Virus record (IMG/VR): IMGVR_UViG_3300010401_000640
Location: 1 to 64,000 of that record
From: a virus
DNA length: 64,000 nucleotides
Direction: 5' to 3' (one strand)
This document shows positions 1 through 64,000 of this stretch, piece after piece (within the stretch, counting starts at the first letter, position 1; every line of letters begins with the position of its first letter). Under the pieces are notes generated by a model. The model was given only the letters and a program-made list of their open reading frames with translations, was not told where the DNA came from and did no database searches. A program made the translations under genes and the position numbers.

Positions 1-642
1 ACCGCCGAGCGCCCCACGAACCCCGTGGACCTCGAGCCCTTTTTCGACACCACCATCAACGCCCTCATCCATTGGGAGCGCGGCCAGTGGCGCACCGTCT
101 CCGGCTCCCCGGGCGACATCAAGTTCGTGGCCCAAGCGCTCCTCTCGGACGCACTCAATTTCAATCCCGGATGGCAATACGTCGCCAAGGACGACCAATC
201 CATCCGCGGAAAAGTTTTCGGCGTCGCGACGCAGGACGGCACGGACGTTTTCGCCACCGATTCCGGCATCACGCCGCGGACCTCGGGCGACCAGGACGGT
301 TCCGAAACCGTCGTCCTGACCTCCACGCAAATCGAGCAGCACACGCACTTGACCGGGCACGCCACCGCGCTGCATTCGGGCAACACGATTCAACTGCACC
401 GCGGGAAAAACGCGGACACAATCAATATCCCGCCCATCATCCCCCCGAATTATTTCGAGGTGAACGGCGACGGTGGCAGCGACGGAACCAAGGACGGCAC
501 GGCGGGCGACGGCCCGGCGGGCACCCAGACCATCACCAGCCGGCAGCTTTCTCTGGCCGATTGGGAAGACTACACTGGCGTGGCCGAGGCCCACCCCAAC
601 ATTCAGCCAACCGTTTGGTTTTGGGCGCTTGTGAAACTATGA
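1..642 (+). CDS. Tail collar/fibre-tip-like protein, 3' part
   Basis: The reading frame is open from base 1, so this is the C-terminal 213 residues of a gene that starts outside the window; a GTG at 25 is in frame but need not be the start. The protein has the look of phage tail-collar proteins: a segment with P-G-W followed by a short D-x-x-I-R-G-K-V element, a His-Thr-His triplet in the middle, and a C-terminus ending HPNIQPTVWFWALVKL, comparable to the 'PPY...W.I.L' end of collar domains. It likely sits at the distal end of a tail fibre. Its stop overlaps the next start (ATGA), so the two are translationally coupled. Family assignment is by motif only. Confidence 0.7.
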   Translation, partial: TAERPTNPVDLEPFFDTTINALIHWERGQWRTVSGSPGDIKFVAQALLSDALNFNPGWQYVAKDDQSIRGKVFGVATQDGTDVFATDSGITPRTSGDQDGSETVVLTSTQIEQHTHLTGHATALHSGNTIQLHRGKNADTINIPPIIPPNYFEVNGDGGSDGTKDGTAGDGPAGTQTITSRQLSLADWEDYTGVAEAHPNIQPTVWFWALVKL

Positions 643-1235
643 ACCGAATCCGTGTGCAATCAATCAATGGATTTCTCGAGGCCCCAGAGGCCTACCGGGA
701 CTTCCTGCTCTCGCAGACCTTCTACGACATCCGCCACAGCGATGGCGAAACCTACAAGCACGTCAGCGTGCGGCCGCCCGAGGAAATCGCGCCGCACCTC
801 GCGCGTGGCCTCGGGAAAGAAGTCACCATCGACCTGTGCCTCGCGCGCGTCAATTTCTCCGGGGAACTGCCGAACAACGCGGTCCACACCGATGAGTCTT
901 TTTCCCAGTTCGCCTACATTCTCTACCTGAACCCCGAGGAGCAGTGCCAGGGCGGAACCGCTTTCTGGCGGCACCGGAAATACGGGTGGCTCGGGTTCCC
1001 GTCGAAGGCCGAAATCCTCCGGACCGGGAAGTCCCAGAAGCGAATCTGCGAGATGCTCCGAGAGGACATGCAGAACTCGGACGCGTGGGACCAAGTTCAT
1101 TTCGAGTCGATGCACTTCAACAAGTGCATCTGCTTTCCGTGCGCGCAATGGCACAGTCGCTGGCCCTTCTCCGCCTTCGGGGACACTAAGGAAAATGGGC
1201 GGCTTATCAACGTGGGATTTTTCGACGCCAAATGA
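639..1235 (+). CDS. 2-oxoglutarate/Fe(II)-dependent dioxygenase-like protein
   Basis: A 198-residue protein starting at an ATG that overlaps the tail collar stop. It shows the facial triad expected for 2OG-Fe(II) oxygenases of the prolyl hydroxylase type: H83-T-D85, a distal H172 in QWHSRWPF, and R188 in GRLINVGFF to hold 2-oxoglutarate; G-G-T-A-F-W lies at 105-110. Such enzymes hydroxylate proteins, nucleobases or small molecules. It resembles a family of small oxygenases (DUF6445-like) often seen in phages. The substrate cannot be read from the sequence, but the gene lies between virion genes and the genome also encodes a collagen-like fibre, so a virion protein side chain is a reasonable guess. 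Confidence 0.72.
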   Translation: MNRIRVQSINGFLEAPEAYRDFLLSQTFYDIRHSDGETYKHVSVRPPEEIAPHLARGLGKEVTIDLCLARVNFSGELPNNAVHTDESFSQFAYILYLNPEEQCQGGTAFWRHRKYGWLGFPSKAEILRTGKSQKRICEMLREDMQNSDAWDQVHFESMHFNKCICFPCAQWHSRWPFSAFGDTKENGRLINVGFFDAK

Positions 1236-1672
1236 AGGTCACCGCTCTACAGCCCAATCAACTTCCGTTCCTCACCCCGATTGGCCTCGCGTTCACCAAA
1301 GAGGTGGGCCGCGCGGCCTTCGATGTGGTCACTTTTGAGGGTGGCTGGCGGCCCCTTCTGCAAACCGGGCTCGGAGAAATCTACGCAATCTGGGAAAATG
1401 GCCGGGTGGTCGCGACCCTCGGTGCTTCGTTCTCCCCGGACATGTTTTCCGGACGCCTCACCGCCTCGGAATTGTTCTGGTATGTCCTGCCCGAATTCCG
1501 GAAAACCGGCGCTGGCCTGATGCTGCTCGACCACTTCGAAGAGCGCGCCAAGGAGCGCGGGTGCGAGGAAATCGTGATGGTTCACTTTGCCCACATGGGC
1601 GCGGGCTTGCAGAAGCTCTATGAGAGCCGCGGCTATTCGCTGCTCGAGCAAACATTTCGGAAGGAAAGTTGA
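1232..1672 (+). CDS. GNAT-family N-acetyltransferase
   Basis: A 146-residue single-domain protein. The central part, ELFWYVLPEFRKTGAG followed by LMLLDHFEERAKERG, matches GNAT motif A: a beta strand, then an R-x-x-G-x-G/A pyrophosphate loop and helix that bind acetyl-CoA. The C-terminal YESRGYSLLEQTF is the usual motif B ending. It would transfer an acyl group from CoA to an amine on a protein or small molecule; the target is unknown. The start overlaps the oxygenase stop as ATGA, so the two are coupled and may act on the same product. GNAT enzymes in phage virion operons are known, mostly without defined function. Confidence 0.8.
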   Translation: MKVTALQPNQLPFLTPIGLAFTKEVGRAAFDVVTFEGGWRPLLQTGLGEIYAIWENGRVVATLGASFSPDMFSGRLTASELFWYVLPEFRKTGAGLMLLDHFEERAKERGCEEIVMVHFAHMGAGLQKLYESRGYSLLEQTFRKES

Positions 1673-1674
1673 CC

Positions 1675-2220
1675 ATGCACGTCATTTCTGAAACATTGGC
1701 GGACACGAAAGTTTGCACAAAATGTGGCCAGGAGCTCGGACCGGAAAAATTTCCGATGAAGAATTCTCACGGCAGGAAGATTCCGTCGTGCCGATGTAAA
1801 GACTGTTTGAATGCCCACCGAAAGGCGTGGAGAATGGGGGCTCAAGCAGAAAAAGAGAACGCTCGCCGCCGGCTCCAACGGGTAGTGGACCCAGAATGGC
1901 GAGAGCGGGAAGAGAATTACCGCCGGGTATCCCTAAACCCTGAGGTCGGGGCGCGCGAACGGGCGAAACAAGCGGACACCCGCCGCAAACTCGATTTATT
2001 GAAGGCAGAGCGGGGATGCTACGTCTGCGGAGGAATGCTCCCGGCGGAATGTCTAGACTGGGACCATCTCCCCGGCAAGGAAAAACGGTTCAACATTGGG
2101 TGCGACGGCCCATCGTATGGGTTGAAGGCCTGTATTGACGAGATTTCGAAGTGTCAGGTGGTGTGTTCTAACTGTCATCGAACCCTGACCAAACAACGTA
2201 AGTTATTGGAGGATAAATAG
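1675..2220 (+). CDS. HNH endonuclease, free-standing homing type
   Basis: A 181-residue protein. The N-terminus has a zinc-ribbon (CTKCGQ at about 14-19 with CRCKDC further on) and the C-terminus has an HNH/zinc core: CYVCGG, LDWDHLPGKEK, then CQVVCSNCHRT. The middle is basic and helical. This is the arrangement of phage intron-less homing endonucleases that cut a cognate site and spread by gene conversion. ATG 1675 was chosen over an in-frame TTG six bases upstream. The last codons contain a strong GGAGG (about 2204-2208) placed eight bases before the ATG of the next virion gene, so the endonuclease supplies its neighbour's ribosome-binding site. Confidence 0.85.
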   Translation: MHVISETLADTKVCTKCGQELGPEKFPMKNSHGRKIPSCRCKDCLNAHRKAWRMGAQAEKENARRRLQRVVDPEWREREENYRRVSLNPEVGARERAKQADTRRKLDLLKAERGCYVCGGMLPAECLDWDHLPGKEKRFNIGCDGPSYGLKACIDEISKCQVVCSNCHRTLTKQRKLLEDK

Positions 2221-3216
2221 ATGGGCGTGGTAACTGCTTTGGTCGTGGCGGGGGCGGCCGCGGCTGCTGCCGCCGGGTCAGCCTACGCGAAGAAAAAGGC
2301 CGCCGATAAGGCCGCCACCGCACAAAAGGCGGCACTCAAGGGCCAGAAGAAAATCCTAACCGAGGAGCTCGGCTACGACAAGGTGCAGCAGGCCGCCGTT
2401 CAGGCGGAACGCAACCGCGCGAAGGAGCGCATCCGACTCCAAGAGGAAATCGACCCAGAGTTGGCGCAGATGCGGCAGCTCGGGAAGCAGCAACTGCTCG
2501 CCCAGGCGCAGCAGCCCGAGGCGAGCCGCGAGTCGGTCCAAGTCGCCAAGCAACTTTTCGAAGAGAACGTAAAACCCAGCGAGGGCCTCGAGAAACTCAA
2601 GGACCAAATCATCGGCAAGGCGCAGGAAAAGCTCGCCCAGGGCGCAACACTCCCGCCGGAATTTCAGGCTGAGCTGGTCCGGGCCGGCGTTTCCCAGGGC
2701 GCGCAGGCGGGGCTCAAGCCCACGCAGAGCACCGTCGGGGGCCGCCTCTATCAGGCGCTCGGCAGCGCGGGCGTCGCGCTCGAGGCGCAGCGCCAGCAGC
2801 AGGCCCAGAATCTCGCCACCACGGCCGCGGGTCTCCAGGAGTCGCGCGCCAAAATTCTGGAATCCATTTTCCCGACTATCAGCCAGAGCGAAGCGACCCA
2901 GCGCGGCATCGCGGCCTCGACTTTCGGCATTGGCGAGCAAACCCTCCCGCAGGCCGGCCTCACCGGGGCGGAAGCGGCCAACCTGCAAATCAACCGGGGA
3001 AACACGCTCATGAAAATCCGCGGGAAACGCGGCGCGGTCAGCGCTCAGCAGGCCATCGCGGCCGGCGACGCAAACGCGGCCTACATCGGCGCGGCGGGAC
3101 AATTTGCCACCTCGGCCCTCGGGGCTTACGGCGGCTCGCTTGGCGGCCCAAGCGCTGCATCGGGCGGCGTGACCTCGGGTCAAGCCATCGCGAATCTCCG
3201 CGGGACCTATTCTTAA
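2221..3216 (+). CDS. Internal virion/ejection-type protein
   Basis: A 331-residue protein that opens with a hydrophobic Ala/Gly/Val stretch (residues 3-22) followed by a lysine-alanine rich, strongly helical, coiled-coil-like region to about residue 110, then Gln/Ala/Gly-rich sequence. A small membrane-active N-terminus followed by a helical body is typical of podovirus internal core proteins such as T7 gp14 that are injected with DNA. No enzyme motif is visible. It is the first of a run of large Ala-rich proteins (2221-11077). The start immediately follows the HNH stop codon and uses an SD inside the HNH gene. Function is inferred from composition and position only. Confidence 0.55.
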   Translation: MGVVTALVVAGAAAAAAAGSAYAKKKAADKAATAQKAALKGQKKILTEELGYDKVQQAAVQAERNRAKERIRLQEEIDPELAQMRQLGKQQLLAQAQQPEASRESVQVAKQLFEENVKPSEGLEKLKDQIIGKAQEKLAQGATLPPEFQAELVRAGVSQGAQAGLKPTQSTVGGRLYQALGSAGVALEAQRQQQAQNLATTAAGLQESRAKILESIFPTISQSEATQRGIAASTFGIGEQTLPQAGLTGAEAANLQINRGNTLMKIRGKRGAVSAQQAIAAGDANAAYIGAAGQFATSALGAYGGSLGGPSAASGGVTSGQAIANLRGTYS

Positions 3217-3221
3217 ACTTT

Positions 3222-3755
3222 ATGCCTTTCGATAAGCTTGCTTGGCAGAAAGGGTATCAGCAGAGGAATCGCGAAAAAATCGCGGCTCGGATGCGTGTAT
3301 ATCATCTTCGAACGAAGGAGAAAAGGAACGTCGCCTCTCGGGAGTGGAAAATGGCCAACCCTGAACGGGTTAAGGAAACCCAGCGGGTATATCAGGTGAA
3401 AATTCGTGCTAAGAGAGCCGAGTATCGTCGGAACCGTCGTCGGGTGGTCCCCACAGAGCACCTGTTACAGAATCTCCGGTCTCGTCTCACATCGGCCCTG
3501 AAGAACAAAGGTAGGAAGTCGGCCCGGACCGTCGAATTGCTAGGGTGCCCCGTGTGTTGGCTAGAGGCCCACCTCGAATCGCTTTTCAAGCCCGGAATGA
3601 CCTGGGAAAATTACGGGTCGATGTGGCACGTTGACCACATCAAGCCGTGCGCGAGTTTCGATTTAACCCGTCCAGAGCATCAGCGTTGGTGTTTTCACTG
3701 GACAAATCTTCAACCGCTTTTCGCGGAAGAAAACCTTCGCAAAGGAGCGAATTAG
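3222..3755 (+). CDS. HNH homing endonuclease
   Basis: A 177-residue protein with a very basic N-terminal half rich in Arg/Lys/Gln and a C-terminal HNH module: LLGCPVCWL, FKPGMTWENYG, WHVDHIKPCASFDL, HWTNLQPLFAEEN. The HVDH pair and the later N-L-Q-P are the metal and DNA contacting core of this HNH subgroup. Close relatives occur at 14080, 54835 and 59896. Base composition is more AT-rich than the neighbours, which fits recent arrival. Codons 3741-3747 read aaaggag and lie nine bases before the ATG of the next gene at 3757, so the HNH tail carries that gene's SD. Confidence 0.87.
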   Translation: MPFDKLAWQKGYQQRNREKIAARMRVYHLRTKEKRNVASREWKMANPERVKETQRVYQVKIRAKRAEYRRNRRRVVPTEHLLQNLRSRLTSALKNKGRKSARTVELLGCPVCWLEAHLESLFKPGMTWENYGSMWHVDHIKPCASFDLTRPEHQRWCFHWTNLQPLFAEENLRKGAN

Positions 3756-3756
3756 A

Positions 3757-5175
3757 ATGCCGGGGATTGCCGACCTTCAGCCCGCACAGATTCAAGCCTC
3801 GTCCGCAGGCGCGCTCGACTCGCAGCCCGACGTGAACGTGTCCTCTCTCGGCCACCTCCCGGAGTTTCAGGACTTCATGAACGCCTACAAAAGCGGCGTA
3901 ATCACCGCGGAAGACATCAAGCGCCGCCAGATTGTTGGTACCTCCGGCTATGAGGCGGAGGCCGCCCAGAACGTCGCGGCCAAGTCCGGCGCGGAGCAGG
4001 CAAACATCGACATCAATGAGGTGCGGCCGCTCCAGCGGGAGCTCGCGAAAGCGCAGACCACGGGCGGCACGGAACAGCAGACGCTGCTCAACCAACTCAA
4101 TAGCCCGGACCCGTCCATTTCCCTGCCCGCACAAGAGGCCTTCGTCAAGCGTGCGCGACAGAAAGAAGCAATTCTGGTTTTCGGCACCGCGACCCCAAAA
4201 CTCGAGGTAGATGCCGGAGTGAAGCCGCCCGAGTTCGACGGCTGGGTGACCCAGCAGGTCAATAATTACTTGCCCGGCGTCCACACGCCAGAGGCCGACA
4301 AGGCCCGCGCGGTTTACGAGACCAACCTCCGCATGGCCGGAGAAAAGGGCCAGGAATATACCCTCGCGAAAGAGGCCGCGAAGAACACCAAGCGCGAACT
4401 CGCGCCGGGGACCCCGGAGTATGACGCGCAGCTGCGTCACGTCCTCAGCGAGAAGCTCACGCACGAAAAACTTCAAGAGATTCAGTTCGAGACGCTGAAG
4501 GAGTTCGGCAAGGCGCAGGCCAAGGCGGTCGGCGAGGCCCCGCAACGACAGGCGGCCGCGGCGGACACGCTGGCGAAAGAATACAACGCGCTCCCGGCGC
4601 TCCACGATTTCGACAAGGTGGACGCGTCCTACAACAAGCTGCTTTCGGCGACGGACCCGAACCCGCAATTTCCGCCCACGCCGCTGCGCGACCAAGCCGC
4701 AATTTTCTCGTGGATGAAAATCCTTGACCCCGGCTCGACGGTGCGTGAGGGCGAATACGCTTCGGCGAAAAATGCCCGCGGCGTTCCGGACAAAATCATG
4801 AATTGGTATAACCAAGCCGTGACCGGACAGATTCTCACACCGGAGCAGCGAAAGGAAATGCGGGAAGCGGCGGCCCCAGTTTATCAGGGTCAGGTGCAGA
4901 ACCTCGCCCCGCGAATCAAGCAATACGTGGAGCGGGAACAGGCGGCCGGGCTAGCCCCGGGGACTGTCGTTCCTCTCGGCCACCGCGCGCTGTTGGAAAC
5001 CTCGGCCCACCCCGTCGGGACGCCCACGGCCACGCCTCTCCAGGCCCCGCGCCCCACAATCGAGCAGCGGGACAACGCGCCCACTTTCCCCAGCTTGGCG
5101 GCGGTTCCGAGCAATGTGCAGTTTTTCAAGGGCACAGATGGACAACTACGAGTCAATCCTAACTTCCGACCCTAA
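3757..5175 (+). CDS. Presumed virion-associated protein, unknown
   Basis: A 472-residue protein rich in Ala, Gln, Lys and Glu with long amphipathic helices and no recognised catalytic motif. It lies between two other Ala-rich proteins in the virion operon and is about the size of middle internal virion proteins in podoviruses. The C-terminus is Pro/Thr-rich and lower in complexity. The stop overlaps the next start by one base (TAATG), so it is coupled to the giant protein at 5175. A role in the internal core or DNA ejection is an inference from order and composition. Confidence 0.5.
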   Translation: MPGIADLQPAQIQASSAGALDSQPDVNVSSLGHLPEFQDFMNAYKSGVITAEDIKRRQIVGTSGYEAEAAQNVAAKSGAEQANIDINEVRPLQRELAKAQTTGGTEQQTLLNQLNSPDPSISLPAQEAFVKRARQKEAILVFGTATPKLEVDAGVKPPEFDGWVTQQVNNYLPGVHTPEADKARAVYETNLRMAGEKGQEYTLAKEAAKNTKRELAPGTPEYDAQLRHVLSEKLTHEKLQEIQFETLKEFGKAQAKAVGEAPQRQAAAADTLAKEYNALPALHDFDKVDASYNKLLSATDPNPQFPPTPLRDQAAIFSWMKILDPGSTVREGEYASAKNARGVPDKIMNWYNQAVTGQILTPEQRKEMREAAAPVYQGQVQNLAPRIKQYVEREQAAGLAPGTVVPLGHRALLETSAHPVGTPTATPLQAPRPTIEQRDNAPTFPSLAAVPSNVQFFKGTDGQLRVNPNFRP

Positions 5176-8100
5176 TGGCCGCGACCAAATCTCCTGCTCT
5201 CCTGCCAGTGCCGGGGGAGACTCCAGAATCTGCCTCTGACCCGTATCTAGGCGCGCCGCTCGCGCAGAATCCTTACGCCGCGCAGGCGCTGACGACGAAC
5301 ATCCTCCCGTCGTTCGAGGACTCACTCCGAAATCCTCCGCCTGCGGCCCCCGTTGCACCTGCGGCCGACCCCTACGCCGGAGCACCGGTAGTGGAAGCGG
5401 CGGCCCCCGATGCTTATGCGGGCGCTCCTGTCGCGGGGGAAGTCCGCGGCTATGACCTGACCAAGCTGAAGGCCTCGAAGGTCGAGGACTTGGTGAAGGA
5501 CAAGAGCGAGTTCAACCCGGTCGAGTTCTACGCGAAAAACACGGACGCACTTTTGGCCGACCCGCAGGCCTTGAAGCTGGTCGAGGACGCCTACGAGCAG
5601 CGCGAAAAAGAGCGCATGACCGCCGGCCAGTTCGCGAAGGCCATCATCACCTCGCCGCTGCACCCAATCGAGACCGCGAAGACTCTCGGCAAGGCGGTCA
5701 AGGGCGCGGGCGAGTTCGTCGGGGAGCTCGGCAAGGGCGTGGGACAAGTTTTCAAGACCACCGGTCAGGCGGCTGGCGCTCTCTCGGCCGGGGACCTCAA
5801 AGAGACCGCCGCGCGCGCCGCCGAGGTGGTCGATGCATTTGATTCCGCTCAGCAAAAATGGGTGACGACCCTCACCTCGAAACTTTTGCCGCGCCCCACG
5901 GGAATCCGTGAGCGGCTCGCGTATGACGCGGACCTTAAGCGGAAAGAAATCGACGCGGCCGCCGGCAACGGCGAACTCGCGCATGCGCTCGGGACCGACC
6001 AAGAGAGCTTGAAGGCCTCCGGCGTCACGCTCGACCCCGCCGCGATTCAGAAGCTGTCGGTCATCGAGGACCCGATGTTCCTGGTGCCCGTTGGCGGCGC
6101 AATCGGTGTGGTCAGCAAGAGCGGAAAATTTTTGCTCGGGAAAGCCATTACCCCCGCCGCAGCAGAAGCATTCGCGAAGGTCACCAACTCCATGCTCGAG
6201 CGAGCCGCAGGCGGAACCGTCGAGCTCGCCGGCAAGGGCGTCGGCGCAGTGGGCACAGGCGTCGAGAAGGCCGGGGAACTGGCCGGAAAGGCCCTCGAGA
6301 AAGTGGGCGGCTTCGGCAAGGGCGCGCTGATTTATCACAACCCCGTGGCCGCAATCGGCCTCGCGGCCCCGACGCTGCTCAAATACACCGGCAAAGGCCT
6401 CGGCGCGGTGGCCGAAGGCATCCAGAAGGCGGCCCCTTTCGTCGGCAAGGTCGGCCTCGAAGGCGTCAAGGGCGCGGCTGAAGGCGCGGCACTTTCTGTC
6501 CCGCTTTTCATCGGCTCAACGCCCGAAGAGCGCGAAGGCTTGCTCGGCATGATTGGCGGAGCCGGCGCGTTGCGCGCGGGCGGAACCGCGCTCGGCCTGG
6601 GCGCGCACGTAGGCGCAACAGCCGCACAGGAAAAGCTGGCCTCCAAAATTTACGAGCCGGTGAACCGCGGGCCCATCAAGGACTCGCCGCACTACGGCAC
6701 CGACGCCAAGCTGGACGAGGCCCACGCGCAACAGGCCGCGAGCCTGCCGCCCGGCCAACAGTCCGTGCTGTCCTGGGCGCGGGAGTTTTTCCGGAACGCC
6801 GGCATCGAAATCTACGCGCTCGACAACAAAACCTTCCAGAACCACGTTCCGAACGTCGCGGGCGCGGCGGCGGCCGAGGGCTTTTTCACCACCAAAGGCG
6901 AGCGGGTCAACGCCGACGGCACCCGGCAGCCCGTGGTGCAGGTCCTGCTCAACGGCGAAACGAACGGCCTCGGGCACGAGCTCTACCATGCTTTCAAGTC
7001 GCTCGACCCGGCGTCCGCGCAAGCCCTTGAATCGCACATCTCCAAGACTTGGACTCCGGAGGAGCAGGCCTGGATTGCAGACACTTACAACGCCGCGTTA
7101 AACGGCGGAAAACCTAAGAGCCAGTGGAAGGTTACCTATGACAAAAACCAGATTCTCGAAGAGGCTGCCGCAGAAGTCTTTGGGCGCGTCCTCACCGCAA
7201 CCGACCTCTCCGGCGTCCGCCCCAGCGTCGTCAAGCGCGCCAGCGAGTTCGCCTCCCGCGCGCTCGATAAAATGGGCTATCCGCTTGGTGGAAAGGCACT
7301 CCCAGCAGGGCCCGGCGTCTCCGCCCTTGGCGTTCGGCCGGGGCACGCGGAGCTGAAGGTTGCCCGAGATTTTCTCGCCGACATCGCCCAGCGGGTCCGT
7401 GACGGAACGCTCACGCCGCCGAAGCCGGCCAAGGCCCCAGAAGCCTCCACAGCGCGTCCGGCACCGGTTCCGCCCCCGACACCCTCCGAGCCGCCGCCGG
7501 CCCCGGCTGCCCCCCAGCCCGCAACGCCGCCCAAGGCTCCTGTCGCGCCTGCCCCGGCCGCCCCCGAGGCCCCCAACATCCGGGTCACCCCGAAAGAACA
7601 GCTCGACTTCGCCGCGGAGCGCTCCAAGGTCACAAATGCCGACGAAGCCCTGGCGGCCGCCCAGAAAACAGGCGACTCCCAGCAGGTCACGCACGTCCAG
7701 ACCATCAACGATTCCATGGCCCAGGGTCACGGCGTCGAAATTGTCCACAAGGGTGTCATCCGCGAAGGCGGCCCGACGCCGGAAAAGCCCGTAGCGCGCG
7801 GCACCCGCCGGTCGGAGCAAGAGGCGGCCTACGTCGCCGAGGCCATGGGCGCGGTGCCGGACGACATCCGGGAAGCCCACCAGAAAGTGCTTTTCGGGAC
7901 CCGCTGGCAGCAGACCAAGAAATCGGGCCCTCAGCTTACGGCGCGCAGCTTGGACAAGGTGCTCGCGAATGTGAAGAACGCCGCCGACATGGCGGCCCAG
8001 ACGAAAACAGCCCTCCCCTACGAGGTTGACCCCGCCACCGGCAAACTGACCGATGCCGGCTGGTCGGAGGTCGTGCGTGACCTCAAGGATTACTGGGGCA

Positions 8101-10244
8101 ACCAGGACCGCGGCTTCCGCGGCGATGGCGAAAAGCTGGTGCGGCCCGTCAAGGACATCGGCGTCTCGCTGCCGCCCGAGGACCCGCGCGGCCCGGCTAC
8201 CCACCTTTCCCCGGAGCGCACGGATTTTCTCAACCTCGTTCAGGGTCTCAACATTCCCGAGTCGGTCACGCGACAGCTGCCCGGGAAAATTCCTGGCAAC
8301 GTCAAGGGCCAACTCCTGGCCGAGGCGCAGGGCAAGAAGCCCGCGAAGCCCGCCGCCATCCGCCCTGAGGACATCGGCCGCCAGACCTACAAGCCGATTG
8401 AAGGCGTGGTAGGTGTGCGGTCCATCGCCGAGGTGAACCCGCTGCGAAATGATTTGCGGGCTAAGGGTGCCCCCGTGGGGAATCTCATCGAGGTCACCGA
8501 GAACGTCAACCTGAAGGACATCGAATCCGTCACCCCGCGACCCGATGTCCCGGGCAGCGGCGGCTCCACGGACATCACGCGCGCGGGCTTTTCCGTCTCC
8601 GACACCCGCGCCGAAGTCGCCCGCCGGCTCGAGGAAAAGAAAAAGGCCGGCATCCCCATCACGGAGCGGGTCCGCAAGAAAACACAGCAGGAGGTCGAGT
8701 TTGACCTGCGGAGCGGAAAGAAACTGGGCACAGGCGAGGCTGCGGGATTCTTTTCCCTGAAAAGCAATCCGTCGGTTAAAGCAGAAATCGACGCGGTGCT
8801 GCGCGGAGAGAAGCCCGGCGAGACGTTCAACATGGATGGAACCGTCTTCAGTCCCGGCGACCGAAAGCTCGACGTGGTCCCGTTGGGCGACCCGCAGTGG
8901 GCCGAGGTCGGCTTCAACCCCACGAAGCACTCCTATTTCTACGAGAAGGGGACCGAAGAGCCCGTGGTCAGCGGCTCCCAGGCCGTGTCGGTCGGCAACA
9001 GCGTGTTTGTGAAGGACCCCGTTTTCGGAAACAAGGCCGACTACGCTTTCAGCGTGAAGCCAGCCGAAGCGCCAGAAGAGCGGATTGCCAAGACGCGAAC
9101 CGGCGAGCACGTCACGCAGAAAAAGACGCCCGGGACCCCTGAATACAACGCCTTTGTCGAGAACAAAATTCAGAACAGCTTGGAGTTCCCTGAGGCTTTC
9201 CCGCTCGACTTTCGAAAAGATAAAAATGGCAACTATCTCGCGCAATGGAACGGGGACCCGCTTCCGAAAGCGCGTCCGTATGACCTGCTCAAGTCGCACC
9301 TTGCGAAAGAAGTCGGGTCGGAAGAAAAGTTTCGTGATGCGCTGGCGGAAAACCTAAAGCGCGAATACCACGAGGCGAAGAAGGACCCAGTAGTGGCCGA
9401 GGGCGAGCATTGGTATTCAAACTTCCGCGATAAGATGGGCGGAATCCTGGGCGACGACGCGAAACTTTTCGCAGAGCTGCTCGGCGCGACTTCTCCGCAG
9501 CAAGCGGTCGGCCCGAACTTCAAGGATGCGCTCGGGGCCTACAATCAATTCAAGTCCGGGGCCTACGATGACATGCTCGCGAAGTATCAGGAGGGCAAGA
9601 AAAAGTTCGCCGACGGCGACCTCACTGAATTTTCGGCCGAGACCGGCAAGACCGGAAAGAAGGCGACCAAGGAGGCCTTTCTGGGCTGGTGGCAGAAAAA
9701 ATACAATCTGGTCCCCACGAAGTCCACGGGCAAAAAGTTCGGAATGAACTCTCGCGCGGTGCTCAAGGTTCTCGACGGCTCTTGGCTCGCGGGCGTGCAA
9801 GGCCCGAAGACGCCAAACTTCACAGGCAACCTTTCGGGGACGACCTTCAAGGCCACCATCGATGTGTGGGCCATGCGCCTGCTGTCGCGTCTCGCCAACG
9901 AAAAGAACCCCAACCCGTGGCGAATTCAGCCGGCGAACGAGTCGGGAGTTCAGGACAAAGAGTTTTTCTTCGGCCAGGACGCCTTTCAAAAGGCGGCGGA
10001 CGACTTGGGAATCAAGGCTGACGCGCTGCAAGCCATCCTCTGGTTCGCGGAGAAGGACCTCTGGGAGAAAAACGGGTGGACCGCGGCGGCCGGCAAGGCC
10101 AAGTCGGACTACAACACGCTCCTGGAGCGGACTACAAAGACTCCCGAGGGCAAGCTGCACTTCGAGCCCCAGGAAGTGAAGCCCAAATCAAAAGCGAAAA
10201 AGGCGACTCAGCAACTGGAACTCTCTGACGTGAAACAAAAATGA
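5175..10244 (+). CDS. Giant multidomain virion protein with HELYH metallopeptidase motif
   Basis: A 1689-residue protein, the largest in the window. In order: a Pro/Ala-rich N-terminus; helical Gly/Ala-rich amphipathic region (about 130-500) that could insert in membranes; an HExxH zinc-metallopeptidase motif HELYH at 601-605 with downstream EEAAAEVFGR as candidate third ligand; a Pro-rich linker at about 750-800; mixed alpha/beta regions; and a C-terminal domain (about 1400-1645) with WYSNF, LLGATSPQQ, KFGMNSRAVL, GPKTPNF and IDVWAMRLL, resembling an uncharacterised phage domain thought to be related to helix-hairpin-helix DNA glycosylases. Such polyvalent proteins are packaged and injected to act early on host cell wall, proteins or DNA. 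Domain boundaries are rough. Confidence 0.6.
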   Translation: MAATKSPALLPVPGETPESASDPYLGAPLAQNPYAAQALTTNILPSFEDSLRNPPPAAPVAPAADPYAGAPVVEAAAPDAYAGAPVAGEVRGYDLTKLKASKVEDLVKDKSEFNPVEFYAKNTDALLADPQALKLVEDAYEQREKERMTAGQFAKAIITSPLHPIETAKTLGKAVKGAGEFVGELGKGVGQVFKTTGQAAGALSAGDLKETAARAAEVVDAFDSAQQKWVTTLTSKLLPRPTGIRERLAYDADLKRKEIDAAAGNGELAHALGTDQESLKASGVTLDPAAIQKLSVIEDPMFLVPVGGAIGVVSKSGKFLLGKAITPAAAEAFAKVTNSMLERAAGGTVELAGKGVGAVGTGVEKAGELAGKALEKVGGFGKGALIYHNPVAAIGLAAPTLLKYTGKGLGAVAEGIQKAAPFVGKVGLEGVKGAAEGAALSVPLFIGSTPEEREGLLGMIGGAGALRAGGTALGLGAHVGATAAQEKLASKIYEPVNRGPIKDSPHYGTDAKLDEAHAQQAASLPPGQQSVLSWAREFFRNAGIEIYALDNKTFQNHVPNVAGAAAAEGFFTTKGERVNADGTRQPVVQVLLNGETNGLGHELYHAFKSLDPASAQALESHISKTWTPEEQAWIADTYNAALNGGKPKSQWKVTYDKNQILEEAAAEVFGRVLTATDLSGVRPSVVKRASEFASRALDKMGYPLGGKALPAGPGVSALGVRPGHAELKVARDFLADIAQRVRDGTLTPPKPAKAPEASTARPAPVPPPTPSEPPPAPAAPQPATPPKAPVAPAPAAPEAPNIRVTPKEQLDFAAERSKVTNADEALAAAQKTGDSQQVTHVQTINDSMAQGHGVEIVHKGVIREGGPTPEKPVARGTRRSEQEAAYVAEAMGAVPDDIREAHQKVLFGTRWQQTKKSGPQLTARSLDKVLANVKNAADMAAQTKTALPYEVDPATGKLTDAGWSEVVRDLKDYWGNQDRGFRGDGEKLVRPVKDIGVSLPPEDPRGPATHLSPERTDFLNLVQGLNIPESVTRQLPGKIPGNVKGQLLAEAQGKKPAKPAAIRPEDIGRQTYKPIEGVVGVRSIAEVNPLRNDLRAKGAPVGNLIEVTENVNLKDIESVTPRPDVPGSGGSTDITRAGFSVSDTRAEVARRLEEKKKAGIPITERVRKKTQQEVEFDLRSGKKLGTGEAAGFFSLKSNPSVKAEIDAVLRGEKPGETFNMDGTVFSPGDRKLDVVPLGDPQWAEVGFNPTKHSYFYEKGTEEPVVSGSQAVSVGNSVFVKDPVFGNKADYAFSVKPAEAPEERIAKTRTGEHVTQKKTPGTPEYNAFVENKIQNSLEFPEAFPLDFRKDKNGNYLAQWNGDPLPKARPYDLLKSHLAKEVGSEEKFRDALAENLKREYHEAKKDPVVAEGEHWYSNFRDKMGGILGDDAKLFAELLGATSPQQAVGPNFKDALGAYNQFKSGAYDDMLAKYQEGKKKFADGDLTEFSAETGKTGKKATKEAFLGWWQKKYNLVPTKSTGKKFGMNSRAVLKVLDGSWLAGVQGPKTPNFTGNLSGTTFKATIDVWAMRLLSRLANEKNPNPWRIQPANESGVQDKEFFFGQDAFQKAADDLGIKADALQAILWFAEKDLWEKNGWTAAAGKAKSDYNTLLERTTKTPEGKLHFEPQEVKPKSKAKKATQQLELSDVKQK

Positions 10245-10387
10245 AAGAAATCACTCTCGAAGATTTCGGGCTGACGCCCGAGCAGATGAACGAAATCGTC
10301 AAGGGCGCGCAACGATTCATGCCTGCGCGCGATGAGGATGGGAATCTCCTCGACATCACGCCCCTTGACACCTCGACCGAATCCTGA
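10241..10387 (+). CDS. Small acidic protein, unknown
   Basis: A 48-residue reading frame whose ATG overlaps the stop of the giant virion protein (ATGA), the same coupling used throughout this operon. It is acidic, begins MKEITLEDFGLT and has no recognised motif. It fills the otherwise empty gap before 10406. The coupling makes translation likely; nothing suggests a function beyond membership of the virion operon. Confidence 0.55.
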   Translation: MKEITLEDFGLTPEQMNEIVKGAQRFMPARDEDGNLLDITPLDTSTES

Positions 10388-10405
10388 ACCTCTTACCCGA
10401 TATTT

Positions 10406-11076
10406 ATGCCAAGCCCTCTGTCTCTGACAACCGCCGACGTGCAGGCCGCAGGTGCCGCGCCAATGCCGCCGGGGACGCCCGATGCCGCGAATCCAGCCCA
10501 GCCGCCCACTGAAGGCGCGCCCCCGGAGGAAACTGCCGGAGACGGTCGGCTGGAAATGCATCCCGCGGCGCTGCTCGAGACACTCCCGTCCGAGTTACTC
10601 GACAACCCGTTGATTTTTTCCATCGCCAAGGGCAACCCCACGGCGGTGTCCGCGCCCGACAAGTCGAAGGACCCGGCGGTCCTGGCCGTGGTGAAACACG
10701 CGCAGTCCCTGGTGGCCGCAGGCTTTGGAATCTACCACTCCATCGACAAGAAAACCGACGTGCTTTTCAACACACAGGCCATTCATCCCGGGGACCTACA
10801 GGAAGCGGACCAACAGGGCCGGCTCCTCGAGGTGGCCCCGCCTTTCGACGCTCTGAAGGCCAACGCGGCCGCGACAGCTCCTGAAGGCGCGCCGCCTGCG
10901 GCTGCTGCCGGCGGACTTCCGCCCGCGACGCCTCCGCCCATGAGCCAACCCGCGCCTTCGGTCCAGAATAAGCTCGCGCAAAGTCGCGTGAAAAATCTGA
11001 CTCCGCTCGGTCCCACCGGTGGTCCCGCCCCAGGCGCAGGAAACATCCTCAACTCGATTTTGAAACGCCCCGTCTG

Positions 11077-11077
<1 letters not shown>
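10406..11077 (+). CDS. Presumed virion-associated protein, unknown
   Basis: A 223-residue protein with Pro/Ala-rich ends (about 1-45 and 150-200) flanking a more ordered centre (about 50-140) containing [21 protein letters not shown] and a segment resembling a small alpha/beta fold. Disordered Pro/Ala termini are common in phage internal or minor structural proteins. The stop overlaps the next start (TGATG) so it is coupled to the collagen-like protein at 11077. Role not known. Confidence 0.5.
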
Positions 11078-14078
<3,001 letters not shown>

Positions 14079-14079
14079 C

Positions 14080-14604
14080 ATGACTCTAGAGCGGAAGCGT
14101 TTTCAGGAAAAACAATGGCGCGACAAAAATCGCGACCATTATCGAGAATACAAGAGGCTCTATCAGAGAAAATGGCGAGCAAAAAATCGAGAGAAATCTC
14201 TGGCCCAGACACGACGCAGCCTTCGAGAATGGCGGCGGGCCAACCCCGAGAAGCATCGAGCAATACAACGAAGGTATCACCTCAAACCGGGAGTCAAAAT
14301 TCGTCGAAGCTTAGCGAATAGGGTGCTCCAGGCTTTGCACGGGGCGCACAAATCCTCCAATACTTGGAGCCTCGTCGGATGCTCGAAAGATTCTCTGATG
14401 CGGCATCTCGAGCAACAATTCAAACCTGGGATGACCTGGGACAATCACGGCGCGGTCTGGCACATTGACCATATCCGCCCGTGTGCAAGCTTTGACCTAA
14501 CAGACCCGCAACAACAGCAGGAATGCTTCAACTGGTCAAATTTACAACCCCTGCTCGTGCTTGAAAACCTAAAGAAGGGTGCGAGCTACAACCAGAAAAA
14601 CTAG
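14080..14604 (+). CDS. HNH homing endonuclease
   Basis: A 174-residue protein beginning two bases after the fibre stop. The first hundred residues are extremely Arg/Lys-rich and helical; the C-terminal half carries SLVGCSKDSL, FKPGMTWDNHG, WHIDHIRPCASFDL and WSNLQPLL, the same HNH module as at 3222, 54835 and 59896, though the CPVC pair of the others is replaced here by GCSK. AT content is higher than in the flanking fibre genes. Its position, exactly between two virion genes, fits a free-standing homing endonuclease. Confidence 0.87.
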   Translation: MTLERKRFQEKQWRDKNRDHYREYKRLYQRKWRAKNREKSLAQTRRSLREWRRANPEKHRAIQRRYHLKPGVKIRRSLANRVLQALHGAHKSSNTWSLVGCSKDSLMRHLEQQFKPGMTWDNHGAVWHIDHIRPCASFDLTDPQQQQECFNWSNLQPLLVLENLKKGASYNQKN

Positions 14605-14606
14605 AG

Positions 14607-14930
14607 ATGGCCACCTATACCCCGAAAGAACTCCGCGCACCGACCGCCATCACGGCGTCTTACGCGACGGTTTACACGGCGACCGCAGTTACAGGCATCA
14701 TGCGGACTTACGCGTTCAACGTCCTGACCACAACGCACAACGCTTTTCTCTCGCGCGAAGCCGGCGGGGAGGGCACGGTGATTGTGGAAAACCAAGTCAT
14801 CACGCCCGGCGTTCCCCTCACGGCCAATGGCTGGTGGGTCATCCCGAGCGCGGGCATCCTGCAAGTAAAGGCCGACTCCATCTCGACCAACGCACCGAAC
14901 TTCGGCGCGTGGGGCTATGAGTTCGCCTAA
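14607..14930 (+). CDS. Small virion-type protein, unknown
   Basis: A 107-residue protein predicted to be mainly beta strand, beginning MATYTPKELRAP and ending NFGAWGYEFA. Small all-beta proteins of this kind, next to fibre genes, are often fibre-associated or head decoration proteins. No specific motif was recognised. It overlaps the next gene by 14 bases. Confidence 0.6.
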   Translation: MATYTPKELRAPTAITASYATVYTATAVTGIMRTYAFNVLTTTHNAFLSREAGGEGTVIVENQVITPGVPLTANGWWVIPSAGILQVKADSISTNAPNFGAWGYEFA

Positions 14931-15177
14931 GCCGCTGCCCCTCCTTCAATACACCCGCGTCGTCCCCGGCACCCAGCTGGTGACACGCGGCGTGTATGTT
15001 TACGAGTGCCCCGTCTGTCGGAAGCGGTTTCGATACGACGACGCCTATGAGCCGCTCTGCACGGGCCCCTCGGAAAACCGCGATGACCACGCGCCCACTT
15101 TGATGCGGCTCGTGAAAACGGACGCGGCGAAAATCGTCAGTCAAGGGTTTCCCAGCCCGCGCCCCATCGGGTCGTGA
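14917..15177 (+). CDS. Small zinc-ribbon protein, unknown
   Basis: An 86-residue protein with a zinc-binding pattern, YECPVCRKRF in the middle and a second possible Cys/His pair in LCTGPSENRDDH. This resembles FmdB/FYDLN-type ribbons that bind nucleic acid or structure small proteins. It is the last gene of the plus-strand block and converges with the minus-strand glycosyltransferase, overlapping its end by 41 bases without a visible terminator. Confidence 0.6.
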   Translation: MSSPKPLPLLQYTRVVPGTQLVTRGVYVYECPVCRKRFRYDDAYEPLCTGPSENRDDHAPTLMRLVKTDAAKIVSQGFPSPRPIGS

Positions 15178-16219
15178 GCCGCTCGAAGTAGCGCTGGTAG
15201 TCGGCGCAGAGGTTCCACATGGAATACTTCTGCTCCGCTCGCCGCCGGATGTAACCGCGGTCGAGTTTTTCTACGTCCTTGATGGCGCGGACGAACTCGC
15301 CGAGATAGGAACAGCGAAAGCCGGTCTTGCCCTGCTCCACCGTTTCGGTGAACCCGCCCCAGTCGGTCGAGATGACCGGCGTCCCGCACATCTGCGCCTC
15401 CACGGCCACGCAGTTGAAGGGCTCGATGTAAAGCGTGGGACAAATCACCGCCTTCGCGTGACGCATCACCTCGTTTCGGGTCCGCCAGTCCACGGCCCCT
15501 AGAAATTCGTGGTTGCATGTAATCTGGGACTTGTCGCCTCCGTGCCCGATGACCTTCAGCTTCACGCCGGCCTCCATTGCCGCGCGGCACGCGACCCCGA
15601 TTCCCTTTTTCTCAATCAGCCGCCCGACGAAAAGCACGTAGTCGCCCGGCAGGTCGCTGAACTGGAATTGGTCGGGGTCGAAGAATAATGGAATGACCGT
15701 GTCGTAAAAGCGGCCATCGGTTATGCCCTGCCGCCCGTAACAGGCATGCATGTGCGAGTAGCTTTCGAACACGCGGTGCTTGCAGAAGTTCCCGTCGTAG
15801 CCGATGGAATACTCGACGTCGAGCAGGTCCGGGTTGAAGTCAAACACCAGTTTTTGCGACGCACCGCCGATAGTCATCAGCAGGTCTCCCTGCTTTTTCC
15901 GGAGCGCAACCTCCGCCGCGGCGCGCGGGTTGGAAAGTAGCCAGAGCGGCCGCATCTCGTCCATGACGACGTGCTGATATTCGCAGTTGCCTGACGGCGC
16001 AGTCTCGAGCAGTGCGCGGCGTTCGCGCTCTGAGATTATCTGCACGAAGTCGTCACAAGGCGCGTCGCTGCCTTCCGCCCCGTAGAGAATGACGTAGTGG
16101 CCCATGTGCCGCAGCATCCGCGCGAAACGGTGGCCGGCGGCCGCGAAGCCGTCAAGCGAATAGTCAAGGTTGACCGGGGCATTCGGGAGGCCGAGGAGGT
16201 GGATGCGAAGTTTTTTCAT
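15137..16219 (-). CDS. GT-B glycosyltransferase (GT4-like)
   Basis: A 360-residue protein. The C-terminal half has the GT4 signature: VLFVGRLIEKKGIG, then a nucleotide-sugar region with LYIEPFNCVAVEAQMCGTPV (the E-x7-E motif, about residue 263) and DWGGFTETV. The N-terminus is a Rossmann-like half beginning MKKLRIHLLGLPNAP. It would move a sugar from a nucleotide donor to an acceptor, perhaps DNA, a virion protein or host surface glycan. The ATG overlaps the preceding small gene's stop; longer in-frame extensions upstream run through that gene and were rejected. It is the last gene of the minus-strand operon. Confidence 0.85.
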   Translation of the reverse strand: MKKLRIHLLGLPNAPVNLDYSLDGFAAAGHRFARMLRHMGHYVILYGAEGSDAPCDDFVQIISERERRALLETAPSGNCEYQHVVMDEMRPLWLLSNPRAAAEVALRKKQGDLLMTIGGASQKLVFDFNPDLLDVEYSIGYDGNFCKHRVFESYSHMHACYGRQGITDGRFYDTVIPLFFDPDQFQFSDLPGDYVLFVGRLIEKKGIGVACRAAMEAGVKLKVIGHGGDKSQITCNHEFLGAVDWRTRNEVMRHAKAVICPTLYIEPFNCVAVEAQMCGTPVISTDWGGFTETVEQGKTGFRCSYLGEFVRAIKDVEKLDRGYIRRRAEQKYSMWNLCADYQRYFERLTTRWGAGWETLD

Positions 16220-16368
16220 TGCTGATAAAGCCTTTTTACGATTTCTACTGCCTCTTCCTGACGCCCTGGTGGGCAGGTGATATTTATTTCGTCCATGAAA
16301 ACACTCACCTCGGCCCAAGGCATCGCTTCGCGAACTCGGGCGGAGAACTCTTCGATGCTCAACATCAT
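16216..16368 (-). CDS. Small protein, unknown
   Basis: A 50-residue protein starting MMLSIEEFSARV. The start is supported because its ATG overlaps the stop of the upstream mini-gene and its own stop overlaps the glycosyltransferase start, both as ATGA. It contains a CPPG tetrapeptide and a helical C-terminus. No function can be proposed. Confidence 0.6.
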   Translation of the reverse strand: MMLSIEEFSARVREAMPWAEVSVFMDEINITCPPGRQEEAVEIVKRLYQQ

Positions 16369-16520
16369 TCTGGTTTCTCCTGGCGTTTGTGTTTGTGCAG
16401 TCTGTTGTTCCGGCACCAATCGCACTTCCCGCCGGGCCGGCAGTGGCGGTCGAATCGTTTCGACTTGTGGTAGGGCTTCCGGTGTTCCTTGCCGTGCTTG
16501 ATTGATTTGTCGAGGCTCAT
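16365..16520 (-). CDS. Tiny basic Cys/His protein, possible zinc knuckle
   Basis: A 51-residue, highly basic protein beginning MSLDKSIKHGKEHRKPY. It contains H-C-R-P-G-G-K-C-D-W-C, followed by a His/Lys tail (LHKHKRQEK), a pattern that could bind one zinc ion and nucleic acid. Both ends overlap neighbouring genes by ATGA, which is good evidence that it is translated. Function unknown. Confidence 0.6.
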   Translation of the reverse strand: MSLDKSIKHGKEHRKPYHKSKRFDRHCRPGGKCDWCRNNRLHKHKRQEKPE

Positions 16521-16708
16521 AACGGATTCGGCGGGATGTGAACCTCCGCCCGCGGCGCGAGGTGTCGGTGATACAACCGGTCCAGAAGCATTAGGACCGG
16601 CCCCGTCGGGTCAATGCCGGCTTTGTGATGGTCGGATAGGGAGCCCAGCCAATACCAGGAGCCCTCCCAGACCACTTCGAACCGGTGCTTGTCGGTTGCG
16701 ACTCTCAT
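16517..16708 (-). CDS. Small protein, unknown
   Basis: A 63-residue protein beginning MRVATDKHRFEVVWEG, with a beta-rich N-terminus (EVVWEGSWYWLG). Start chosen because the ATG overlaps the helicase stop (ATGA); its stop overlaps the next gene in the same way. No family recognised. Confidence 0.6.
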   Translation of the reverse strand: MRVATDKHRFEVVWEGSWYWLGSLSDHHKAGIDPTGPVLMLLDRLYHRHLAPRAEVHIPPNPL

Positions 16709-18357
16709 AATCCGCGAATCAAGGTCTTCTTCGCGCGGGTCACCGCGACGTAGAAAATATTCGACTCCTCGTCCGAGCCGCCCTTGAAGGTCGAGCTCAC
16801 CAAGCAGACCCGGTCCCACTCCAGCCCCTTGGCCTTGTGGACCGAACTGCAAATCACCGCGGGGGCCCGGTTGCCGTCGGTGTCCTGAAAAATCTCCGTG
16901 ATGCGGGTCTCGACCTGCGCGACGTTCTGGCAGCCCTCGGCCACGGCGGTGAGCGTGGCCACTTGGTCCTTGGCCAGCTCGACCTTCGACTCGACGTGCT
17001 TGCCACCCGCGGCGCGCGCCCGGCGGACCTGCTTCTCGCCCCAGACTTCCAGCTTCCGGAGAAAATCGGGCACGCTCTTGGCCTTGAGTTTCCGGACCAT
17101 GCCAACCAGCTGCGCGCCGATGTCGCGGCCTTCGACGCGGGCCGGCGTGCCTTTCCGGAGCAGGCCGAGCGCGATGCCCATCAGCGGGGCGTTCAGGCGG
17201 CTCAGCACGGCGTCGCCGACCTTCAGGGACTCGACCGCGGCCCCGAGGCTCATTTCCAGCACCTCGCCCTCGGGCGCGGACGGCGCGGCGGTGTAGTCGG
17301 TCACGATGGTGTTGGCCAGCGCCACGACCGCCTTCGGGCAGCGGTAGGTGGTGGTCAAGCCCAACGTGCCGGCGTTCAGGCGCTGCTTCATCATGTGCAT
17401 GCCGTCCGAGGCCGCGCCACGAAAACCATAGATGGCCTGCCGGTCATCGCCAACGATGCAGATGCGGCCCCCGGACTTGCAGGCGCGTTCGGCCATCAGC
17501 AGCTGGGGCATGTTCATGTCTTGGGCCTCGTCCACGACGACCAGGGAAAAGGTCGGCTTGACCCAACCCGCGGCCACCGGCAGCCAAACCATGTCGTTGA
17601 AGCTAATCCGGCCGGCGGCGTCCTTTTCCAGGCTCGCGCGCAGGACATCAATGGCCAGCTGGGCCAGCTTGACCGGCGGAAAGGTGGCCTCGAGCTCGTC
17701 CGAGGCACAGATGTCGCGGGCGTCCGCGAGGTCGAGCACGGGGTTGAGCTCGGGGACCTTCACGAAGGTGTTCTTGCAGAAGCCGACCAGCTTGACGACC
17801 AGAGTGACGATTTCCTCGGGCAGGCCGGGCGAGACAGTCTCGATGCGGTCGAACTCGACGGCGTCCTCGGGCTTGGCATCGGCCCAGACGCGCTTGATGA
17901 ACGCGAACCCGAGGGAGTGCAGGGTTTTCACTTCCACACGCCCGTCGGTAATTTTTTCCTGGGCCTCGCGCTGGTTCTTCTTGTTGAAGACCGCGTAGAG
18001 CAGCCGGCCGTCCTCGGGCGCGTGGTTGAAGGCCTCCTTGATGGTGGTGGTCTTGCCGGTGCCGGCGCGGGCCTGCACGACCATGTTGCCCTGGCCGAGG
18101 GCGAACCACTGGAAAATGGCCTGCTGCTCGTCGCTCCAGGTCACTGCTGAGCCAACCCGCTCGCAGGCCTCGAGGCGTTCGGCCGCCAGGGCGGCGGGGG
18201 CCTTCCTGCCGTTAACCAGCGCGAGGGCCTTTTCGGCCATCTCGGCCCGGACGGTCCAGCACTTCTTGGCGGCGTTCCATCGCGCGCCGAGGGCCTTCAA
18301 GGCCTCCTTGACGGGGTAGGTGTCGCCTTTTATTTCCACCAGGGTCGTTTCACTCAT
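16705..18357 (-). CDS. UvrD/Rep-like superfamily 1 DNA helicase
   Basis: A 550-residue protein. The first 40 residues (YPVKEALKALGARWNAAKKC) look like the small 'GARW' nucleic-acid-associated domain (DUF5710-like). From about residue 75 it is a UvrD-type helicase: motif I ARAGTGKTTT near 101, motif II VVDEAQD near 278, motif III GDDRQAIYGFRGA, motif IV-like TTYRCP, motif V SVHKAKGLEWD and motif VI YVAVTRAKK. It would unwind DNA 3' to 5' in replication, recombination or repair. It is the first of five coupled minus-strand genes ending with the glycosyltransferase. Confidence 0.92.
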   Translation of the reverse strand: MSETTLVEIKGDTYPVKEALKALGARWNAAKKCWTVRAEMAEKALALVNGRKAPAALAAERLEACERVGSAVTWSDEQQAIFQWFALGQGNMVVQARAGTGKTTTIKEAFNHAPEDGRLLYAVFNKKNQREAQEKITDGRVEVKTLHSLGFAFIKRVWADAKPEDAVEFDRIETVSPGLPEEIVTLVVKLVGFCKNTFVKVPELNPVLDLADARDICASDELEATFPPVKLAQLAIDVLRASLEKDAAGRISFNDMVWLPVAAGWVKPTFSLVVVDEAQDMNMPQLLMAERACKSGGRICIVGDDRQAIYGFRGAASDGMHMMKQRLNAGTLGLTTTYRCPKAVVALANTIVTDYTAAPSAPEGEVLEMSLGAAVESLKVGDAVLSRLNAPLMGIALGLLRKGTPARVEGRDIGAQLVGMVRKLKAKSVPDFLRKLEVWGEKQVRRARAAGGKHVESKVELAKDQVATLTAVAEGCQNVAQVETRITEIFQDTDGNRAPAVICSSVHKAKGLEWDRVCLVSSTFKGGSDEESNIFYVAVTRAKKTLIRGL

Positions 18358-18366
18358 GTGATTATC

Positions 18367-18828
18367 TTACCCCGTGTTTCCCGGAAGGTCAAGAACCTGT
18401 CGAAAGATTTTCCAGGCCGCCTCCACCCTTCTCCGCCTGACCGGCGGCGGGCAGAAGGCAACCGGCTCCTTGAACCAGGAATCCACAAAAAGGTCACCCT
18501 GAAGTGTGACAAAATGTCCCGTGATGTTGATGAGAACCGGGAAGCGGTCCAGGTGGTATCGGAAACGCTTGTGGAACTGCACCAGGGTGGGCTTATGGAC
18601 CTCGGGGAACCAGTGGTAGGCCCAGAACATCTCCGCGTGGAATCCGAGGTGCGAGAGCGTTTGGACCAGCAGCTGCCGGTTCATTCCCTGCACCGGCCGA
18701 CGGTCTCTGCGGACCGTCTGGACCGCGTCGCGGATGACCGACGTGGGCAGCCCGGTGACGGCGCTGATGGCCGCGGGGCCGCACCATAAACGGGTCCCGC
18801 GGAGGTCGTGTTTAACGGCATGCAGCAT
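18367..18828 (-). CDS. Papain/C39-like cysteine peptidase-like protein, copy 1
   Basis: A 153-residue protein with LWCGPAAIS (C16), GHFVTLQ (H105) and LFVDS (D116). The Cys-Gly-Pro-Ala context and His-Asp spacing are those of the papain-like C39 peptidase fold. A clear paralogue lies at 38422, with C16, H107 and D118 and the same LWCGPAA-xSA-xxGxPTS start. No signal peptide is visible, so it would act in the cytoplasm or be packaged. Possible roles are precursor processing, deubiquitinase-like cleavage or an anti-host effector; only the fold is supported. Confidence 0.65.
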   Translation of the reverse strand: MLHAVKHDLRGTRLWCGPAAISAVTGLPTSVIRDAVQTVRRDRRPVQGMNRQLLVQTLSHLGFHAEMFWAYHWFPEVHKPTLVQFHKRFRYHLDRFPVLINITGHFVTLQGDLFVDSWFKEPVAFCPPPVRRRRVEAAWKIFRQVLDLPGNTG

Positions 18829-18839
18829 AAATCAAAATG

Positions 18840-18921
18840 TGGCCGGCGACGGGAATCGAACCCATTTCTCCAAACCTGAACCCTAGCTAGGGGTCCTTCG
18901 GCCAGGAAAGGAAAGCCGGAC
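18840..18921 (-). tRNA. tRNA-like RNA 1 (isotype unresolved)
   Basis: On the minus strand a consensus T arm (gggttcgattccc, stem and loop) is followed by gccggcc-aca. The 5' gtccggc pairs with gccggcc except at one position. A D-arm-like hairpin with GG in the loop (cctt...aagg) and an anticodon-like hairpin gaccc-ctagcta-gggtt fit in between, followed by an extended variable region. Anticodon assignment is not safe (loop ctagcta). The 3' end reads ACA rather than CCA. It could be a degenerate tRNA or a tRNA-like regulatory RNA. Confidence 0.45.
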
Positions 18922-19111
18922 GTTTACTCGCGAGCTCACGCCACGCATCCTACCCGTCAGCCACAAAAGTCTGGGCCGTCGCGCTCCTCACCATCCCTGG
19001 CTGGAACTGCGGTCCGGCCCGAAAAATGGCCAGCTCACTATCATACTGGACGACCTCGGTTGATAGGACCCGCCGCTAAGCGGGGAGGTTTTCGTTGCAA
19101 CGCAAATTCAA
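18922..19111 (-). other. Spacer between tRNA-like RNAs, no gene seen
   Basis: About 190 bases with several GC-rich inverted repeats (for example cccgct...agcggg near 19070-19086 on the plus strand) but no convincing reading frame and no further T-arm consensus. It probably belongs to the same RNA transcript as the flanking tRNA-like elements. Confidence 0.5.
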
Positions 19112-19210
19112 GGGGACGGGGAGGGCTTCGAACCCCCGGGCTGACGACGCATGCAAATCTCAGCCTTTCCAATTATCCCCAGACATCTTACTAGTCTGGT
19201 TCTCCGTCCC
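19112..19210 (-). tRNA. tRNA-like RNA 2 (about 99 nt, isotype unresolved)
   Basis: The ends gggacgg and ccgtccc pair perfectly and enclose three hairpins: ccagac/gtctgg, ggctga/tcagcc, and a T arm with ttcgaag in its loop. It lies 12 bases downstream of a good promoter -10 box. No candidate anticodon arm has both a 7-base loop and a paired stem, so this is not a standard tRNA; a class II tRNA, a decayed tRNA or a tRNA mimic are all possible. Confidence 0.45.
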
Positions 19211-19222
19211 ATCCGACACCGA

Positions 19223-19250
19223 ACTTTACCATATCCCGCCAACCTGTCAA
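19223..19250 (-). promoter_or_regulatory. Sigma-70-type promoter for stable RNA locus
   Basis: On the minus strand TTGACA (19250-19245), a 16-base spacer and TAAAGT (19228-19223) preceded by TGG, an extended -10. It sits between a terminator and the tRNA-like RNA 2, directing transcription into the RNA locus. Confidence 0.65.
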
Positions 19251-19251
19251 A

Positions 19252-19283
19252 CAAAAAGAAAAGGGCGGGATTCCTTCCCGCCC
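19252..19283 (-). terminator. Rho-independent terminator
   Basis: Minus-strand hairpin gggcggg-aaggaat-cccgccc (19283-19263) followed by ttttctttttg. It lies 31 bases after the stop of the secreted protein gene at 19315 and separates that operon from the RNA locus. Confidence 0.88.
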
Positions 19284-19314
19284 CTGAGGCGACTGCTTCC
19301 TTATCGAAGCGGTC

Positions 19315-19767
19315 TTAGTTGTTTCCGCTGGGGTTGTTGACGTGGCCCGGGGGCGTGAAGTTCCCGCCGTTGCCGCCCGTGACGTTCGAGTTGCCGCCCG
19401 CCGCGGTCGCGCCGCTCGTGGAGGTTGCGGTGCCGCCCGTTGCAATCGAGCTCGAGCCGCCGCCGCTCTGCGTGACGCGCGTGCTGTCGGGCTTCAGCAG
19501 ATACGCACCGGCCGCGATGGAGGCCGGCTGGGCCACGCTCTGCAAGACGCCGGGGCCGCCGGCATGGTTCAGCACGCCCTCAACGGTGCCGGGCTTGGCG
19601 GGGTCGAAGGCCACAACCGTGGTCGTCGAGGGACAGAAAATCCCCGCGGTCTTGATGCGGACGATTTTCAGGCCGTTAACTTCGCCGATAACTTTCACGC
19701 CCGCGTGAGCCGCGGAGCTAACCGCCAGCAAGAGTGCCAGCGCCAGTAGGGTTTTGATTTTGGTCAT
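19315..19767 (-). CDS. Secreted low-complexity protein
   Basis: A 150-residue protein with a classical signal peptide (MTKIKTLLALALLLAVSS, cleavage likely after AHA at 22). The mature N-terminal part has one Cys (GIFCPSTT) and a beta-rich segment; the C-terminal 50 residues are Gly/Ser/Thr/Asn-rich repeats (for example TGGTATSTSG). It would be exported to the periplasm or cell surface. No family recognised. It is the last gene of a minus-strand operon, followed by a strong terminator. Confidence 0.7.
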   Translation of the reverse strand: MTKIKTLLALALLLAVSSAAHAGVKVIGEVNGLKIVRIKTAGIFCPSTTTVVAFDPAKPGTVEGVLNHAGGPGVLQSVAQPASIAAGAYLLKPDSTRVTQSGGGSSSIATGGTATSTSGATAAGGNSNVTGGNGGNFTPPGHVNNPSGNN

Positions 19768-19808
19768 GTTGTTGTGGTTCGTAGGTTACGACGAGACGAC
19801 GTGTCCCG

Positions 19809-20186
19809 TCAAATCTTAGAGAGGTCCGGGACGAGTTGTTGCGGGTCGGGCGCGACCCAGGAAACGCCCACCCCGAAAACTGGTCGGCCGCCCTCGCCCC
19901 CAAAAGAAGAAAGGAACGTGCGGGCCGAGAAGCCCAGCAGGTTGAAGTGGTCCACGACGCGCGACGCGGCCGCCTTGATGGATTCAAGCGGCGAGGAGAC
20001 GGAAAAGGCGTTTGAGTATGCCACCGCTTCCCCTTTAGGCTCCAGCTGTTGAAAGGCGGACTCCACCAGCTCCTCGAGCGCCGTAATCCACCGCGCCGCA
20101 ATCCGCGTCGTCTCGGCCTCGATGGTCGCCTCGCGTTGTTCCAACTGGTCGCGGTAGCGGGTTTGCATTTCGATGATGGTTCTCAT
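19809..20186 (-). CDS. Protein of unknown function, coiled coil
   Basis: A 125-residue protein. The first 50 residues (MRTIIEMQTRYRDQLEQREA onward) form a strong amphipathic helix; the C-terminal part is beta-rich, with FGVGVSWVAPDP. The start is fixed by overlap with the HNH-AP2 gene stop (ATGA). No family recognised. Confidence 0.6.
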   Translation of the reverse strand: MRTIIEMQTRYRDQLEQREATIEAETTRIAARWITALEELVESAFQQLEPKGEAVAYSNAFSVSSPLESIKAAASRVVDHFNLLGFSARTFLSSFGGEGGRPVFGVGVSWVAPDPQQLVPDLSKI

Positions 20187-20668
20187 GGGAAGTTCAGGTG
20201 TGCGAATTGACCGAAGTGTTTTCTGGCGGCGGTGTCGTAGGCGTGGGCTGCATCCTCTTCCCGAAAGAAGACTCCCAGGTGATAGTTGTGCCCGGCGGTC
20301 TCTATCGAGGCCCGCCAACGGTTTCTTTGCGCGTGCCAGCACACTCCCCGGAATCGTGAAGTCTTTCCTTCCGCTTTATTGCGGAAGGCGCGGTCGTTCT
20401 CAGTCTTGGTGCAGACCCGGAGGTTGCTCCTTTGATTGTTGAAGGGATTTCCGTCTCTATGGTCCACTCTCATACCCGGGGGCGGGCGCAACAAGAAAAC
20501 CCCAAGAGATTCGTTTCGGTTGTTCTTCCTTACGGGGTCCCAAATCCCTCTCTTAACGACCCAGCCCTTTTTAATTCGCTGGGCCTGCCAAGAGAACCGC
20601 GACACTTCCGGAAAGTCCGCATCATCCACGGAGGCAGTCATTCCTTTTGTGAGAAGAAGAACTTTCAT
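20183..20668 (-). CDS. HNH-AP2 homing endonuclease
   Basis: A 161-residue protein with an HNH_3-type core (MRVDHRDGNPFNNQRSNLRV) followed by an AP2 DNA-binding domain (SRFRGVCWHAQRNRWRASI and FREEDAAHAYDTAARKHFG). This HNH-AP2 fusion is a well-known class of phage and cyanobacterial homing endonucleases. The N-terminal 60 residues resemble the beta-strand domain that precedes HNH in this class. It is wedged between two coupled genes with overlaps at both ends. Confidence 0.92.
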   Translation of the reverse strand: MKVLLLTKGMTASVDDADFPEVSRFSWQAQRIKKGWVVKRGIWDPVRKNNRNESLGVFLLRPPPGMRVDHRDGNPFNNQRSNLRVCTKTENDRAFRNKAEGKTSRFRGVCWHAQRNRWRASIETAGHNYHLGVFFREEDAAHAYDTAARKHFGQFAHLNFP

Positions 20669-21768
20669 TGACCCGTCTTTATCACAGTGGGCTCCCCCCG
20701 AAGAACCGCATCCGAGGGGAGGAAGTTTTTGTAGAACCCGCGGTCAAAGAACATGTTGAACTCAGGTCGGACCCGGGTGATGGCCCCGGTTATCGAGGAC
20801 ATCTTCAACTCGAGGATGACGCCCCCAATCTCGTATCGGAGATGCTTTGTCCTTCCGAAAATAGTCTGGTCTTGAAAACCCGGGAGTCCGATGATATGGA
20901 CATTGCGGTCGAAGCTGTATCCGGAGACATGGTAGTGGCCGATTGCTAGGATGGCCGGCTTTTCTCCTCCCTGAAAAGCCTCGACTATCTTTTGTCCTTT
21001 GTAGGACCTCGCATAAGCGGACCCGCCTCCAGGGTGTTGGACCTTCAGAATCTGTTTGAACTCCCCTGCGGTCAACACAACATCTGCCTCGATGTGGCCG
21101 ATGTATTTCATGTCGTGCCGTCCCATCCTCTCACAGACCATCTGAAGATAGGCTCCGAAGTTGAAACCCTCTTTTTGAAACCAGCCTTCATGGTCGTTGC
21201 CGGTGATGAAGTGCGTGGTGATGCCGGCGCGCCGCGGATAGTGCTTCGCACAGTAGGTGGCCTGCCCGTCGATGCTGGATTCATAGACGCTGCCGCCATT
21301 GATGCGCGGCACGTATCCGTCCACGATGTTACCGGCGTGGAAAACGTCCTTCACGCCTTCGCGGGCGAAGAGGTCATACTGCGCGTGAAGCGCGTCGAGC
21401 CGTTCTTCGCGGCAGCACAGGTGCGTATCGGCCACGAGACCAATTTTCGTCCAGGCGTCGCCGTCGAAAACCTCGAGCGGGATGCTGCCGAACTCTGCGG
21501 GAACGGTCTTGGCCTGCTCGATGAGCGGGTCAGTCGCACGGTAAATTGGGTTTCCCGGGGAGGGCTCGAGAGGGTTGGAGGGGCCCATCGGACTGGCGTC
21601 CTTGTAGGCCGGATTCACGCGTCGCTTCACGCTCTCCGGGACAAACCGCTGCCGGGCCCTGCGGACCGCCGGCTCGCTCACGCCAAAAAAGATGGAGAGG
21701 CTCTCGTCGGTGTTTCCGTCCTTGATTAGCTGTTTCAGGGTGACTACGTCGGTTGGTGTCCAGTTCAT
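20665..21768 (-). CDS. Calcineurin-like metallophosphoesterase with N-terminal HTH
   Basis: A 367-residue protein. Residues 1-45 resemble a helix-turn-helix (TLKQLIKDGNTDESLSIFFG). The catalytic domain has the metallophosphoesterase motifs in order: VADTHLC (near 109), FHAGNIVDG with Asn in place of the usual Asp, ITGNDHEGW (near 189) and AIGHYHVSGY (near 277). It could be a phosphodiesterase or nuclease acting on DNA ends, like SbcD/Mre11 or phage DNA repair exonucleases. The N-terminal HTH suggests DNA targeting. ATGA overlaps on both sides. Confidence 0.82.
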   Translation of the reverse strand: MNWTPTDVVTLKQLIKDGNTDESLSIFFGVSEPAVRRARQRFVPESVKRRVNPAYKDASPMGPSNPLEPSPGNPIYRATDPLIEQAKTVPAEFGSIPLEVFDGDAWTKIGLVADTHLCCREERLDALHAQYDLFAREGVKDVFHAGNIVDGYVPRINGGSVYESSIDGQATYCAKHYPRRAGITTHFITGNDHEGWFQKEGFNFGAYLQMVCERMGRHDMKYIGHIEADVVLTAGEFKQILKVQHPGGGSAYARSYKGQKIVEAFQGGEKPAILAIGHYHVSGYSFDRNVHIIGLPGFQDQTIFGRTKHLRYEIGGVILELKMSSITGAITRVRPEFNMFFDRGFYKNFLPSDAVLRGEPTVIKTGQ

Positions 21769-22355
21769 GATTCGAGGGGCTTCTTTTTGTTGTTCTTGGG
21801 TTTTTGAGGGGAGGCCGTTGAGTCGGCGGCCAAAATAATCTGCTCTTGCGGGGACTGCTTGAAGGCGCGGTCGAAAGATTCAAGCGCCGCCTCGGGCGTT
21901 GCGCCCATGCCGACAATCGAATATCCGGGGCGCGTGATGTCGCCGTAATAGGCCACGAACTGCGTTCCGTCGTTGGCAATCGTTGGCCGGAACTGAACCG
22001 ATGGACGGAGGTGGGACCACGCCTCGGCGGCCTGCGCCTCGAGGTAATCCGTCTGCGCCTTCTGCACCTTTTCGATGGAGGCGTAGAGCCGGTCGTGCGG
22101 TTCAGTGGTCCATCGCCCCGCGTCGGCCAACAGCTCGTCGATTCGCGAGCACACGTTGACGAAGGTCAGCGTTGCCGAGAGCACAACGCCCCCGTCGATT
22201 TTCGGGTGGTCGTGGTAGTCTCGGAAAGCCGACCCCATAATGTATGGGTGCAGGTTCTGCATCACAGAGTGCAACGCGTCAAGCTGCGCGCGCGTCACGG
22301 AGTCCCGGGTCGGGAGCGTGGCCGGCCTTACGCTAGTTTGTTGGTCGTCGCCCAT
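21765..22355 (-). CDS. Protein of unknown function
   Basis: A 196-residue mainly helical protein with a small beta segment (TQFVAYYGDITRPGYSIVG) near residue 140 and a Lys-rich tail (KPKNNKKKPLES). It lies between the RuvC-like resolvase and the metallophosphoesterase, overlapping the former by 28 bases, so a role in DNA metabolism is possible. No motif recognised. Confidence 0.55.
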   Translation of the reverse strand: MGDDQQTSVRPATLPTRDSVTRAQLDALHSVMQNLHPYIMGSAFRDYHDHPKIDGGVVLSATLTFVNVCSRIDELLADAGRWTTEPHDRLYASIEKVQKAQTDYLEAQAAEAWSHLRPSVQFRPTIANDGTQFVAYYGDITRPGYSIVGMGATPEAALESFDRAFKQSPQEQIILAADSTASPQKPKNNKKKPLES

Positions 22356-22846
22356 CTGAGCAAGTGTAAAGCATCCGCAGCGTTATCGTCCACTATTTCA
22401 ACGCCGGGAAAATACTTCGCGGCGTATTCAATCATCATGTCCTTTTCCGCCGCGCCACTGCCGGTCGCGAAGTGCTTCAGCGTCTTGACCGGGCAGCAAT
22501 CAATCTGGATTCCGTAGTTGTAACAGAACAACCACACGGCGGCACGAAAGCTGGACCACAGCTGATTCTGCTGCGTGTAGCCCCCGAACTGCACGTCCTC
22601 GAAGACGACGAAATCAATCGGGTTGTTGGTCGCGTGGTCGCTGATGTGGTCTTTCCAGACTTTCAGGATGTGCCGGTAGAGCGCGGGGACCCGGGCGTCG
22701 AGTTTCCGGTCCATGCGCTCCTTGGCGGCCGCGGAGGTCACCTTGCGTTCTTGGAGGAGCCAGGAGCCGGCGGTCACGATGCCGCTGTGGTCACGGTAAG
22801 CCCACCCGGTGGTGGTAGCGAGGTCGAGGGCGAGGATGGCCTTCAT
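22328..22846 (-). CDS. RuvC-like Holliday junction resolvase
   Basis: A 172-residue RNase H-fold protein. Acidic residues are placed as in RuvC: D8 in AILALDLATTTGWA, an acidic pair in VVFEDVQFGG (near 82), and DDNAADALHLLRWA (near 153), with AAEKDMMIEYA before it. It would resolve branched DNA during recombination and packaging. The start is fixed by overlap with the upstream mini-gene. Position next to sigma factor, primase and polymerase fits the replication module. Confidence 0.86.
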   Translation of the reverse strand: MKAILALDLATTTGWAYRDHSGIVTAGSWLLQERKVTSAAAKERMDRKLDARVPALYRHILKVWKDHISDHATNNPIDFVVFEDVQFGGYTQQNQLWSSFRAAVWLFCYNYGIQIDCCPVKTLKHFATGSGAAEKDMMIEYAAKYFPGVEIVDDNAADALHLLRWATTNKLA

Positions 22847-22995
22847 TCGACCTCCGTGAGTTCGTAGATTTTCGCCGACTGCGCCCCGCGAGACTTCAAG
22901 GCCATGTCTCTCACAGCTCGCGCACCCTCGAGAGAGTAAGCCCACTCGTCTTGACTCCACCCGGTCCAAAGAATACGGACGAGATATTTTCTCAC
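22843..22995 (-). CDS. Small protein, unknown, GTG start
   Basis: A 50-residue protein starting with GTG (VRKYLVRILWTGW) that overlaps the sigma factor stop as GTGA. Its own stop overlaps the resolvase ATG. Begins with a beta strand and ends KIYELTEVE. The double overlap supports it; no function is known. Confidence 0.6.
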   Translation of the reverse strand: MRKYLVRILWTGWSQDEWAYSLEGARAVRDMALKSRGAQSAKIYELTEVE

Positions 22996-23678
22996 GATTT
23001 CTCCTCCTTCTTGAAGGCGGCCCGCAGCTTCGCGATTATCTGGCCGTGCGCCGCGTGGACCGCCTGTCGGCTGACGCCGCGTTGCCGCGCGATGTCGGCC
23101 ATGCTGATTTTCTCCTCGTAGATTAGTTTCAGCAGGACCCGCTCGGTAGGAGTGAGTTTGCACTTGCATCGACTCAACACCGCCAAGTTTAGGCCGAGGT
23201 CCTCCTTTTCCATGACCACCGCGTCAGTCGCGGGAGCCGTCTCCGAGACCCGCTGCTGTAACTTCCGGGCCTTGCCACCGCTGTCGTCCTCGTGGAAAGA
23301 GACAAAGCTGGGGAAATGGCCGCCGGAGTGCGAGCCGGGCTCGACCGTGTTCTGCTCCTTCCAAAGGCCCGCGAGCGCGCCGCGCAGGAAGGGCATCAGG
23401 TAGCGCGTGAAACGGTTTCCGCGCTCCGGGTCGAAGCGGTCGATGGCATTCATGAGTGCGGCGTTCACGGCGGAGATTACCTCGTCGTCCGGAAGGCGTC
23501 CGCGATTCTGGCGGCGTGCGAAGCGCGCAGCGAACAGCAGATGGTTTCGGATAAGGAACTCGCGAGCCTCCGCGTCGCCTCCTTTTGCCGCCACGAAAAG
23601 CTTGCGCTCTTCTTCGGGCGTGGTGAGTTTGAACCGGAGGTCTTCATTGGCTCGGTAGTAGTTGTTCGGGGGGCTCAT
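22992..23678 (-). CDS. Sigma-70 family RNA polymerase sigma factor
   Basis: A 228-residue protein with sigma region 2 at about 40-107 (EFLIRNHLLFAARFARRQ, then AIDRFDPERGNRFTRYLMPF) and region 4 at about 175-222 (LTPTERVLLKLIYEEK and ADIARQRGVSRQAVHAAHG, a clear HTH). The linker holds little. This is the form of a stress/ECF-like or group 3 factor. It should redirect host RNA polymerase to phage promoters, probably middle or late ones. The start MSPPNNYY lies 35 bases inside the end of the primase gene; longer extensions run into that gene. Confidence 0.87.
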   Translation of the reverse strand: MSPPNNYYRANEDLRFKLTTPEEERKLFVAAKGGDAEAREFLIRNHLLFAARFARRQNRGRLPDDEVISAVNAALMNAIDRFDPERGNRFTRYLMPFLRGALAGLWKEQNTVEPGSHSGGHFPSFVSFHEDDSGGKARKLQQRVSETAPATDAVVMEKEDLGLNLAVLSRCKCKLTPTERVLLKLIYEEKISMADIARQRGVSRQAVHAAHGQIIAKLRAAFKKEEKS

Positions 23679-25935
23679 TGGTTTTCTGGTAGCGGCTGTC
23701 CGTCCTTTGCTCAGGCACTTCCAGGACCGTGAGGTTCTTGGGGTAGTGGGAGGAGCGGTCGATTTCGTAAATCCGGATTCCACCTGACGTTCCGTCGATG
23801 GTTCGGATTTTGAATTGTGTTCCCTTGCTCAGGGTCCACAAGTCGCGTTTGATTTTTTCGAGGGAAAACTGTCGGAGGACATCGGTCATCCCCGGCACTT
23901 GGGAGAACTGCTGGTAAAGGTCGAGCGCGCTTCCCAACCACACGTTGGCGTCCGGCTCAATCTTCGTGAAATACTCGCGCATCCAAATGTTGATGACCTC
24001 GGCGAGGCCCGATGTCCTGCTGGACTGCTGGGCCGAAAGCACCATCTCCGGGTCGTGGTAGGGCTTGATGCCGCCAAACCGGGTGTCCTCCTGGCTCGCG
24101 CTGCGGCATTGCTCGGGGGTCTCAAAGTCCAACAGGAACCGGCAGAACCAAGGCAGCTCGCGGGCGAGGATTTCGTTCATCTCCTTCTCCGGCGGGAAAG
24201 CATTTTTTGGGGCCTGCGCGCGGAACATCATGACCTTGTCCTTCATGCTGGCATCCAGGTCAGGGTGCAATTGAGAGTCGGCGTCCATGTTGCAAGTGAT
24301 GCCTTGGCGCGCCCGGCACCCGATGACGCCACCCACGCGGAACTTCTCGTTGCACTCGCGTTCGTTGTTCGCCACGTTTTTCTTGACGCCCTCGCAGAAC
24401 TTTTTGTAGAGCGTGGAGTTCCCGGTCACCGAGGTGTCGTCCACCGTGTGGAGGGCGTAATCAAAGAGCTGTGAATTGAACTGAGTCTCCCCCAGAAGGT
24501 GAGAGGCCGCCTCGGCAAAGCCTCCGACAATTTCCCCGATGATTTTTCGATTGGAGAAAGTTTTCCCGCAGGCCACAGGGCCGGCGATGTAGATGGCGTG
24601 CCCAAGGGTGAGCGTGCGATAGTAGCAGCCCTTGTAGAAGTAGCTGGCCCAGGAAAGATAAAACGGAAGCTGGTCGAGGGTGGCAAAAAAGTTGTCGTAG
24701 AACTGGGAAATCCAGGGGAATTGGCCGTCGGGGCCCCAGATGGCCTTGCCCTCGGCCGGGGCCATCGCGTCCCGGGTGTGCATGTTGAGGTAGTAGTGCC
24801 CGTTGAAAAAGATTTTTCCCTTCGGAAAGAAAGCGAAGCTGGCCATGCCCTTGACGCGCTGCTCGGTGTGGATGTAGGCGAAGGCCGCCTCAACCTCGGA
24901 AAAGGTTTCGCCCTTCTTCTTGCTGATGTCGCGCGTCAGCCCGCGCATCACAATCATCTCGTTCTGGATGTTGTCCTTGTTCAGGATGTCCCACCGGCCG
25001 CTGTCGCGCTTGACCGCGTAGTCCTTGCCGTCAAAGAAAATATCCTTCACCGCGTTCCCTATTCGATTTTCCTCGTAGCGCTTGACCCAGTCGGCCCCGA
25101 GCAGCTCGGACCAGGAATACCAGCCCTTTCCCTGGCGCTGCGCGTGGTTGGCGAAGCTCTGCATCCCGTTTTCATGGACGATTGCCGAGTTGTCCGAAGT
25201 GGAGCCCTCGACCCAGAAAGTGGGGCCCATCGCGCCCCAGGCGAATTCGCCTTCCCACTCCGCGAAGCGGGGATACTTGGGGGCCAGCTCGCGGAACCGC
25301 GCGGCCACGTCTGCCGCCGGGATGGTCACGCCCGGCTCGCTGTCCTTCCACGAATAGAACCGCGACTTCTTCACGAGCCAGCCGGCGATGACAGCCCAGG
25401 GCACAGGATTTTTCTCAACCTGCCGCCACTGGCAGCCGTTCGCGTAGTAGCGGGAGGGCTCGAGGTAGCCTTGGTCGAGGTTCGACAGCTCCTTAATCGG
25501 CAGGAGCTCGTGAAGATGTTTGAGAATGAAGCACGCGTAGTTGCGGGAGGAAAGCATGATTGGCCGCTCGAAAATCCACACCAGCCGGATGTTGCCAGAC
25601 AGCGAGCGCTCGACCCAGTTCGGTTTGATGTCCATCCGCGCGATTGCCGCGTCAATCTCCTGGTCGGTGAAGCGCGCGTCGTAGTCGCCCACCCAGCCGT
25701 CCATTTCTCGCGGGGACCCCGGGCCCTCTTTCCCGCCGCTCTCGTTGATGCGGCTGCTCTCGTTGACCGCTGTGAACGCAGAGTAAAAGCAGAAGTCGGT
25801 GCCCAGCTCGTTCTGCCATTTCGTGCGGGCCACTTTGTCGGTGATGCAGTTTGGGGGGACGCGGTCGAGGTGGGTGAACTCCCAGGGGTTGCCTTGAAAA
25901 GTCTCGTTTGCAGAAAGTCGCTTGAGGTAACGCAC
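23644..25935 (-). CDS. Primase-helicase fusion (archaeo-eukaryotic-type primase + SF3-like ATPase)
   Basis: A 763-residue replication protein with a GTG start. The N-terminal third is primase-like: WVGDYDARF (near 84) offers the D-x-D metal site, followed by IRLVWIFERP. The C-terminal half has a P-loop AIYIAGPVACGKTF near 452, then ALHTVDDTSVTG as Walker B-like and further SF3-type sequence, with a winged-helix-like tail. Such fusions prime and unwind at phage origins. It is followed by the sigma factor and preceded by an endonuclease VII-like gene inserted between it and the polymerase. Confidence 0.82.
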   Translation of the reverse strand: MRYLKRLSANETFQGNPWEFTHLDRVPPNCITDKVARTKWQNELGTDFCFYSAFTAVNESSRINESGGKEGPGSPREMDGWVGDYDARFTDQEIDAAIARMDIKPNWVERSLSGNIRLVWIFERPIMLSSRNYACFILKHLHELLPIKELSNLDQGYLEPSRYYANGCQWRQVEKNPVPWAVIAGWLVKKSRFYSWKDSEPGVTIPAADVAARFRELAPKYPRFAEWEGEFAWGAMGPTFWVEGSTSDNSAIVHENGMQSFANHAQRQGKGWYSWSELLGADWVKRYEENRIGNAVKDIFFDGKDYAVKRDSGRWDILNKDNIQNEMIVMRGLTRDISKKKGETFSEVEAAFAYIHTEQRVKGMASFAFFPKGKIFFNGHYYLNMHTRDAMAPAEGKAIWGPDGQFPWISQFYDNFFATLDQLPFYLSWASYFYKGCYYRTLTLGHAIYIAGPVACGKTFSNRKIIGEIVGGFAEAASHLLGETQFNSQLFDYALHTVDDTSVTGNSTLYKKFCEGVKKNVANNERECNEKFRVGGVIGCRARQGITCNMDADSQLHPDLDASMKDKVMMFRAQAPKNAFPPEKEMNEILARELPWFCRFLLDFETPEQCRSASQEDTRFGGIKPYHDPEMVLSAQQSSRTSGLAEVINIWMREYFTKIEPDANVWLGSALDLYQQFSQVPGMTDVLRQFSLEKIKRDLWTLSKGTQFKIRTIDGTSGGIRIYEIDRSSHYPKNLTVLEVPEQRTDSRYQKTNEPPEQLLPSQ

Positions 25936-25968
25936 AGCAGGGAAGATATGTCAGCCCGAGGCTTCCTG

Positions 25969-26445
25969 TCAACTCACGGGTTCGTTTCTTGCTGCCTCAA
26001 TCTCGGCCCGAGTCCGCCGTTTTCTACGAATCGGGCCCCCCGACTCCGCGTTTCGCAAATACCTCTTGGCCATCCTTAACCATTCTTTATCTTCAACGGC
26101 CCACAACACTGTGTTACATTTTGAACAGAGCAGCCCCCGAACCTTTTTATTTGTGTGGTCATGGTCTATGTGCGGATGGGCCATTGGCTTCAGGCAGATA
26201 TTGCACAACCCTTTTTGAGAGGACATCATTCTCTCATAGTCCTCGGGAGTCATGGAATATCCCCTCTTCAGCCAGGACCTCCACTGAATCTCTCGGTATC
26301 GGTCTCGATATTTCTCTCGACGCTCCGCCTCGTATTTTGTTCGGCATGATCGACATCTGGCTTCCCACGTTCCCGATTTTCGCCGGTAGGAGTTCTCCGC
26401 TGTGTGCTCTACTCCACAATGGGGGCAGTTGCTATTTGAGGTAAT
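25969..26445 (-). CDS. Endonuclease VII-like HNH homing endonuclease, apparent ATT start
   Basis: A protein with a Cys4 zinc finger (CPHCG and CRSC) in the first 45 residues, a basic helix (KYRDRYREIQW), and the endonuclease VII core CNICLKP, HIDHDHTNKKVRGLLCSKCN. No ATG, GTG or TTG exists upstream of residue 65, yet the zinc finger clearly belongs to the protein. An ATT at 26445-26443 follows a perfect aaggaggt by five bases, so a 158-residue protein with an AUU start is proposed. The alternative is a truncated 94-residue form from ATG 26253. It separates polymerase from primase. Confidence 0.75.
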   Translation of the reverse strand: MTSNSNCPHCGVEHTAENSYRRKSGTWEARCRSCRTKYEAERREKYRDRYREIQWRSWLKRGYSMTPEDYERMMSSQKGLCNICLKPMAHPHIDHDHTNKKVRGLLCSKCNTVLWAVEDKEWLRMAKRYLRNAESGGPIRRKRRTRAEIEAARNEPVS

Positions 26446-28435
26446 GTGGAACCTCCTTGGCCTCCGCGGCGAGGGGACAACCTTTCAACCACTCAGGAGT
26501 CTGCGACATCACCCGTTCTACGTCTTTCGCGAAAACTGACGCGTCCACTTCCGTGATGGCCTCGTCATGCGCGGTGAATAACACCGTTCCGTCCCCAAAG
26601 GTTCTATCCAGGGCCAAACAGTGTTCGGCAAACACGTCTCGAGCAATTGCTTGAATCATGTTTTCCGTTAAGGCCCCACCATAGAGGGGCACGCGCATCA
26701 GCTTTCCGTTCTTGATGGCCTCGGCCCGAACACAACATTTATTCCGCCACTTCCCAATCTCTTCATCGAAATGTTTGAGCCATTCCCTCGCAACCTTCCG
26801 GTATGTAAGCTTCCTACCAGAGGGCAGCTCGATGGTGAACTCGCCGTCGAGCACGCTGTCCTTGTAGGCTTTGTCCAGGTGCTTCCACAGCGCGACTGTG
26901 AGCGGGTTGCGGGCCCGGAAATCCTTCACGATGCGGCGCGCGACGAATCCGTAGCCAGAAACCATGCGGGGCGTTCCGTCAGTGTTCAGCACCGGCTCGC
27001 CGTCCTCGTTCAGCATGGGCACGAACTCCGGGTCATCCTTGGTGACGTCGCAGCGCGCTTGGTCCCACGCAAGCTTGATGAACTTTTCCCACGCGCATTG
27101 GTAGCCGAGGCCCAGCACCTGCGCCTTGGAAAGCGCATAGCGGTCCTTGTCGGCCTTCTTGAGGTCGCCCCCGGTCCAGCCCATCTGCTGGCGCGCGAAG
27201 GCCTCGTAGGGTGATTGGCCCGCAGCCATCATGTCGAGCAGCTCCTGGTTGCCCACCACCCAGGCCAACACGCGCGGCTCGATTTGTGACAAATCGCTGA
27301 CTATCATTTTCTTGCCGGCACGCGGGATGAGGATAGAGCGGATGTCCAGCGAGGCGGTGACATAGCCGGGCAGCGGCTTCCGCTCAATCTGCGATTGTTC
27401 GATTTCCTTCAGTCGGTCCGGCTCATTTATCAGGAAGCCCTTGTCGTCCCGGAAGAGAGGCTCCTTCCGTAGATTTTGCATATTTACACCCCCGTCTCCC
27501 GACCATCGGCCGGTATGCGCGCCGAAATACTTCAGGCGAAACTGAAGGATGCCGTCGGGCGTGAGCCGCTCCTTAATGGTCTCGAGCGACTCCAGGAACT
27601 TGGAAATGGAGCGGCGCTTCGCCACGTTGGCCGCCCACGCGAAGCGCGGGGAATAGAGCGCTTCCCACTGGTCGAAGGCCTCCTCGCCCTCGTGGGCCTT
27701 GACGGGCGGGCTGGGGATGCCCTCGCGCCGGCACTGCTCGGCGATGGCCTTCGGCGAAGTCGGCGCGGCTCCCTCGGCAATCCAAGGCAGCGTGGCCTCG
27801 CAGTCCTTGAGCATGGAGTGCGCGGTCTTGATGTAGTCGGTAAGCTTGGCGACATCAACCTGCACGCCCCGCTTTCCCTGCCGGCTGGTCTGGTCGGCGA
27901 GCGCCCGCTCGAACGCCGGCCACTTGTCGGCGTGCTTCACGAAGAGTTCGCGCGTGGTGACTGAGTCGCGCCGGCCATATTTGACCATGTCCAGCCACCA
28001 GCCCTCGGCCTTCATCTGGTCGGGCGTCTTGCCGTTGGCACGGTCGCGGACGCTCTTGTCGAGCTGAACGCCCAGAAGGTGCTTGGCGGCCTCCTCGAGG
28101 GAGCGGCGGTTGCAAAGACAGGCCGACATGTTCGCGGTGCAATACCAAGCCGCCGGCTTGATGCGTGGCGCAAGGCCGAGCTCCACAAGCCGCTCATACA
28201 CGCCCGAGTCGAAGTGAGCGTTGTGGCTCACCAAAATCTGGCCGTCGAGCGCTTCCCAGTTGAAGTTTTTCGGGTCGTCCGCCCAGGTCTCCTTTTCGTC
28301 CGCGACGGTCAGCAGGTAGGCGTGGAACCGCGGGTCGTGGAGATATTGGTAGTCGCCCATCGAGGTCACGCTGTAGTTCGACTTCTTGTGGAAGAAGGTC
28401 TCGAAGTCAACGCCGATGATGCGCGGCTCACTCAT
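26432..28435 (-). CDS. Family A DNA polymerase with 3'-5' exonuclease domain
   Basis: A 667-residue replicative polymerase. The N-terminus has the exonuclease motif VDFETF (near 10), VSHNAHFDSG and a later GRRDSVTT. The polymerase domain has FGAHTGRWSG, motif A SDLSQIEPRVLAW (near 380), motif B RYALSKAQVLGLGYQ and motif C TAHDEAITEV (near 622). This is the layout of podovirus and some siphovirus PolA-type enzymes. Start MSEPRIIG overlaps the stop of the small membrane gene upstream; longer upstream frames lack support. Confidence 0.95.
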   Translation of the reverse strand: MSEPRIIGVDFETFFHKKSNYSVTSMGDYQYLHDPRFHAYLLTVADEKETWADDPKNFNWEALDGQILVSHNAHFDSGVYERLVELGLAPRIKPAAWYCTANMSACLCNRRSLEEAAKHLLGVQLDKSVRDRANGKTPDQMKAEGWWLDMVKYGRRDSVTTRELFVKHADKWPAFERALADQTSRQGKRGVQVDVAKLTDYIKTAHSMLKDCEATLPWIAEGAAPTSPKAIAEQCRREGIPSPPVKAHEGEEAFDQWEALYSPRFAWAANVAKRRSISKFLESLETIKERLTPDGILQFRLKYFGAHTGRWSGDGGVNMQNLRKEPLFRDDKGFLINEPDRLKEIEQSQIERKPLPGYVTASLDIRSILIPRAGKKMIVSDLSQIEPRVLAWVVGNQELLDMMAAGQSPYEAFARQQMGWTGGDLKKADKDRYALSKAQVLGLGYQCAWEKFIKLAWDQARCDVTKDDPEFVPMLNEDGEPVLNTDGTPRMVSGYGFVARRIVKDFRARNPLTVALWKHLDKAYKDSVLDGEFTIELPSGRKLTYRKVAREWLKHFDEEIGKWRNKCCVRAEAIKNGKLMRVPLYGGALTENMIQAIARDVFAEHCLALDRTFGDGTVLFTAHDEAITEVDASVFAKDVERVMSQTPEWLKGCPLAAEAKEVPHYLK

Positions 28436-28601
28436 GGTTGTAATCACCCACGCAGAAGTTGAGAACGAGGATGACGCAGAGCAGGACCGCGGTTGGGACC
28501 AGACCATAACGATTCGTCAATTCAATGAAACTCCAACACAAGCCGACCAGGAGGCCGAGCGCGCCGGACGCCAACAGAAACCGAAACAGGAATTTCCTCA
28601 T
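28428..28601 (-). CDS. Small two-helix membrane protein
   Basis: A 57-residue protein, MRKFLFRFLLASGALGLL at the start, with two predicted membrane segments (about 5-25 and 35-52). It overlaps both neighbours by ATGA-type junctions. Small membrane proteins of this sort in phage early or middle operons often alter the host envelope or exclude other phages; no specific role can be assigned. Confidence 0.65.
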   Translation of the reverse strand: MRKFLFRFLLASGALGLLVGLCWSFIELTNRYGLVPTAVLLCVILVLNFCVGDYNHE

Positions 28602-28912
28602 AACGTAATGCCGCAGCTCGGCGTGCCCTGCACCTTGTTGCGAATGATTTTCCGGACCGCGGCCTCGAGCCGACGATGCGCCAAGTCGGCCGTCATTCCG
28701 TAGATGAGTCGGAGGTCGCCGTAGTCGGCGGGTCCGTCATGCAGCGGTTCCCGGACCTTGCTCTCGATTTGCCGGAGGAGACAATCAATCTCGGCCTCGA
28801 CGTCATCGAGAAACTCTTGGCTCACGCGTTTGAATTTGCCGGCGCGGTTCGCCTTCGAACAGGCGAGCGCGTATTCCCGGACGTTGGATTCGACAGTCAG
28901 GTTGTTGCTCAT
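28598..28912 (-). CDS. Small helical protein, possibly DNA-binding
   Basis: A 104-residue, all-helical protein beginning MSNNLTVESNVREYA. The part VESNVREYALAC followed by KRVSQEFLDDVEAEIDCLL is weakly reminiscent of bacterial histone-fold proteins, which start with V-x-S-x-V-R/K-E-Y and have R-V-S-x-x-F in helix two. The similarity is short and not proven. It lies directly upstream of the polymerase region in a coupled run. Confidence 0.55.
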   Translation of the reverse strand: MSNNLTVESNVREYALACSKANRAGKFKRVSQEFLDDVEAEIDCLLRQIESKVREPLHDGPADYGDLRLIYGMTADLAHRRLEAAVRKIIRNKVQGTPSCGITL

Positions 28913-29031
28913 TCTTTTAGACCTTGGATGACTCGGACCACGACACAGACCGTCAGGGCCACGAAAATAGTTGAGGCGCACACCGCCAGAACGGCGGAAC
29001 TCCACAATACACAAAGTTCAGGAATTGTCAT
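28909..29031 (-). CDS. Tiny single-span membrane protein
   Basis: A 40-residue protein, MTIPELCVLWSSAVLAVC onward, with one long hydrophobic segment (about 6-34) and a short RVIQGLKE tail. Its stop overlaps the next start (TGA within aatgag). Too short for family assignment. Confidence 0.55.
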   Translation of the reverse strand: MTIPELCVLWSSAVLAVCASTIFVALTVCVVVRVIQGLKE

Positions 29032-29063
29032 AAAGGAAGCCGGGCAGAAGGTTTGCCGGAGAT

Positions 29064-29342
29064 TTACTCTGCGGCCACATTTTCTTTTAGAGCGCCCGGA
29101 AAGTAATAGTTCACCAAGACTTCAATTGTGGCCCGCTGATGCTCAGCCCAGGCCGCGTCCCTTCGGCTCTCCCAGGCCCGTCTAAAGTCCGCCGGCTGAT
29201 TCAGGTCCAGGGCCATGTGCGAGGCCTCACGATAGACCTCCCAGGCGCGGTCTGCTTTTTCTTGGTCGGTCATGAGGAGGAAAAGGACCCGAGTCTTGTA
29301 TTTGTTCCCCGGGTTAATCGGCGGGCCCGGCCCATTTTTCAT
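29064..29342 (-). CDS. Small helical protein, unknown
   Basis: A 92-residue protein rich in Ala, Glu, Arg and Trp (KADRAWEVYREASHMALDL, RRAWESRRDAAWAEHQRA), predicted to be helical. The ATG at 29342 is preceded by taaggtggg, a fair SD; an internal ATG at 29273 would give 69 residues and lacks an SD. No family recognised. Confidence 0.55.
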   Translation of the reverse strand: MKNGPGPPINPGNKYKTRVLFLLMTDQEKADRAWEVYREASHMALDLNQPADFRRAWESRRDAAWAEHQRATIEVLVNYYFPGALKENVAAE

Positions 29343-29368
29343 GGCTGCCCACCTTAAGCGCACCGCGA

Positions 29369-30208
29369 TTAGCTGCCGGTGATGCTCTTGATGAAGGCTC
29401 GGAGGACTTCCGAGGTCTTCTGTCCAGCGCGCAAGACCGGGACATACGACGTGTTGCCCGTCGAGTAGGTCTTCAGCTTGGTGCCGAACGTGTAGTTGAA
29501 GGACGAGTAGCCGCCCGCCGTGAGGTGGCCGGCCTTCTTGTCGTTGCGGATGACCTGGGCGCACTCGGTGAACAGGCCGCCCTTCATGTCGAGCGTGGCC
29601 AGTGCATACTGTTGGTCCTCGCAGACGAACGGGAACAAGATGCGGTCGGGGTCCTGCACATGGCTGGGCTTGCGGATGAGAAACAGCGCGGTCGAGAGTG
29701 TCTTGAACTCCCGCGACGGCATGCCGGCCGCCAGCTTGTCCTTGTGCTCCTTGAAGTTGAGCGTGCCGTTAGCGCGCGCCACTTCCTTGAGCGAGTGGCA
29801 GAGCAGGCCCTGCTCGTCGCCACCGTAGGGGACCACTTCCGTGTATCGGTCCTTGCGGAAGCCGATTGCCACGACATACAGCGGCTCCGTGCCGGCCTTG
29901 GTGAGCGCGCCATCGCGCAGGACGGGCGGCGTGAAAATCGCCATCTGGTCCTTGAGCACAATCTCGCCCAGCGCGAAGGCAACCGCGAGGCTGCTCGACT
30001 TCTGAACGATTTTGATTTTCGGGAACTTGACCTCGGCGAAACCGATGTCATCCTCGTTGTATGGAAAGGCCGGCGCAGGTGCGGCGACGTCCGTGCAGGT
30101 CGGCTCAACGGGATTGCCGTTTTCGTCGCACGGGGTTGGGGTGGCCGGAGAGTTGGGTTCTGTGGCGTCCACAGGAACTCCGGGTTTGCTGAAGGAAACA
30201 TTACTCAC
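29369..30208 (-). CDS. Presumed single-stranded DNA-binding-type replication protein
   Basis: A 279-residue protein with an N-terminal Pro-rich tail and a beta-rich core (FPKIKIVQKSSS, ALGEIVL, MAIFTPPVL, PLYVVAIGF, LCHSLKEVARANG, HVQDPDRILFPFVC, YSSFNYTFGTK). Proteins of this size and strand pattern, located beside recombination nuclease and polymerase genes, are often phage ssDNA-binding proteins, but no OB-fold motif was confirmed. It is immediately downstream of a PD-(D/E)XK nuclease, separated by an inserted endonuclease VII-like gene. Confidence 0.5.
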   Translation of the reverse strand: MSNVSFSKPGVPVDATEPNSPATPTPCDENGNPVEPTCTDVAAPAPAFPYNEDDIGFAEVKFPKIKIVQKSSSLAVAFALGEIVLKDQMAIFTPPVLRDGALTKAGTEPLYVVAIGFRKDRYTEVVPYGGDEQGLLCHSLKEVARANGTLNFKEHKDKLAAGMPSREFKTLSTALFLIRKPSHVQDPDRILFPFVCEDQQYALATLDMKGGLFTECAQVIRNDKKAGHLTAGGYSSFNYTFGTKLKTYSTGNTSYVPVLRAGQKTSEVLRAFIKSITGS

Positions 30209-30603
30209 TGTTTGTCCTTGTTGTTTTGTTTGTTGTGTTGTTCGAGATACGCAATCGCGCGCATCAAAATTCTAGGGTCGTCCTTGAATCCGCCAAGCGC
30301 GGGGTTACATCGACGACAAAGCAGCCCCCGCACTTTTCCGGTTTTGTGGTCATGGTCAACGTGAGGCTGATTCATGTGCTCACCACATATAGCACACCGC
30401 TCTTGCTGAGCGCGAATAATAGACTCGTATTCTTCCAGGGTCATTCCGTAATAAAACTTGAGGTTGGACTTCCTCGAAAGCCACGCGCTCCGGGTATGGT
30501 TGGCCAGCCTCCACAAACGATTTTTCTCAATGAGCAGGGCCTTGTTTTTAAGACGGTATCGTTTAACGGCATCCCGTCGGGCTTGCTTTTGTGCTTCAGT
30601 CAT
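30205..30603 (-). CDS. Endonuclease VII-like homing endonuclease
   Basis: A 132-residue protein. A basic helical N-terminus (ARRDAVKRYRLKNKALL) is followed by YGMTLEEYESII, CAICGEHM, HVDHDHKTGKVRGLLCRRCN, the core of phage recombination endonuclease VII-like HNH proteins. It overlaps both the nuclease upstream and the ssDNA-binding-like gene downstream, and its tail contains aagga 12 bases before the downstream ATG. Confidence 0.92.
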   Translation of the reverse strand: MTEAQKQARRDAVKRYRLKNKALLIEKNRLWRLANHTRSAWLSRKSNLKFYYGMTLEEYESIIRAQQERCAICGEHMNQPHVDHDHKTGKVRGLLCRRCNPALGGFKDDPRILMRAIAYLEQHNKQNNKDKQ

Positions 30604-31745
30604 CGGCTTGCTGTCTTCCCGCTGTCCTTGTCAGTCGCCATGCGGAGGACCGAGAAGGAAGGGCCCATCTCGGCGGCCCCTTCCTCGACCAACGCCTGAC
30701 GAAACGCGTCGCTCGACTTTTCTTTCTGTCCGCGCGGGGCGACGAGCTCGATTAATCTGTCCAAGGGAGTGAGAGTTATTTCGTAGAGCGCCTCAATCTT
30801 CTCGGCGTGCTCGGGCGGCACGAAACGCTTCGCAATCTCGCCCACCTGCTTCGCGCGTTTGATGTTGAGCCGCTGCTGCGGCACGAGCACGTAACCCTCG
30901 GGAATAAACTCCTCGTCGGTCAGCGCCTTCTGCGTGGCGTTCTTCCGGAACGACTCGGCCCACAGCTTGACCACTGTCGCCAGCTTCATGCCGGCCGCCA
31001 CTTGGCGCGGGTCCTCGAGCGTCACGGTGTTGATATCCTCGGGCACCACCATCGGCGCATACTTTTTCCCGACCTGAATCACGAGCTCCGCTACCTTCGG
31101 ACACTTGCCCACGAGGCTACAGAAAAGGCAAGTTCCCACCGTCGCCCGCGCCATTGAAAAGTCCGAATCCAACTTCGCAGCCTCCACCGCTCGGAGGACC
31201 ACTGTTCGGATGCGGAGGAGAAACCGGTCGGGATTAGAGATGTCAAACGTGTGAGAAGATTCATGGTCGATGTGGGGTTGGAAAAAGCGGACCGTGCAGG
31301 TCTTGAGCGCGGGAAACATTTTCTTCAGGCCCAGCATGTAGGCGATACCCTGAAGGTTGTCCTCCGCGTGGGTCACGGCGTTGCGGCCGAACTTCCAGTC
31401 GTCCACCTCGGCGCGCGTGTGGTCGGCCGACACGATGCCCAGGTCGAGGTAGCCGGCGGTAGTGGCCTCGTCGTCCACCGGAAGATAGACCTCGCGCAAC
31501 ACGATTGCGCCGGGCCCGAAAGATGCGATGCGCTCCTCGGCCAGCGCCTTGCACTGCGCGACCGCTATTGCCTTGTAGTCCGGGATGCGGTCGTCGTCAA
31601 GGTCGGACTCCACCGCGTTGTGCTGGAGCGTGCCCATGATGGAGGCCTCATTCTCCGACTGCGTCGGCTGATACTTCGGACAGGCCTCCCGGCACTGGAG
31701 CGTGCTCGGACTATACGGATGATGAACCCGGTCGGAGGCGCTCAT
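30600..31745 (-). CDS. PD-(D/E)XK nuclease, Cas4/AddB-like
   Basis: A 381-residue protein. The nuclease signature includes GTLQHNAVE (near 39), AGYLDLGIV (D101) and AEVDDWKFG (D116-x-K118), followed by QGIAYMLGL. Cysteines C18 and C22 plus a later GTCLFCSLVGKC could hold an iron-sulphur cluster as in AddB and Cas4. It would be an exonuclease in phage recombination, paired with the putative ssDNA-binding protein downstream. The start MSASDR overlaps the next gene upstream by ATGA. Confidence 0.82.
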   Translation of the reverse strand: MSASDRVHHPYSPSTLQCREACPKYQPTQSENEASIMGTLQHNAVESDLDDDRIPDYKAIAVAQCKALAEERIASFGPGAIVLREVYLPVDDEATTAGYLDLGIVSADHTRAEVDDWKFGRNAVTHAEDNLQGIAYMLGLKKMFPALKTCTVRFFQPHIDHESSHTFDISNPDRFLLRIRTVVLRAVEAAKLDSDFSMARATVGTCLFCSLVGKCPKVAELVIQVGKKYAPMVVPEDINTVTLEDPRQVAAGMKLATVVKLWAESFRKNATQKALTDEEFIPEGYVLVPQQRLNIKRAKQVGEIAKRFVPPEHAEKIEALYEITLTPLDRLIELVAPRGQKEKSSDAFRQALVEEGAAEMGPSFSVLRMATDKDSGKTASR

Positions 31746-31939
31746 TTCAGAATGGCGAGCACGATTAGGCTCACCAGGAGCACGATGCCGACAATCGCCA
31801 ACGGACCCCAGAGCGGCGCGGTGACCCACCACCAGGACCAGCTGATGACGCCGCACAGCTTGAGGGTGAGAAACACGGTGAACAGAACGCCACCCAGTCC
31901 GATGCCGTTCCCAGTTGAGTTGTTGTTGCTTTCAGACAT
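31742..31939 (-). CDS. Small membrane protein of the 'Fragile-X-F' phage type
   Basis: A 65-residue protein with a Gly/Asn N-terminus and two membrane segments, containing LTLKLCGVISWSWWWVTAP. This string matches a widespread family of tiny phage and prophage membrane proteins annotated as transmembrane Fragile-X-F. Function of the family is unknown. It overlaps the nuclease start by ATGA. Confidence 0.72.
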   Translation of the reverse strand: MSESNNNSTGNGIGLGGVLFTVFLTLKLCGVISWSWWWVTAPLWGPLAIVGIVLLVSLIVLAILK

Positions 31940-31944
31940 AAAGT

Positions 31945-32070
31945 TTAGAACAAACGGAGCCACGCGGAAAGAATAATCCAGAGCGTCCCCAGAACCATGC
32001 TCACCAGGAACAGGGCAAACACGCCCATCACTAGTGCCTCCATGGCGGCCACAAAGGATTCGAGTTTCAT
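31945..32070 (-). CDS. Tiny membrane protein
   Basis: A 41-residue protein (MKLESFVAAMEALVMGVF at the start) with one hydrophobic helix of about 22 residues and a basic C-terminus (AWLRLF). The start overlaps the upstream mini-gene's stop (CCATGA). One of several tiny membrane genes in this stretch. Confidence 0.55.
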   Translation of the reverse strand: MKLESFVAAMEALVMGVFALFLVSMVLGTLWIILSAWLRLF

Positions 32071-32159
32071 GGGAACAAAAGCCACCACAAGAACACCAAG
32101 GCCGCAAGGGCCCACACAATCTCCAAGAAGACAATCACCCGCGTCTCACGTTTGTTCAC
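32067..32159 (-). CDS. Tiny single-span membrane peptide, GTG start
   Basis: A 30-residue peptide with GTG start, a charged N-terminus (NKRETR) and one hydrophobic helix ending WWLLFP. It is linked by overlap to both neighbours. Very short, so kept at modest confidence. Confidence 0.4.
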   Translation of the reverse strand: MNKRETRVIVFLEIVWALAALVFLWWLLFP

Positions 32160-32334
32160 TCGATTTCTTCTCCTTAGCCGGCAGCCGAGGTGCCGGCACG
32201 ATTTGAGTTTGGAGGCCGCGCTTCGCGCATTCCTCGCGGTAGGCCCCGGTCTCCGGCCGTCCGCCCGGCCCCCAAAGGGCCCGCGCGATTTCACGACCGC
32301 GGGTCCCTACTTTTCCTTTGTTGCTGCTGGACAT
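32146..32334 (-). CDS. Small basic protein, unknown
   Basis: A 62-residue protein beginning MSSSNKGKVGTRGREIARAL, with a lysine-rich tail (PAKEKKSSEQT). An SD-like tgaggt lies just before the ATG. No motif recognised. It partly overlaps the next tiny membrane peptide. Confidence 0.5.
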   Translation of the reverse strand: MSSSNKGKVGTRGREIARALWGPGGRPETGAYREECAKRGLQTQIVPAPRLPAKEKKSSEQT

Positions 32335-32337
32335 ACC

Positions 32338-32400
32338 TCAGTGTGCCTCACAAGCCGAGTTGGGGCAACTAATACCATCGCCAAGATGCCGGTCACTCAT
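32338..32400 (-). CDS. Possible 20-residue mini-gene
   Basis: A short frame MSDRHLGDGISCPNSACEAH placed between two genes with the same close spacing as its neighbours; its two cysteines are five residues apart. It fills the only gap in this stretch. It may be chance. Confidence 0.3.
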   Translation of the reverse strand: MSDRHLGDGISCPNSACEAH

Positions 32401-32405
32401 AAGGG

Positions 32406-33119
32406 TTAGTATTTTCCGAGGCCACGGCTGGGGAGGGTTTCGCGGATAGATTTCTGGATGCCCTCAAGGCTGAGTTCGTTGAACCGGGAGCCGTAGTCAT
32501 AGCAGACGTCTGCGAGGACTCGGCTCAGATTCTCGTTGTCGATGACGTAGCCGGCGCGATAGAACTTCATCATCCGCAGCACCGAGCCCAGCGGGTCGTT
32601 GTCCTTGGGGGAAGTGAAGACCAGGGTTTGCGTCATGGCGTCGTTGTGAAACGTAGGGGCGCACCGGCTCACGAACTTCTCGCCGTCCCACCAGATTGCC
32701 GCCTGTGAGGGGGTGAAGTCGAAGGCGTCGATGACCTTATTCATGTCGTCGAACACCCAGCGGAAAATCACTTGAGGCGCGGGTTCTTTGTAGCCGCTGA
32801 CAATCGTGAAGGCGTTCCCAGTCTCGACAATCCGCTTTTCTGTCCCGTTGAGCCGGACATACGGAGCCGTCTCAAGAAGGTCCACGGCGATTGCCGCGGC
32901 CGCATCCTTCGAGGTAGTGAAGATGTCGATGTCCTTCGGGGTGTCGCACTCAACGACAATATCACGGACGAATCCGCCGGCCACGCAGCATTTATGCGTC
33001 TTGAGAGCCTTTCGCACAGAAGCGGGAAAGGCGGTCACGCACCGCCGGAGTTCGTCGGCGCTCAGTGTTTCCGTCGGGGCCAGACTAATGACTTCGGCTT
33101 TAAAGATGTCGATGTTCAT
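32406..33119 (-). CDS. Pol beta-superfamily nucleotidyltransferase (CCA-adding-like head)
   Basis: A 237-residue protein with the nucleotidyltransferase signature VAGGFVRDIV (G48-G49, R52-D53) and TPKDIDIFTT (D63-x-D65). This pattern is shared by class II CCA-adding enzymes and poly(A) polymerases; the C-terminal RNA-binding body is short here. A substrate cannot be named: tRNA 3' ends, small RNAs or a protein are possible. The genome's two tRNA-like RNAs at 18840 and 19112 lack an encoded CCA. Confidence 0.75.
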   Translation of the reverse strand: MNIDIFKAEVISLAPTETLSADELRRCVTAFPASVRKALKTHKCCVAGGFVRDIVVECDTPKDIDIFTTSKDAAAAIAVDLLETAPYVRLNGTEKRIVETGNAFTIVSGYKEPAPQVIFRWVFDDMNKVIDAFDFTPSQAAIWWDGEKFVSRCAPTFHNDAMTQTLVFTSPKDNDPLGSVLRMMKFYRAGYVIDNENLSRVLADVCYDYGSRFNELSLEGIQKSIRETLPSRGLGKY

Positions 33120-33160
33120 GGATTTGTGTGCAGCAGCGGCCGGTTCGTAGTTGGGGTTGT

Positions 33161-33334
33161 TTACTTCTTCTTCCGATTTCTCGGGACAAAGTCTGGGTTG
33201 TGTTTGATGGCCTCGAGCAACCGCGTTTGAGCGGCGGCGTTTTCGGGCGTGGTGTCCTTGGCGAGCACGCGGCCGGTCTTGGTGTTGACGACCTTGACGT
33301 GCCCCTTTTTCAGGGTCCTAGTTCCGTATGGCAT
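33161..33334 (-). CDS. Small basic protein, unknown
   Basis: A 57-residue protein, MPYGTRTLKKGHVKVVNTKT at the start and NRKKK at the end. A beta hairpin (HVKVVNTKTGRVLAKDTT) is followed by a helix. It may bind nucleic acid. Overlaps the upstream gene by 17 bases. Confidence 0.6.
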   Translation of the reverse strand: MPYGTRTLKKGHVKVVNTKTGRVLAKDTTPENAAAQTRLLEAIKHNPDFVPRNRKKK

Positions 33335-33599
33335 TTGTCTGTTCTGGGTTGTGACTCGGCGAGAGCCAAGTCGATTTGATTCTGTCCACCGCCGCGCCCG
33401 AAAGCCAGCCCTGCCGCCAGACGTTTCGGACCTTGTGCTGACCGCGCTCGGTGTGCGGGCATTCCTCGAAGCGCACTCCACGGGCCTGGGCGTCGAAGCC
33501 CTCCTCCCAGTGTGCGAAGACTTGTTTCTGACACTTGGTCAGCGCGAGCTCGGGGTTGTCCGAGACGGAGATTCTACGGTTGTCGATAGATAGTTTCAT
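33318..33599 (-). CDS. Small protein, unknown
   Basis: A 93-residue protein beginning MKLSIDNRRISVSDNPEL. Contains FAHWEEGFDAQARG and a Cys/His pair (ECPHTERGQH). The ATG overlaps the upstream stop (ATGA), which supports translation. No family recognised. Confidence 0.55.
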   Translation of the reverse strand: MKLSIDNRRISVSDNPELALTKCQKQVFAHWEEGFDAQARGVRFEECPHTERGQHKVRNVWRQGWLSGAAVDRIKSTWLSPSHNPEQTNAIRN

Positions 33600-33751
33600 T
33601 CTTGGCCGAAGGTATCACTCCACTTGCGCCTTGTCAACTCCACGACGCGAACGCCGAAAAGAAAGATGACCAGCGCGACGGCGCACACCAGCAGCAACGT
33701 GGCCGACACCACGACAGTCACCGCAAGTTTACATATCGACGCGAAAGGCAT
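33596..33751 (-). CDS. Small membrane protein
   Basis: A 51-residue protein with one long hydrophobic segment (about 8-36, LAVTVVVSATLLLVCAVALV) and a charged C-terminus. Nested overlap with the end of the secreted protein gene upstream (23 bases) and ATGA overlap downstream. Function unknown. Confidence 0.55.
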   Translation of the reverse strand: MPFASICKLAVTVVVSATLLLVCAVALVIFLFGVRVVELTRRKWSDTFGQE

Positions 33752-34280
33752 AAACCACGCCCTCGTAAACGAGCGGCTCGACCGGGGTAATGCAGCCGGT
33801 CTGCGGCTCGACAAAGACCCAACTGCCGTCTGCGAGCCAGACGACGTTGAGAACGTGGTAGGCCTTGAGATGTGTGCCCACGGCGTTCGGGAAAAGCGCG
33901 CCGTAGTCCCCGTCGATTTCGACATAGACCATTCCAACGGCAATTGAGGCGGGAAGCCGAGGAGAGGTTCGCCGAAGCCAAACATGGGAGACGTGCATGA
34001 ACTCGCGGGCGATGTCGTCGCAGTCCGCGGCCTCGGGCATGTATTCGATAAGGTCGCGCTTGAGGAAGTAGAAGGCGACGATTTGTTCGAGCTGCTCGCG
34101 GGTCGGTCGGAGATACCAAACATCGAAGCTGGAATCGGGGAAATGCCGAGTGACGGCGAAGGTTGTGGTGAGCGAGGCGTCAAGGTCGTCGGCCCCAACA
34201 AAGGGGTTGAGGTCTTCTTCAGCCGCGATGAGCCGCGTCAACGTGAGCGCGAGCAGTAAGCCCGTTAGGAGTTTTTTCAA
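33729..34280 (-). CDS. Exported cysteine-peptidase/transglutaminase-like protein
   Basis: A 183-residue protein with a signal peptide (MKKLLTGLLLALTLTRLIAA). The mature part has AADCDDIAREF (C87), KAYHVLNVVWL (H142) and VFVEPQTG (E158). A Cys at the start of a helix, followed by a His in a strand and an acidic residue in the next strand, is the papain/transglutaminase-like arrangement seen in some phage proteins related to the MOA lectin peptidase domain. It would act in the periplasm or outside the cell. A second exported protein with the same logic lies at 37639. Confidence 0.6.
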   Translation of the reverse strand: MKKLLTGLLLALTLTRLIAAEEDLNPFVGADDLDASLTTTFAVTRHFPDSSFDVWYLRPTREQLEQIVAFYFLKRDLIEYMPEAADCDDIAREFMHVSHVWLRRTSPRLPASIAVGMVYVEIDGDYGALFPNAVGTHLKAYHVLNVVWLADGSWVFVEPQTGCITPVEPLVYEGVVYAFRVDM

Positions 34281-34917
34281 ACTGGTTTGTCCAGCCTTTC
34301 AGCGCGCGGGGTGAGTGTCGCAGGAGAAGATAGTTCCGGAAGGCGGAGCTGTCCGATAGGAGATGGGTGATTTCCGGGCGCGTGAGAACCTTGTTCCGAT
34401 ACCAGCGATGCCACTCGATGTTCGTGGTGCCGGCCGGCAGATGGCCGGACGTGACGGCGTTCTGAACGAACTCCCGCGACTCCCCGGACAGCCAAGTGCG
34501 GAAAAGGTAGAACCACTCGGGCTCGAGGCACACCACGTATTTGTCGGCCCAGCAGATGTCGGACGGAGTCATGCACGCCTCTTGCGCCAGCGAGCCGCTA
34601 TGCAGCAGGCAGCGCTCAGCCGCTTCGGAAGCCAGGAGCGCAGAGGACAGCCTTGATTCCTTGCGGCCGCAGAAAAGGCGGCGCAGTCGGTAAACAATCT
34701 TTCCCGCCAGTTGGGCCCCGCGCAAGGGGTGAAGCTTGCCCTCTTTGCCGTCGATATTCGGGCAACCCCAATAACCGGCATCGTGAAAAAGAATGCAGAG
34801 CCATCCCGTAGCATCCGGCCAGCGGCGGAAGAGTCGGCGATAGGCCAGCGCTACGGTCAGCGGATGCCAGAGAAATTGGTGCGCCCCGAATAGTAAAGAT
34901 TTGGTGCCGATTTTCAT
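34219..34917 (-). CDS. HD-domain phosphohydrolase-like protein
   Basis: A 232-residue helical protein with H18, the H45-D46 pair in ILFHDAGYWG, H63 in KLHPLRGAQ and H106-S in LLHSGS, which fit the metal-binding His/Asp set of HD phosphohydrolases. Phage HD proteins often act on dNMPs or signalling nucleotides. The position next to a dNMP kinase is consistent with nucleotide metabolism. Overlaps the secreted protein gene by 62 bases. Confidence 0.68.
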   Translation of the reverse strand: MKIGTKSLLFGAHQFLWHPLTVALAYRRLFRRWPDATGWLCILFHDAGYWGCPNIDGKEGKLHPLRGAQLAGKIVYRLRRLFCGRKESRLSSALLASEAAERCLLHSGSLAQEACMTPSDICWADKYVVCLEPEWFYLFRTWLSGESREFVQNAVTSGHLPAGTTNIEWHRWYRNKVLTRPEITHLLSDSSAFRNYLLLRHSPRALKGWTNQFEKTPNGLTARAHVDAAHRG

Positions 34918-35189
34918 AGCCAGAGGCCCAGCCGAAGAGTCGCCCACTCAAGGCGACCATCAAACACAACTGCCTTCAAGAACGTGCGGCGTCCCACCGG
35001 CCCATGCTTTCGGTCACGTCGGTTCGAGCAGAGAATCTGCCCCTCCCACAAAGGCGGCGGAAACCATCCCAAGGTCGGGTCCACCACCAATCCATACGGG
35101 TTGTCCTGCGCGTCGAGGCAGCGGTGGGTGTAGCCGGTCTCCCAGAGGGTGCGCTCTTCTTCCTCGTTGCTTGGGATGAAGATGCTCAT
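34914..35189 (-). CDS. Protein of unknown function
   Basis: A 91-residue beta-rich protein beginning MSIFIPSNEEEERTLWETG and ending RLGLWL. ATGA overlaps on both sides show it belongs to the same translated chain as the dNMP kinase and the HD protein. No motif recognised. Confidence 0.6.
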   Translation of the reverse strand: MSIFIPSNEEEERTLWETGYTHRCLDAQDNPYGLVVDPTLGWFPPPLWEGQILCSNRRDRKHGPVGRRTFLKAVVFDGRLEWATLRLGLWL

Positions 35190-35749
35190 AAAGAAGGGTG
35201 CTGCCCCCAGGCGTAATACTTTGAGGCTCGGAAAAGCACCTCGGTTTCGTAGGTGCGTTTAATCGGCAGCTTATTATCCACCGCCCACGCAAAAAGCTTC
35301 ATGTGATAGAGCTCTAGGGTGCCGTCGTTCACGATTGTCTCGTCGCAGTCTTCCGGTCCGTAGGTCACCGTCGGGTCCTTGGGCGTGCCCGGGCGGTCAA
35401 TCCAGATGAATCGGTCGAATAGGCCCTCGGCCCGCACCGCGTCGATTTCGATTTTATCGCGCAGGCCGGCGGCGATGTCGCCCGAGGCAACCACGAGGCG
35501 CGCTAAGTAACACTGGTCGGTGAGCCGAAGCTTGTCGAGTTCGTCTTTCCAAAAGTGACGGTCCTTGTGCCGCTGTTCCCAGGCTTGGCAGGGATGAAGG
35601 CCGAGAACCTTTGACATGTGCGGCAGGCCGGCCCAGGAAAAGCTGCCGGCGTAGCGTAGCTCCGTGATGCGGCCCAGGAAAATCGCGGCCTCGTCCTTAC
35701 CCGCCCGACCGTATCCGCAGAACAAAATTTTCTTGATGGGGAGATGCAT
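35186..35749 (-). CDS. Deoxynucleoside monophosphate kinase-like P-loop protein
   Basis: A 187-residue protein with an N-terminal P-loop (FCGYGRAGKDEAAIFLG, residues 10-26, G-x4-G-K-D), a VVASGDIAAGLRDKIEIDAV segment typical of the family's nucleotide-binding lid, and a FIWIDRPGT strand. Phage dNMP kinases of this type (T4 gp1-like) convert dNMPs to dNDPs to feed DNA synthesis. Ends by ATGA overlap with the gene at 34914. Confidence 0.75.
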   Translation of the reverse strand: MHLPIKKILFCGYGRAGKDEAAIFLGRITELRYAGSFSWAGLPHMSKVLGLHPCQAWEQRHKDRHFWKDELDKLRLTDQCYLARLVVASGDIAAGLRDKIEIDAVRAEGLFDRFIWIDRPGTPKDPTVTYGPEDCDETIVNDGTLELYHMKLFAWAVDNKLPIKRTYETEVLFRASKYYAWGQHPSL

Positions 35750-35906
35750 AATGGTGTGCGAGGGTTAGCCAATCGAGGAACCAGTCTTGGTCATGCCAGC
35801 TCTGCCATGCGGCGGCCCGAGTATAATCCCCTCGGGGTTCTCCCTCGGGGCAAATCTCTTTCCTGATTGCGGCGGCTCGTAGGGCATCAGCGATGGAAGG
35901 TTCCAT
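35697..35906 (-). CDS. Overlapping small frame, possible 3' part of a frameshifted gene
   Basis: A 69-residue frame that looks protein-like (EPSIADALRAAAIRKEICPE, AAWQSWHDQDWFLDWL) but starts inside the gene at 35765 and runs 53 bases into the dNMP kinase gene. The 35765 frame stops looking protein-like where this one begins. Either the two genes truly overlap, or one base is lost/gained (sequencing error or programmed shift) and together they form one protein of roughly 90-100 residues. Confidence 0.4.
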   Translation of the reverse strand: MEPSIADALRAAAIRKEICPEGEPRGDYTRAAAWQSWHDQDWFLDWLTLAHHYASPHQENFVLRIRSGG

Positions 35907-35986
35907 TCAATCTCCAGGTTGTGAGTCTCCGCGAACACCCGGAAAAAGGAGGCTCGGTAGTCGTCGAGTTCGGCGGAGGACTTCAT
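35765..35986 (-). CDS. Small protein, unknown, C-terminus doubtful
   Basis: A 73-residue frame. The ATG overlaps the upstream stop, so the start is well supported (MKSSAELDDYRASFFRVFAE). The second half (PPQSGKRFAPRENPEG onward) is low in protein character and coincides with the alternative frame at 35697, suggesting a frame change near 35905. Confidence 0.5.
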   Translation of the reverse strand: MKSSAELDDYRASFFRVFAETHNLEIEWNLPSLMPYEPPQSGKRFAPRENPEGIILGPPHGRAGMTKTGSSIG

Positions 35987-36180
35987 GACGGGTTGGTGGG
36001 GTTGTCGTTGCACGGCGGGATTTGTGTTTCGAGTTCGAGGGCTTGAGATTGGGCGAGCAGCAGGACCTCGCAGAGCTGGGAGCGGGTGATTCCCGAAATC
36101 AGAATCGACCCGGCGGGTAGAAGGGTCTCCCGGACCCGGAGGTCGCGGATGATGTCCTTGATTTCGTCGCTGGTAATCAT
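35983..36180 (-). CDS. Small helical protein, unknown
   Basis: A 65-residue protein, MITSDEIKDIIRDLRVRE at the start and a Pro/Asn-rich tail. Helical centre (SQLCEVLLLAQSQALELE). Coupled to the next gene by ATGA. No function known. Confidence 0.55.
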   Translation of the reverse strand: MITSDEIKDIIRDLRVRETLLPAGSILISGITRSQLCEVLLLAQSQALELETQIPPCNDNPTNPS

Positions 36181-36183
36181 GTG

Positions 36184-36552
36184 CTACGACACGTTGTGGC
36201 GGATTTCGATTTCGCTCTTGATGTGGCACAGGCTCATGAGCGCGTTGTCATGAAGCGCGCGAAGCTTGGGCTGCATGTAGGGGCTCTTGGTCCGCTCGGA
36301 AAGGTGCTTGAAGTGCGACGCGAGACGCGCGGCCTGCTTGAGCCGGCGAATCAGTTGCGTGAAGCGGAGCGTGCCCAGCTTAACGATGTATTTTTCGCTG
36401 GCGTTTTTCGGCGGCGTGCCGTAGTGGTCGCGCACTTCACGGTAGCGCATGAAGCGCCGACGTTCGCGCCCGGAGGCTTTGGTGCGCGGGTTGAAAAAGT
36501 CCTTCTCCGTGTCGTAGCAGATGTTCGGGGAAACGTCGTCGGTGTTGTTCAT
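36184..36552 (-). CDS. Basic protein, unknown
   Basis: A 122-residue basic protein with an Asp/Asn N-terminus and a helical, Arg/Lys/His-rich body (RRFMRYREVRDHYG, FTQLIRRLKQAARLASHF). It may bind nucleic acid. No motif recognised. Its three-base spacing to neighbours places it in the same operon. Confidence 0.58.
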   Translation of the reverse strand: MNNTDDVSPNICYDTEKDFFNPRTKASGRERRRFMRYREVRDHYGTPPKNASEKYIVKLGTLRFTQLIRRLKQAARLASHFKHLSERTKSPYMQPKLRALHDNALMSLCHIKSEIEIRHNVS

Positions 36553-36554
36553 TT

Positions 36555-36761
36555 TTACTTCCCCTCATTTACCATGGCCACGGCCGAAGCGCAAATATCA
36601 CACAGTGCCCACGTCTGGTTTCGTTCCGGGTCGGCGATGATGCGACGCCGCGCTCTGACCTGCTTGCCGTTGGCTTCTGTGTAGTCCACAACGTCGAACT
36701 CCGGGCCTTGGATTTCCACGGAGTGCAACCGGCACAGGCGGTTATCGCAAAAGGAAATCAC
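36555..36761 (-). CDS. Small zinc-ribbon-like protein
   Basis: A 68-residue protein with two Cys pairs, FCDNRLC at 4-10 and LCDICASA near 53, separated by a beta-rich region (VEIQGPEFDVVDYT). The layout suggests one zinc site. Coupled to the gene upstream by ATGA. Function unknown. Confidence 0.55.
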   Translation of the reverse strand: MISFCDNRLCRLHSVEIQGPEFDVVDYTEANGKQVRARRRIIADPERNQTWALCDICASAVAMVNEGK

Positions 36762-37417
36762 TTGGCGGGTTCAGAGGCCGGCGCAGCCGGAGCCTCGGCC
36801 TTCGGGGCCTTCGGTGCCTTCGGGGCCGGCAGCTTTTCAGGCGGGACAAACACCGGAGCCGAGGACGCGCGCTTGGGGGCAGCAGGGACCTTCGGAGCGG
36901 GAGCCCCGTGCTGCTTTAGCCGCAGGTTCAGCTCGCGTCCCTCGGAGCCAAGGATTTCCTGAATGAGCGTCGGCAGCTCCTCGACCGGGACGCCGGCATT
37001 GATTTGGTTGGAAAAGCGCGTGGCGTTCCGGGTCATGCGGTCCCGCAGCGTCAAACCGACCATGCCCTTGTCTTGCAGATAGCGCAGCAGGACGTCCTGG
37101 GCCGCGCCCTCGAAGAAGACCGTGCCTACTTCGCGGAAGGTCTCCGCGCCGCTGCCGTCGGCAGAGGGCGTGTCGATGAAAAGCTGGCGCAGGGTCATCC
37201 CGGGGTGTTGATTGATGAACTGCGGGGCGTCTTCCCGCGTTTCAATTTTGGAGTTGAGCCGCTGTGCGTCGCCCGGGGCAAGCTTCGGGTGAAGCTTCTT
37301 CAGTTCAGCATAGAGGTTTTCGTAGTCACGCTTGGCAATGCCAGTGAGCGGGGCCTCAACGGTTACCGTGCCGGGAACCCCGAGCACGCGATATACACCC
37401 ACGATGAAGGATGGCAT
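36758..37417 (-). CDS. Protein of unknown function with Ala/Pro/Lys tail
   Basis: A 219-residue protein. The first 150 residues form an ordered helical domain (KRDYENLYAELKKLHPKLAP, LRYLQDKGMVGLTLRDRM). The last 45 residues are repeats of the type K-A-P-K-A-P-K-A-E, like the tails of histone H1-like or nucleoid proteins. DNA association is possible but not proven. Confidence 0.55.
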   Translation of the reverse strand: MPSFIVGVYRVLGVPGTVTVEAPLTGIAKRDYENLYAELKKLHPKLAPGDAQRLNSKIETREDAPQFINQHPGMTLRQLFIDTPSADGSGAETFREVGTVFFEGAAQDVLLRYLQDKGMVGLTLRDRMTRNATRFSNQINAGVPVEELPTLIQEILGSEGRELNLRLKQHGAPAPKVPAAPKRASSAPVFVPPEKLPAPKAPKAPKAEAPAAPASEPAK

Positions 37418-37453
37418 AATATACAGAGAAAAGGTCCGGTTCCGCGCGGGATG

Positions 37454-37642
37454 TCAACCGGGCTTTTGCGGCCAAGGCGGCCAAAACAGGAAGTTGTCAT
37501 GCCGCCGATTCCAAAACTCGAATCGGCACTGTTGACACCATCCGAACTCCCCAATGATGTGTGGGCAGTCAAAATAATACGCAAGCAAGTTTCCCCGAAC
37601 AACCAACCCGAGGTGTGCCGTGTAGTCGAGGCAAGGGCTCAC
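37454..37642 (-). CDS. Small Cys-rich protein, GTG start
   Basis: A 62-residue frame with GTG overlapping the upstream stop (GTGA). Contains FDCPHIIGEFGWCQQCRFEF, a C-x-H/C-x2-C pattern likely to bind zinc, and aromatic C-terminus. No family recognised. Confidence 0.5.
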   Translation of the reverse strand: MSPCLDYTAHLGLVVRGNLLAYYFDCPHIIGEFGWCQQCRFEFWNRRHDNFLFWPPWPQKPG

Positions 37643-38055
37643 GGAAACAGCTCCTTCAGCCTGCGCGGTGCCGTCCTCTGGGTGTCCTCCTGAACCATCC
37701 AAAGCATCGTGCGCTCGTTCCCATTGATGTGCCGCACACAGCCCAAGTCGGTCGTGCCGGCCACAAGGCGCGGACCCATGCGCGCGTTGTCCATGAAGTA
37801 GAACTTGGTGCCCCACTTGAAAAGCACGGCGGCGTGGTAGCCGTGGCCCGCGCCAAATGCAGACCACGCGTAGGTGATGCGGACCGCCGGGACGCCGCGC
37901 TCACGAAGCATCGTCACGGCCGCCTTGCTGAAGGGGTCGCACCAGTTGTCAGTCATGTAGCCGGGCACGGATTTGAAGGAGGGCGGCGGTGCGCCGAGCG
38001 CTACCCAGGCGGTGGTGACGCAGAGGAGCCAGAGGGTGAGCAGCTTTTTCTTCAT
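37639..38055 (-). CDS. Exported cysteine-peptidase-like protein
   Basis: A 138-residue protein with a signal peptide (MKKKLLTLWLLCVTTAWVAL). C39 in MTDNWCDPFSKAA begins a helix, H74 lies in GHGYHAAVLFKWG and D89 in KFYFMDN, the Cys-His-Asp order of papain-like or transglutaminase-like enzymes. It resembles the exported protein at 33729 in logic, although sequence identity is low. A role outside the cytoplasm, such as wall or surface protein modification, is possible. Confidence 0.58.
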   Translation of the reverse strand: MKKKLLTLWLLCVTTAWVALGAPPPSFKSVPGYMTDNWCDPFSKAAVTMLRERGVPAVRITYAWSAFGAGHGYHAAVLFKWGTKFYFMDNARMGPRLVAGTTDLGCVRHINGNERTMLWMVQEDTQRTAPRRLKELFP

Positions 38056-38210
38056 CACAGCCCACACCTTTCCTTGTCGCGCGCATCGCAGGCCCCCATC
38101 CAACCCAGGACGAAGAGAAACGCGACCGCCAGAACGATGTTGCCGATTAGCGCCCAGTTCCAAGTGAGCGCCCATTTGATGAGCAGTGTGAGCAGTAGAA
38201 TGAGAGTCAT
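38055..38210 (-). CDS. Small two-span membrane protein
   Basis: A 51-residue protein with two hydrophobic segments (MTLILLLTLLIKWALTWNW and NIVLAVAFLFVLGW) and a charged tail with two Cys (ACDARDKERCGL). Its stop shares one base with the start of the exported gene at 37639. Function unknown; the coupling suggests they act in the same compartment. Confidence 0.6.
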   Translation of the reverse strand: MTLILLLTLLIKWALTWNWALIGNIVLAVAFLFVLGWMGACDARDKERCGL

Positions 38211-38425
38211 AACCAAGGGATGCCGTAATCGCGGCGCACGCGGAAAAGCTGGCCGCTGCGGCCGTCGATGTTGATTCGGTAGTGGGTGCCCGCGGCGTCG
38301 AGCGCGTAGGGGCCCGCGACAGTTGTCCACGTCACGCCGCCATCAGACGAGGCCTCGGCGGTGTCGCGGAAGCCGTGCTCAAAAAACCACACGAGCCAGA
38401 TTGCGAGGAGCAGCGGAAGTTTCAT
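38207..38425 (-). CDS. Small exported protein
   Basis: A 72-residue protein with an N-terminal hydrophobic segment (MKLPLLLAIWLVWFF) that may be a signal peptide or anchor, then a beta-rich stretch SSDGGVTWTTVAG, a BNR-like S-x-D-x-G-x-T-W motif typical of sialidase-type beta propellers but present only once. ATGA overlap with its neighbour. Function unknown. Confidence 0.55.
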   Translation of the reverse strand: MKLPLLLAIWLVWFFEHGFRDTAEASSDGGVTWTTVAGPYALDAAGTHYRINIDGRSGQLFRVRRDYGIPWL

Positions 38426-38868
38426 GCGACTATGGGGACGGCGCGCCACGCATTTTTGACGCGGCATCGGCGGTGCGGCGCGCGCTTGAGCCGCACGCCC
38501 TCGGGGCAGAAATTGTCCATGAAGGTCTGCTTGTGGATAACCACGTAGTGGCCGGTGACCTGAACCACGACGGGCAGTCCGACGAGCCCCTGGCGGTTTT
38601 CCCGCACGAACTTGGCGAGCGTGGGCTTCTTCCAGGAGGCGGGGGCTCCGGCGCACCACTGGAAAATGGGCTCGAGTCTGTAGCCGAGCCGCTCAGCGGC
38701 GGCCTTGAGCTCTCGATTGTAGATGCCCTTGATTGGCCGGCAGCTGTTGCGGACCTGCTTGAGGATGCCGTGAATCTCCGACGTGGGTCGGCCACTGATT
38801 GCGCTCAGCGCCGCGGGGCCGCACCAGAGCGTGGACTTGAGGTCGTGCTTGACGGGATGAAGCGACAT
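38422..38868 (-). CDS. Papain/C39-like cysteine peptidase-like protein, copy 2
   Basis: A 148-residue paralogue of the protein at 18367: LWCGPAALSA (C16), TGHYVVIHK (H107) and FMDNF (D118). The alignment can be followed along the whole length, including P-T-S at 28-30, RPIKG/RPVQG near 45, KPTL near 81 and a basic C-terminus. Two diverged copies 20 kb apart suggest separate substrates. No signal peptide. Confidence 0.65.
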   Translation of the reverse strand: MSLHPVKHDLKSTLWCGPAALSAISGRPTSEIHGILKQVRNSCRPIKGIYNRELKAAAERLGYRLEPIFQWCAGAPASWKKPTLAKFVRENRQGLVGLPVVVQVTGHYVVIHKQTFMDNFCPEGVRLKRAPHRRCRVKNAWRAVPIVA

Positions 38869-38872
38869 AAGG

Positions 38873-39070
38873 TTAGCTCCAGCGGCCCCGCGGAAATGGA
38901 GGGGGCGGCGCGTCGGCGTTGGGGTTGATGGGGTTCAGGAAAATTACCCAGCCAGAGGGCTGCGGGTTGCGGACCGAGCCGACGTTCGAGTAGTGGATTG
39001 TGTAGGCGATGAGCCCACGCGAGCGGGCCGCGCTTTCCGCCTCCGCCTTGGTCTTGAAGATTTCGTTCAT
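38873..39070 (-). CDS. Small protein, unknown
   Basis: A 65-residue protein, MNEIFKTKAEAESAARSRG at the start and a Pro-rich tail. The N-terminal helix and beta strands (AYTIHYSNVG, GWVIFLN) suggest a tiny alpha/beta fold. Begins with the same MNEI as the protein at 39356. No function known. Confidence 0.55.
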   Translation of the reverse strand: MNEIFKTKAEAESAARSRGLIAYTIHYSNVGSVRNPQPSGWVIFLNPINPNADAPPPPFPRGRWS

Positions 39071-39110
39071 GGGTTACTGTCGCGCAGGGCGCGGCGTTTG
39101 TCAAGGCCAC

Positions 39111-39326
39111 TTATGTGTTGGCAGGTTGACGGTTGGAACGGTCGGCATTGGTCCATGTCACCTCCCATGACGATGCACCCGCGCCGTGAAGCAAAGCCCA
39201 GTTGCAGAAATAGCCCACCACTTGGGCCTCGAGGTCGGCAGCCAGGGCGCGCAAGTCGCGAGCCTCGGCCACGAAGGACGAGCGGCCAATGCCGCCGGAG
39301 ATGTTTCTGACTTTGAAGGTTATCAT
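39111..39326 (-). CDS. Small protein, unknown
   Basis: A 71-residue protein, MITFKVRNISGGIGRSSF at the start, with a helix (EARDLRALAADLEAQVVGYF) and a beta-rich end. One Cys. No motif recognised; an internal gene of the mini-gene operon. Confidence 0.5.
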   Translation of the reverse strand: MITFKVRNISGGIGRSSFVAEARDLRALAADLEAQVVGYFCNWALLHGAGASSWEVTWTNADRSNRQPANT

Positions 39327-39355
39327 GGGATAAGGTAGCACAGTGCTGGGCGCAG

Positions 39356-39607
39356 TCAAGAAATGATTGCGACGTTTTCAGTCACTTTGAAGTGGCACTT
39401 CATGGTGTCGGAGTTCCACGACATAAAGGTGTAGGTGCGGCCCTGAAAACGCAGGACCCGCTTGCAGAGTTTCTTCACGTCGTCCCAGCCGTTCGGGATG
39501 TCGATTTGAAGCCAGAGGCTGCCGTCGTCGGGGCGCTCAATGGGCGTCACGGCGATGAGTTTCGGGTCGATGGTGGCGGAGTGAGAAGCGGTCTTGATTT
39601 CGTTCAT
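39356..39607 (-). CDS. Small beta-rich protein, unknown
   Basis: An 83-residue protein beginning MNEIKTASHSATIDPKLI, mostly beta strand (LWLQIDIPNGW, KRVLRFQGRTYTFMSW). No motif recognised. Confidence 0.52.
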   Translation of the reverse strand: MNEIKTASHSATIDPKLIAVTPIERPDDGSLWLQIDIPNGWDDVKKLCKRVLRFQGRTYTFMSWNSDTMKCHFKVTENVAIIS

Positions 39608-39636
39608 GGGATATTGTCGCACAGCCCCGCACAGAG

Positions 39637-39900
39637 TCAAGAGGCAATCACAAGAAACTTTGAGCCGGCGGGAAACAGCGTGAGCCGGCCCCACTCGGCC
39701 CGCGGCAGCACGGAGAAAACCGGCTGGTAGGTCAAGCTCCCGGCGCGGTTGCGGAGTGGAGCGTTGAAATACTGCACGCGGACCGACTCGCGGGTGACCT
39801 CGACAACCGTTGCGCTGTGGCTGTCGCCGTTGAAGTTTTTGAAGACAACGGAGGCCCCGACGTCTCGCTTGGTGAACTGATGTAATCTCTTGATGCTCAT
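39637..39900 (-). CDS. Small beta-rich protein, unknown
   Basis: An 87-residue protein starting MSIKRLHQFTKRDVGASV, with an SH3-like strand pattern (ASVVFKNFNGDSHSATVVEV, ESVRVQYFN). ATGA overlap with upstream gene. No function known. Confidence 0.52.
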   Translation of the reverse strand: MSIKRLHQFTKRDVGASVVFKNFNGDSHSATVVEVTRESVRVQYFNAPLRNRAGSLTYQPVFSVLPRAEWGRLTLFPAGSKFLVIAS

Positions 39901-40238
39901 ACGGTTGCTTGTTTAGTGGGTTGGGGAATGGAGGACCACTTGTCGGCGTGGGCGTCCACGACGGCCTCGAGCTCGGGGTTGTCGGTGTAGTCGCAGACGA
40001 GCTCGCCGGGGCTGTTGCCATAGACCAGCAGCAACACCAGCCGCTTCAGGCGCGTGGGATGGCAGACGTAGAGCAGCGCCTCGTCAACGCCGGTCAGGTA
40101 GTCGGCCAGGAAAGCCGGGTCGGAGCTCGAGACGTTTTCGTCCGCGCCGTCGTTTCCGCCCAGGAGGGTGAAGCCGGCGGCGACCAGGGAGTCGAGGAGG
40201 CTGCGGGTTTCAGGGAGCCAGTCGTTTTCAAGTCTCAT
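39897..40238 (-). CDS. Protein of unknown function
   Basis: A 113-residue acidic protein, MRLENDWLPETRSLLDSL at the start. Pattern of helix-strand-helix (AAGFTLLGGNDG, EALLYVCHPTRLKRLVLLLV) suggests an alpha/beta fold. No motif recognised. Coupled downstream by ATGA. Confidence 0.55.
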   Translation of the reverse strand: MRLENDWLPETRSLLDSLVAAGFTLLGGNDGADENVSSSDPAFLADYLTGVDEALLYVCHPTRLKRLVLLLVYGNSPGELVCDYTDNPELEAVVDAHADKWSSIPQPTKQATV

Positions 40239-40282
40239 GCCGGCAGCATACCACAACCCGGCACGGGCGCAAGTCCGTATTT

Positions 40283-40444
40283 CTACTGGACGTGCGGCGG
40301 CACTGTGTTGGCCAGCTCCTCCTCCAGGTCGGCGCGGATTTGTTTCTTGATGCCCGGCTCGAGGCTGTCCCACCAGTGGTCGAAGCCAGCGCGGTCCTCG
40401 AAAAACTTAATGACCAGATTTGTGAGTTTGCGGGCTTCAGTCAT
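40283..40444 (-). CDS. Tiny helical protein, unknown
   Basis: A 53-residue amphipathic helical protein, MTEARKLTNLVIKFFEDR at the start. Its first codons overlap the membrane gene upstream by eight bases. No function known. Confidence 0.5.
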   Translation of the reverse strand: MTEARKLTNLVIKFFEDRAGFDHWWDSLEPGIKKQIRADLEEELANTVPPHVQ

Positions 40445-40616
40445 AGAACCACCTTGTTCTGCGCCACTGCACAGCGACATGCCCCGGGAAGGCCCAGAGC
40501 GCGGAAAGAGTTTCCGGCAGCCCCCAACAGAAGATACGATAGAGGAAGATGAAGGGAACCAGGAGGCAGTCGAGCAGGAGCGCCCAGCGGGACCTTCGGA
40601 ACTGGGAGTAGGTCAC
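40437..40616 (-). CDS. Small membrane protein, GTG start
   Basis: A 59-residue protein with one hydrophobic segment (WALLLDCLLVPFIFLYRIF) and an Arg/Trp-rich C-terminus. Two adjacent GTG codons are possible starts; the second overlaps the upstream stop as GTGA and is preferred. Confidence 0.5.
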   Translation of the reverse strand: MTYSQFRRSRWALLLDCLLVPFIFLYRIFCWGLPETLSALWAFPGHVAVQWRRTRWFYD

Positions 40617-40693
40617 CACAATCCCTTCTCTTCACCGTAGGCCATAATTAGACAAACGAGCGCGACTAATAGAGCGAGTGTTAATAGGTTCAT
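40613..40693 (-). CDS. 26-residue membrane peptide
   Basis: MNLLTLALLVALVCLIMA followed by a charged tail (YGEEKGLW). The ATG overlaps the upstream stop (TAATG) and the stop overlaps the next GTG, so it appears to be a genuine micro-gene despite its size. Confidence 0.48.
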   Translation of the reverse strand: MNLLTLALLVALVCLIMAYGEEKGLW

Positions 40694-40884
40694 TAGTTGG
40701 GTGTTATATGGACCTCCATGCCCAGCGGGCAGGTTGGGTTCGGGCACCAGATAGACATCGTGCCGGCCTCTCCTCCTGGCTTGCGGTCGCACAGCATTTC
40801 ACTCGCGCAGAAACAACAGTGCCGGCCGGCGCGTTTGATGCGCGGCTCGATGTCGTCATCGGGAGGCAGAGGAGGTTCGTTCAT
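40693..40884 (-). CDS. Small zinc-binding protein
   Basis: A 63-residue protein with CCFCASEMLC near residue 23 and WCPNPTCPLG near 46, a four-Cys zinc-ribbon arrangement. It begins MNEPPLPPDDDIEP. Small zinc ribbons of this kind in phages often touch transcription or are structural; no evidence for either here. Confidence 0.58.
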   Translation of the reverse strand: MNEPPLPPDDDIEPRIKRAGRHCCFCASEMLCDRKPGGEAGTMSIWCPNPTCPLGMEVHITPN

Positions 40885-41029
40885 TCTTGCCTTTCGGGGT
40901 CCACTTGATGGCATCGAAATTCTCATTGAACCGCTTGCGGTCCGACGTGCGGTCCTTGCTGCCCTTGCCCGGCGCGCCGTGCAGTCCGAAGTTTCGCGAG
41001 TTGCCTTTTGCTCCTGATTTATGCGCCAT
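40856..41029 (-). CDS. Very basic small protein
   Basis: A 57-residue protein rich in Lys, Arg, Gly and Asn (MAHKSGAKGNSRNFGLHG at the start). Probably disordered and nucleic-acid binding. Overlaps both neighbours. Confidence 0.5.
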   Translation of the reverse strand: MAHKSGAKGNSRNFGLHGAPGKGSKDRTSDRKRFNENFDAIKWTPKGKNERTSSASR

Positions 41030-41198
41030 GGGTTTTGGTGAGTTGCTCGAGCAGCTCAATCACGCGCTCGAGTTTCTTGGCGATGTCAACGAGCGTGTCG
41101 TTGTTGGCCACCGCGGGATAAATGGCCGGCGTGGCTGCGCCGAGTGGCAGTGGCACCGGTTTGAAATCTGAGAGTGGTGGATTCCAGCCTGATGTCAT
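41019..41198 (-). CDS. Small protein with C-terminal coiled coil
   Basis: A 59-residue protein: Pro-rich first half (MTSGWNPPLSDFKPVPLP) and a coiled-coil second half (LVDIAKKLERVIELLEQLTK). Coupled upstream by ATGA. No function known. Confidence 0.52.
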   Translation of the reverse strand: MTSGWNPPLSDFKPVPLPLGAATPAIYPAVANNDTLVDIAKKLERVIELLEQLTKTHGA

Positions 41199-41596
41199 AG
41201 ATTTTTTGCGGCGCGTGACAGGAACCAGTCGAGGTCCCGTCTCACGAAGTTTTTGTCGAGCGGCTGCCACTCGAACACGTTTGATTCACTTCCGGAACGG
41301 TCGTAGAAAGGACGCAGCACGCGGGTTTGGTGAGCGCTGAGCCTCCCATCCTCGGAACGCGGTGGCAGCATGAAGAGCGCGATTCCACACTTCTTGGAGA
41401 GGTCGCAGCCCCAGTCACCGATATTCCCGCTGCACTCAGCGAAGTGGAAAACTGATTTCCCGCCTTGTGATTCCCAGCGGACCAGGGCCTCCTCGGGCGT
41501 GCCATCCGCGACGAACACGTCGAGGCGCTGCTCGGTGGGGATTGGAGCCTGCTTGACGTTGCCCAGGTTGTCGGCGAGGTCGCTGCTGGAGCTCAT
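41195..41596 (-). CDS. Protein of unknown function
   Basis: A 133-residue protein, MSSSSDLADNLGNVKQAP at the start, with three Cys in a short stretch (AECSGNIGDWGCDLSKKCG) that may bind metal, and a Phe/Trp-rich C-terminus (RRDLDWFLSRAAKNL). Coupled by overlaps on both sides. Confidence 0.55.
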   Translation of the reverse strand: MSSSSDLADNLGNVKQAPIPTEQRLDVFVADGTPEEALVRWESQGGKSVFHFAECSGNIGDWGCDLSKKCGIALFMLPPRSEDGRLSAHQTRVLRPFYDRSGSESNVFEWQPLDKNFVRRDLDWFLSRAAKNL

Positions 41597-42030
41597 GCGA
41601 AATAGAAGCCGCGCTCGACACTCAACGCGCGGAAGCAGCGGCACCCGCAGAACTCCAGCGTCTCGGTTTGAGAGGCGAGCTGGCGCGAGTCCAAGGAGGC
41701 GGACGAGGCGACCAAGCCCTCGGACTCCGCGTGCTTTTCATAGTCTTGCACCCGCCAGAATTCCTCCTGCTCGACACGCTCGCGAAACGCCTCAAAGCTT
41801 TCGTTTAAGTCATTGGTGGCGCACCACTCATTTGCGAGCCGCAGGTCCACGCAGCTCTTGTAGTGCTCGAAAGTATCGAGCAGCCTCTGGGCCCCCTTCA
41901 GCTCGTCGAAGTCGAGCGTGCCCACCACACAGAGGTAGGGCATTTTGGGGGTTGGGGCCGAAAGGCAGCAGTTCTGCGAGATGTGCAGCGCGTTATAGAA
42001 ACGGGCTTGGATGTTAGTGGTGGTGCTCAT
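41593..42030 (-). CDS. Protein of unknown function, Cys-rich end
   Basis: A 145-residue protein with an N-terminal alpha/beta part (MPYLCVVGTLDFDELKGA) and a helical middle; the end LEFCGCRCFRALS contains three closely spaced Cys. ATGA overlap with neighbours. No family recognised. Confidence 0.55.
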   Translation of the reverse strand: MSTTTNIQARFYNALHISQNCCLSAPTPKMPYLCVVGTLDFDELKGAQRLLDTFEHYKSCVDLRLANEWCATNDLNESFEAFRERVEQEEFWRVQDYEKHAESEGLVASSASLDSRQLASQTETLEFCGCRCFRALSVERGFYFA

Positions 42031-42281
42031 AAGTAGGTGAGCGTGGCGTGGAAAAGCTGAACTGGACAGTCTTGTGGAATCCCTTGGAGGTAACCAGTGC
42101 TCAGTTCAACGGCATTGAACGACTTCGAGGCGAGAACAAAGCTGTTCGCAACCTCGACCGTTCGGATTTTGATGCACGCGATGTCAGCCCCGCTTTGCTC
42201 TTCGACGAAGAAGAACGTGTCGCCGACACTAAGCTTGGAAAACTCAATCCCCGGCTTGAGTGGAGGAGGAACTTTAATCAT
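42027..42281 (-). CDS. Small beta-rich protein
   Basis: An 84-residue protein whose pattern (LSVGDTFFFVEEQSGADIAC, IKIRTVEVANSFVLA) resembles a small beta barrel, similar in logic to the proteins at 39637 and 39356. Coupled to both neighbours. No function known. Confidence 0.55.
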   Translation of the reverse strand: MIKVPPPLKPGIEFSKLSVGDTFFFVEEQSGADIACIKIRTVEVANSFVLASKSFNAVELSTGYLQGIPQDCPVQLFHATLTYL

Positions 42282-42778
42282 GGCTCAGAGGTTACATCAG
42301 GTTGGGTCGGCGGGTCAACTGTTACGGGCGGCAGAACAGTGGGCTGGACCGCTTCGCCCGTCATGCCGGCGGCCTCCATTTGTTTCTGGCACTTGTAAAG
42401 AAAGTTGACGCCGTCGCACAACATCTGCGCGACTTCGGGCTGGCGGCAAGTGGCGAAAAATCCTGGGCGCGGTTCCTTTGTGGCGTCCGGCTCGAGGTTC
42501 ACGCAGATGACGAAGATTCCCGGCCGCGCTGGGTTGCTGACCCACTCGCAGATTAGGCCGGACACTGGAAAGGGGTAGAAGGGTTGCTGCGCGGCCTCCT
42601 TGTGCAGCTGCTCTTCGCTGACCTCGGTCTCCGTTTTCTTGTAGTCCGCGCCTTGCACCACGACCTTGTTGGAGGCGTGCTGGACGAACTGGTCCTTGAT
42701 GTTTTGGATGGCCTGCTCAGTGGGGAGCAATGGGCGGTAAGCCCGGCGCTTTGATTTTGGTTTGTTGCTTTTGCTCAT
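42278..42778 (-). CDS. Protein of unknown function
   Basis: A 166-residue protein with a Lys/Arg-rich N-terminus (MSKSNKPKSKRRAYRPLL), a beta-rich centre (GLICEWVSNPARPGIFVICV) and a Pro/Thr tail. Coupled to the first gene of the operon by ATGA. Confidence 0.55.
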   Translation of the reverse strand: MSKSNKPKSKRRAYRPLLPTEQAIQNIKDQFVQHASNKVVVQGADYKKTETEVSEEQLHKEAAQQPFYPFPVSGLICEWVSNPARPGIFVICVNLEPDATKEPRPGFFATCRQPEVAQMLCDGVNFLYKCQKQMEAAGMTGEAVQPTVLPPVTVDPPTQPDVTSEP

Positions 42779-43650
42779 AGGATTTGGGGGCGTTGGGAAA
42801 TTTGTTCGCGGAGTGCAGCTTCGAGGCGGCGGCGTGCTTCGGCTATTTGGTCAACGAGTCGGTCGCATGCATGGCCCGCGCCTGACGCTACCATCAGTGC
42901 GGTGGAGAGCTCCGCGAAGCTGCGATGGAAGGGCGAGTCGGCGGCTGGACATGGAGGCAGACGGACACCCTGGAAAACGCGGAGGTGTTTTGAAAGCCCC
43001 CGCAACCTTTTGTCATCCGGGAGTGCGGCCAAGTCAGCCTGAATGAGCCGCATGCACTCAACCCAGGTGCGGAGCTGCCAGTTGTCTTTCTCTTTCGCGA
43101 CGCGCTCGTATTCATCGAGGTCGAGCTCGGGCTTGTAGGCGTCACGGTGGCGGAAAAGCAGCGACTGGTGCTCGTTGATGAAGTCGAGCAGTTCGTGGGA
43201 CCACTGAGACTCATCGTGAAGGCGGACCATCGGACTCTGGCAGGCTAGGTCAGCCTCGTAAAGGAATTCGTCCTGGCTGGCGTGCGACCAAGGAATTTCG
43301 AGGAAAAACTTGCGCCGCAAGACGAGCTTCCAGAAGTCGCACTCGAGGGCACAGGCTTCGCGGCTTGCGAAGGCCGAGGCCAACGGAAAGCGGCGCGCAG
43401 TGTTGGGGTCCTCAGACAGCTTGACGCGTGTGGCCGTGTCGTTCGGGTCCTGTTCAGTCACGCCCCAGCAGTCCGCGTTGAACACCCCGACAGGGCGGCC
43501 GAAGTGCTCCGGGTCCTTGAAGATGGGCGAGGTCACCGAGAAACGGAAGTGCCACGGAGTCTTCCGGGATATGTGGCTGTAAACGTGGCGGAACTTTTTA
43601 TGCACGCACAGAAGATATGTGAGGAAGTGGGCCCGCGTCAACTTAAACAC
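42775..43650 (-). CDS. First gene of the leftward operon, unknown
   Basis: A 291-residue, mostly helical protein with many Arg, Glu and aromatic residues (QWSHELLDFINEHQSLLFRH, NWQLRTWVECMRLIQADL). It is the gene nearest the leftward promoter region, so it is probably expressed first. The start is uncertain: a GTG at 43650, or a later GTG beginning MHKKFRHVYS, is possible; neither has a good SD. No motif recognised. Confidence 0.55.
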   Translation of the reverse strand: MFKLTRAHFLTYLLCVHKKFRHVYSHISRKTPWHFRFSVTSPIFKDPEHFGRPVGVFNADCWGVTEQDPNDTATRVKLSEDPNTARRFPLASAFASREACALECDFWKLVLRRKFFLEIPWSHASQDEFLYEADLACQSPMVRLHDESQWSHELLDFINEHQSLLFRHRDAYKPELDLDEYERVAKEKDNWQLRTWVECMRLIQADLAALPDDKRLRGLSKHLRVFQGVRLPPCPAADSPFHRSFAELSTALMVASGAGHACDRLVDQIAEARRRLEAALREQISQRPQIL

Positions 43651-43687
43651 CGCGGCGCGGGCGACCAGCCCAAAACCGGGAGGTAAG

Positions 43688-43791
43688 ACCTAGGTTCTCC
43701 CTGACAAAAGTCCTCCTCCTCCTACATACTTACTTTATACGCGAGTATATAATGTGTGTGTATGAAGGGTTTTGTCAGGGAGAACCTAGGT
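43688..43791. promoter_or_regulatory. Divergent control region with perfect 22-bp inverted repeat
   Basis: Arms 43688-43709 and 43770-43791 are exact reverse complements (left arm acctaggttctccc followed by tgacaaaa). They enclose 60 AT-richer bases containing TATAAT at 43748-43753 and a minus-strand TATAAA at 43739-43734. Each arm contains CTGACA, which could act as a -35 box with CATACT (43725-43730, plus) and CATTAT (43754-43749, minus) 18 bases away. The leftward operon starts at 43650 and the rightward genes at 43867. An operator pair or an origin is also possible. Confidence 0.7.
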
Positions 43792-43866
43792 GTTGGGGGC
43801 CCTTTTTCAGACAGGCCATCAAACTCCGAACCTTGACTTTCGCCTGCGGCGGGCACTTTTCCCAAC

Positions 43867-44070
43867 ATGGCAGAAACCACCCCACCCAAAGACAGCCCCG
43901 GTGACCACGAGGCCAACCTGTTCATCGGCTCCACAAGCAAGGCGCAAGAGCTCTATGCTGAATCAAAGCGGGTTCGGAGATTGGCCGAGCGAAAAGCATG
44001 GTGGAACAACCGGCAAAAGGAGCCTTCCGCAACCGGGCGAGAACGGCCAATTGGAAACCTAGAAGAATAG
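43867..44070 (+). CDS. Small hydrophilic protein, unknown
   Basis: A 67-residue protein, MAETTPPKDSPGDHEANL at the start, with a helical basic middle (KAQELYAESKRVRRLAERKA). First gene rightward of the control region. No strong SD. Unknown function; a small regulator or packaging-linked protein cannot be excluded. Confidence 0.55.
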   Translation: MAETTPPKDSPGDHEANLFIGSTSKAQELYAESKRVRRLAERKAWWNNRQKEPSATGRERPIGNLEE

Positions 44071-44110
44071 CGGGTTGACGTTCGCCTATTTGCCTACACT
44101 TCTTGGTCCG

Positions 44111-44620
44111 ATGACTGACGAACAGCTGAGAAAGCAGCGGGAGCGCGGCCGCCGGCATTACGCCAACATGACAGAGGAACAACGGCAGCGGAAGCGAGAG
44201 AGGGGCAGGAAGTATGCCCTGACGATGACAGAAGAGCAGAGGGCCAGAAGGAAAGAAAGTCTGCGACAATGGGAAGCAAAGAATCCTGAGCGAAAGAAGT
44301 CCTACTACCAGAGATACTACCAAGCGAACAAGGAGAAGATAAGCCTGCGCCGAAAACAGAACACTCGCAGGTCTGAAGTCCTGCGCAGATACGACCTGAC
44401 CGCCGGCTCCTATGATTTGCTTCTAGCAAGCCAGGGCAACAAGTGCGCGGTTTGTCAGGAGGATTTTAGCCGCACTCCTCACGTTGACCACGACCACGAC
44501 ACCGATGTAGTCCGTGGCCTGTTGTGCTCCCAGTGCAACACAGCGCTCGGGCTTTTGAAGGACAGCGCTCGCATCGCATTCCTCGCAGCCTCCTATCTTC
44601 AATCTCATGGCAAAGCCTAA
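44111..44620 (+). CDS. Endonuclease VII-like homing endonuclease
   Basis: A 169-residue protein with three Arg-rich repeats of the type MTEEQRxRxRERGRxYA at the N-terminus, a basic linker, then YDLTAGSYDLL, CAVCQEDF and HVDHDHDTDVVRGLLCSQCN, the endonuclease VII-like HNH core. It overlaps the small terminase start by 14 bases. The repeats match the modular DNA-contact helices of these enzymes. Confidence 0.9.
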   Translation: MTDEQLRKQRERGRRHYANMTEEQRQRKRERGRKYALTMTEEQRARRKESLRQWEAKNPERKKSYYQRYYQANKEKISLRRKQNTRRSEVLRRYDLTAGSYDLLLASQGNKCAVCQEDFSRTPHVDHDHDTDVVRGLLCSQCNTALGLLKDSARIAFLAASYLQSHGKA

Positions 44621-45272
44621 CACTCTCGACAAAAACAAAGCGGACGTGGCTCAGATTTTTTTGGTCTGGATGGCGACGGTGGGCAGCAACGAGCAAACAG
44701 CACTCGCGCTGGACCTCGAACCTGAACAGGTCCGGCGGCTCGCAGAGTCGGAGGGCTGGAATGAAAAAATTCGCCGCGTGTCGCTGATGTCCAAGAATGG
44801 AAAGCCGGGCGATTACGAAAGAATGGTCAACCGGTGCCTCAACTTTGTTCAGGCCCAGGTGCTGAGGACTCAGGTCAACAGATTGCTGACCGAGGTCACC
44901 GCGATGTCTAACGAAGAGTTGCTGAGCCGGGCCTGCGTGCGGACGCGCGATGGCGGAATGCAGCTGAGCGCCAAGTTTTTTGTGGACCTCGCAAACGCAG
45001 CCGAGGCGACGCAGCGCATGTCTTACGCGGCGCTGTCTGACACCGCTGGCGAACGCGCGGACCGCGACAGCGGAAGCCCGACCGGCCAGGGCGCAAACGA
45101 CCTTCACGCCGCCATCATCGCAGCCCTTTCCAACCCCGGTCTGAATCCCGAAGCGGTTTCCCAAAAGCTTCTGGCTGAAGCAAATGAGGAAGTGCAGGCA
45201 AGAGCATCCGCAAAAGCACTTGTCGAACCATTCGTGTCTCCCGCAAGTCCGGCAGAATCTGCCGACCAGTGA
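44607..45272 (+). CDS. Putative terminase small subunit
   Basis: A 221-residue protein. The N-terminal 60 residues contain a helix-turn-helix (AQIFLVWMATVGSNEQTALA, LDLEPEQVRRLAESEGWNEK) as in small terminases; the middle is helical and may oligomerise (MVNRCLNFVQAQVLRTQVNR); the C-terminal 80 residues are Ala/Pro/Ser-rich. It would bind the packaging start site and recruit the large subunit, whose gene lies 6.5 kb further on (51742). The assignment is by HTH and position, not by a close match. Confidence 0.6.
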   Translation: MAKPNTLDKNKADVAQIFLVWMATVGSNEQTALALDLEPEQVRRLAESEGWNEKIRRVSLMSKNGKPGDYERMVNRCLNFVQAQVLRTQVNRLLTEVTAMSNEELLSRACVRTRDGGMQLSAKFFVDLANAAEATQRMSYAALSDTAGERADRDSGSPTGQGANDLHAAIIAALSNPGLNPEAVSQKLLAEANEEVQARASAKALVEPFVSPASPAESADQ

Positions 45273-45627
45273 GCGAAGGCCGAGCGCGGCCGGAGAGCCG
45301 AAGAGTGCGTGAGAATCACGCAGTGTCCCGGTGACTTGAGGTCCTGTGTGCCATTGTGTCTCACTTCGTCCCGAAAGTGGGACAACGAAAAATCGTTGCG
45401 CTGTGTTGCAAGGGCTTACGGTCACCAGGACTGCTCACACCCAAGACAGGGCGACTAGGCAACTCTTGCCGACCGCGGTCGAGGTTCCCGTTATCGTTAA
45501 CGCGCCGACCCCCACCCCCCACGGGGGACGCGGGGGCCGCGACGCCCGCTCAGGGGTCGCCGCGCCATGAAAAATTTGCCTACTCGTGACCTTCCGCGCC
45601 GGCACCCTCGGAGTTTTACGGTGTCGC
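45273..45627 (+). other. Intergenic stretch with stem-loops, no convincing gene
   Basis: About 355 bases after the small terminase gene. It contains perfect short inverted repeats (tgcgtga-gaa-tcacgca at 45306-45322; gtccc-gaaagt-gggac at 45368-45383), a ccccc...ggggg element near 45520, and no reading frame with normal codon use. Two overlapping frames of about 75 codons lack SD sites and look spurious. The place beside a terminase gene makes a packaging signal conceivable. Confidence 0.5.
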
Positions 45628-45656
45628 TTGACACCCCGGTCTTCCGGTGCTACGGT
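45628..45656 (+). promoter_or_regulatory. Putative promoter
   Basis: TTGACA at 45628-45633, 17-base spacer, TACGGT at 45651-45656 with TG one base upstream (extended -10). It sits just before the gene at 45664, which would then have a very short leader or be leaderless. Confidence 0.5.
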
Positions 45657-45663
45657 GCCGGCC

Positions 45664-45912
45664 ATGAAACCCGCCAGCGAAAAAACCATCCGGCAGCTGT
45701 GGGACCACGTCCTTTCCCTCCCCGCCGCCGACAAGCTGCGCGCCCTCGCGCCCGCTGACCGGGAACCCTACTGGCGCTGCTTCCTTGCGGGATTCATGGT
45801 CGCGCGGTGGGCGGTCCAAGACAGCCAACGACTTTTCCGGGACCAAGTCGCCGACGAGCTCACCGAAAAAATCAACGCGCAGATGGAAGTCGAGCGCCTA
45901 CTTGACAGCTAG
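45664..45912 (+). CDS. Small helical protein, unknown
   Basis: An 82-residue protein, MKPASEKTIRQLWDHVLS at the start, helical with Trp/Arg clusters (REPYWRCFLAGFMVARWA). First gene after a putative promoter. No family recognised. Confidence 0.58.
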   Translation: MKPASEKTIRQLWDHVLSLPAADKLRALAPADREPYWRCFLAGFMVARWAVQDSQRLFRDQVADELTEKINAQMEVERLLDS

Positions 45913-45939
45913 CCAAACGTGTGGCATGTTTCCGCGCCT

Positions 45940-46125
45940 ATGAAAGAAAAGCCAAGCTACACCGTGGAGTGCTACTTCGACCACTTCTGGGGCAAGAGTG
46001 TGAATTGCCGGGGCCCCCACAGCACCCTGAAATCCGCGAGGCTGGCCGTTAAACGGAGAGGCTCGGTGTCTCGCCGCTATCGAATCGTGAAGCACGCCGT
46101 CACCGCCATCATCATCAAACCATGA
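45940..46125 (+). CDS. Small basic protein, unknown
   Basis: A 61-residue protein from ATG 45940 (an upstream in-frame GTG at 45919 is less likely). Contains YTVECYFDHFWGKSVNCRG and a basic C-terminus (RRYRIVKHAVTAIIIKP). Pattern suggests an alpha/beta fold of strand-helix-strand. ATGA overlap with the next gene. Confidence 0.55.
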   Translation: MKEKPSYTVECYFDHFWGKSVNCRGPHSTLKSARLAVKRRGSVSRRYRIVKHAVTAIIIKP

Positions 46126-46376
46126 AAACCGAACTGACCCACACCAAACAAAAACCCATGTCGTTTCCTCTGCTCGCGCAGTCGATACACCGTGACGACC
46201 CCACACTCTCCTTCACCGTGCTATTCGTAAGCCCCCAATCGGGCACGGTGGTTCACTGTGAATCGGACGCGGCTCGTCACATCGGCGAGACCGACGACCA
46301 TTGGTGCCCCGTCCACAACCATGAGCAGTGGCGCATACTCTCGCCCGGGGAGGCGGTCACCCTCCGAAACGGCTGA
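46122..46376 (+). CDS. Small protein, unknown
   Basis: An 84-residue protein with LSFTVLFVSPQSGTVVHC and several His and Cys residues (TDDHWCPVHNHEQW) that could bind metal. Coupled to its upstream neighbour. No family recognised. Confidence 0.55.
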   Translation: MKTELTHTKQKPMSFPLLAQSIHRDDPTLSFTVLFVSPQSGTVVHCESDAARHIGETDDHWCPVHNHEQWRILSPGEAVTLRNG

Positions 46377-46379
46377 GCC

Positions 46380-46601
46380 ATGATTACCAAAGCCCAAACC
46401 GAAGCCGACTTCCGCGCGGAGCTCACCGCCCTGCTGAAGCGCTACGACGCGGAGATTTCAGCGGCCGACCACTACCCCGGATGGCCGGAGTGCGGGGAAG
46501 ACATCCGCATGACGGTGACCATTCCGGGTCGATATGACGCGGACGGCCGCACGCTCGTTGAATACACTGAGTTCGACCTCGGCCGGCATCTGACATCATG
46601 A
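46380..46601 (+). CDS. Small acidic protein, unknown
   Basis: A 73-residue protein, MITKAQTEADFRAELTAL at the start, with helix then beta hairpin (DIRMTVTIPGRYDADG). No motif recognised. Its stop overlaps the next ATG. Confidence 0.55.
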   Translation: MITKAQTEADFRAELTALLKRYDAEISAADHYPGWPECGEDIRMTVTIPGRYDADGRTLVEYTEFDLGRHLTS

Positions 46602-46768
46602 TTACCGTTCTCCCCAAAGGCACCTGGGCCCCGACGCCCAAGCGACCCGCGCCGCCCAGCCGGCCGCCGGCCGCTGACAAATCACGCGAGGAACGCCAGC
46701 GCGACCTGCGGGGACTCCTTTTCCTATTTTTCCTCTGGCTCGTTTTCCACGGCCGTCACCACTACTAA
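46598..46768 (+). CDS. Small single-span membrane protein
   Basis: A 56-residue protein with a Pro/Arg-rich cytoplasmic part (WAPTPKRPAPPSRPPAADKS), a hydrophobic C-terminal helix (GLLFLFFLWLVF) and a His-rich end (HGRHHY). Tail-anchored layout. ATG overlaps the upstream stop. Function unknown. Confidence 0.55.
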   Translation: MITVLPKGTWAPTPKRPAPPSRPPAADKSREERQRDLRGLLFLFFLWLVFHGRHHY

Positions 46769-46772
46769 ACCT

Positions 46773-47480
46773 ATGACCAACTTCATGAAGGTCTTCGCCT
46801 ACCTCCGGGTCAGCACCCGGGAACAAATCGACGGCGGCGGCTTCGACCGCCAGCTGGCGACAATCCTCAGCTTCACGGAGCACCGCGGCTGGGACGTCGC
46901 CCGGACATTCCGCGACCAGCAGTCCGGCGGAACCGAGTTCGACAATCGAGGTGGCCTGCGCGAACTCCTTTCCCTGGCCGGCCGCGACAGCGCGCTCGGG
47001 GTGGACACAATCATCGTCGAAAACGCGACGCGCATCGCGCGCGACTTGATGGTCCAAGAAATTTTCCTGGCCGAGTGCCGCAAGCTGGGCGTCAAAGTTT
47101 TCGCGGCCGATTGCGGCGAAGAGCTCGTGCTGGCCAACGCGGACCCGACGCGCGTTCTGATTCGCCAAATTCTCGGCGCGCTGGCTCAGTGGGAGAAGGC
47201 CCAAATCGTCCTGAAGCTCCAAGCCGGCCGCCGCAAGAAGGCCCGCGAAACTGGCGCTCCATGCGGGGGCCCCAAGCCATACGGTCAAACGGAATCCGAG
47301 CGCGCGGTGATTGGCGACATCTGGCGATTCCGGCGGACCAACGGCTGGACCTTTCGCCGAATCGCCCAGGAACTCCGCGCCATCGGATACCCCGCGCCGG
47401 GCGGCCGCTGCTGGCACACCGGAACGGTCGGGACACTCTACTGTCGTGAAGTGGCGCGACGCGGGGCAGACAATATATGA
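46773..47480 (+). CDS. Compact serine recombinase
   Basis: A 235-residue protein with the resolvase catalytic domain: YLRVSTREQ (nucleophile S14), later TIIVENATRIARDLM and a long helix with LGALAQWEKAQIVLKLQAGR. The C-terminus (GGPKPYGQTESERAVIGDIW, FRRIAQELRAIGYP, W..GTVGTLYCRE) looks like a reduced form of the 'Recombinase' domain of large serine integrases rather than the small HTH of resolvases. It could act in integration, inversion or dimer resolution. No attachment sites were recognised. Confidence 0.86.
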   Translation: MTNFMKVFAYLRVSTREQIDGGGFDRQLATILSFTEHRGWDVARTFRDQQSGGTEFDNRGGLRELLSLAGRDSALGVDTIIVENATRIARDLMVQEIFLAECRKLGVKVFAADCGEELVLANADPTRVLIRQILGALAQWEKAQIVLKLQAGRRKKARETGAPCGGPKPYGQTESERAVIGDIWRFRRTNGWTFRRIAQELRAIGYPAPGGRCWHTGTVGTLYCREVARRGADNI

Positions 47481-47674
47481 ACGTCCGACAACTCATCTCA
47501 ATCCTCGAGGAGCTCGATGCCAAGGGCCACGGCGACCTCCCGGTCCTGGTCGAAGATGGCCTCGACCCGAGCGACCCCATCGAATGCACCTGCGCCTCGG
47601 AGTCCGATGGCGGCTTGTTCTACCTCGACGAGCACGACAACGTCCAATATGGTCCGCACATCCGGCTATCATGA
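47477..47674 (+). CDS. Small acidic protein, unknown
   Basis: A 65-residue protein beginning MNVRQLISILEELDAKGH, followed by DLPVLVEDG and a Cys pair (IECTCASES). The pattern (NVRQLIxxLxxLD....D.PV.V) resembles a small phage protein family of unknown function. Coupled on both sides by ATGA. Confidence 0.58.
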   Translation: MNVRQLISILEELDAKGHGDLPVLVEDGLDPSDPIECTCASESDGGLFYLDEHDNVQYGPHIRLS

Positions 47675-48054
47675 AAAACCTCCGCAAAGGCGACGAGCCA
47701 CTTTTCCGGTTCGTCAATGCAATGATGATTAAGGCGGCGACTCAATTCCGTCTCCCCCTGCGGAGGGTCCTCCCGCTCGAAAAAGAAAACTGCTCTCGCT
47801 ATTTCGGCCGATGCGAGAAAGACGGAACAATCTATGTCCGGGTCCGGGACGCCTCGAAAGGCGGCCGGCGGTGGAAAGGAATAGACGAGCCCTACCAAAT
47901 CATCGACACCATGTCCCACGAACTGGCGCACCTCATTACGCTGGACCACACCCCGAAGTGGTTTGACCTCCACCTCATGATTCTCGGGGACCTCGCCGGC
48001 CGGCGGGTCTTCGAAGTCCTCTCCAACTTCCATGAGCAACGCCGACGTCACTAG
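47671..48054 (+). CDS. SprT/YgjP-like zinc metallopeptidase-type protein
   Basis: A 127-residue protein with TMSHELAHLITLDHTPKWF near residue 80-97: HExxH plus a third His, the zinc motif of SprT and YgjP-like proteases, which resemble eukaryotic SPRTN that removes DNA-protein crosslinks. The N-terminal part is basic (LRRVLPLEKENCSRYFGR). A role in DNA-bound protein removal or virion processing is possible. Coupled to the upstream gene by ATGA; overlaps the next by 23 bases. Confidence 0.72.
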   Translation: MKNLRKGDEPLFRFVNAMMIKAATQFRLPLRRVLPLEKENCSRYFGRCEKDGTIYVRVRDASKGGRRWKGIDEPYQIIDTMSHELAHLITLDHTPKWFDLHLMILGDLAGRRVFEVLSNFHEQRRRH

Positions 48055-48265
48055 AATAATCGAGGCCGAGAAAGCAAAGGTGGGCGGGAGACCGACAATC
48101 CTTTTCTGCTCCGACTTCTCGGCGGTGCCGGGCTTTCCCGGCTGCTGCACGTCTTGTCACGACGACTGGAATGACGGCTACGACTCGCCTGTTGAGACGG
48201 AATACAAAGGCGTCCTGCTCTCGACTTGCTGCAAGGTCTCCGCTTGGCTCGACAAAAATATATGA
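48032..48265 (+). CDS. Small Cys-rich protein
   Basis: A 77-residue protein with a run FPGCCTSCHDDW and a second STCCKVSAW, giving five Cys and one His that could bind zinc. Starts MSNADVTRIIEAEKAKVG. Overlaps both neighbours. Function unknown. Confidence 0.55.
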   Translation: MSNADVTRIIEAEKAKVGGRPTILFCSDFSAVPGFPGCCTSCHDDWNDGYDSPVETEYKGVLLSTCCKVSAWLDKNI

Positions 48266-48486
48266 GCGACACCTCCAAAAAAATCACGCGCGAGTTCGAC
48301 CGGCTCTGCCGGACCAACGCGAAGTTCAAAGAATTCGTCAAGCTTTTCCCCGACGCCTCGATGGACGAGCTCCTTATGGGCTGGGGGTGGGTTCAGGACT
48401 TGACCGCCCAGGTAATTCAGCGCACAGTCCGGGACTTGACAGGCTCCCTTCCTCATGCGACATTGTGCCGGAAGAAAGAACGATGA
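48262..48486 (+). CDS. Small helical protein, possibly with altered C-terminus
   Basis: A 74-residue helical protein, MSDTSKKITREFDRLCRT at the start. Directly after its stop, in the same frame, lies an HNH remnant (48487-48576), so the last residues (HATLCRKKER) may come from a lost insertion. Function unknown. Confidence 0.5.
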   Translation: MSDTSKKITREFDRLCRTNAKFKEFVKLFPDASMDELLMGWGWVQDLTAQVIQRTVRDLTGSLPHATLCRKKER

Positions 48487-48576
48487 ACCAGAGAAATGGA
48501 AAAGTGCGAGCTGGTCTGCTCGAACTGTCACCGCATACGGACCAAAAAGAGAAGGAATCAAAAATGTTCTCATTAG
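48487..48576 (+). pseudogene. Relic of an HNH homing endonuclease C-terminus
   Basis: In the frame following the stop of the upstream gene the translation reads TREMEKCELVCSNCHRIRT then KKRRNQK. E-x-x-K-C-E-L-V-C-S-N-C-H-R-I-R-T is the C-terminal zinc and catalytic segment of HNH endonucleases, as in the gene at 1675. There is no start and no N-terminal part, so this is a remnant of a deleted homing gene. Its last bases (agagaagga) now serve as SD of the next gene. Confidence 0.68.
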
Positions 48577-48737
48577 CAACATTGCAGCGTCTTAACAACG
48601 CCATCGAAGCGCGCAAGGCCCGCCGTCGCGCCCGCGCGCTCAACGCGAAGAACAAGAAGCACCCGAAGAACGCGGAGAAAACTGGCCACGTCTGCAAGGG
48701 CCCCACCCCGCTCGGTTGCGATGAATGCCTCCACTGA
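48564..48737 (+). CDS. Small basic protein with C-terminal Cys pair
   Basis: A 57-residue protein, MFSLATLQRLNNAIEARK at the start, Arg/Lys-rich middle and HVCKGPTPLGCDECLH at the end. ATG 48564 was preferred over an upstream in-frame ATG at 48483 because agaagga lies eight bases before it and because the upstream part reads through the HNH relic. Function unknown. Confidence 0.55.
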   Translation: MFSLATLQRLNNAIEARKARRRARALNAKNKKHPKNAEKTGHVCKGPTPLGCDECLH

Positions 48738-48748
48738 CCGACCACCCC

Positions 48749-49000
48749 ATGAAAACCCAAAGCAAACTTATCCTCGCGCCCAACGGCACGCTCCTCAACG
48801 CTGACCACATCGTAGCGGTGTCCCCGATTTTCGAATCGCCCGACATGGGTTGCGACGCGTTCGCGGTCTATACCGTCTCCGACGGCGCGGAGCCTTTCCT
48901 TTTCATCGCGCGTTCCTCGGCCCCCAAGAAAGACCACCACAAGGAGTTTGTGTTGGCCTGGACCGCGGCCACGAGCCCGTGTGATTTTTCGGGTTCCTGA
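48749..49000 (+). CDS. Small beta-rich protein, unknown
   Basis: An 83-residue protein, MKTQSKLILAPNGTLLNA at the start, with an all-beta pattern (DHIVAVSPIFESPDMG, CDAFAVYTVSDGAEPFLFIA). Last protein gene before the tRNA. No family recognised. Confidence 0.55.
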   Translation: MKTQSKLILAPNGTLLNADHIVAVSPIFESPDMGCDAFAVYTVSDGAEPFLFIARSSAPKKDHHKEFVLAWTAATSPCDFSGS

Positions 49001-49001
49001 T

Positions 49002-49031
49002 TTGACACCAGACCACTTGTCGAGATATCTT
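49002..49031 (+). promoter_or_regulatory. Promoter for tRNA-Met
   Basis: TTGACA at 49002-49007, an 18-base spacer and TATCTT at 49026-49031, about 24 bases before the expected leader and 31 bases before the tRNA. Confidence 0.65.
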
Positions 49032-49061
49032 AGGGTGGTTCGAATGTTCTTTGAAAATTTT

Positions 49062-49136
49062 GGCGGGGTGAAGCAGTGGCAGCTAAGCAGCCTCATAAGC
49101 TGACGGTCAGAGGTTCGATTCCTTTCCCCGCTACCA
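49062..49136 (+). tRNA. tRNA-Met (CAT)
   Basis: A 75-base cloverleaf with encoded CCA. Acceptor ggcgggg pairs with ccccgct (one G-T at the end); D arm agc-agtggca-gct; anticodon arm gcagc-ctcataa-gctga with anticodon CAT; T arm agagg-ttcgatt-ccttt. Could be elongator Met, initiator Met or Ile2 (CAT); the first acceptor pair being G-T is unusual, and weak pairing at position 1-72 is a mark of initiator tRNAs. Confidence 0.92.
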
Positions 49137-49397
49137 ACTTACCTTGTCTCTCCAAAAAGGAGAACGCAGGGTATATCGTCGAGACGGGGTTTCGCGGGAG
49201 AACGACTCCCATCCGAAAGGACGCATGGCCCCGCACCAGCTCGACAAAAAACCGGGGCAATGGATGGCCCCTCTCATTTTCACCGAGACTCCGCTTGCCA
49301 GCGGATGTTGAAAGAGGCCTCCCCAGTGCTCGGTAACGGGAGCGCCCGGTTCGGGGGGCCGCGAAACTAGCCAAAGAAACGCTCCACCAAATTTTCG
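49137..49397 (+). other. Weakly coding stretch after the tRNA
   Basis: About 260 bases between tRNA-Met and the small frame at 49398. Two mini-frames (49225-49311, 28 codons; 49305-49370, 21 codons) overlap as ATGTTGA, and the first has aagga close to its ATG, but neither has recognisable sequence. The stretch is GC-rich with several short inverted repeats. It may be part of an RNA transcript started at the tRNA promoter. Confidence 0.4.
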
Positions 49398-49541
49398 ATG
49401 ACCGCCGCCAACTTGGCCGAAAAGGATTACTTCCACCACGGCAAGCGGGGTGTAAGGCGAAGCGAGCATCGACGGGAGATGGCCGAGCCGCGGCCCGCGA
49501 AACCTGCGACAGTGCGTCCAAACAACCCCGCTTATTTTTGA
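49398..49541 (+). CDS. Small protein, unknown
   Basis: A 47-residue frame (MTAANLAEKDYFHHGKRG at the start, then ...PAKPATVRPNNPAYF) with normal codon use and plausible composition. It ends two bases before a tRNA-like sequence. No SD is visible, so it may be translated weakly or not at all. Confidence 0.42.
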   Translation: MTAANLAEKDYFHHGKRGVRRSEHRREMAEPRPAKPATVRPNNPAYF

Positions 49542-49542
49542 T

Positions 49543-49617
49543 GGGCCTGTCGTCTAAGAAAGGACACCGCGATTGGTCGCGGAAATGGGGGGTTCTCGCT
49601 CCCTCCCGGGCTCGCCA
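49543..49617 (+). tRNA. tRNA-like element, degenerate, encoded CCA
   Basis: 75 bases: gggcctg pairs with cgggctc over all seven positions (two G-T), followed by G and an encoded CCA. A D-arm-like gtct-aagaaa-ggac, an anticodon-like ccgcg-attggt-cgcgg with a six-base loop instead of seven, and a T arm (gggggg...ccctcc) whose loop lacks the ttcga consensus. It resembles a decayed tRNA of the Glu/Gln type. Anticodon unresolved. Confidence 0.5.
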
Positions 49618-49907
49618 TCTTCTCACCGAGCCGGCCACCAACCCGGCGGAGTGATGGGTCTATCGAGACATGGATGCTCGGTTAGCCCGAAACGCAGACG
49701 GCTCCTGCGTAATGAGAGCCGGCGCTTTTGGACGTAAGGCAACCCGCGACGGCGGACGGGTAGGAGACATCCACTCGTGTCCACGAAGCAAAGCAACGGT
49801 GCTTCCGTTTGCCCCGGTAAGAATCCGGCGTGTGGGGTCCCGATAGTTACCCGCCATTTTCCCGGGTTGACATTCGTCCATCCCGCGGACTTCTTTCGGC
49901 AGCAATT
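49618..49907 (+). other. Weakly coding stretch with hairpins
   Basis: About 290 bases. A perfect hairpin cgcag-acggctc-ctgcg lies near 49694-49710, and a cgaagcaa...ttgcttcg-like pairing near 49783-49808. A 27-codon frame from 49653 and other short frames are not convincing. TTGACA at 49867-49872 could be a -35 box for the gene at 49908, but no good -10 follows at 16-18 bases. Confidence 0.4.
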
Positions 49908-50099
49908 ATGCCGAAGGAAATCACCGCACACGACCCCCGTTCTTTTGAGGACGAGGAAGACTACCGCAACGCAGAGATGGGCATGGGCGCGTCCTGCAAC
50001 AAATCCGGGCCCGACCCGTCCACCAAGCCTCCCGGCAAGTTCACCGAATCCTACGACGGGGCCGACGGCCCGGGGTTCGTGACCAACACCAAGGTCTAG
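49908..50099 (+). CDS. Small acidic protein, unknown
   Basis: A 63-residue, acidic, Gly/Pro-rich protein (MPKEITAHDPRSFEDEED at the start), likely disordered. ATG 49908 follows a ggcagcaatt stretch without strong SD. It precedes the sugar epimerase gene. Function unknown. Confidence 0.55.
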   Translation: MPKEITAHDPRSFEDEEDYRNAEMGMGASCNKSGPDPSTKPPGKFTESYDGADGPGFVTNTKV

Positions 50100-50110
50100 T
50101 CTTCCCGGTC

Positions 50111-51025
50111 ATGCGTGCGATTGTTGTTGTTGCCGGCGGCAGCGGTTTCGTTGGGCGCGCCTTCGTGGATTTCCTGACCAAGCGAGGCCACAAGGATGTC
50201 CGCGCCGTGAGTCGGGCGACTGGGTTCGACTTGCGAGACCCCGTGATGGCGAAACTCGCCTGTGAAGGAGCAGAGACGGTCTTCAACCTCGCCGCCCAGG
50301 TCGGCGGCATCGGCTACATCGGCAAGCACGACGTGGACTGCCTGCTCTCCTCGCTCATCAACACCAACCTCCTGCGCGCATGCGAGGAGCACAAGGTGAC
50401 CCGCTACTTTTTCGCCAGCTCGAGTTGCGTCTATCCCGACGGCGGCGTGATGGCCGAGAAAAACGCGCTGCCGGCCAACCCGGGGACCGGCTACGGCTGG
50501 GAGAAAATTTTCAGCGAACAAATGTGCCTCGCGTTCGACAAGGAAAAGCGGGTCCCCTGTTCCATCGCGCGCTTCCACACGCTCTACGGCCCGGGCGACG
50601 TCCGCCCCGGCGGCCGCGAGCACGTCATCGAGGCGCTGTGCAAAAAGGTCATTGCGGCCAAGCTCAGCGGCATCCACGAGATTTCCATCTGGGGCGACGG
50701 CACGCAGACCCGCAGCTTCCTCTACATCGACGACTGCGTCGAGGGCATCTACAAGCTTGCCTGCTCCGGCGTCACCGGCCCGGTGAACCTCAGTGGCGCG
50801 GAGTCCGCGACAGTCAACCAGCTCGTGGACATGCTCGAGGAAATCTCCGCCATCAAGCTCGAGCGTTTCTACAACAAGTCCGCGCCGTCTGGCAACACCC
50901 ACAAGACGACCGAAAACACGGCGCTTCGCGCCGCTCTTGCCTGGGAGCCCATGACACCCCTTCGCACCGGACTCGAGCGCACCTATCGCGACCTCTGGGA
51001 CCGGGCTGTAGTCCATGCAAGCTGA
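50111..51025 (+). CDS. NAD-dependent sugar epimerase, GDP-mannose 3,5-epimerase-like
   Basis: A 304-residue extended short-chain dehydrogenase. VAGGSGFVGRAF at 8-18 is the NAD-binding G-x-x-G-x-x-G; LAAQVGGIGYIG, SSCVYP, Y-G-W-E-K (Y-x3-K, about 128-132) and TRSFLYIDDCVEG complete the family pattern. VGGIGYIG and SSSCVYP are typical of GDP-mannose 3,5-epimerase and GDP-fucose synthase. It would produce a modified GDP- or UDP-sugar for the glycosyltransferases encoded nearby. Overlaps the next gene by 11 bases. Confidence 0.88.
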   Translation: MRAIVVVAGGSGFVGRAFVDFLTKRGHKDVRAVSRATGFDLRDPVMAKLACEGAETVFNLAAQVGGIGYIGKHDVDCLLSSLINTNLLRACEEHKVTRYFFASSSCVYPDGGVMAEKNALPANPGTGYGWEKIFSEQMCLAFDKEKRVPCSIARFHTLYGPGDVRPGGREHVIEALCKKVIAAKLSGIHEISIWGDGTQTRSFLYIDDCVEGIYKLACSGVTGPVNLSGAESATVNQLVDMLEEISAIKLERFYNKSAPSGNTHKTTENTALRAALAWEPMTPLRTGLERTYRDLWDRAVVHAS

Positions 51026-51740
51026 ATTGAATCCGCGCACGTTGGTTTCCTGCCACGGTTATTTTGGGGACAGCGCCCAAATCAAAAACATGCTCCGATA
51101 CCAGGAGCACCACCAGTGCCCGCTCATCATTGTCTCCCCGGTCGATTCGCGCATTGACCGCATGGGCCCGCACATCTGCCGGTTCGCCGGCCAGCGGCAA
51201 TACATCGGCCAGCTTTCTCTGGACCGCCAGTTCGCGCAGCTCCGGCTCCTGCTGGACTATCCGTTCGACTTTTTCCTGTCCAACGATTCCGACTCGCTCT
51301 GCATCTCCCCGAAGATTCCCGACTACCTCTACCACGAACCAGACGTCTTCTGGTCGAACGAAGTCAGTGACCTGATGCACGCGCGCCGCCCGGAATACCA
51401 ATGGCCGCGCCTCGCCTTTCAACCCCCCTACTTTTTTTCGCGCGCCGTCCTCGAGCGCATGGTCGCCACGCAGGGCACCTTTCCGACCGACATGCAAACG
51501 CCCTTCATCGACTGGCTGATGATGGCCATTTGTGTGGCGGGGAAAATCCCGCACAAGAATTTCCGCGACGGAATCAGCTGCCCGACCTCCGACTTCAACA
51601 GCCTCCGGCACATGTGCAACCACATCACGCAACGCGGAGCGGTCATGCTGCACTCCGTGAAGCGGCCGCAAGCCCTGCAAGAAATTGTTTCCGCCCGCCA
51701 CCAGTGGAACCGCGCGAATGGCAACGGAATTCGATTGTGA
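51015..51740 (+). CDS. GT-A glycosyltransferase-like protein
   Basis: A 241-residue protein. YPFDFFLSNDSDSLCISP near residue 84-100 offers a D-x-D metal/sugar nucleotide site after a hydrophobic strand, and PPYFFSRAVLERM with DMQTPFIDWLMM follow as in GT-A enzymes. It is coupled to the epimerase and ends one base before the large terminase, so sugar transfer genes sit directly in the packaging cluster. Acceptor unknown. Confidence 0.68.
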   Translation: MQAELNPRTLVSCHGYFGDSAQIKNMLRYQEHHQCPLIIVSPVDSRIDRMGPHICRFAGQRQYIGQLSLDRQFAQLRLLLDYPFDFFLSNDSDSLCISPKIPDYLYHEPDVFWSNEVSDLMHARRPEYQWPRLAFQPPYFFSRAVLERMVATQGTFPTDMQTPFIDWLMMAICVAGKIPHKNFRDGISCPTSDFNSLRHMCNHITQRGAVMLHSVKRPQALQEIVSARHQWNRANGNGIRL

Positions 51741-51741
51741 G

Positions 51742-53625
51742 ATGCCCATCCCCGCAGAGACAAAGCTTCTGATTGACAAGGTGGCCGACCTCCTCCACGC
51801 GGAGAAGGCCATCGACGCGGCGCTGCTGGTCATCAAGAACGCGGGCCGCACCGACAAGGTCAACAACAAGACCGAGGCCTTCGCGGTCCTGACGCCCCTG
51901 CTCCACTACTGTCTGAACAACGGCGGCATGGTCGAGGCCGCGCAATTGCTCTGGAGCCCCACGCTTTTCACACCCAAGCCCGAATCCACCCAGCGCGTGT
52001 GGCGGTCCTTCGACACCGACAACTACATCCTGCTGATGGGCGCGGCCTCAATGTCGAAATCCTACTCGATGGGCGTCCGCCTTATGCTCGAGTGGATTCG
52101 CGACCCGCAGTTCACCACGGTCCAAGTCATCGGCCCCTCGGAGAATCACCTTGAAGACAACCTTTTTTCCCATCTTGTCGAGCTCCACAAGAGTTCCACC
52201 ATACCGCTCCCCGGGCAGGTCGGAAAACTTTTCATCGGCATCGACCCCCGAAAACGTCGCGGCGCAATCCGGGGAGTTGTGGTTCCACTGGGGAAAAAAT
52301 CCGCAGGACGAATCCAAGGAACCAAGCGCTTCAACCGCACCAAGCCGCACCCAATCTTCGGAACGCTGAGCCGGATGTTCGTCTTCCTCGACGAAATGGT
52401 GAACATCCCAAAAGGGATTTGGAAGGACATCGACAACGTCCTGGCCAACGCGCAGGGCGACTCCGGCTTGAAAATAATCGGGGCCTTCAACCCCACCGAC
52501 CCGCAAGACGAGGTTGGCCGGCGGTGCGAGATGAAGGGCGGCTGGGGCCAGTTCGACCCCGACCGCGATTTCGACTGGAAATCAACGCGCGGGTGGCGGG
52601 TCGTGCGGCTCGACGCTAAATATTCGGAGAACGTCCAGCGCGGCGTGAAGGTTTTCGAGGGCCTCCAGACCAAAGAGGGCTTTGACCTCATCATCACGAA
52701 CTCCGGAGGCACGGAGTCGCCCGGTTACTGGACCATGGCCCGCGGGTGCTTCCCGCCCACGGGTGTCAGCATGGCCGTCATCCCCGGCGGCATGCTTAAC
52801 CGTTTCAAGGCGGAGTTCATTTGGCTGGAGACGCCCGAGGAATGCGCCGGCCTGGACATCTCCCTCCAAGGAAAAGACTGCGCTTACTTTGCGAAGGGAA
52901 AGTTTGGCGTCGCATCCGGAGTCAAGCTGCCACCGACGCTCGACGCTCCGAATGGCATCACCATCTTCTTCAAGAACCGGACAGGGAACAACACGCCGAG
53001 GTGGGCGCTCCAACTCGAGGCGCTCTTCAAAATGCCGAAGGGCGGCACCCAGGAAATGGCGGAGGCCGTGGTCAAACTGTGCAAGCAGCTTTTCGTGAAG
53101 CCCGCGTGGCTCTGCATGGACCGCACTGGAAACGGCCAGGGTGTGTATGACGTCATCAAATACATGTGGTCGCACGAGGTGCAGGGCATCAACTATTCCG
53201 AGAAGTGCAGCAACTGGAAAATCATGGCGGAGGACACGAAGACTCCGGACGAGCTCTACGACCGCGTGCAGACGGAGCTGTGGTTTCTGATGCGGCGGCT
53301 CATCGAGTTCGATTACGCAAAGGCGCTCCCGTCGATGGACCTGTCTGAGCTAATCCCACAGCTCTCGACGCGTTGGTTCCGGGCCACCGGGAAAATCTCT
53401 AAGGTGGAGACCAAGGAAGACTACAAGCTGCGGAACAGCGCGCTCTCGCCAGACGAGGCCGACGCGGTGTCACTACTTTTCTACGGCGCTCGCAACGCGG
53501 CCCAGGTCACGTTTGGCATGACGCCCGAAAATTCTTCTGCTGACGGCTACGACGAGGACGACCCGTCCGACAACTACCGCGTGGACATCACAAACCGATT
53601 CGAATCCCTCCCGGATGACCCTTAA
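51742..53625 (+). CDS. Terminase large subunit
   Basis: A 627-residue packaging motor. ATPase part: LMGAASMSKSYS near 100 (Walker A variant G-x4-S-K-S), MFVFLDEM near 214 (Walker B) and IIGAFNPTDPQDE (coupling motif). Nuclease part (RNase H fold): CAGLDISLQGKD near 372, LCMDRTGNG near 459 and LSPDEADAV near 571 supply the three acidic clusters. It translocates DNA into the prohead and cuts it. ATG 51742 is chosen; upstream in-frame codons overlap the glycosyltransferase. Confidence 0.9.
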   Translation: MPIPAETKLLIDKVADLLHAEKAIDAALLVIKNAGRTDKVNNKTEAFAVLTPLLHYCLNNGGMVEAAQLLWSPTLFTPKPESTQRVWRSFDTDNYILLMGAASMSKSYSMGVRLMLEWIRDPQFTTVQVIGPSENHLEDNLFSHLVELHKSSTIPLPGQVGKLFIGIDPRKRRGAIRGVVVPLGKKSAGRIQGTKRFNRTKPHPIFGTLSRMFVFLDEMVNIPKGIWKDIDNVLANAQGDSGLKIIGAFNPTDPQDEVGRRCEMKGGWGQFDPDRDFDWKSTRGWRVVRLDAKYSENVQRGVKVFEGLQTKEGFDLIITNSGGTESPGYWTMARGCFPPTGVSMAVIPGGMLNRFKAEFIWLETPEECAGLDISLQGKDCAYFAKGKFGVASGVKLPPTLDAPNGITIFFKNRTGNNTPRWALQLEALFKMPKGGTQEMAEAVVKLCKQLFVKPAWLCMDRTGNGQGVYDVIKYMWSHEVQGINYSEKCSNWKIMAEDTKTPDELYDRVQTELWFLMRRLIEFDYAKALPSMDLSELIPQLSTRWFRATGKISKVETKEDYKLRNSALSPDEADAVSLLFYGARNAAQVTFGMTPENSSADGYDEDDPSDNYRVDITNRFESLPDDP

Positions 53626-53626
53626 T

Positions 53627-54022
53627 ATGCCCCACACTTCCGAAGAAAAGAGGCTCCATGCCAACCGTAGGTATCACGAGGACCCCGAGCATCGTGCAAG
53701 GCTGCTCGCGGAAATGAAGAAGTATGGCGCTCGTCCGGAAGTCCGCGCCCGTCGAAAGGAATACAACTACGCGTATCGAATCCAGCGAGAATACGGCCTT
53801 ACCCCGGAGCAGGTAAAGGAGATGTCAGACAAACAGGAAGGGCGATGTTTGATTTGTGGTGAGGCCAAGCGTCTTGTTATTGACCATGACCACGTAACCG
53901 GGAAGGTTCGGGGTCTTTTGTGTCACCGTTGCAACACCTGCCTATCTGAACACGAGAATCCTCAGTGGAAAAAGGCAGCGGATGCCTACCTTGAAAGGAG
54001 TAAAAATGCCTCTGTCGTTTAA
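53627..54022 (+). CDS. Endonuclease VII-like homing endonuclease
   Basis: A 131-residue protein with a basic helical N-terminus (EEKRLHANRRYHEDPEHRAR), YGLTPEQVKEM, CLICGEAKR and VIDHDHVTGKVRGLLCHRCN. It starts one base after the terminase stop and overlaps the next gene by 17 bases. Bases 53994-54000 (aaaggag) in its last codons are an ideal SD for the ATG at 54006. Confidence 0.93.
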   Translation: MPHTSEEKRLHANRRYHEDPEHRARLLAEMKKYGARPEVRARRKEYNYAYRIQREYGLTPEQVKEMSDKQEGRCLICGEAKRLVIDHDHVTGKVRGLLCHRCNTCLSEHENPQWKKAADAYLERSKNASVV

Positions 54023-54584
54023 CCCAAATTTGTATCCGGACGGCGGCTGGTGGTTCCGTGACGCCGAAGGCACGAAACACAAAGCGAACAGCTTCGACAA
54101 CCTCGTCAAAACCGTCATCGAATACCGCCAGCGGCGCGCGCAGGACGTCGGCAACCCCACCGTCGAAATCACCGTCCAACTCTGCGGCCGCCACCGCGGC
54201 TTTTGCAAGGACACCAACCCCCCAGGACCCATGCCCGAGACCCCGAACGGAAACCTGATGGCGAAAATCCTCAATTTCATGGGCTGGCTCATTCAGGAAA
54301 AGCGCCTGGGCCACATCCGGCTCATCGACCGCAACGTCGCGCTCGCGCGCGCGCACATTTGCGCCCAGTGTCCGCGGCAGCGGAGCCTCCCAACCAGCTG
54401 CGGGAGCTGTCAGGCCAGCGTGGCCACCAGCCGCCGGGGCATTCTCGACGGCCAGGACCCGGTTCACGCCGGCATTGCGGTGTGTTCCGCGCTCGAGGAG
54501 GACGTCTGCACCGTGGTTCACCTTGCGGTTCCGCAGCGCCAGGATGCCACCCTGCCCGCGGCCTGCTGGCGGAGGAACTGTTGA
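54006..54584 (+). CDS. Protein of unknown function with zinc-ribbon-like Cys pairs
   Basis: A 192-residue protein. The N-terminal half is mixed alpha/beta (LYPDGGWWFRDAEGTKHKAN, LVKTVIEYRQRRA) and includes LCGRHRGFCK; the C-terminal half has CAQCPRQRSLPTSCGSC, a four-Cys zinc site, and more Cys near the end. It lies between large terminase and portal with the DUF6171-like gene, so a small virion assembly or completion role is plausible. Confidence 0.55.
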   Translation: MPLSFNPNLYPDGGWWFRDAEGTKHKANSFDNLVKTVIEYRQRRAQDVGNPTVEITVQLCGRHRGFCKDTNPPGPMPETPNGNLMAKILNFMGWLIQEKRLGHIRLIDRNVALARAHICAQCPRQRSLPTSCGSCQASVATSRRGILDGQDPVHAGIAVCSALEEDVCTVVHLAVPQRQDATLPAACWRRNC

Positions 54585-54820
54585 TGGTCTTTCCGAACCC
54601 ATTTCGCGCCGCGGCAGCGCTTTACAGGCAGGTCCGGGCCTATTTTCGTGGCGACCGCCTCATAGTTTCGGGGCGGGTGAGCGCCAAACGCCGGAAAATC
54701 TGCAACGCCTGCATCTGGCGGGACCCCGTGAGCAATCAATGTCTCAAGTGCTCTTGCTTTCTGGACCTCAAGGTCGAGCTGACCACTGAGAGTTGTCCAA
54801 TTGACAAGTGGCCCCAATAG
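54584..54820 (+). CDS. Small zinc protein (DUF6171-like)
   Basis: A 78-residue protein. The C-terminus ICNACIWRDPVSNQCLKC, then C-F-L-D-L-K and SCPIDKW, matches the conserved Cys pattern of a small phage family (DUF6171-like) found next to structural genes. ATG overlaps the upstream stop. Function unknown; the metal site is likely structural. Confidence 0.68.
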   Translation: MVFPNPFRAAAALYRQVRAYFRGDRLIVSGRVSAKRRKICNACIWRDPVSNQCLKCSCFLDLKVELTTESCPIDKWPQ

Positions 54821-54834
54821 GGACTTCTTTGACT

Positions 54835-55314
54835 GTGCCTAGAGACCCGATAAAAGAAGCCCTTCGCTTTCGAGAATATGCGCGCCTCCATCCAGAACGA
54901 CGGCGGGCTGCCTGTAGAAAGTGGAAACTGGCGAACCCCGACAAAATCCGGGAGTGGGATAAGACGGCGGCTGCTCGAATTGGTCGTCTCCGTAGATACC
55001 GTGAGAATCCCTCACACCGTGTTGCGGTCTCTCTTCGTAACCGGATTAACAAATTGGTTTCGCGCGGGAAGAAATCGGCGTCAACTCTGGAGCTTCTCGC
55101 GATGGGCTGGCAGGAGTTCACTATTTTTATCCGGGGCCAGTTTCGTCCCGGGATGTCCTGGGACAATCATGGCCTCGTGTGGCACCTAGACCACGTCCGG
55201 CCCTGTGCAAGTTTTGATTTAACAGACCCGGAGCAGCAGAGAATCTGTTTCCGGTGGGATAATTTTCAACCACTCTTTGCAAAAGAGAATTTACAGAAGG
55301 GCAGCAAGTGTTAG
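54835..55314 (+). CDS. HNH homing endonuclease, GTG start
   Basis: A protein of about 159 residues (GTG 54835 chosen; TTG 54829 and GTG 54808 are alternatives). Basic N-terminal half (LHPERRRAACRKWKLANPDK), then the HNH module GQFRPGMSWDNHG, WHLDHVRPCASFDL, RWDNFQPLFAKEN, as at 3222, 14080 and 59896. The tail codons acagaaggg (55293-55301) are the SD for the portal gene, whose GTG at 55308 lies inside this gene's last codons. Confidence 0.88.
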   Translation: MPRDPIKEALRFREYARLHPERRRAACRKWKLANPDKIREWDKTAAARIGRLRRYRENPSHRVAVSLRNRINKLVSRGKKSASTLELLAMGWQEFTIFIRGQFRPGMSWDNHGLVWHLDHVRPCASFDLTDPEQQRICFRWDNFQPLFAKENLQKGSKC

Positions 55315-57416
55315 AGAATCAAGTAGCAGGGTTCAATGGGGACACACAGGGTGCCGTCTCCCCGCCAGACATCGGCCCGAACCTGAAGCCGCGGAATCGG
55401 GCAATCAAAGACGCGATTCAGGCGAAAAACATCATTACCTCGCTTGAGGTCAACAACCGCCACCGCAACATCAAGAACGCGCGGATTATGGCGAAGTATA
55501 ACAGCGAGCGCCCATACACGCACGACGCCTTGAAGCAGGACGGACTCGACTGGAAGAGCAATTTCACCACGAAACCGCTCCCGATGCTCATCGACAAGGT
55601 GGCCCCGCGCTTCGTTCTCGCGGTCCAGTCGATGAAATACCTCACCAACTCGCATTTCCCGGAGGACATGGACGGAGCGGACAAGAAAACGGAGGCCTTC
55701 CGCCGCGAAATCACGAAGCTGGCGCGGCAGAAGCCGGGCTGGAACAATCTTCTCACCGAAATCGCGCAGGAAAACGCACTTTTCGGGTTCTGCGCTGTCG
55801 GCTGGCTCAACAAATTCGAGTGGTTCCCGAAATTTGTGCGCCAGGACGAGTTTTTCGTCCCGACGGGCACGAAACAGCACTCCGACAGCTCGCAGATTGT
55901 CGTGCTGAAGGAAAAATACCTCATCCACGAGCTGTTCGAGCTGATTTCCGACCGCGAGGCCGCAGAAGTGGCCGGGTGGGACATCGAGAAGGCTGTCGCG
56001 GCCATCAACAACGCCGTTCCGGAAAACCGGCGCGCAAAATACTCGAACTGGGAGCGACTCTACGAGGATTTGATTCGCGAAAGCAACGTCGGCATCTCGC
56101 ACGAGCAGGGCGCGCGCATTATCGAGACGTGGCACCTCCTCGCGCGCGAGACCACGGGCAAAGTCAGCCACTACATTTTCGTCGCGAACCAATTCGACGA
56201 GCTCTACTCGAAAGAAGACAAGTTCGAGAACATGTCTGACGCCTGCGCGTTTTATTCCTTCCAACACGGCAACGGAAACATCCATGGTTCGAAGGGCGTC
56301 GGCCGCGAAATCTACAGCCTCGCCGCGATGCTCGACCGCACGCGCAACGAGGTGGCGGACCGGCTCAACCTGAGCGGAAAACTCGTCATCCAAGCGGACG
56401 AGAAGGCGCTGAAGAAATTCCGCATGAGCGTCGTGGGCAACACGATTCTCATCGGCAAGGGCTACGAGGTTCTCGAGCACAAAATCAACGGCGACGTGGA
56501 GCCCTTCCTCCAGCTCGACCAATTCCTCACCAGCCTCCTCGACCAGATTGCCGGCGCGACAACTCCGCGCGTGTTCGAGGGCGAGCGCGTGACGAAAGCC
56601 CAGGTGGACTTTTTCGCCCAGCGCGAGAGCGAGTCCAAGGACAACATCATCGGCCGGTTCCTGAATCAGTTCGCCGACATGATGACGACGATTCAGAAAC
56701 GCTCGTGCGACCCCAACACCACGGAGCCCGACGCGCTCGATATGCAGCGCCGGCTGCTGCTGGTGATGTCCCGGGAGGAACTCGATTTCATTTCCAGCCA
56801 GCGCGTGGCCGAGACGGTCAAGGACTACACGGACCTCGAGCGGCAGCAAATCATTCTCATCGCGCAAGAGGCCCGGGGCAACCCGCTCTACAACGCGAAG
56901 GAGCTCGAGCGCCGAAAACTCACCGCGCAGATTGACGAGGAGTTCGCCGACGCCGTGCTGCTGCCGGACAACGACCCGACGGTCCAAGCGGAGCAGAGCC
57001 GCCTCCAGATGATGGAGCTTAGCCTGCTCACGGAGCATTCCACGGCGGTCCCGGTTTCCCCGCGCGACGACCATCTGATTCACTTGCAACTCCTCGTGCC
57101 GGCACTCGAATCGGTCGGGCAGGCCGCCGTGCAGGACCCCTCGCGGGTCGAGACGCTCAAAGCACTCCTCACTCACGGCATGGACCATCTCAACATGGCC
57201 ACGCAAGCCGGCATAGACAAGACGAAGCTCGCACCTTTCGCGGACCTGCTCAACCATCTCCAGAAAGAAATGGCCGGACTCGAGCAGAACGCCCAGCAGC
57301 ACGCCGCAGTCGCAGACCAGCACGCCGAAAATCAGGCGGGCGCGGCCATCGACCAAGCCGGGGCGCTCCCCGCGCAGGCCGCGGGCGCACCACAAATGGC
57401 CCCTCCCTCTCTATGA
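55308..57416 (+). CDS. Portal protein
   Basis: A 702-residue protein following the terminase region. Long helical clip/crown segments (HNIKNARIMAKYNSERP-type start, DFFAQRESESKDNIIGRFLN, LDMQRRLLLVMSREELDF) and a C-terminal coiled-coil, Ala/Gln-rich tail (QNAQQHAAVADQHAENQ) are typical of long podovirus-type portals with a barrel. No single signature motif is decisive; order terminase-portal-scaffold-capsid supports it strongly. GTG start with SD inside the upstream HNH gene. Confidence 0.8.
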   Translation: MLENQVAGFNGDTQGAVSPPDIGPNLKPRNRAIKDAIQAKNIITSLEVNNRHRNIKNARIMAKYNSERPYTHDALKQDGLDWKSNFTTKPLPMLIDKVAPRFVLAVQSMKYLTNSHFPEDMDGADKKTEAFRREITKLARQKPGWNNLLTEIAQENALFGFCAVGWLNKFEWFPKFVRQDEFFVPTGTKQHSDSSQIVVLKEKYLIHELFELISDREAAEVAGWDIEKAVAAINNAVPENRRAKYSNWERLYEDLIRESNVGISHEQGARIIETWHLLARETTGKVSHYIFVANQFDELYSKEDKFENMSDACAFYSFQHGNGNIHGSKGVGREIYSLAAMLDRTRNEVADRLNLSGKLVIQADEKALKKFRMSVVGNTILIGKGYEVLEHKINGDVEPFLQLDQFLTSLLDQIAGATTPRVFEGERVTKAQVDFFAQRESESKDNIIGRFLNQFADMMTTIQKRSCDPNTTEPDALDMQRRLLLVMSREELDFISSQRVAETVKDYTDLERQQIILIAQEARGNPLYNAKELERRKLTAQIDEEFADAVLLPDNDPTVQAEQSRLQMMELSLLTEHSTAVPVSPRDDHLIHLQLLVPALESVGQAAVQDPSRVETLKALLTHGMDHLNMATQAGIDKTKLAPFADLLNHLQKEMAGLEQNAQQHAAVADQHAENQAGAAIDQAGALPAQAAGAPQMAPPSL

Positions 57417-57760
57417 TTATCTTCGCACCGCGAACAATTGAATGGACCTCGGAGGATGCGCTCCGGTTGAAAGAGTTTCTCAACTCCCCGACCGGCACCC
57501 GCCTCTTGCAGTTTCTCGACATCACCGGGCCGGAAATTCTGGATGGCTCGCACAAGAACAAGGCGCTGGTAGCGTCCGGCCGGGTGGCCCAGCACCAGGA
57601 GACCCTCGAGACGATTTTCAAGCTGACTTATGAGGACCCGAACGCCCCGATGGTCCCGCCCGTGACGACCCAAAATTACCAGTCGCTGGACGATGACGCC
57701 GCGTGGGCCGAGGAGGAAAAAGCCTCGGTTGACAAACCGGCCAACGCCCCAACCTCTTAA
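57413..57760 (+). CDS. Small protein between portal and scaffold, unknown
   Basis: A 115-residue protein, MIIFAPRTIEWTSEDALR at the start, helical in the middle (LKEFLNSPTGTRLLQFLD) with an acidic, disordered end. Coupled to the portal by ATGA. Small proteins in this place are often head-completion or scaffold-linked factors; no motif confirms this. Confidence 0.55.
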   Translation: MIIFAPRTIEWTSEDALRLKEFLNSPTGTRLLQFLDITGPEILDGSHKNKALVASGRVAQHQETLETIFKLTYEDPNAPMVPPVTTQNYQSLDDDAAWAEEEKASVDKPANAPTS

Positions 57761-57784
57761 CCGCAGTAAACTACGAACCGTGCT

Positions 57785-59062
57785 ATGTCCGACACACCGC
57801 CTGACCTGTCCTCCATCCCCGCTGGGGTAACCGTCAACCCCGACCCCGCGGCCATCGCCGCTACCGGTGACGCCCTCGACGCGCTTTTCAAACCGATTGA
57901 CCAGCCGGCGGCCGAACCGAAGCCCCCGGAAGCCCCGACGCCTCCGGCTCCGGCCGCGCCTGCGCCGCCCGCCGCCCCCGCCGCTGCTACCACGCCGCCG
58001 GCCGCCCCGGCCCCCGCGACCCCGCCGGCTGCGCCCGAGCCGACGAAAGACGAGTTCGACGCAGTCCAGCTTCCGCCGCACACCAAGTCCGAGGTCTCCC
58101 AGTCTTTCGACAACCTGAAGAAGGTCTCACGCGAGCGCGTCGCCGCGGCCCAGAAGGAAAAGGAAGAGCTCGCCGCCAGGGTCAAAGAGCTGGAGACCCG
58201 CCCCGCGGTGGACCCCAAGCTCGAGGCCGAGCTGAAGGAGCTCCGCGATTTCCGCGCGAAGATGGACGTCGAAGCCGACCCTACCTTCAAGGAATTCCTC
58301 TACGAGAGCAAGGCCAACGACGAGTCGATTTGGGCCAAGCTCAAGGAGGCTGGCGCGAACGACGAAACCCTGGCGAAGATGAAGTCCATCGGGACGAAGG
58401 ACCTCGACTGGGAAATCATCCTCGAGAAGCTTCCGCCCGTGACGCGGCGCTACGTCGAGAACAAGCTTGCGGTCAACGAAGACCTCACGGACCAGCGGGC
58501 GCGCGCCATCGAGGCCGCGAAGAAGAACGCCTCCGAGTTCCTGGCCGAGCGCGAAAAGAACAGCACGCAGAGCGAGCTCGCGCACTACGCCGCGGCCGAG
58601 GAGCACTTCGGCAAGGTGTCGGTTCAGCTGCCCTGGTTCAAACTTCAGAAGGCGGAGGCCACCTCCACGCCCGAGGAAAAGGCGGCCATCGAAGCGGAGA
58701 ACAAATTTTTCCTCGACACGCAGAGCAAGGTCAAGGAGATGCTCGCCGACCCCTCGCCCCAGATGCGTTCCATTGCGGCACTCGGCTACGCGCAGATGCT
58801 CCGGCTTCAGGCCGAGATTCCCGCCATTCAGGCGGAACACGAGGCCGACAAGAAAGCGCTCAACGATGAAATTTCCAAGCTGAAGACTCAGCTCAAGGAG
58901 AAAGAGGACTTCATCGCGCGCGTGAAGGGTGCCTCGCGCACTAGCCTGCGCGACGGAAACGCTCCTACCAACCCGGGGGCCGCGGCGTCTCAGCCCACCA
59001 TCGGGGAACACGGCAGCACTGCGATTGACCGCCTTCGCGCGGAGCAACTGGCCAGCTCGTGA
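57785..59062 (+). CDS. Scaffolding-like protein
   Basis: A 425-residue protein, acidic and highly helical. An N-terminal Pro/Ala-rich segment (about 30-85) is followed by long coiled coils (about 100-180 and 340-380, for example KEKEELAARVKELETRP and NDEISKLKTQLKEKEDFI) and a Gly/Ala tail. Position between portal and capsid and the coiled-coil makeup are those of capsid assembly scaffolds. No protease domain was seen. Confidence 0.72.
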   Translation: MSDTPPDLSSIPAGVTVNPDPAAIAATGDALDALFKPIDQPAAEPKPPEAPTPPAPAAPAPPAAPAAATTPPAAPAPATPPAAPEPTKDEFDAVQLPPHTKSEVSQSFDNLKKVSRERVAAAQKEKEELAARVKELETRPAVDPKLEAELKELRDFRAKMDVEADPTFKEFLYESKANDESIWAKLKEAGANDETLAKMKSIGTKDLDWEIILEKLPPVTRRYVENKLAVNEDLTDQRARAIEAAKKNASEFLAEREKNSTQSELAHYAAAEEHFGKVSVQLPWFKLQKAEATSTPEEKAAIEAENKFFLDTQSKVKEMLADPSPQMRSIAALGYAQMLRLQAEIPAIQAEHEADKKALNDEISKLKTQLKEKEDFIARVKGASRTSLRDGNAPTNPGAAASQPTIGEHGSTAIDRLRAEQLASS

Positions 59063-59065
59063 TAG

Positions 59066-59899
59066 GTGAACACCACACTTCACGAGGGCAAGCAGGTTGA
59101 AATCCTTCTTCCGTGGTATCGGGAGGTCGCCCCGCAGGTTGCGTGGAGCGTCATGCGACTCATGGACAAGGGGCGCATCGGTGTCCGCGCGCGATGGGGC
59201 GACGCCGCGGTGTGGCACGTCCGCAACACTCTCGCGGACGAGTTTCTGCGGTCGGGGGTAGAGTGGTCCTTCTGGGTTGACGGCGATGAAATTCTTCCTT
59301 CGGGCGATGCAAAGCTTTTCAACGCTCTTACTCGACAGCATCTGCCCGACTCTTTTGCCGGGCTCAACGTCATCGACCGCCTGTTATCTCACGGCAAGAC
59401 TCTTGTGGGCGGAGTGTATTGGGGTCGCCACCCGAATAGTAAACCGATTTACGCGGAAGCGATGAACTCAGAGCGCGAGGATGCCTACGCGCGAAAAGGT
59501 CCCTATGACCTCATCAAGCCCACGGCCTGGGTTGGCTTTGGCGCAGTCCTGGTTCATCGCTCCGTTTTCCTCGACATCGAGAAGCGCTACCCGCACCTCG
59601 GGCGCAACCCGGAGACCGGCTCCGGCGGAAATTGGTTCTCGCCGAACGAGCAGGAAATCCGGCGGAACTTTGACCTGTTCGGAGACATCCTCCGGGAGAA
59701 CCTCGACCCGAACACCAAGCTGGCCAAGCTTCAAGCGCACTATGAGAGCGCGGTGAAACAATCGGCCCGCCTCGCGGTTGGGGCGGGGGAAGATGTTTCA
59801 CTCTGCCAGCGCGCTGCGGACTGCGGGCACGTTCCGCACGTCGATATGGCGCTCTATTGCGGGCACCTCGGGGACCGCGTTTACGGAAAGTTGACGTGA
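59066..59899 (+). CDS. GT-A glycosyltransferase-like protein, GTG start
   Basis: A 277-residue protein. VEWSFWVDGDEILPSGD (near 65-81) ends a hydrophobic strand with D-x-D, as in GT-A enzymes; GKTLVGGVYWGRHPNS and AWVGFGAVLVHRSVF follow in the usual order, and a late ADCGHVPHVDM could close the site. It sits between scaffold and capsid genes. It is the third glycosyltransferase of the window and shares logic with 60350. Acceptor unknown. Confidence 0.7.
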   Translation: MNTTLHEGKQVEILLPWYREVAPQVAWSVMRLMDKGRIGVRARWGDAAVWHVRNTLADEFLRSGVEWSFWVDGDEILPSGDAKLFNALTRQHLPDSFAGLNVIDRLLSHGKTLVGGVYWGRHPNSKPIYAEAMNSEREDAYARKGPYDLIKPTAWVGFGAVLVHRSVFLDIEKRYPHLGRNPETGSGGNWFSPNEQEIRRNFDLFGDILRENLDPNTKLAKLQAHYESAVKQSARLAVGAGEDVSLCQRAADCGHVPHVDMALYCGHLGDRVYGKLT

Positions 59900-60357
59900 A
59901 CAAATCCTACCAATACCCAGAATATCTTCGGGAGTGGCGGAAGAGGAACCCGGAGAAACAGAAAGCCATCAATGACCGGGCTCGAGCCAAACGGGTCGCG
60001 TCGGGGAAGCGAAAAATAGAGGGCAGGCTCTACCGAAGGAAGGTCTTATCGACCCAAGAAGGGAAACTGACCAGCAACTTGCGACGTCGAGTGAACAAGG
60101 CGGTCCGGGGGGTCCTCAAATCGGCGCGGACTGTAGAACTTCTGGGTTGCCCTGTTTGTTGGCTGGTTGTTCACCTCGAGATTCTGTTTCGTCCCGGGAT
60201 GACCTGGGAGAACTATGGAACGGTCTGGCATATCGACCACATAAAACCCTGCGCGAAGTTCAACCTCCGAGACCCAGACCAGCAGAGAGCTTGTTTTCAT
60301 TGGACGAACCTTCAGCCACTATTCGCGGAGGAGAATTGGAGAAAAGGAGATGAGTAA
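59896..60357 (+). CDS. HNH homing endonuclease, GTG start
   Basis: A 153-residue protein whose GTG overlaps the upstream stop. Basic N-terminal half (EWRKRNPEKQKAINDRARAK), then ELLGCPVCWL, FRPGMTWENYG, WHIDHIKPCAKFNL and HWTNLQPLFAEEN. It splits two glycosyltransferase genes. The last codons (gagaaaaggag) form the SD of the gene at 60350, which starts inside it. Confidence 0.88.
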   Translation: MNKSYQYPEYLREWRKRNPEKQKAINDRARAKRVASGKRKIEGRLYRRKVLSTQEGKLTSNLRRRVNKAVRGVLKSARTVELLGCPVCWLVVHLEILFRPGMTWENYGTVWHIDHIKPCAKFNLRDPDQQRACFHWTNLQPLFAEENWRKGDE

Positions 60358-61093
60358 GATTTTGTTGATGCTTCAATTCTGGGAGGGCGATAAAGAAGCA
60401 GCGATGAGGAACGCCAGATTTGTGGCAGACCTAGAGCCGGAGCACAGCGAGCGGGCAGATTTTCTTTTTTCCGCTCGGTTCGATTGCAAGCACGACCAAG
60501 CCACGATTGATTATGTGGCGAAGAAATTCAATGTCTTCGTGTTCACCAATAAAAATCGACGTGCGGAGGGTTGGCCATTCGCTTGTAATGAGCTGTTCTA
60601 TGGCACTGTGGACCATGTTTACACGCAGCTTGAAGCCAAAAAAATGCCGCCGTTCAAAGCGCTTCTTGCCTTCGAGGCCGATGGCAACCCTATGTCCCCT
60701 GACTGGATTGCCCGCCTACACTCCGAATGGGACCGGCTTCACGCGAAGGGCGCGAATATGGTGGGGGCGCTGATACCCCCGGGCCCGAAAGAGACGGATG
60801 GCAAGCACATTAACGGCAACTGCCTTGTCTCTGGGGAGTCTGAGTATCTTCATTGGCTCGCGCGGAAAATTGGGGGGTGCCGGCCAACTGCTGGGTGGGA
60901 TTGGTTCCAGGCCCCCCTATTCAAACAGCGGGGTTGGGCTAATTGCCCTGGGATGCGAAGTTTCTGGCGGTCCCCCGCCATGCCGGCGGACGTTTTCCAG
61001 CGGCTGCGAAAGGAGGGCGTCTTTTTCGTGCATGGGGTGAAGTGCGACTCCATCCAACGACACGTCCGGGCGGCTCTTCAGAATCCGGGTTGA
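60350..61093 (+). CDS. GT-A glycosyltransferase-like protein
   Basis: A 247-residue protein, MSKILLMLQFWEGDKEAA at the start. KALLAFEADGNPMSPDWIA (near 104-122) carries an E-x-D-G site after a hydrophobic strand; GALIPPGPKETDGKHINGNC and WDWFQAPLFKQRGW resemble acceptor-binding parts of GT-A proteins. Probably related to the gene at 59066. With the epimerase and other transferases it could build a glycan on a phage or host target. Confidence 0.65.
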   Translation: MSKILLMLQFWEGDKEAAMRNARFVADLEPEHSERADFLFSARFDCKHDQATIDYVAKKFNVFVFTNKNRRAEGWPFACNELFYGTVDHVYTQLEAKKMPPFKALLAFEADGNPMSPDWIARLHSEWDRLHAKGANMVGALIPPGPKETDGKHINGNCLVSGESEYLHWLARKIGGCRPTAGWDWFQAPLFKQRGWANCPGMRSFWRSPAMPADVFQRLRKEGVFFVHGVKCDSIQRHVRAALQNPG

Positions 61094-61322
61094 CAAACCC
61101 ACCCCTCCCCACACTTCTTCCCCTGACCATACCTCGCGTCGTGGTCAAACGCGACAGGGCCTAACTCCTTGTGTTGGCTCGACAAGGCGGCTTCAACTCC
61201 CCCGAAAGAGTTGGAAAAGTCCCACGACTTAACTCGTGGAAAATTGTTGAGTTAACCCGTCGCCCAAAAAGCGACATCAAAATAGAAGGATTCAGAGACG
61301 CAAGTCTTTGATTGATAAGAAC
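61094..61322 (+). promoter_or_regulatory. Leader of the capsid gene with four stem-loops
   Basis: Four clean hairpins: gacca/tggtc (61125-61146), caactc/gagttg (61194-61213), ccacga-cttaac-tcgtgg (61222-61239) and gtcgc-ccaaaaa-gcgac (61259-61275). TTGACA at 61090-61095 could be a -35 box but no clear -10 follows. An SD-like agaagga lies at 61284-61290. The stretch is noncoding and AT-richer than its surroundings, probably the promoter and structured 5' UTR of a strongly expressed gene. Confidence 0.6.
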
Positions 61323-62603
61323 ATGGGAGATTGCATCACCCCGGCACAGGTCTCGGACATAGCCCAAAAGGATACGCAGCGTTTGGTAGGGGCCATCGCT
61401 AAGACGTTGGCAGCCAACGCCCCGTTCATGAACGTCATCGGAGGCGGAGTTTTCCCCTCAGGCGTTTCTGACGAAATCCGAACGAGTGTTCAACTCCAGG
61501 CGGCCCCTGGCGACTCTCTGGCCCTGCCCGAGTTTGTCTGCGATACCGACCTCTGCGGGACCCGCGGCCACCAAGACCTCACCGACGCCATCAACTACAT
61601 CTCTCGACTTGAATCGAAGCGTGGTTTTGGGCCTCGCGTCTGCGTCAAGAAAGGTTACGCGGCCTTCAAGACGAGCTACCTCGCCTCCGAGGACTCGCTC
61701 AAGAAGCTCGTCACCCAATACATCAACTCCGACATCCGCGCCCAGCTTTACCTGCGCTCGGCCTCGAAGTTCACCGCAGTCGCCGGTTACGATTTCAACT
61801 CGCTCTTCACGGGTGGCGTTGAGACTGACATCGGTGTCAAGTTCGCGCCGCTGCTCCCCACCGGCCCAATGTCCTTCAAGGCGCTGCATTTCATCGCCCG
61901 CTACATCAAGGAGAACCTGTTCGCCGAGATGTTCGACGCCGGCGACAAGGGCAGCCCGCACTTCCGCGTCATCGCGTCCGCCGACCAGATTGAACTGTTC
62001 CGCGCCGAATCCGGCGTGAAGGACATCCTTCAGTCCTACGTCACGGGCGGCTACAAGCAGGGCGAGCTCTCACTCGCCGGCTACAGCTGGGAAACGGCTC
62101 CCGCCTACCGCGGCCTTGCGTTCGGTATCGACCAGCGCCCGCTGCGCGCCACCGGTTTCAAGGCCAACGGCACGCTGAACCTCGTGGACCCCGTCACCAT
62201 CGTGACGAACGCCACGAAGAACACGGCCTACGCCAAGCCGAATCCGTCCTGGCTCACCGCCGACTATGAGGTCCTTTTCCTCCTGGCCGACATGAGTTTC
62301 GAGCGCCTCGTCCCCGAGCGTTATGTCGGTGAAGGCACGTTCAAGTTCGCGCCCCAGCTCTACATGGGCGAACTCGAGTGGCACTACCAAATCGACAACG
62401 ACTGCAACGTCTATGGCGATTTCGGTTGGCACAAATACCAAATCATCCGGGCCTACAAGCCCATCCGGCCGCAGTTCGTGGTTCCGATTCTGTATCGGCG
62501 CTGCACCGCGGACCTCGGTCTGCCCGACTGCGCGGTTCCGTCCAGCTCCAGCTTCTCTGGTTCTGACGCGTTCACCACGGTCGGTGTCACCTGCTCGGCC
62601 TAA
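61323..62603 (+). CDS. Major capsid protein
   Basis: A 426-residue protein preceded by a structured leader and following the scaffold. Mixed alpha/beta throughout with a long helix after residue 110 (ASEDSLKKLVTQYINSDI), as in HK97-fold coat proteins, and even codon use of a highly expressed gene. Cys residues are unusually common (for example VCDTDLCGTRG). The start is uncertain: ATG 61323 or TTG 61308; the good SD at 61284 is rather far from both. Identity rests on gene order and size. Confidence 0.75.
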   Translation: MGDCITPAQVSDIAQKDTQRLVGAIAKTLAANAPFMNVIGGGVFPSGVSDEIRTSVQLQAAPGDSLALPEFVCDTDLCGTRGHQDLTDAINYISRLESKRGFGPRVCVKKGYAAFKTSYLASEDSLKKLVTQYINSDIRAQLYLRSASKFTAVAGYDFNSLFTGGVETDIGVKFAPLLPTGPMSFKALHFIARYIKENLFAEMFDAGDKGSPHFRVIASADQIELFRAESGVKDILQSYVTGGYKQGELSLAGYSWETAPAYRGLAFGIDQRPLRATGFKANGTLNLVDPVTIVTNATKNTAYAKPNPSWLTADYEVLFLLADMSFERLVPERYVGEGTFKFAPQLYMGELEWHYQIDNDCNVYGDFGWHKYQIIRAYKPIRPQFVVPILYRRCTADLGLPDCAVPSSSSFSGSDAFTTVGVTCSA

Positions 62604-62621
62604 TTGCCGGGGTAACAATCT

Positions 62622-62648
62622 GGGGAGAGGCGTCAAAAACCTCTCCCC
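62622..62648 (+). other. Intergenic stem-loop after the capsid gene
   Basis: ggggagagg (62622-62630) and cctctcccc (62640-62648) pair perfectly with a nine-base loop. No T tract follows, so it is more likely an mRNA processing or stability element that separates capsid from the next gene than a terminator. Confidence 0.65.
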
Positions 62649-62669
62649 AAACCCAATCCCACTACCATC

Positions 62670-62876
62670 ATGGCTGAGTTTGTTGAATACGGACTGCACG
62701 ACCAGGAATGGCCCACGCTCGCGAAAGCGGCGAACGCCAAGTTCGGTCTGCACCTGTCCACCGCCGACGACGCGATTCGAGTTCTTGTTGCGGTCCTCAC
62801 GTCCTTGGGCGTGGCCGCGAAAAATACGGAGACCCTCGACAGCTTGCTCGTCAAGCTCCTCAACCGGGTTTCTTAA
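62670..62876 (+). CDS. Small head- or fibre-associated protein, unknown
   Basis: A 68-residue helical protein, MAEFVEYGLHDQEWPTLA at the start and ETLDSLLVKLLNRVS at the end. Its last residues recall the L-L-x-K-L segments of the two genes at 63482 and 63646. It lies directly before a strong terminator. Confidence 0.58.
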   Translation: MAEFVEYGLHDQEWPTLAKAANAKFGLHLSTADDAIRVLVAVLTSLGVAAKNTETLDSLLVKLLNRVS

Positions 62877-62921
62877 CACTGTCGGTGTTGCTTTGCACGC
62901 AGCAGCGCCGGTTCGTAGGAG

Positions 62922-62953
62922 CCCCGCAGGCCGTCAGGTTTGCGGGGTTTTAA
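62922..62953 (+). terminator. Rho-independent terminator
   Basis: ccccgca (62922-62928) and tgcgggg (62941-62947) pair perfectly, followed by ttttaattt. It ends the capsid transcript. Confidence 0.9.
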
Positions 62954-62994
62954 TTTCGGTTGACGGGGGCGGGGAATCGGAACCTATTGTAGGA

Positions 62995-63492
62995 ATGCCG
63001 GACACGACCTTCATTTACGTTTTGAATGACCCGCGAACCGGGGAAACCCGGTATCTTGGGAAATCGGACCGGCCAACTCACCGTTTTTGGCAGCACACCT
63101 CCTCTCGGGTAAAAACCCCGACGGCCTGCTGGATTCGAGGACTCAAGTCCCTCGGGATGCGACCCGTGCTAGAGGTCCTCGACGAGGTTCCGACGTCTCA
63201 GTGGCAATTTTGGGAGCAGGAATACATTCGGGTTTTTCGGATGATTGGCGTCAGGCTCTTGAACCTCGAAGAGGGGGGAAGGGGCGGGACCAACTCTCCT
63301 AAATCTCCGGAGCACCGAGAAAAAATCCGGGTCGCCAACCTCGGTCGGGTCCCGTCTACGGAGCACCGAGAAAAGACACGGCGCTCCTTGCTTGGGAAGA
63401 GGAACCCGCAGTGGGGAAAACCCCACACGCCGGAGACCAAGGAAAAAATCCGCCGAGCCAAACTGTCAAAAAAGGAACTCCATGTTTTCTGA
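62995..63492 (+). CDS. GIY-YIG homing endonuclease with NUMOD3 repeats
   Basis: A 165-residue protein. The N-terminal domain has FIYVLNDPRTGETRYLGKSDRPTHRFWQH cut here in function: a GIY-YIG variant (IYV...RYLG) with the conserved R and later E in WEQEYI. Three NUMOD3-like DNA-binding repeats (SPEHREKIRVANLG, STEHREKTRRSLLG, TPETKEKIRRAKL) form the C-terminus. This is the layout of T4 Seg-like and intron homing enzymes. Its last codons contain aaaagga, the SD of the next gene. Confidence 0.9.
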   Translation: MPDTTFIYVLNDPRTGETRYLGKSDRPTHRFWQHTSSRVKTPTACWIRGLKSLGMRPVLEVLDEVPTSQWQFWEQEYIRVFRMIGVRLLNLEEGGRGGTNSPKSPEHREKIRVANLGRVPSTEHREKTRRSLLGKRNPQWGKPHTPETKEKIRRAKLSKKELHVF

Positions 63493-63646
63493 CCCAACGC
63501 CCGTTTGGGGCGACACGGACAACGTCCTGCTCTTGAAGATTTGCCAGCTGGCGAACGCCGCGCTCTCGGCGAACCACCCGCCCGCGCCGGGGGATTCGAA
63601 CAACACCCTCCTCTTTAAACTCGCCCACATTTTCAACGGAACCTAA
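63482..63646 (+). CDS. Small protein with repeated G-D-x-x-N-x-L-L motif
   Basis: A 54-residue protein with WGDTDNVLLLKICQLANA near the start and PGDSNNTLLFKLAHIFN near the end, two copies of the same motif. The next gene begins with LGDSDNNLLFKIAASL, a third copy. Perhaps a short helix used for docking fibre or head proteins. Start overlaps the GIY-YIG gene by 11 bases; stop overlaps the fibre start (TAATG). Confidence 0.6.
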   Translation: MFSDPTPVWGDTDNVLLLKICQLANAALSANHPPAPGDSNNTLLFKLAHIFNGT

Positions 63647-64000
63647 TGAACAACACCCCACGGCTCGGAGATTCCGACAACAACCTGCTTTTCAAAATCG
63701 CGGCCTCGCTCGATGCAGGCGCGACCGGCGGCCTCACTCAGGTAGTCGCCGATGCCCGGTATGTCTTGAAGTCCGGAGACACCATGACCGGCGCGCTTGT
63801 CGTGCAGGGCGCGCTCACTGGCCGAACTTTCGTCAACTCCACCGGCAACGCGTCTTTCGTCACTGATGACTCGGCCACCACCTTCGCCTATTTCCTGATT
63901 TTCAAGAAGCGCGGCACTACAGGAGATGTCACCGCCGCGGTCACGAACAACAGCGAGCTGGGGACGATGGCTTTTCAGGCCTGGAACGGCACCGCGTATG
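63646..64000 (+). CDS. Tail fibre protein, N-terminal part
   Basis: The first 118 residues of a gene that runs off the window end. Begins MNNTPRLGDSDNNLLFKI, then YVLKSGDTMTGALVVQG, the repeat unit common in phage tail fibres (G-D-T-M-T-G-x-L), followed by beta-rich sequence. It likely encodes a fibre or fibre-adaptor. With the collar protein at base 1 it suggests that the structural region continues across the window ends. Confidence 0.78.
   Translation, partial: MNNTPRLGDSDNNLLFKIAASLDAGATGGLTQVVADARYVLKSGDTMTGALVVQGALTGRTFVNSTGNASFVTDDSATTFAYFLIFKKRGTTGDVTAAVTNNSELGTMAFQAWNGTAY

Follow-up and report, generated by a model that had tools for sequence, protein, structure and literature searches.

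Uncultured soil phages of one group usually have, at the point where leftward and rightward transcription part, a palindrome with an AT-rich middle, the letters of which change from phage to phage while the two halves remain complementary. The element is probably an origin or another structure-dependent control site rather than a pair of mirror-image promoters. The sequence analyzed here, called the window, is a stretch of 64,000 nucleotides from an uncultured tailed phage represented by an IMG/VR record of 70.6 kb. Coordinates of the element and of the features around it are given in Table 1.

The inverted repeat and its genomic setting

The strand switch lies at the repeat, with leftward genes extending up to 43650 and rightward genes starting at 43867. 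The left block includes genes for a DNA polymerase, a helicase, an exonuclease-like protein and a RuvC-like protein, while the right block has a terminase-like gene and the virion genes. A first reading of the DNA, made from the sequence only, had described exact 22-bp arms 60 bases apart at this strand switch in a region richer in AT than its surroundings. The coordinates, the shuffles and the gene directions agree with this description, and the AT content is 58% in the spacer versus 39% in the window.

The exactness and length of the arms are far beyond chance. The size class of the repeat is unique within the window, where the next longest exact pair with an inter-arm gap of at most 200 bp is 12 bp, and the longest exact pair in dinucleotide shuffles of the window (n = 20) is 14 bp versus the real 22 bp. 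No further copies of the arm were found in the window with up to 3 mismatches allowed. The spacer ranks within the top 0.7% of the 60-bp segments of the window by AT content, and folding of the element as single-strand DNA gives z = -8.0. An Rfam search of the element returned only microRNA hairpin matches far below threshold, which is the outcome of a generic long hairpin. A protelomerase (telRL) site was considered and rejected, as the palindrome would have to run nearly perfectly through the centre, whereas here an asymmetric spacer of 57-60 bp separates the arms.

Table 1. Features of the strand-switch region, in window coordinates.
Feature	Position	Strand	Remarks
Left arm of palindrome, ACCTAGGTTCTCCCTGACAAAA	43688..43709	+	exact
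Right arm of palindrome	43770..43791	-	exact reverse complement of left arm ACCTAGGTTCTCCCTGACAAAA
AT-rich spacer, core CTACATACTTACTTTATACGCGAGTATATAATGTGTG	43710..43769	.	
Promoter-like CTGACA-18-CATACT inside element	43701..43730	+	consensus match only; 9/12
Promoter-like CTGACA-18-CATTAT inside element	43749..43778	-	consensus match; 9/12
Outward leftward promoter TTGACG-18-TATCTT	43612..43641	-	conserved in 7/7 close relatives
Outward rightward promoter-like TTGACT-18-TTTTCC	43833..43862	+	directly 5' of first right gene
First leftward gene	42775..43650	-	291 aa; no function assigned
First rightward gene	43867..44070	+	67 aa; conserved basic small-protein family at switch
Second conserved rightward gene	44607..45272	+	221 aa; synteny anchor for distant relatives

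The first leftward gene may have an alternative start at a GTG at 43605, downstream of the promoter. The AlphaFold model of its product has a mean pLDDT of 65.6 and is not usable. The second conserved rightward gene possibly encodes a putative small terminase subunit. Most records examined have at the switch a member of the 67-aa family encoded by the first rightward gene (homologues L021, L041, L031, L048 and others). The motif of this family, e.g. LNAQAKRERRQKQREQWKRQN, resembles the arginine-rich motif of lambda N. Pfam and PDB give no support for a lambda N-like protein, and statistical support is nil. Antitermination of the lambda N/nut type through this gene was considered and not adopted, the resemblance being one of motif.

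Several genes of the HNH/endonuclease VII type are present (1669-2220, 3222-3755, 44075-44620 and 54808-55314). The gene at 44075, which separates the first two conserved right genes, is missing from that position in relative G002. A small serine recombinase gene (46773-47480), about 3 kb from the element, is conserved across the lineage. Its product is near-identical in the nearest relative, G001, and 69% identical in G002.

Occurrence of the repeat in related phages

Related contigs were gathered by protein searches, and 17 records, the window included, were inspected at the switch. Six other records have the first leftward gene in common with the window; in more distant ones it is the first conserved rightward genes that are shared. 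A comparison with 50,697 phage records gave no DNA match to the switch region and no match to a conserved protein of 431 aa, and the terminase gave weak matches only. Scans of genome contigs found no relative either. No cultivated phage is close to this one. The records are metagenomic, the completeness of the genomes is uncertain, and the sample of relatives is small and not blindly chosen.

An inverted repeat is present in the same divergent gap in 13 of the 17 records, the window and 12 relatives; the link between repeat and switch was first seen in the initial relatives and then extended, so the count was not obtained blind. The repeat outscores every other segment of the stretch examined in 12 of the 13 carriers; the exception, G002, has only an 11-bp pair at the switch. 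The 60-bp centre is in the top 1% for AT content in 11 of the 13. Arm length varies across the carriers from 11 to about 72 bp, with arms of about 72 bp in G032, 71 bp (perfect) in G014, about 43 bp in G013 and 24+18 bp in G004 (e.g. ACTGACACTCTTTGTTTTTCGTCA). G002, whose repeat at the switch is the weakest, carries a separate 40-bp near-palindrome (L018 10908-10947) near 66.9 kb of its contig.

The repeat is lacking at the switch in G019, G020, G025 and G041, although the switch of G041 could not be placed with confidence; G019 and G020 have the same switch sequence. No repeat of comparable strength was found elsewhere in the records G019, G025 and G041. An eighteenth record, L191, has no repeat in the piece examined. 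Its absence from four relatives shows that the lineage does not depend on the repeat. Two exact matches to the arm, L003 and L004, were discarded as chance matches with no repeat present.

Promoters inside and outside the element

The two promoter-like CTGACA sites within the element had been proposed as mirror-image promoters. As sequence matches they hold: both agree with the consensus at 9 of 12 positions, and promoter-like sites exceed expectation in the 700-bp region (3 found, 0.2 expected). As the conserved feature of the element they do not. A mirrored pair is found by the same rule only in the window and in G014, where the sites are inside the long arms and have poor -10 boxes. Nine relatives have no mirror promoters and G001 retains one, the site at 43749..43778 (-), which points the other way there; the site at 43701 (+) has a spacer of 15 in G001. 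Each of the two sites is lacking in most relatives.

What is conserved instead is a set of promoters that face outward from outside the arms. On the left, the consensus TTGAC[AG]-N17/18-(C)ATATnTT is found outside the left arm in 7/7 close relatives, and a TTGAC site pointing right precedes the first right gene in the 7 close relatives. On this consensus evidence the main starts of leftward and rightward transcription would lie outside the element. With the outward promoters outside the arms, the main transcripts need not carry an arm as leader on either side, and the earlier proposal that both RNAs share the same leader is not upheld. Promoter-like TTGACA-N17/18 sites also lie a few bases before the start codons of many genes (e.g. 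45628, 45902, 39104 and 33637), which suggests leaderless or very short-leader mRNAs.

Arm turnover and spacer inversion

Comparison of the arms of different records reveals almost no common sequence, while complementarity is kept. Conservation of the arms in relatives, which had been named as a check on the sequence-only reading, is thus seen in structure and not in sequence, and the surrounding genes are conserved. The idea of a symmetric switch or shared operator fares accordingly: the symmetric element at the left/right switch stands and recurs among the relatives, but the arm sequence is replaced between them.

The replacement can be followed most closely in G001, which has a perfect 26-bp pair of arms and whose neighbouring protein is 94% identical to that of the window. 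The window and G001 differ at 10 of 22 arm positions, and all 10 changes are compensated on the opposite arm. They fall in the 11 outermost positions compared, of which 10 differ, and the 11 bp next to the spacer, CCCTGACAAAA, are the same in both phages. The spacers also differ in orientation relative to the flanking genes. The G001/L005 spacer aligns to that of the window with a score of 98 when inverted and 37 when direct, whereas the G002/L006 spacer scores 50 directly and 26 inverted, which is the window orientation. Because the more distant G002 matches the window directly, the flip would most simply be assigned to the G001 side. The evidence for flipping is one inversion event, observed by comparing two related species rather than inside a single population. 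Elsewhere in the two phages, a block at 45664-53625 is 99.1% identical to G001, compared to 85-93% for the switch region, which suggests that this block is a recent exchange between phages.

Arms whose sequence turns over while complementarity stays do not form a conserved site for binding or recombination. If pairing is kept but the sequence is not, then what is maintained is the structure, the identity of both arms, or both. Selection appears to keep a structure at this site, namely complementary arms and an easily melted centre, rather than its letters. Template switching in replication homogenises arms and inverts spacers (PMC8604942, PMC8794818), and it fits the changes in arms and spacer between the window and G001 with no recombinase needed. 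Only the position, the complementarity and the AT-rich centre are kept from one relative to the next, and for this reason sequence searches miss the element.

Discussion

We read the element as a palindrome that would form a hairpin or cruciform, with an AT-rich centre, between the outward promoters of two divergent gene blocks. That it is the replication origin of the phage, or part of it, is the likeliest reading, although one that we put forward tentatively. Negative supercoiling in the DNA between the divergent promoters would help the AT-rich centre to melt, and the arms, extruded or folded as single strands, would load the replication machinery. Replication through the palindrome would then repair mismatches between the arms and sometimes flip the spacer by template switching of the polymerase. 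The GC skew flips sign at the switch; because all genes diverge at the same point, this cannot separate replication from transcription. DnaA boxes gave single or scattered matches without a cluster, and no initiator protein and no conserved iterons were found. Counting against an origin are the absence of the repeat at some switches and the pair of just 11 bp in G002. The palindrome cannot be the only route to starting replication, because G019, G020 and G025 lack it and G019, G025 and G041 have no comparable repeat.

The AT-rich centre, the hairpin arms, the non-coding divergent position and the turnover together make the origin region of the c2 type the closest match among known systems. In Ceduovirus phages the region between the divergent genes occurs as three unrelated sequence types, all of which support plasmid replication (PMC7150918). 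The record of phage c2 has a putative origin annotated in a 611-bp region between divergent early and late genes, and in our scan this region holds the highest-scoring inverted repeat of c2 (32 versus 28 elsewhere). The c2/Ceduovirus origin and the element described here are both non-coding, lie between divergent blocks next to promoters, and are a highly variable part of otherwise conserved genomes (PMC7150918); the non-coding divergence point flanked by promoters and the strong variation among conserved genomes are both found in the phages studied here. The c2 phages differ in being small (about 22 kb) and unrelated to these phages. Their repeat is weak compared to the arms of 22-72 bp in the present phages, and a non-coding early transcript probably plays a part at their origin. 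Cluster O mycobacteriophages (Corndog) also have an AT-rich stretch between divergent operons with sequence repeats beside it, which its authors regard as a possible origin (PMC4351075). That stretch is nearly invariant across Cluster O, however, and its description includes no long perfect palindrome whose arms change.

The palindrome, its position, the compensated arm turnover, the spacer inversion between two relatives and the outward promoter-like sites outside it are all observed, and all of them are compatible with a purely regulatory structure. Such a site, with no origin function, could form a cruciform that absorbs negative supercoiling, or could insulate or couple the divergent promoters, and so set the balance between left and right transcription. 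The palindrome does lie between conserved outward promoters, its structure is maintained despite sequence change, and it is missing in some relatives that still have the switch promoters, as might be expected for a tuning element. Regulation alone would not call for an AT-rich centre of 45-95 bp, and the arm lengths, from 11 to about 72 bp, follow no obvious pattern; we consider this explanation rather unlikely. It is improbable that the arms hold a shared operator for mirror-image promoters that would start both RNAs with the same leader. The match of both CTGACA sites to the consensus, more than expected, speaks for them, as does the inner 11 bp with CTGACA, which is identical in both arms of the window and G001 while the outer arm was replaced. 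Nine relatives lack the pair, one of its sites has a 15-bp spacer in G001, the conserved promoters are those facing outward from outside the arms, and a shared operator would be expected to conserve its sequence. Arm turnover and the promoter survey together led us to reject a conserved operator/promoter pair in the arms.

Invertible promoters of phase variation resemble the element in two respects: promoter-like sequence lies between inverted repeats, and one relative has its spacer inverted. A site-specific recombinase, such as the serine recombinase encoded at 46773-47480, would flip the spacer and swap left and right promoter activity. The inverted spacer of G001 relative to the window and G002 agrees with this, and so does the conserved recombinase gene nearby. 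The window and G001 have near-identical recombinases but different outer arms, which excludes the whole arm as the specific site of the enzyme; unlike phase-variation switches, the arms keep no recombinase site and do not follow recombinase presence. The gene is present also in G019, G025 and G041, which lack the repeat, and a spacer of merely 57-60 bp also argues against a switch. Since the recombinase does not keep to the records that have the repeat, the serine-recombinase switch was rejected, and an invertible switch of any such kind is very unlikely. Equally slight is the probability of a functionless by-product of mutation, in which a chance palindrome in a non-coding gap was lengthened and homogenised by template switching. 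This process creates and perfects inverted repeats (PMC8794818), and the arms hold no conserved sequence. Known template-switch quasipalindromes share with the element arms that become identical and spacers that are inverted (PMC8604942, PMC8794818), but they are scattered short repeats, whereas here a repeat is retained at one place across a phage lineage. Neutral palindromes would be expected in other gaps too; in 13/17 records a repeat is found at the homologous site, and in 12 of these no other repeat of the stretch is stronger.

The reading as an origin or other structure-dependent control site can be carried further. In a large lineage of uncultured phages, the element would then serve as the origin or as a master control site, recognised by the shape of its DNA alone, with a replaceable sequence that is kept complementary and occasionally flipped by the very replication that it serves. 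We advance this fuller version as doubtful. Structure combined with synteny offers a route to candidate origins or switches in uncultured phages. An origin function, if real, would make this a phage origin defined by structure, with arm turnover and spacer flipping that can be observed.
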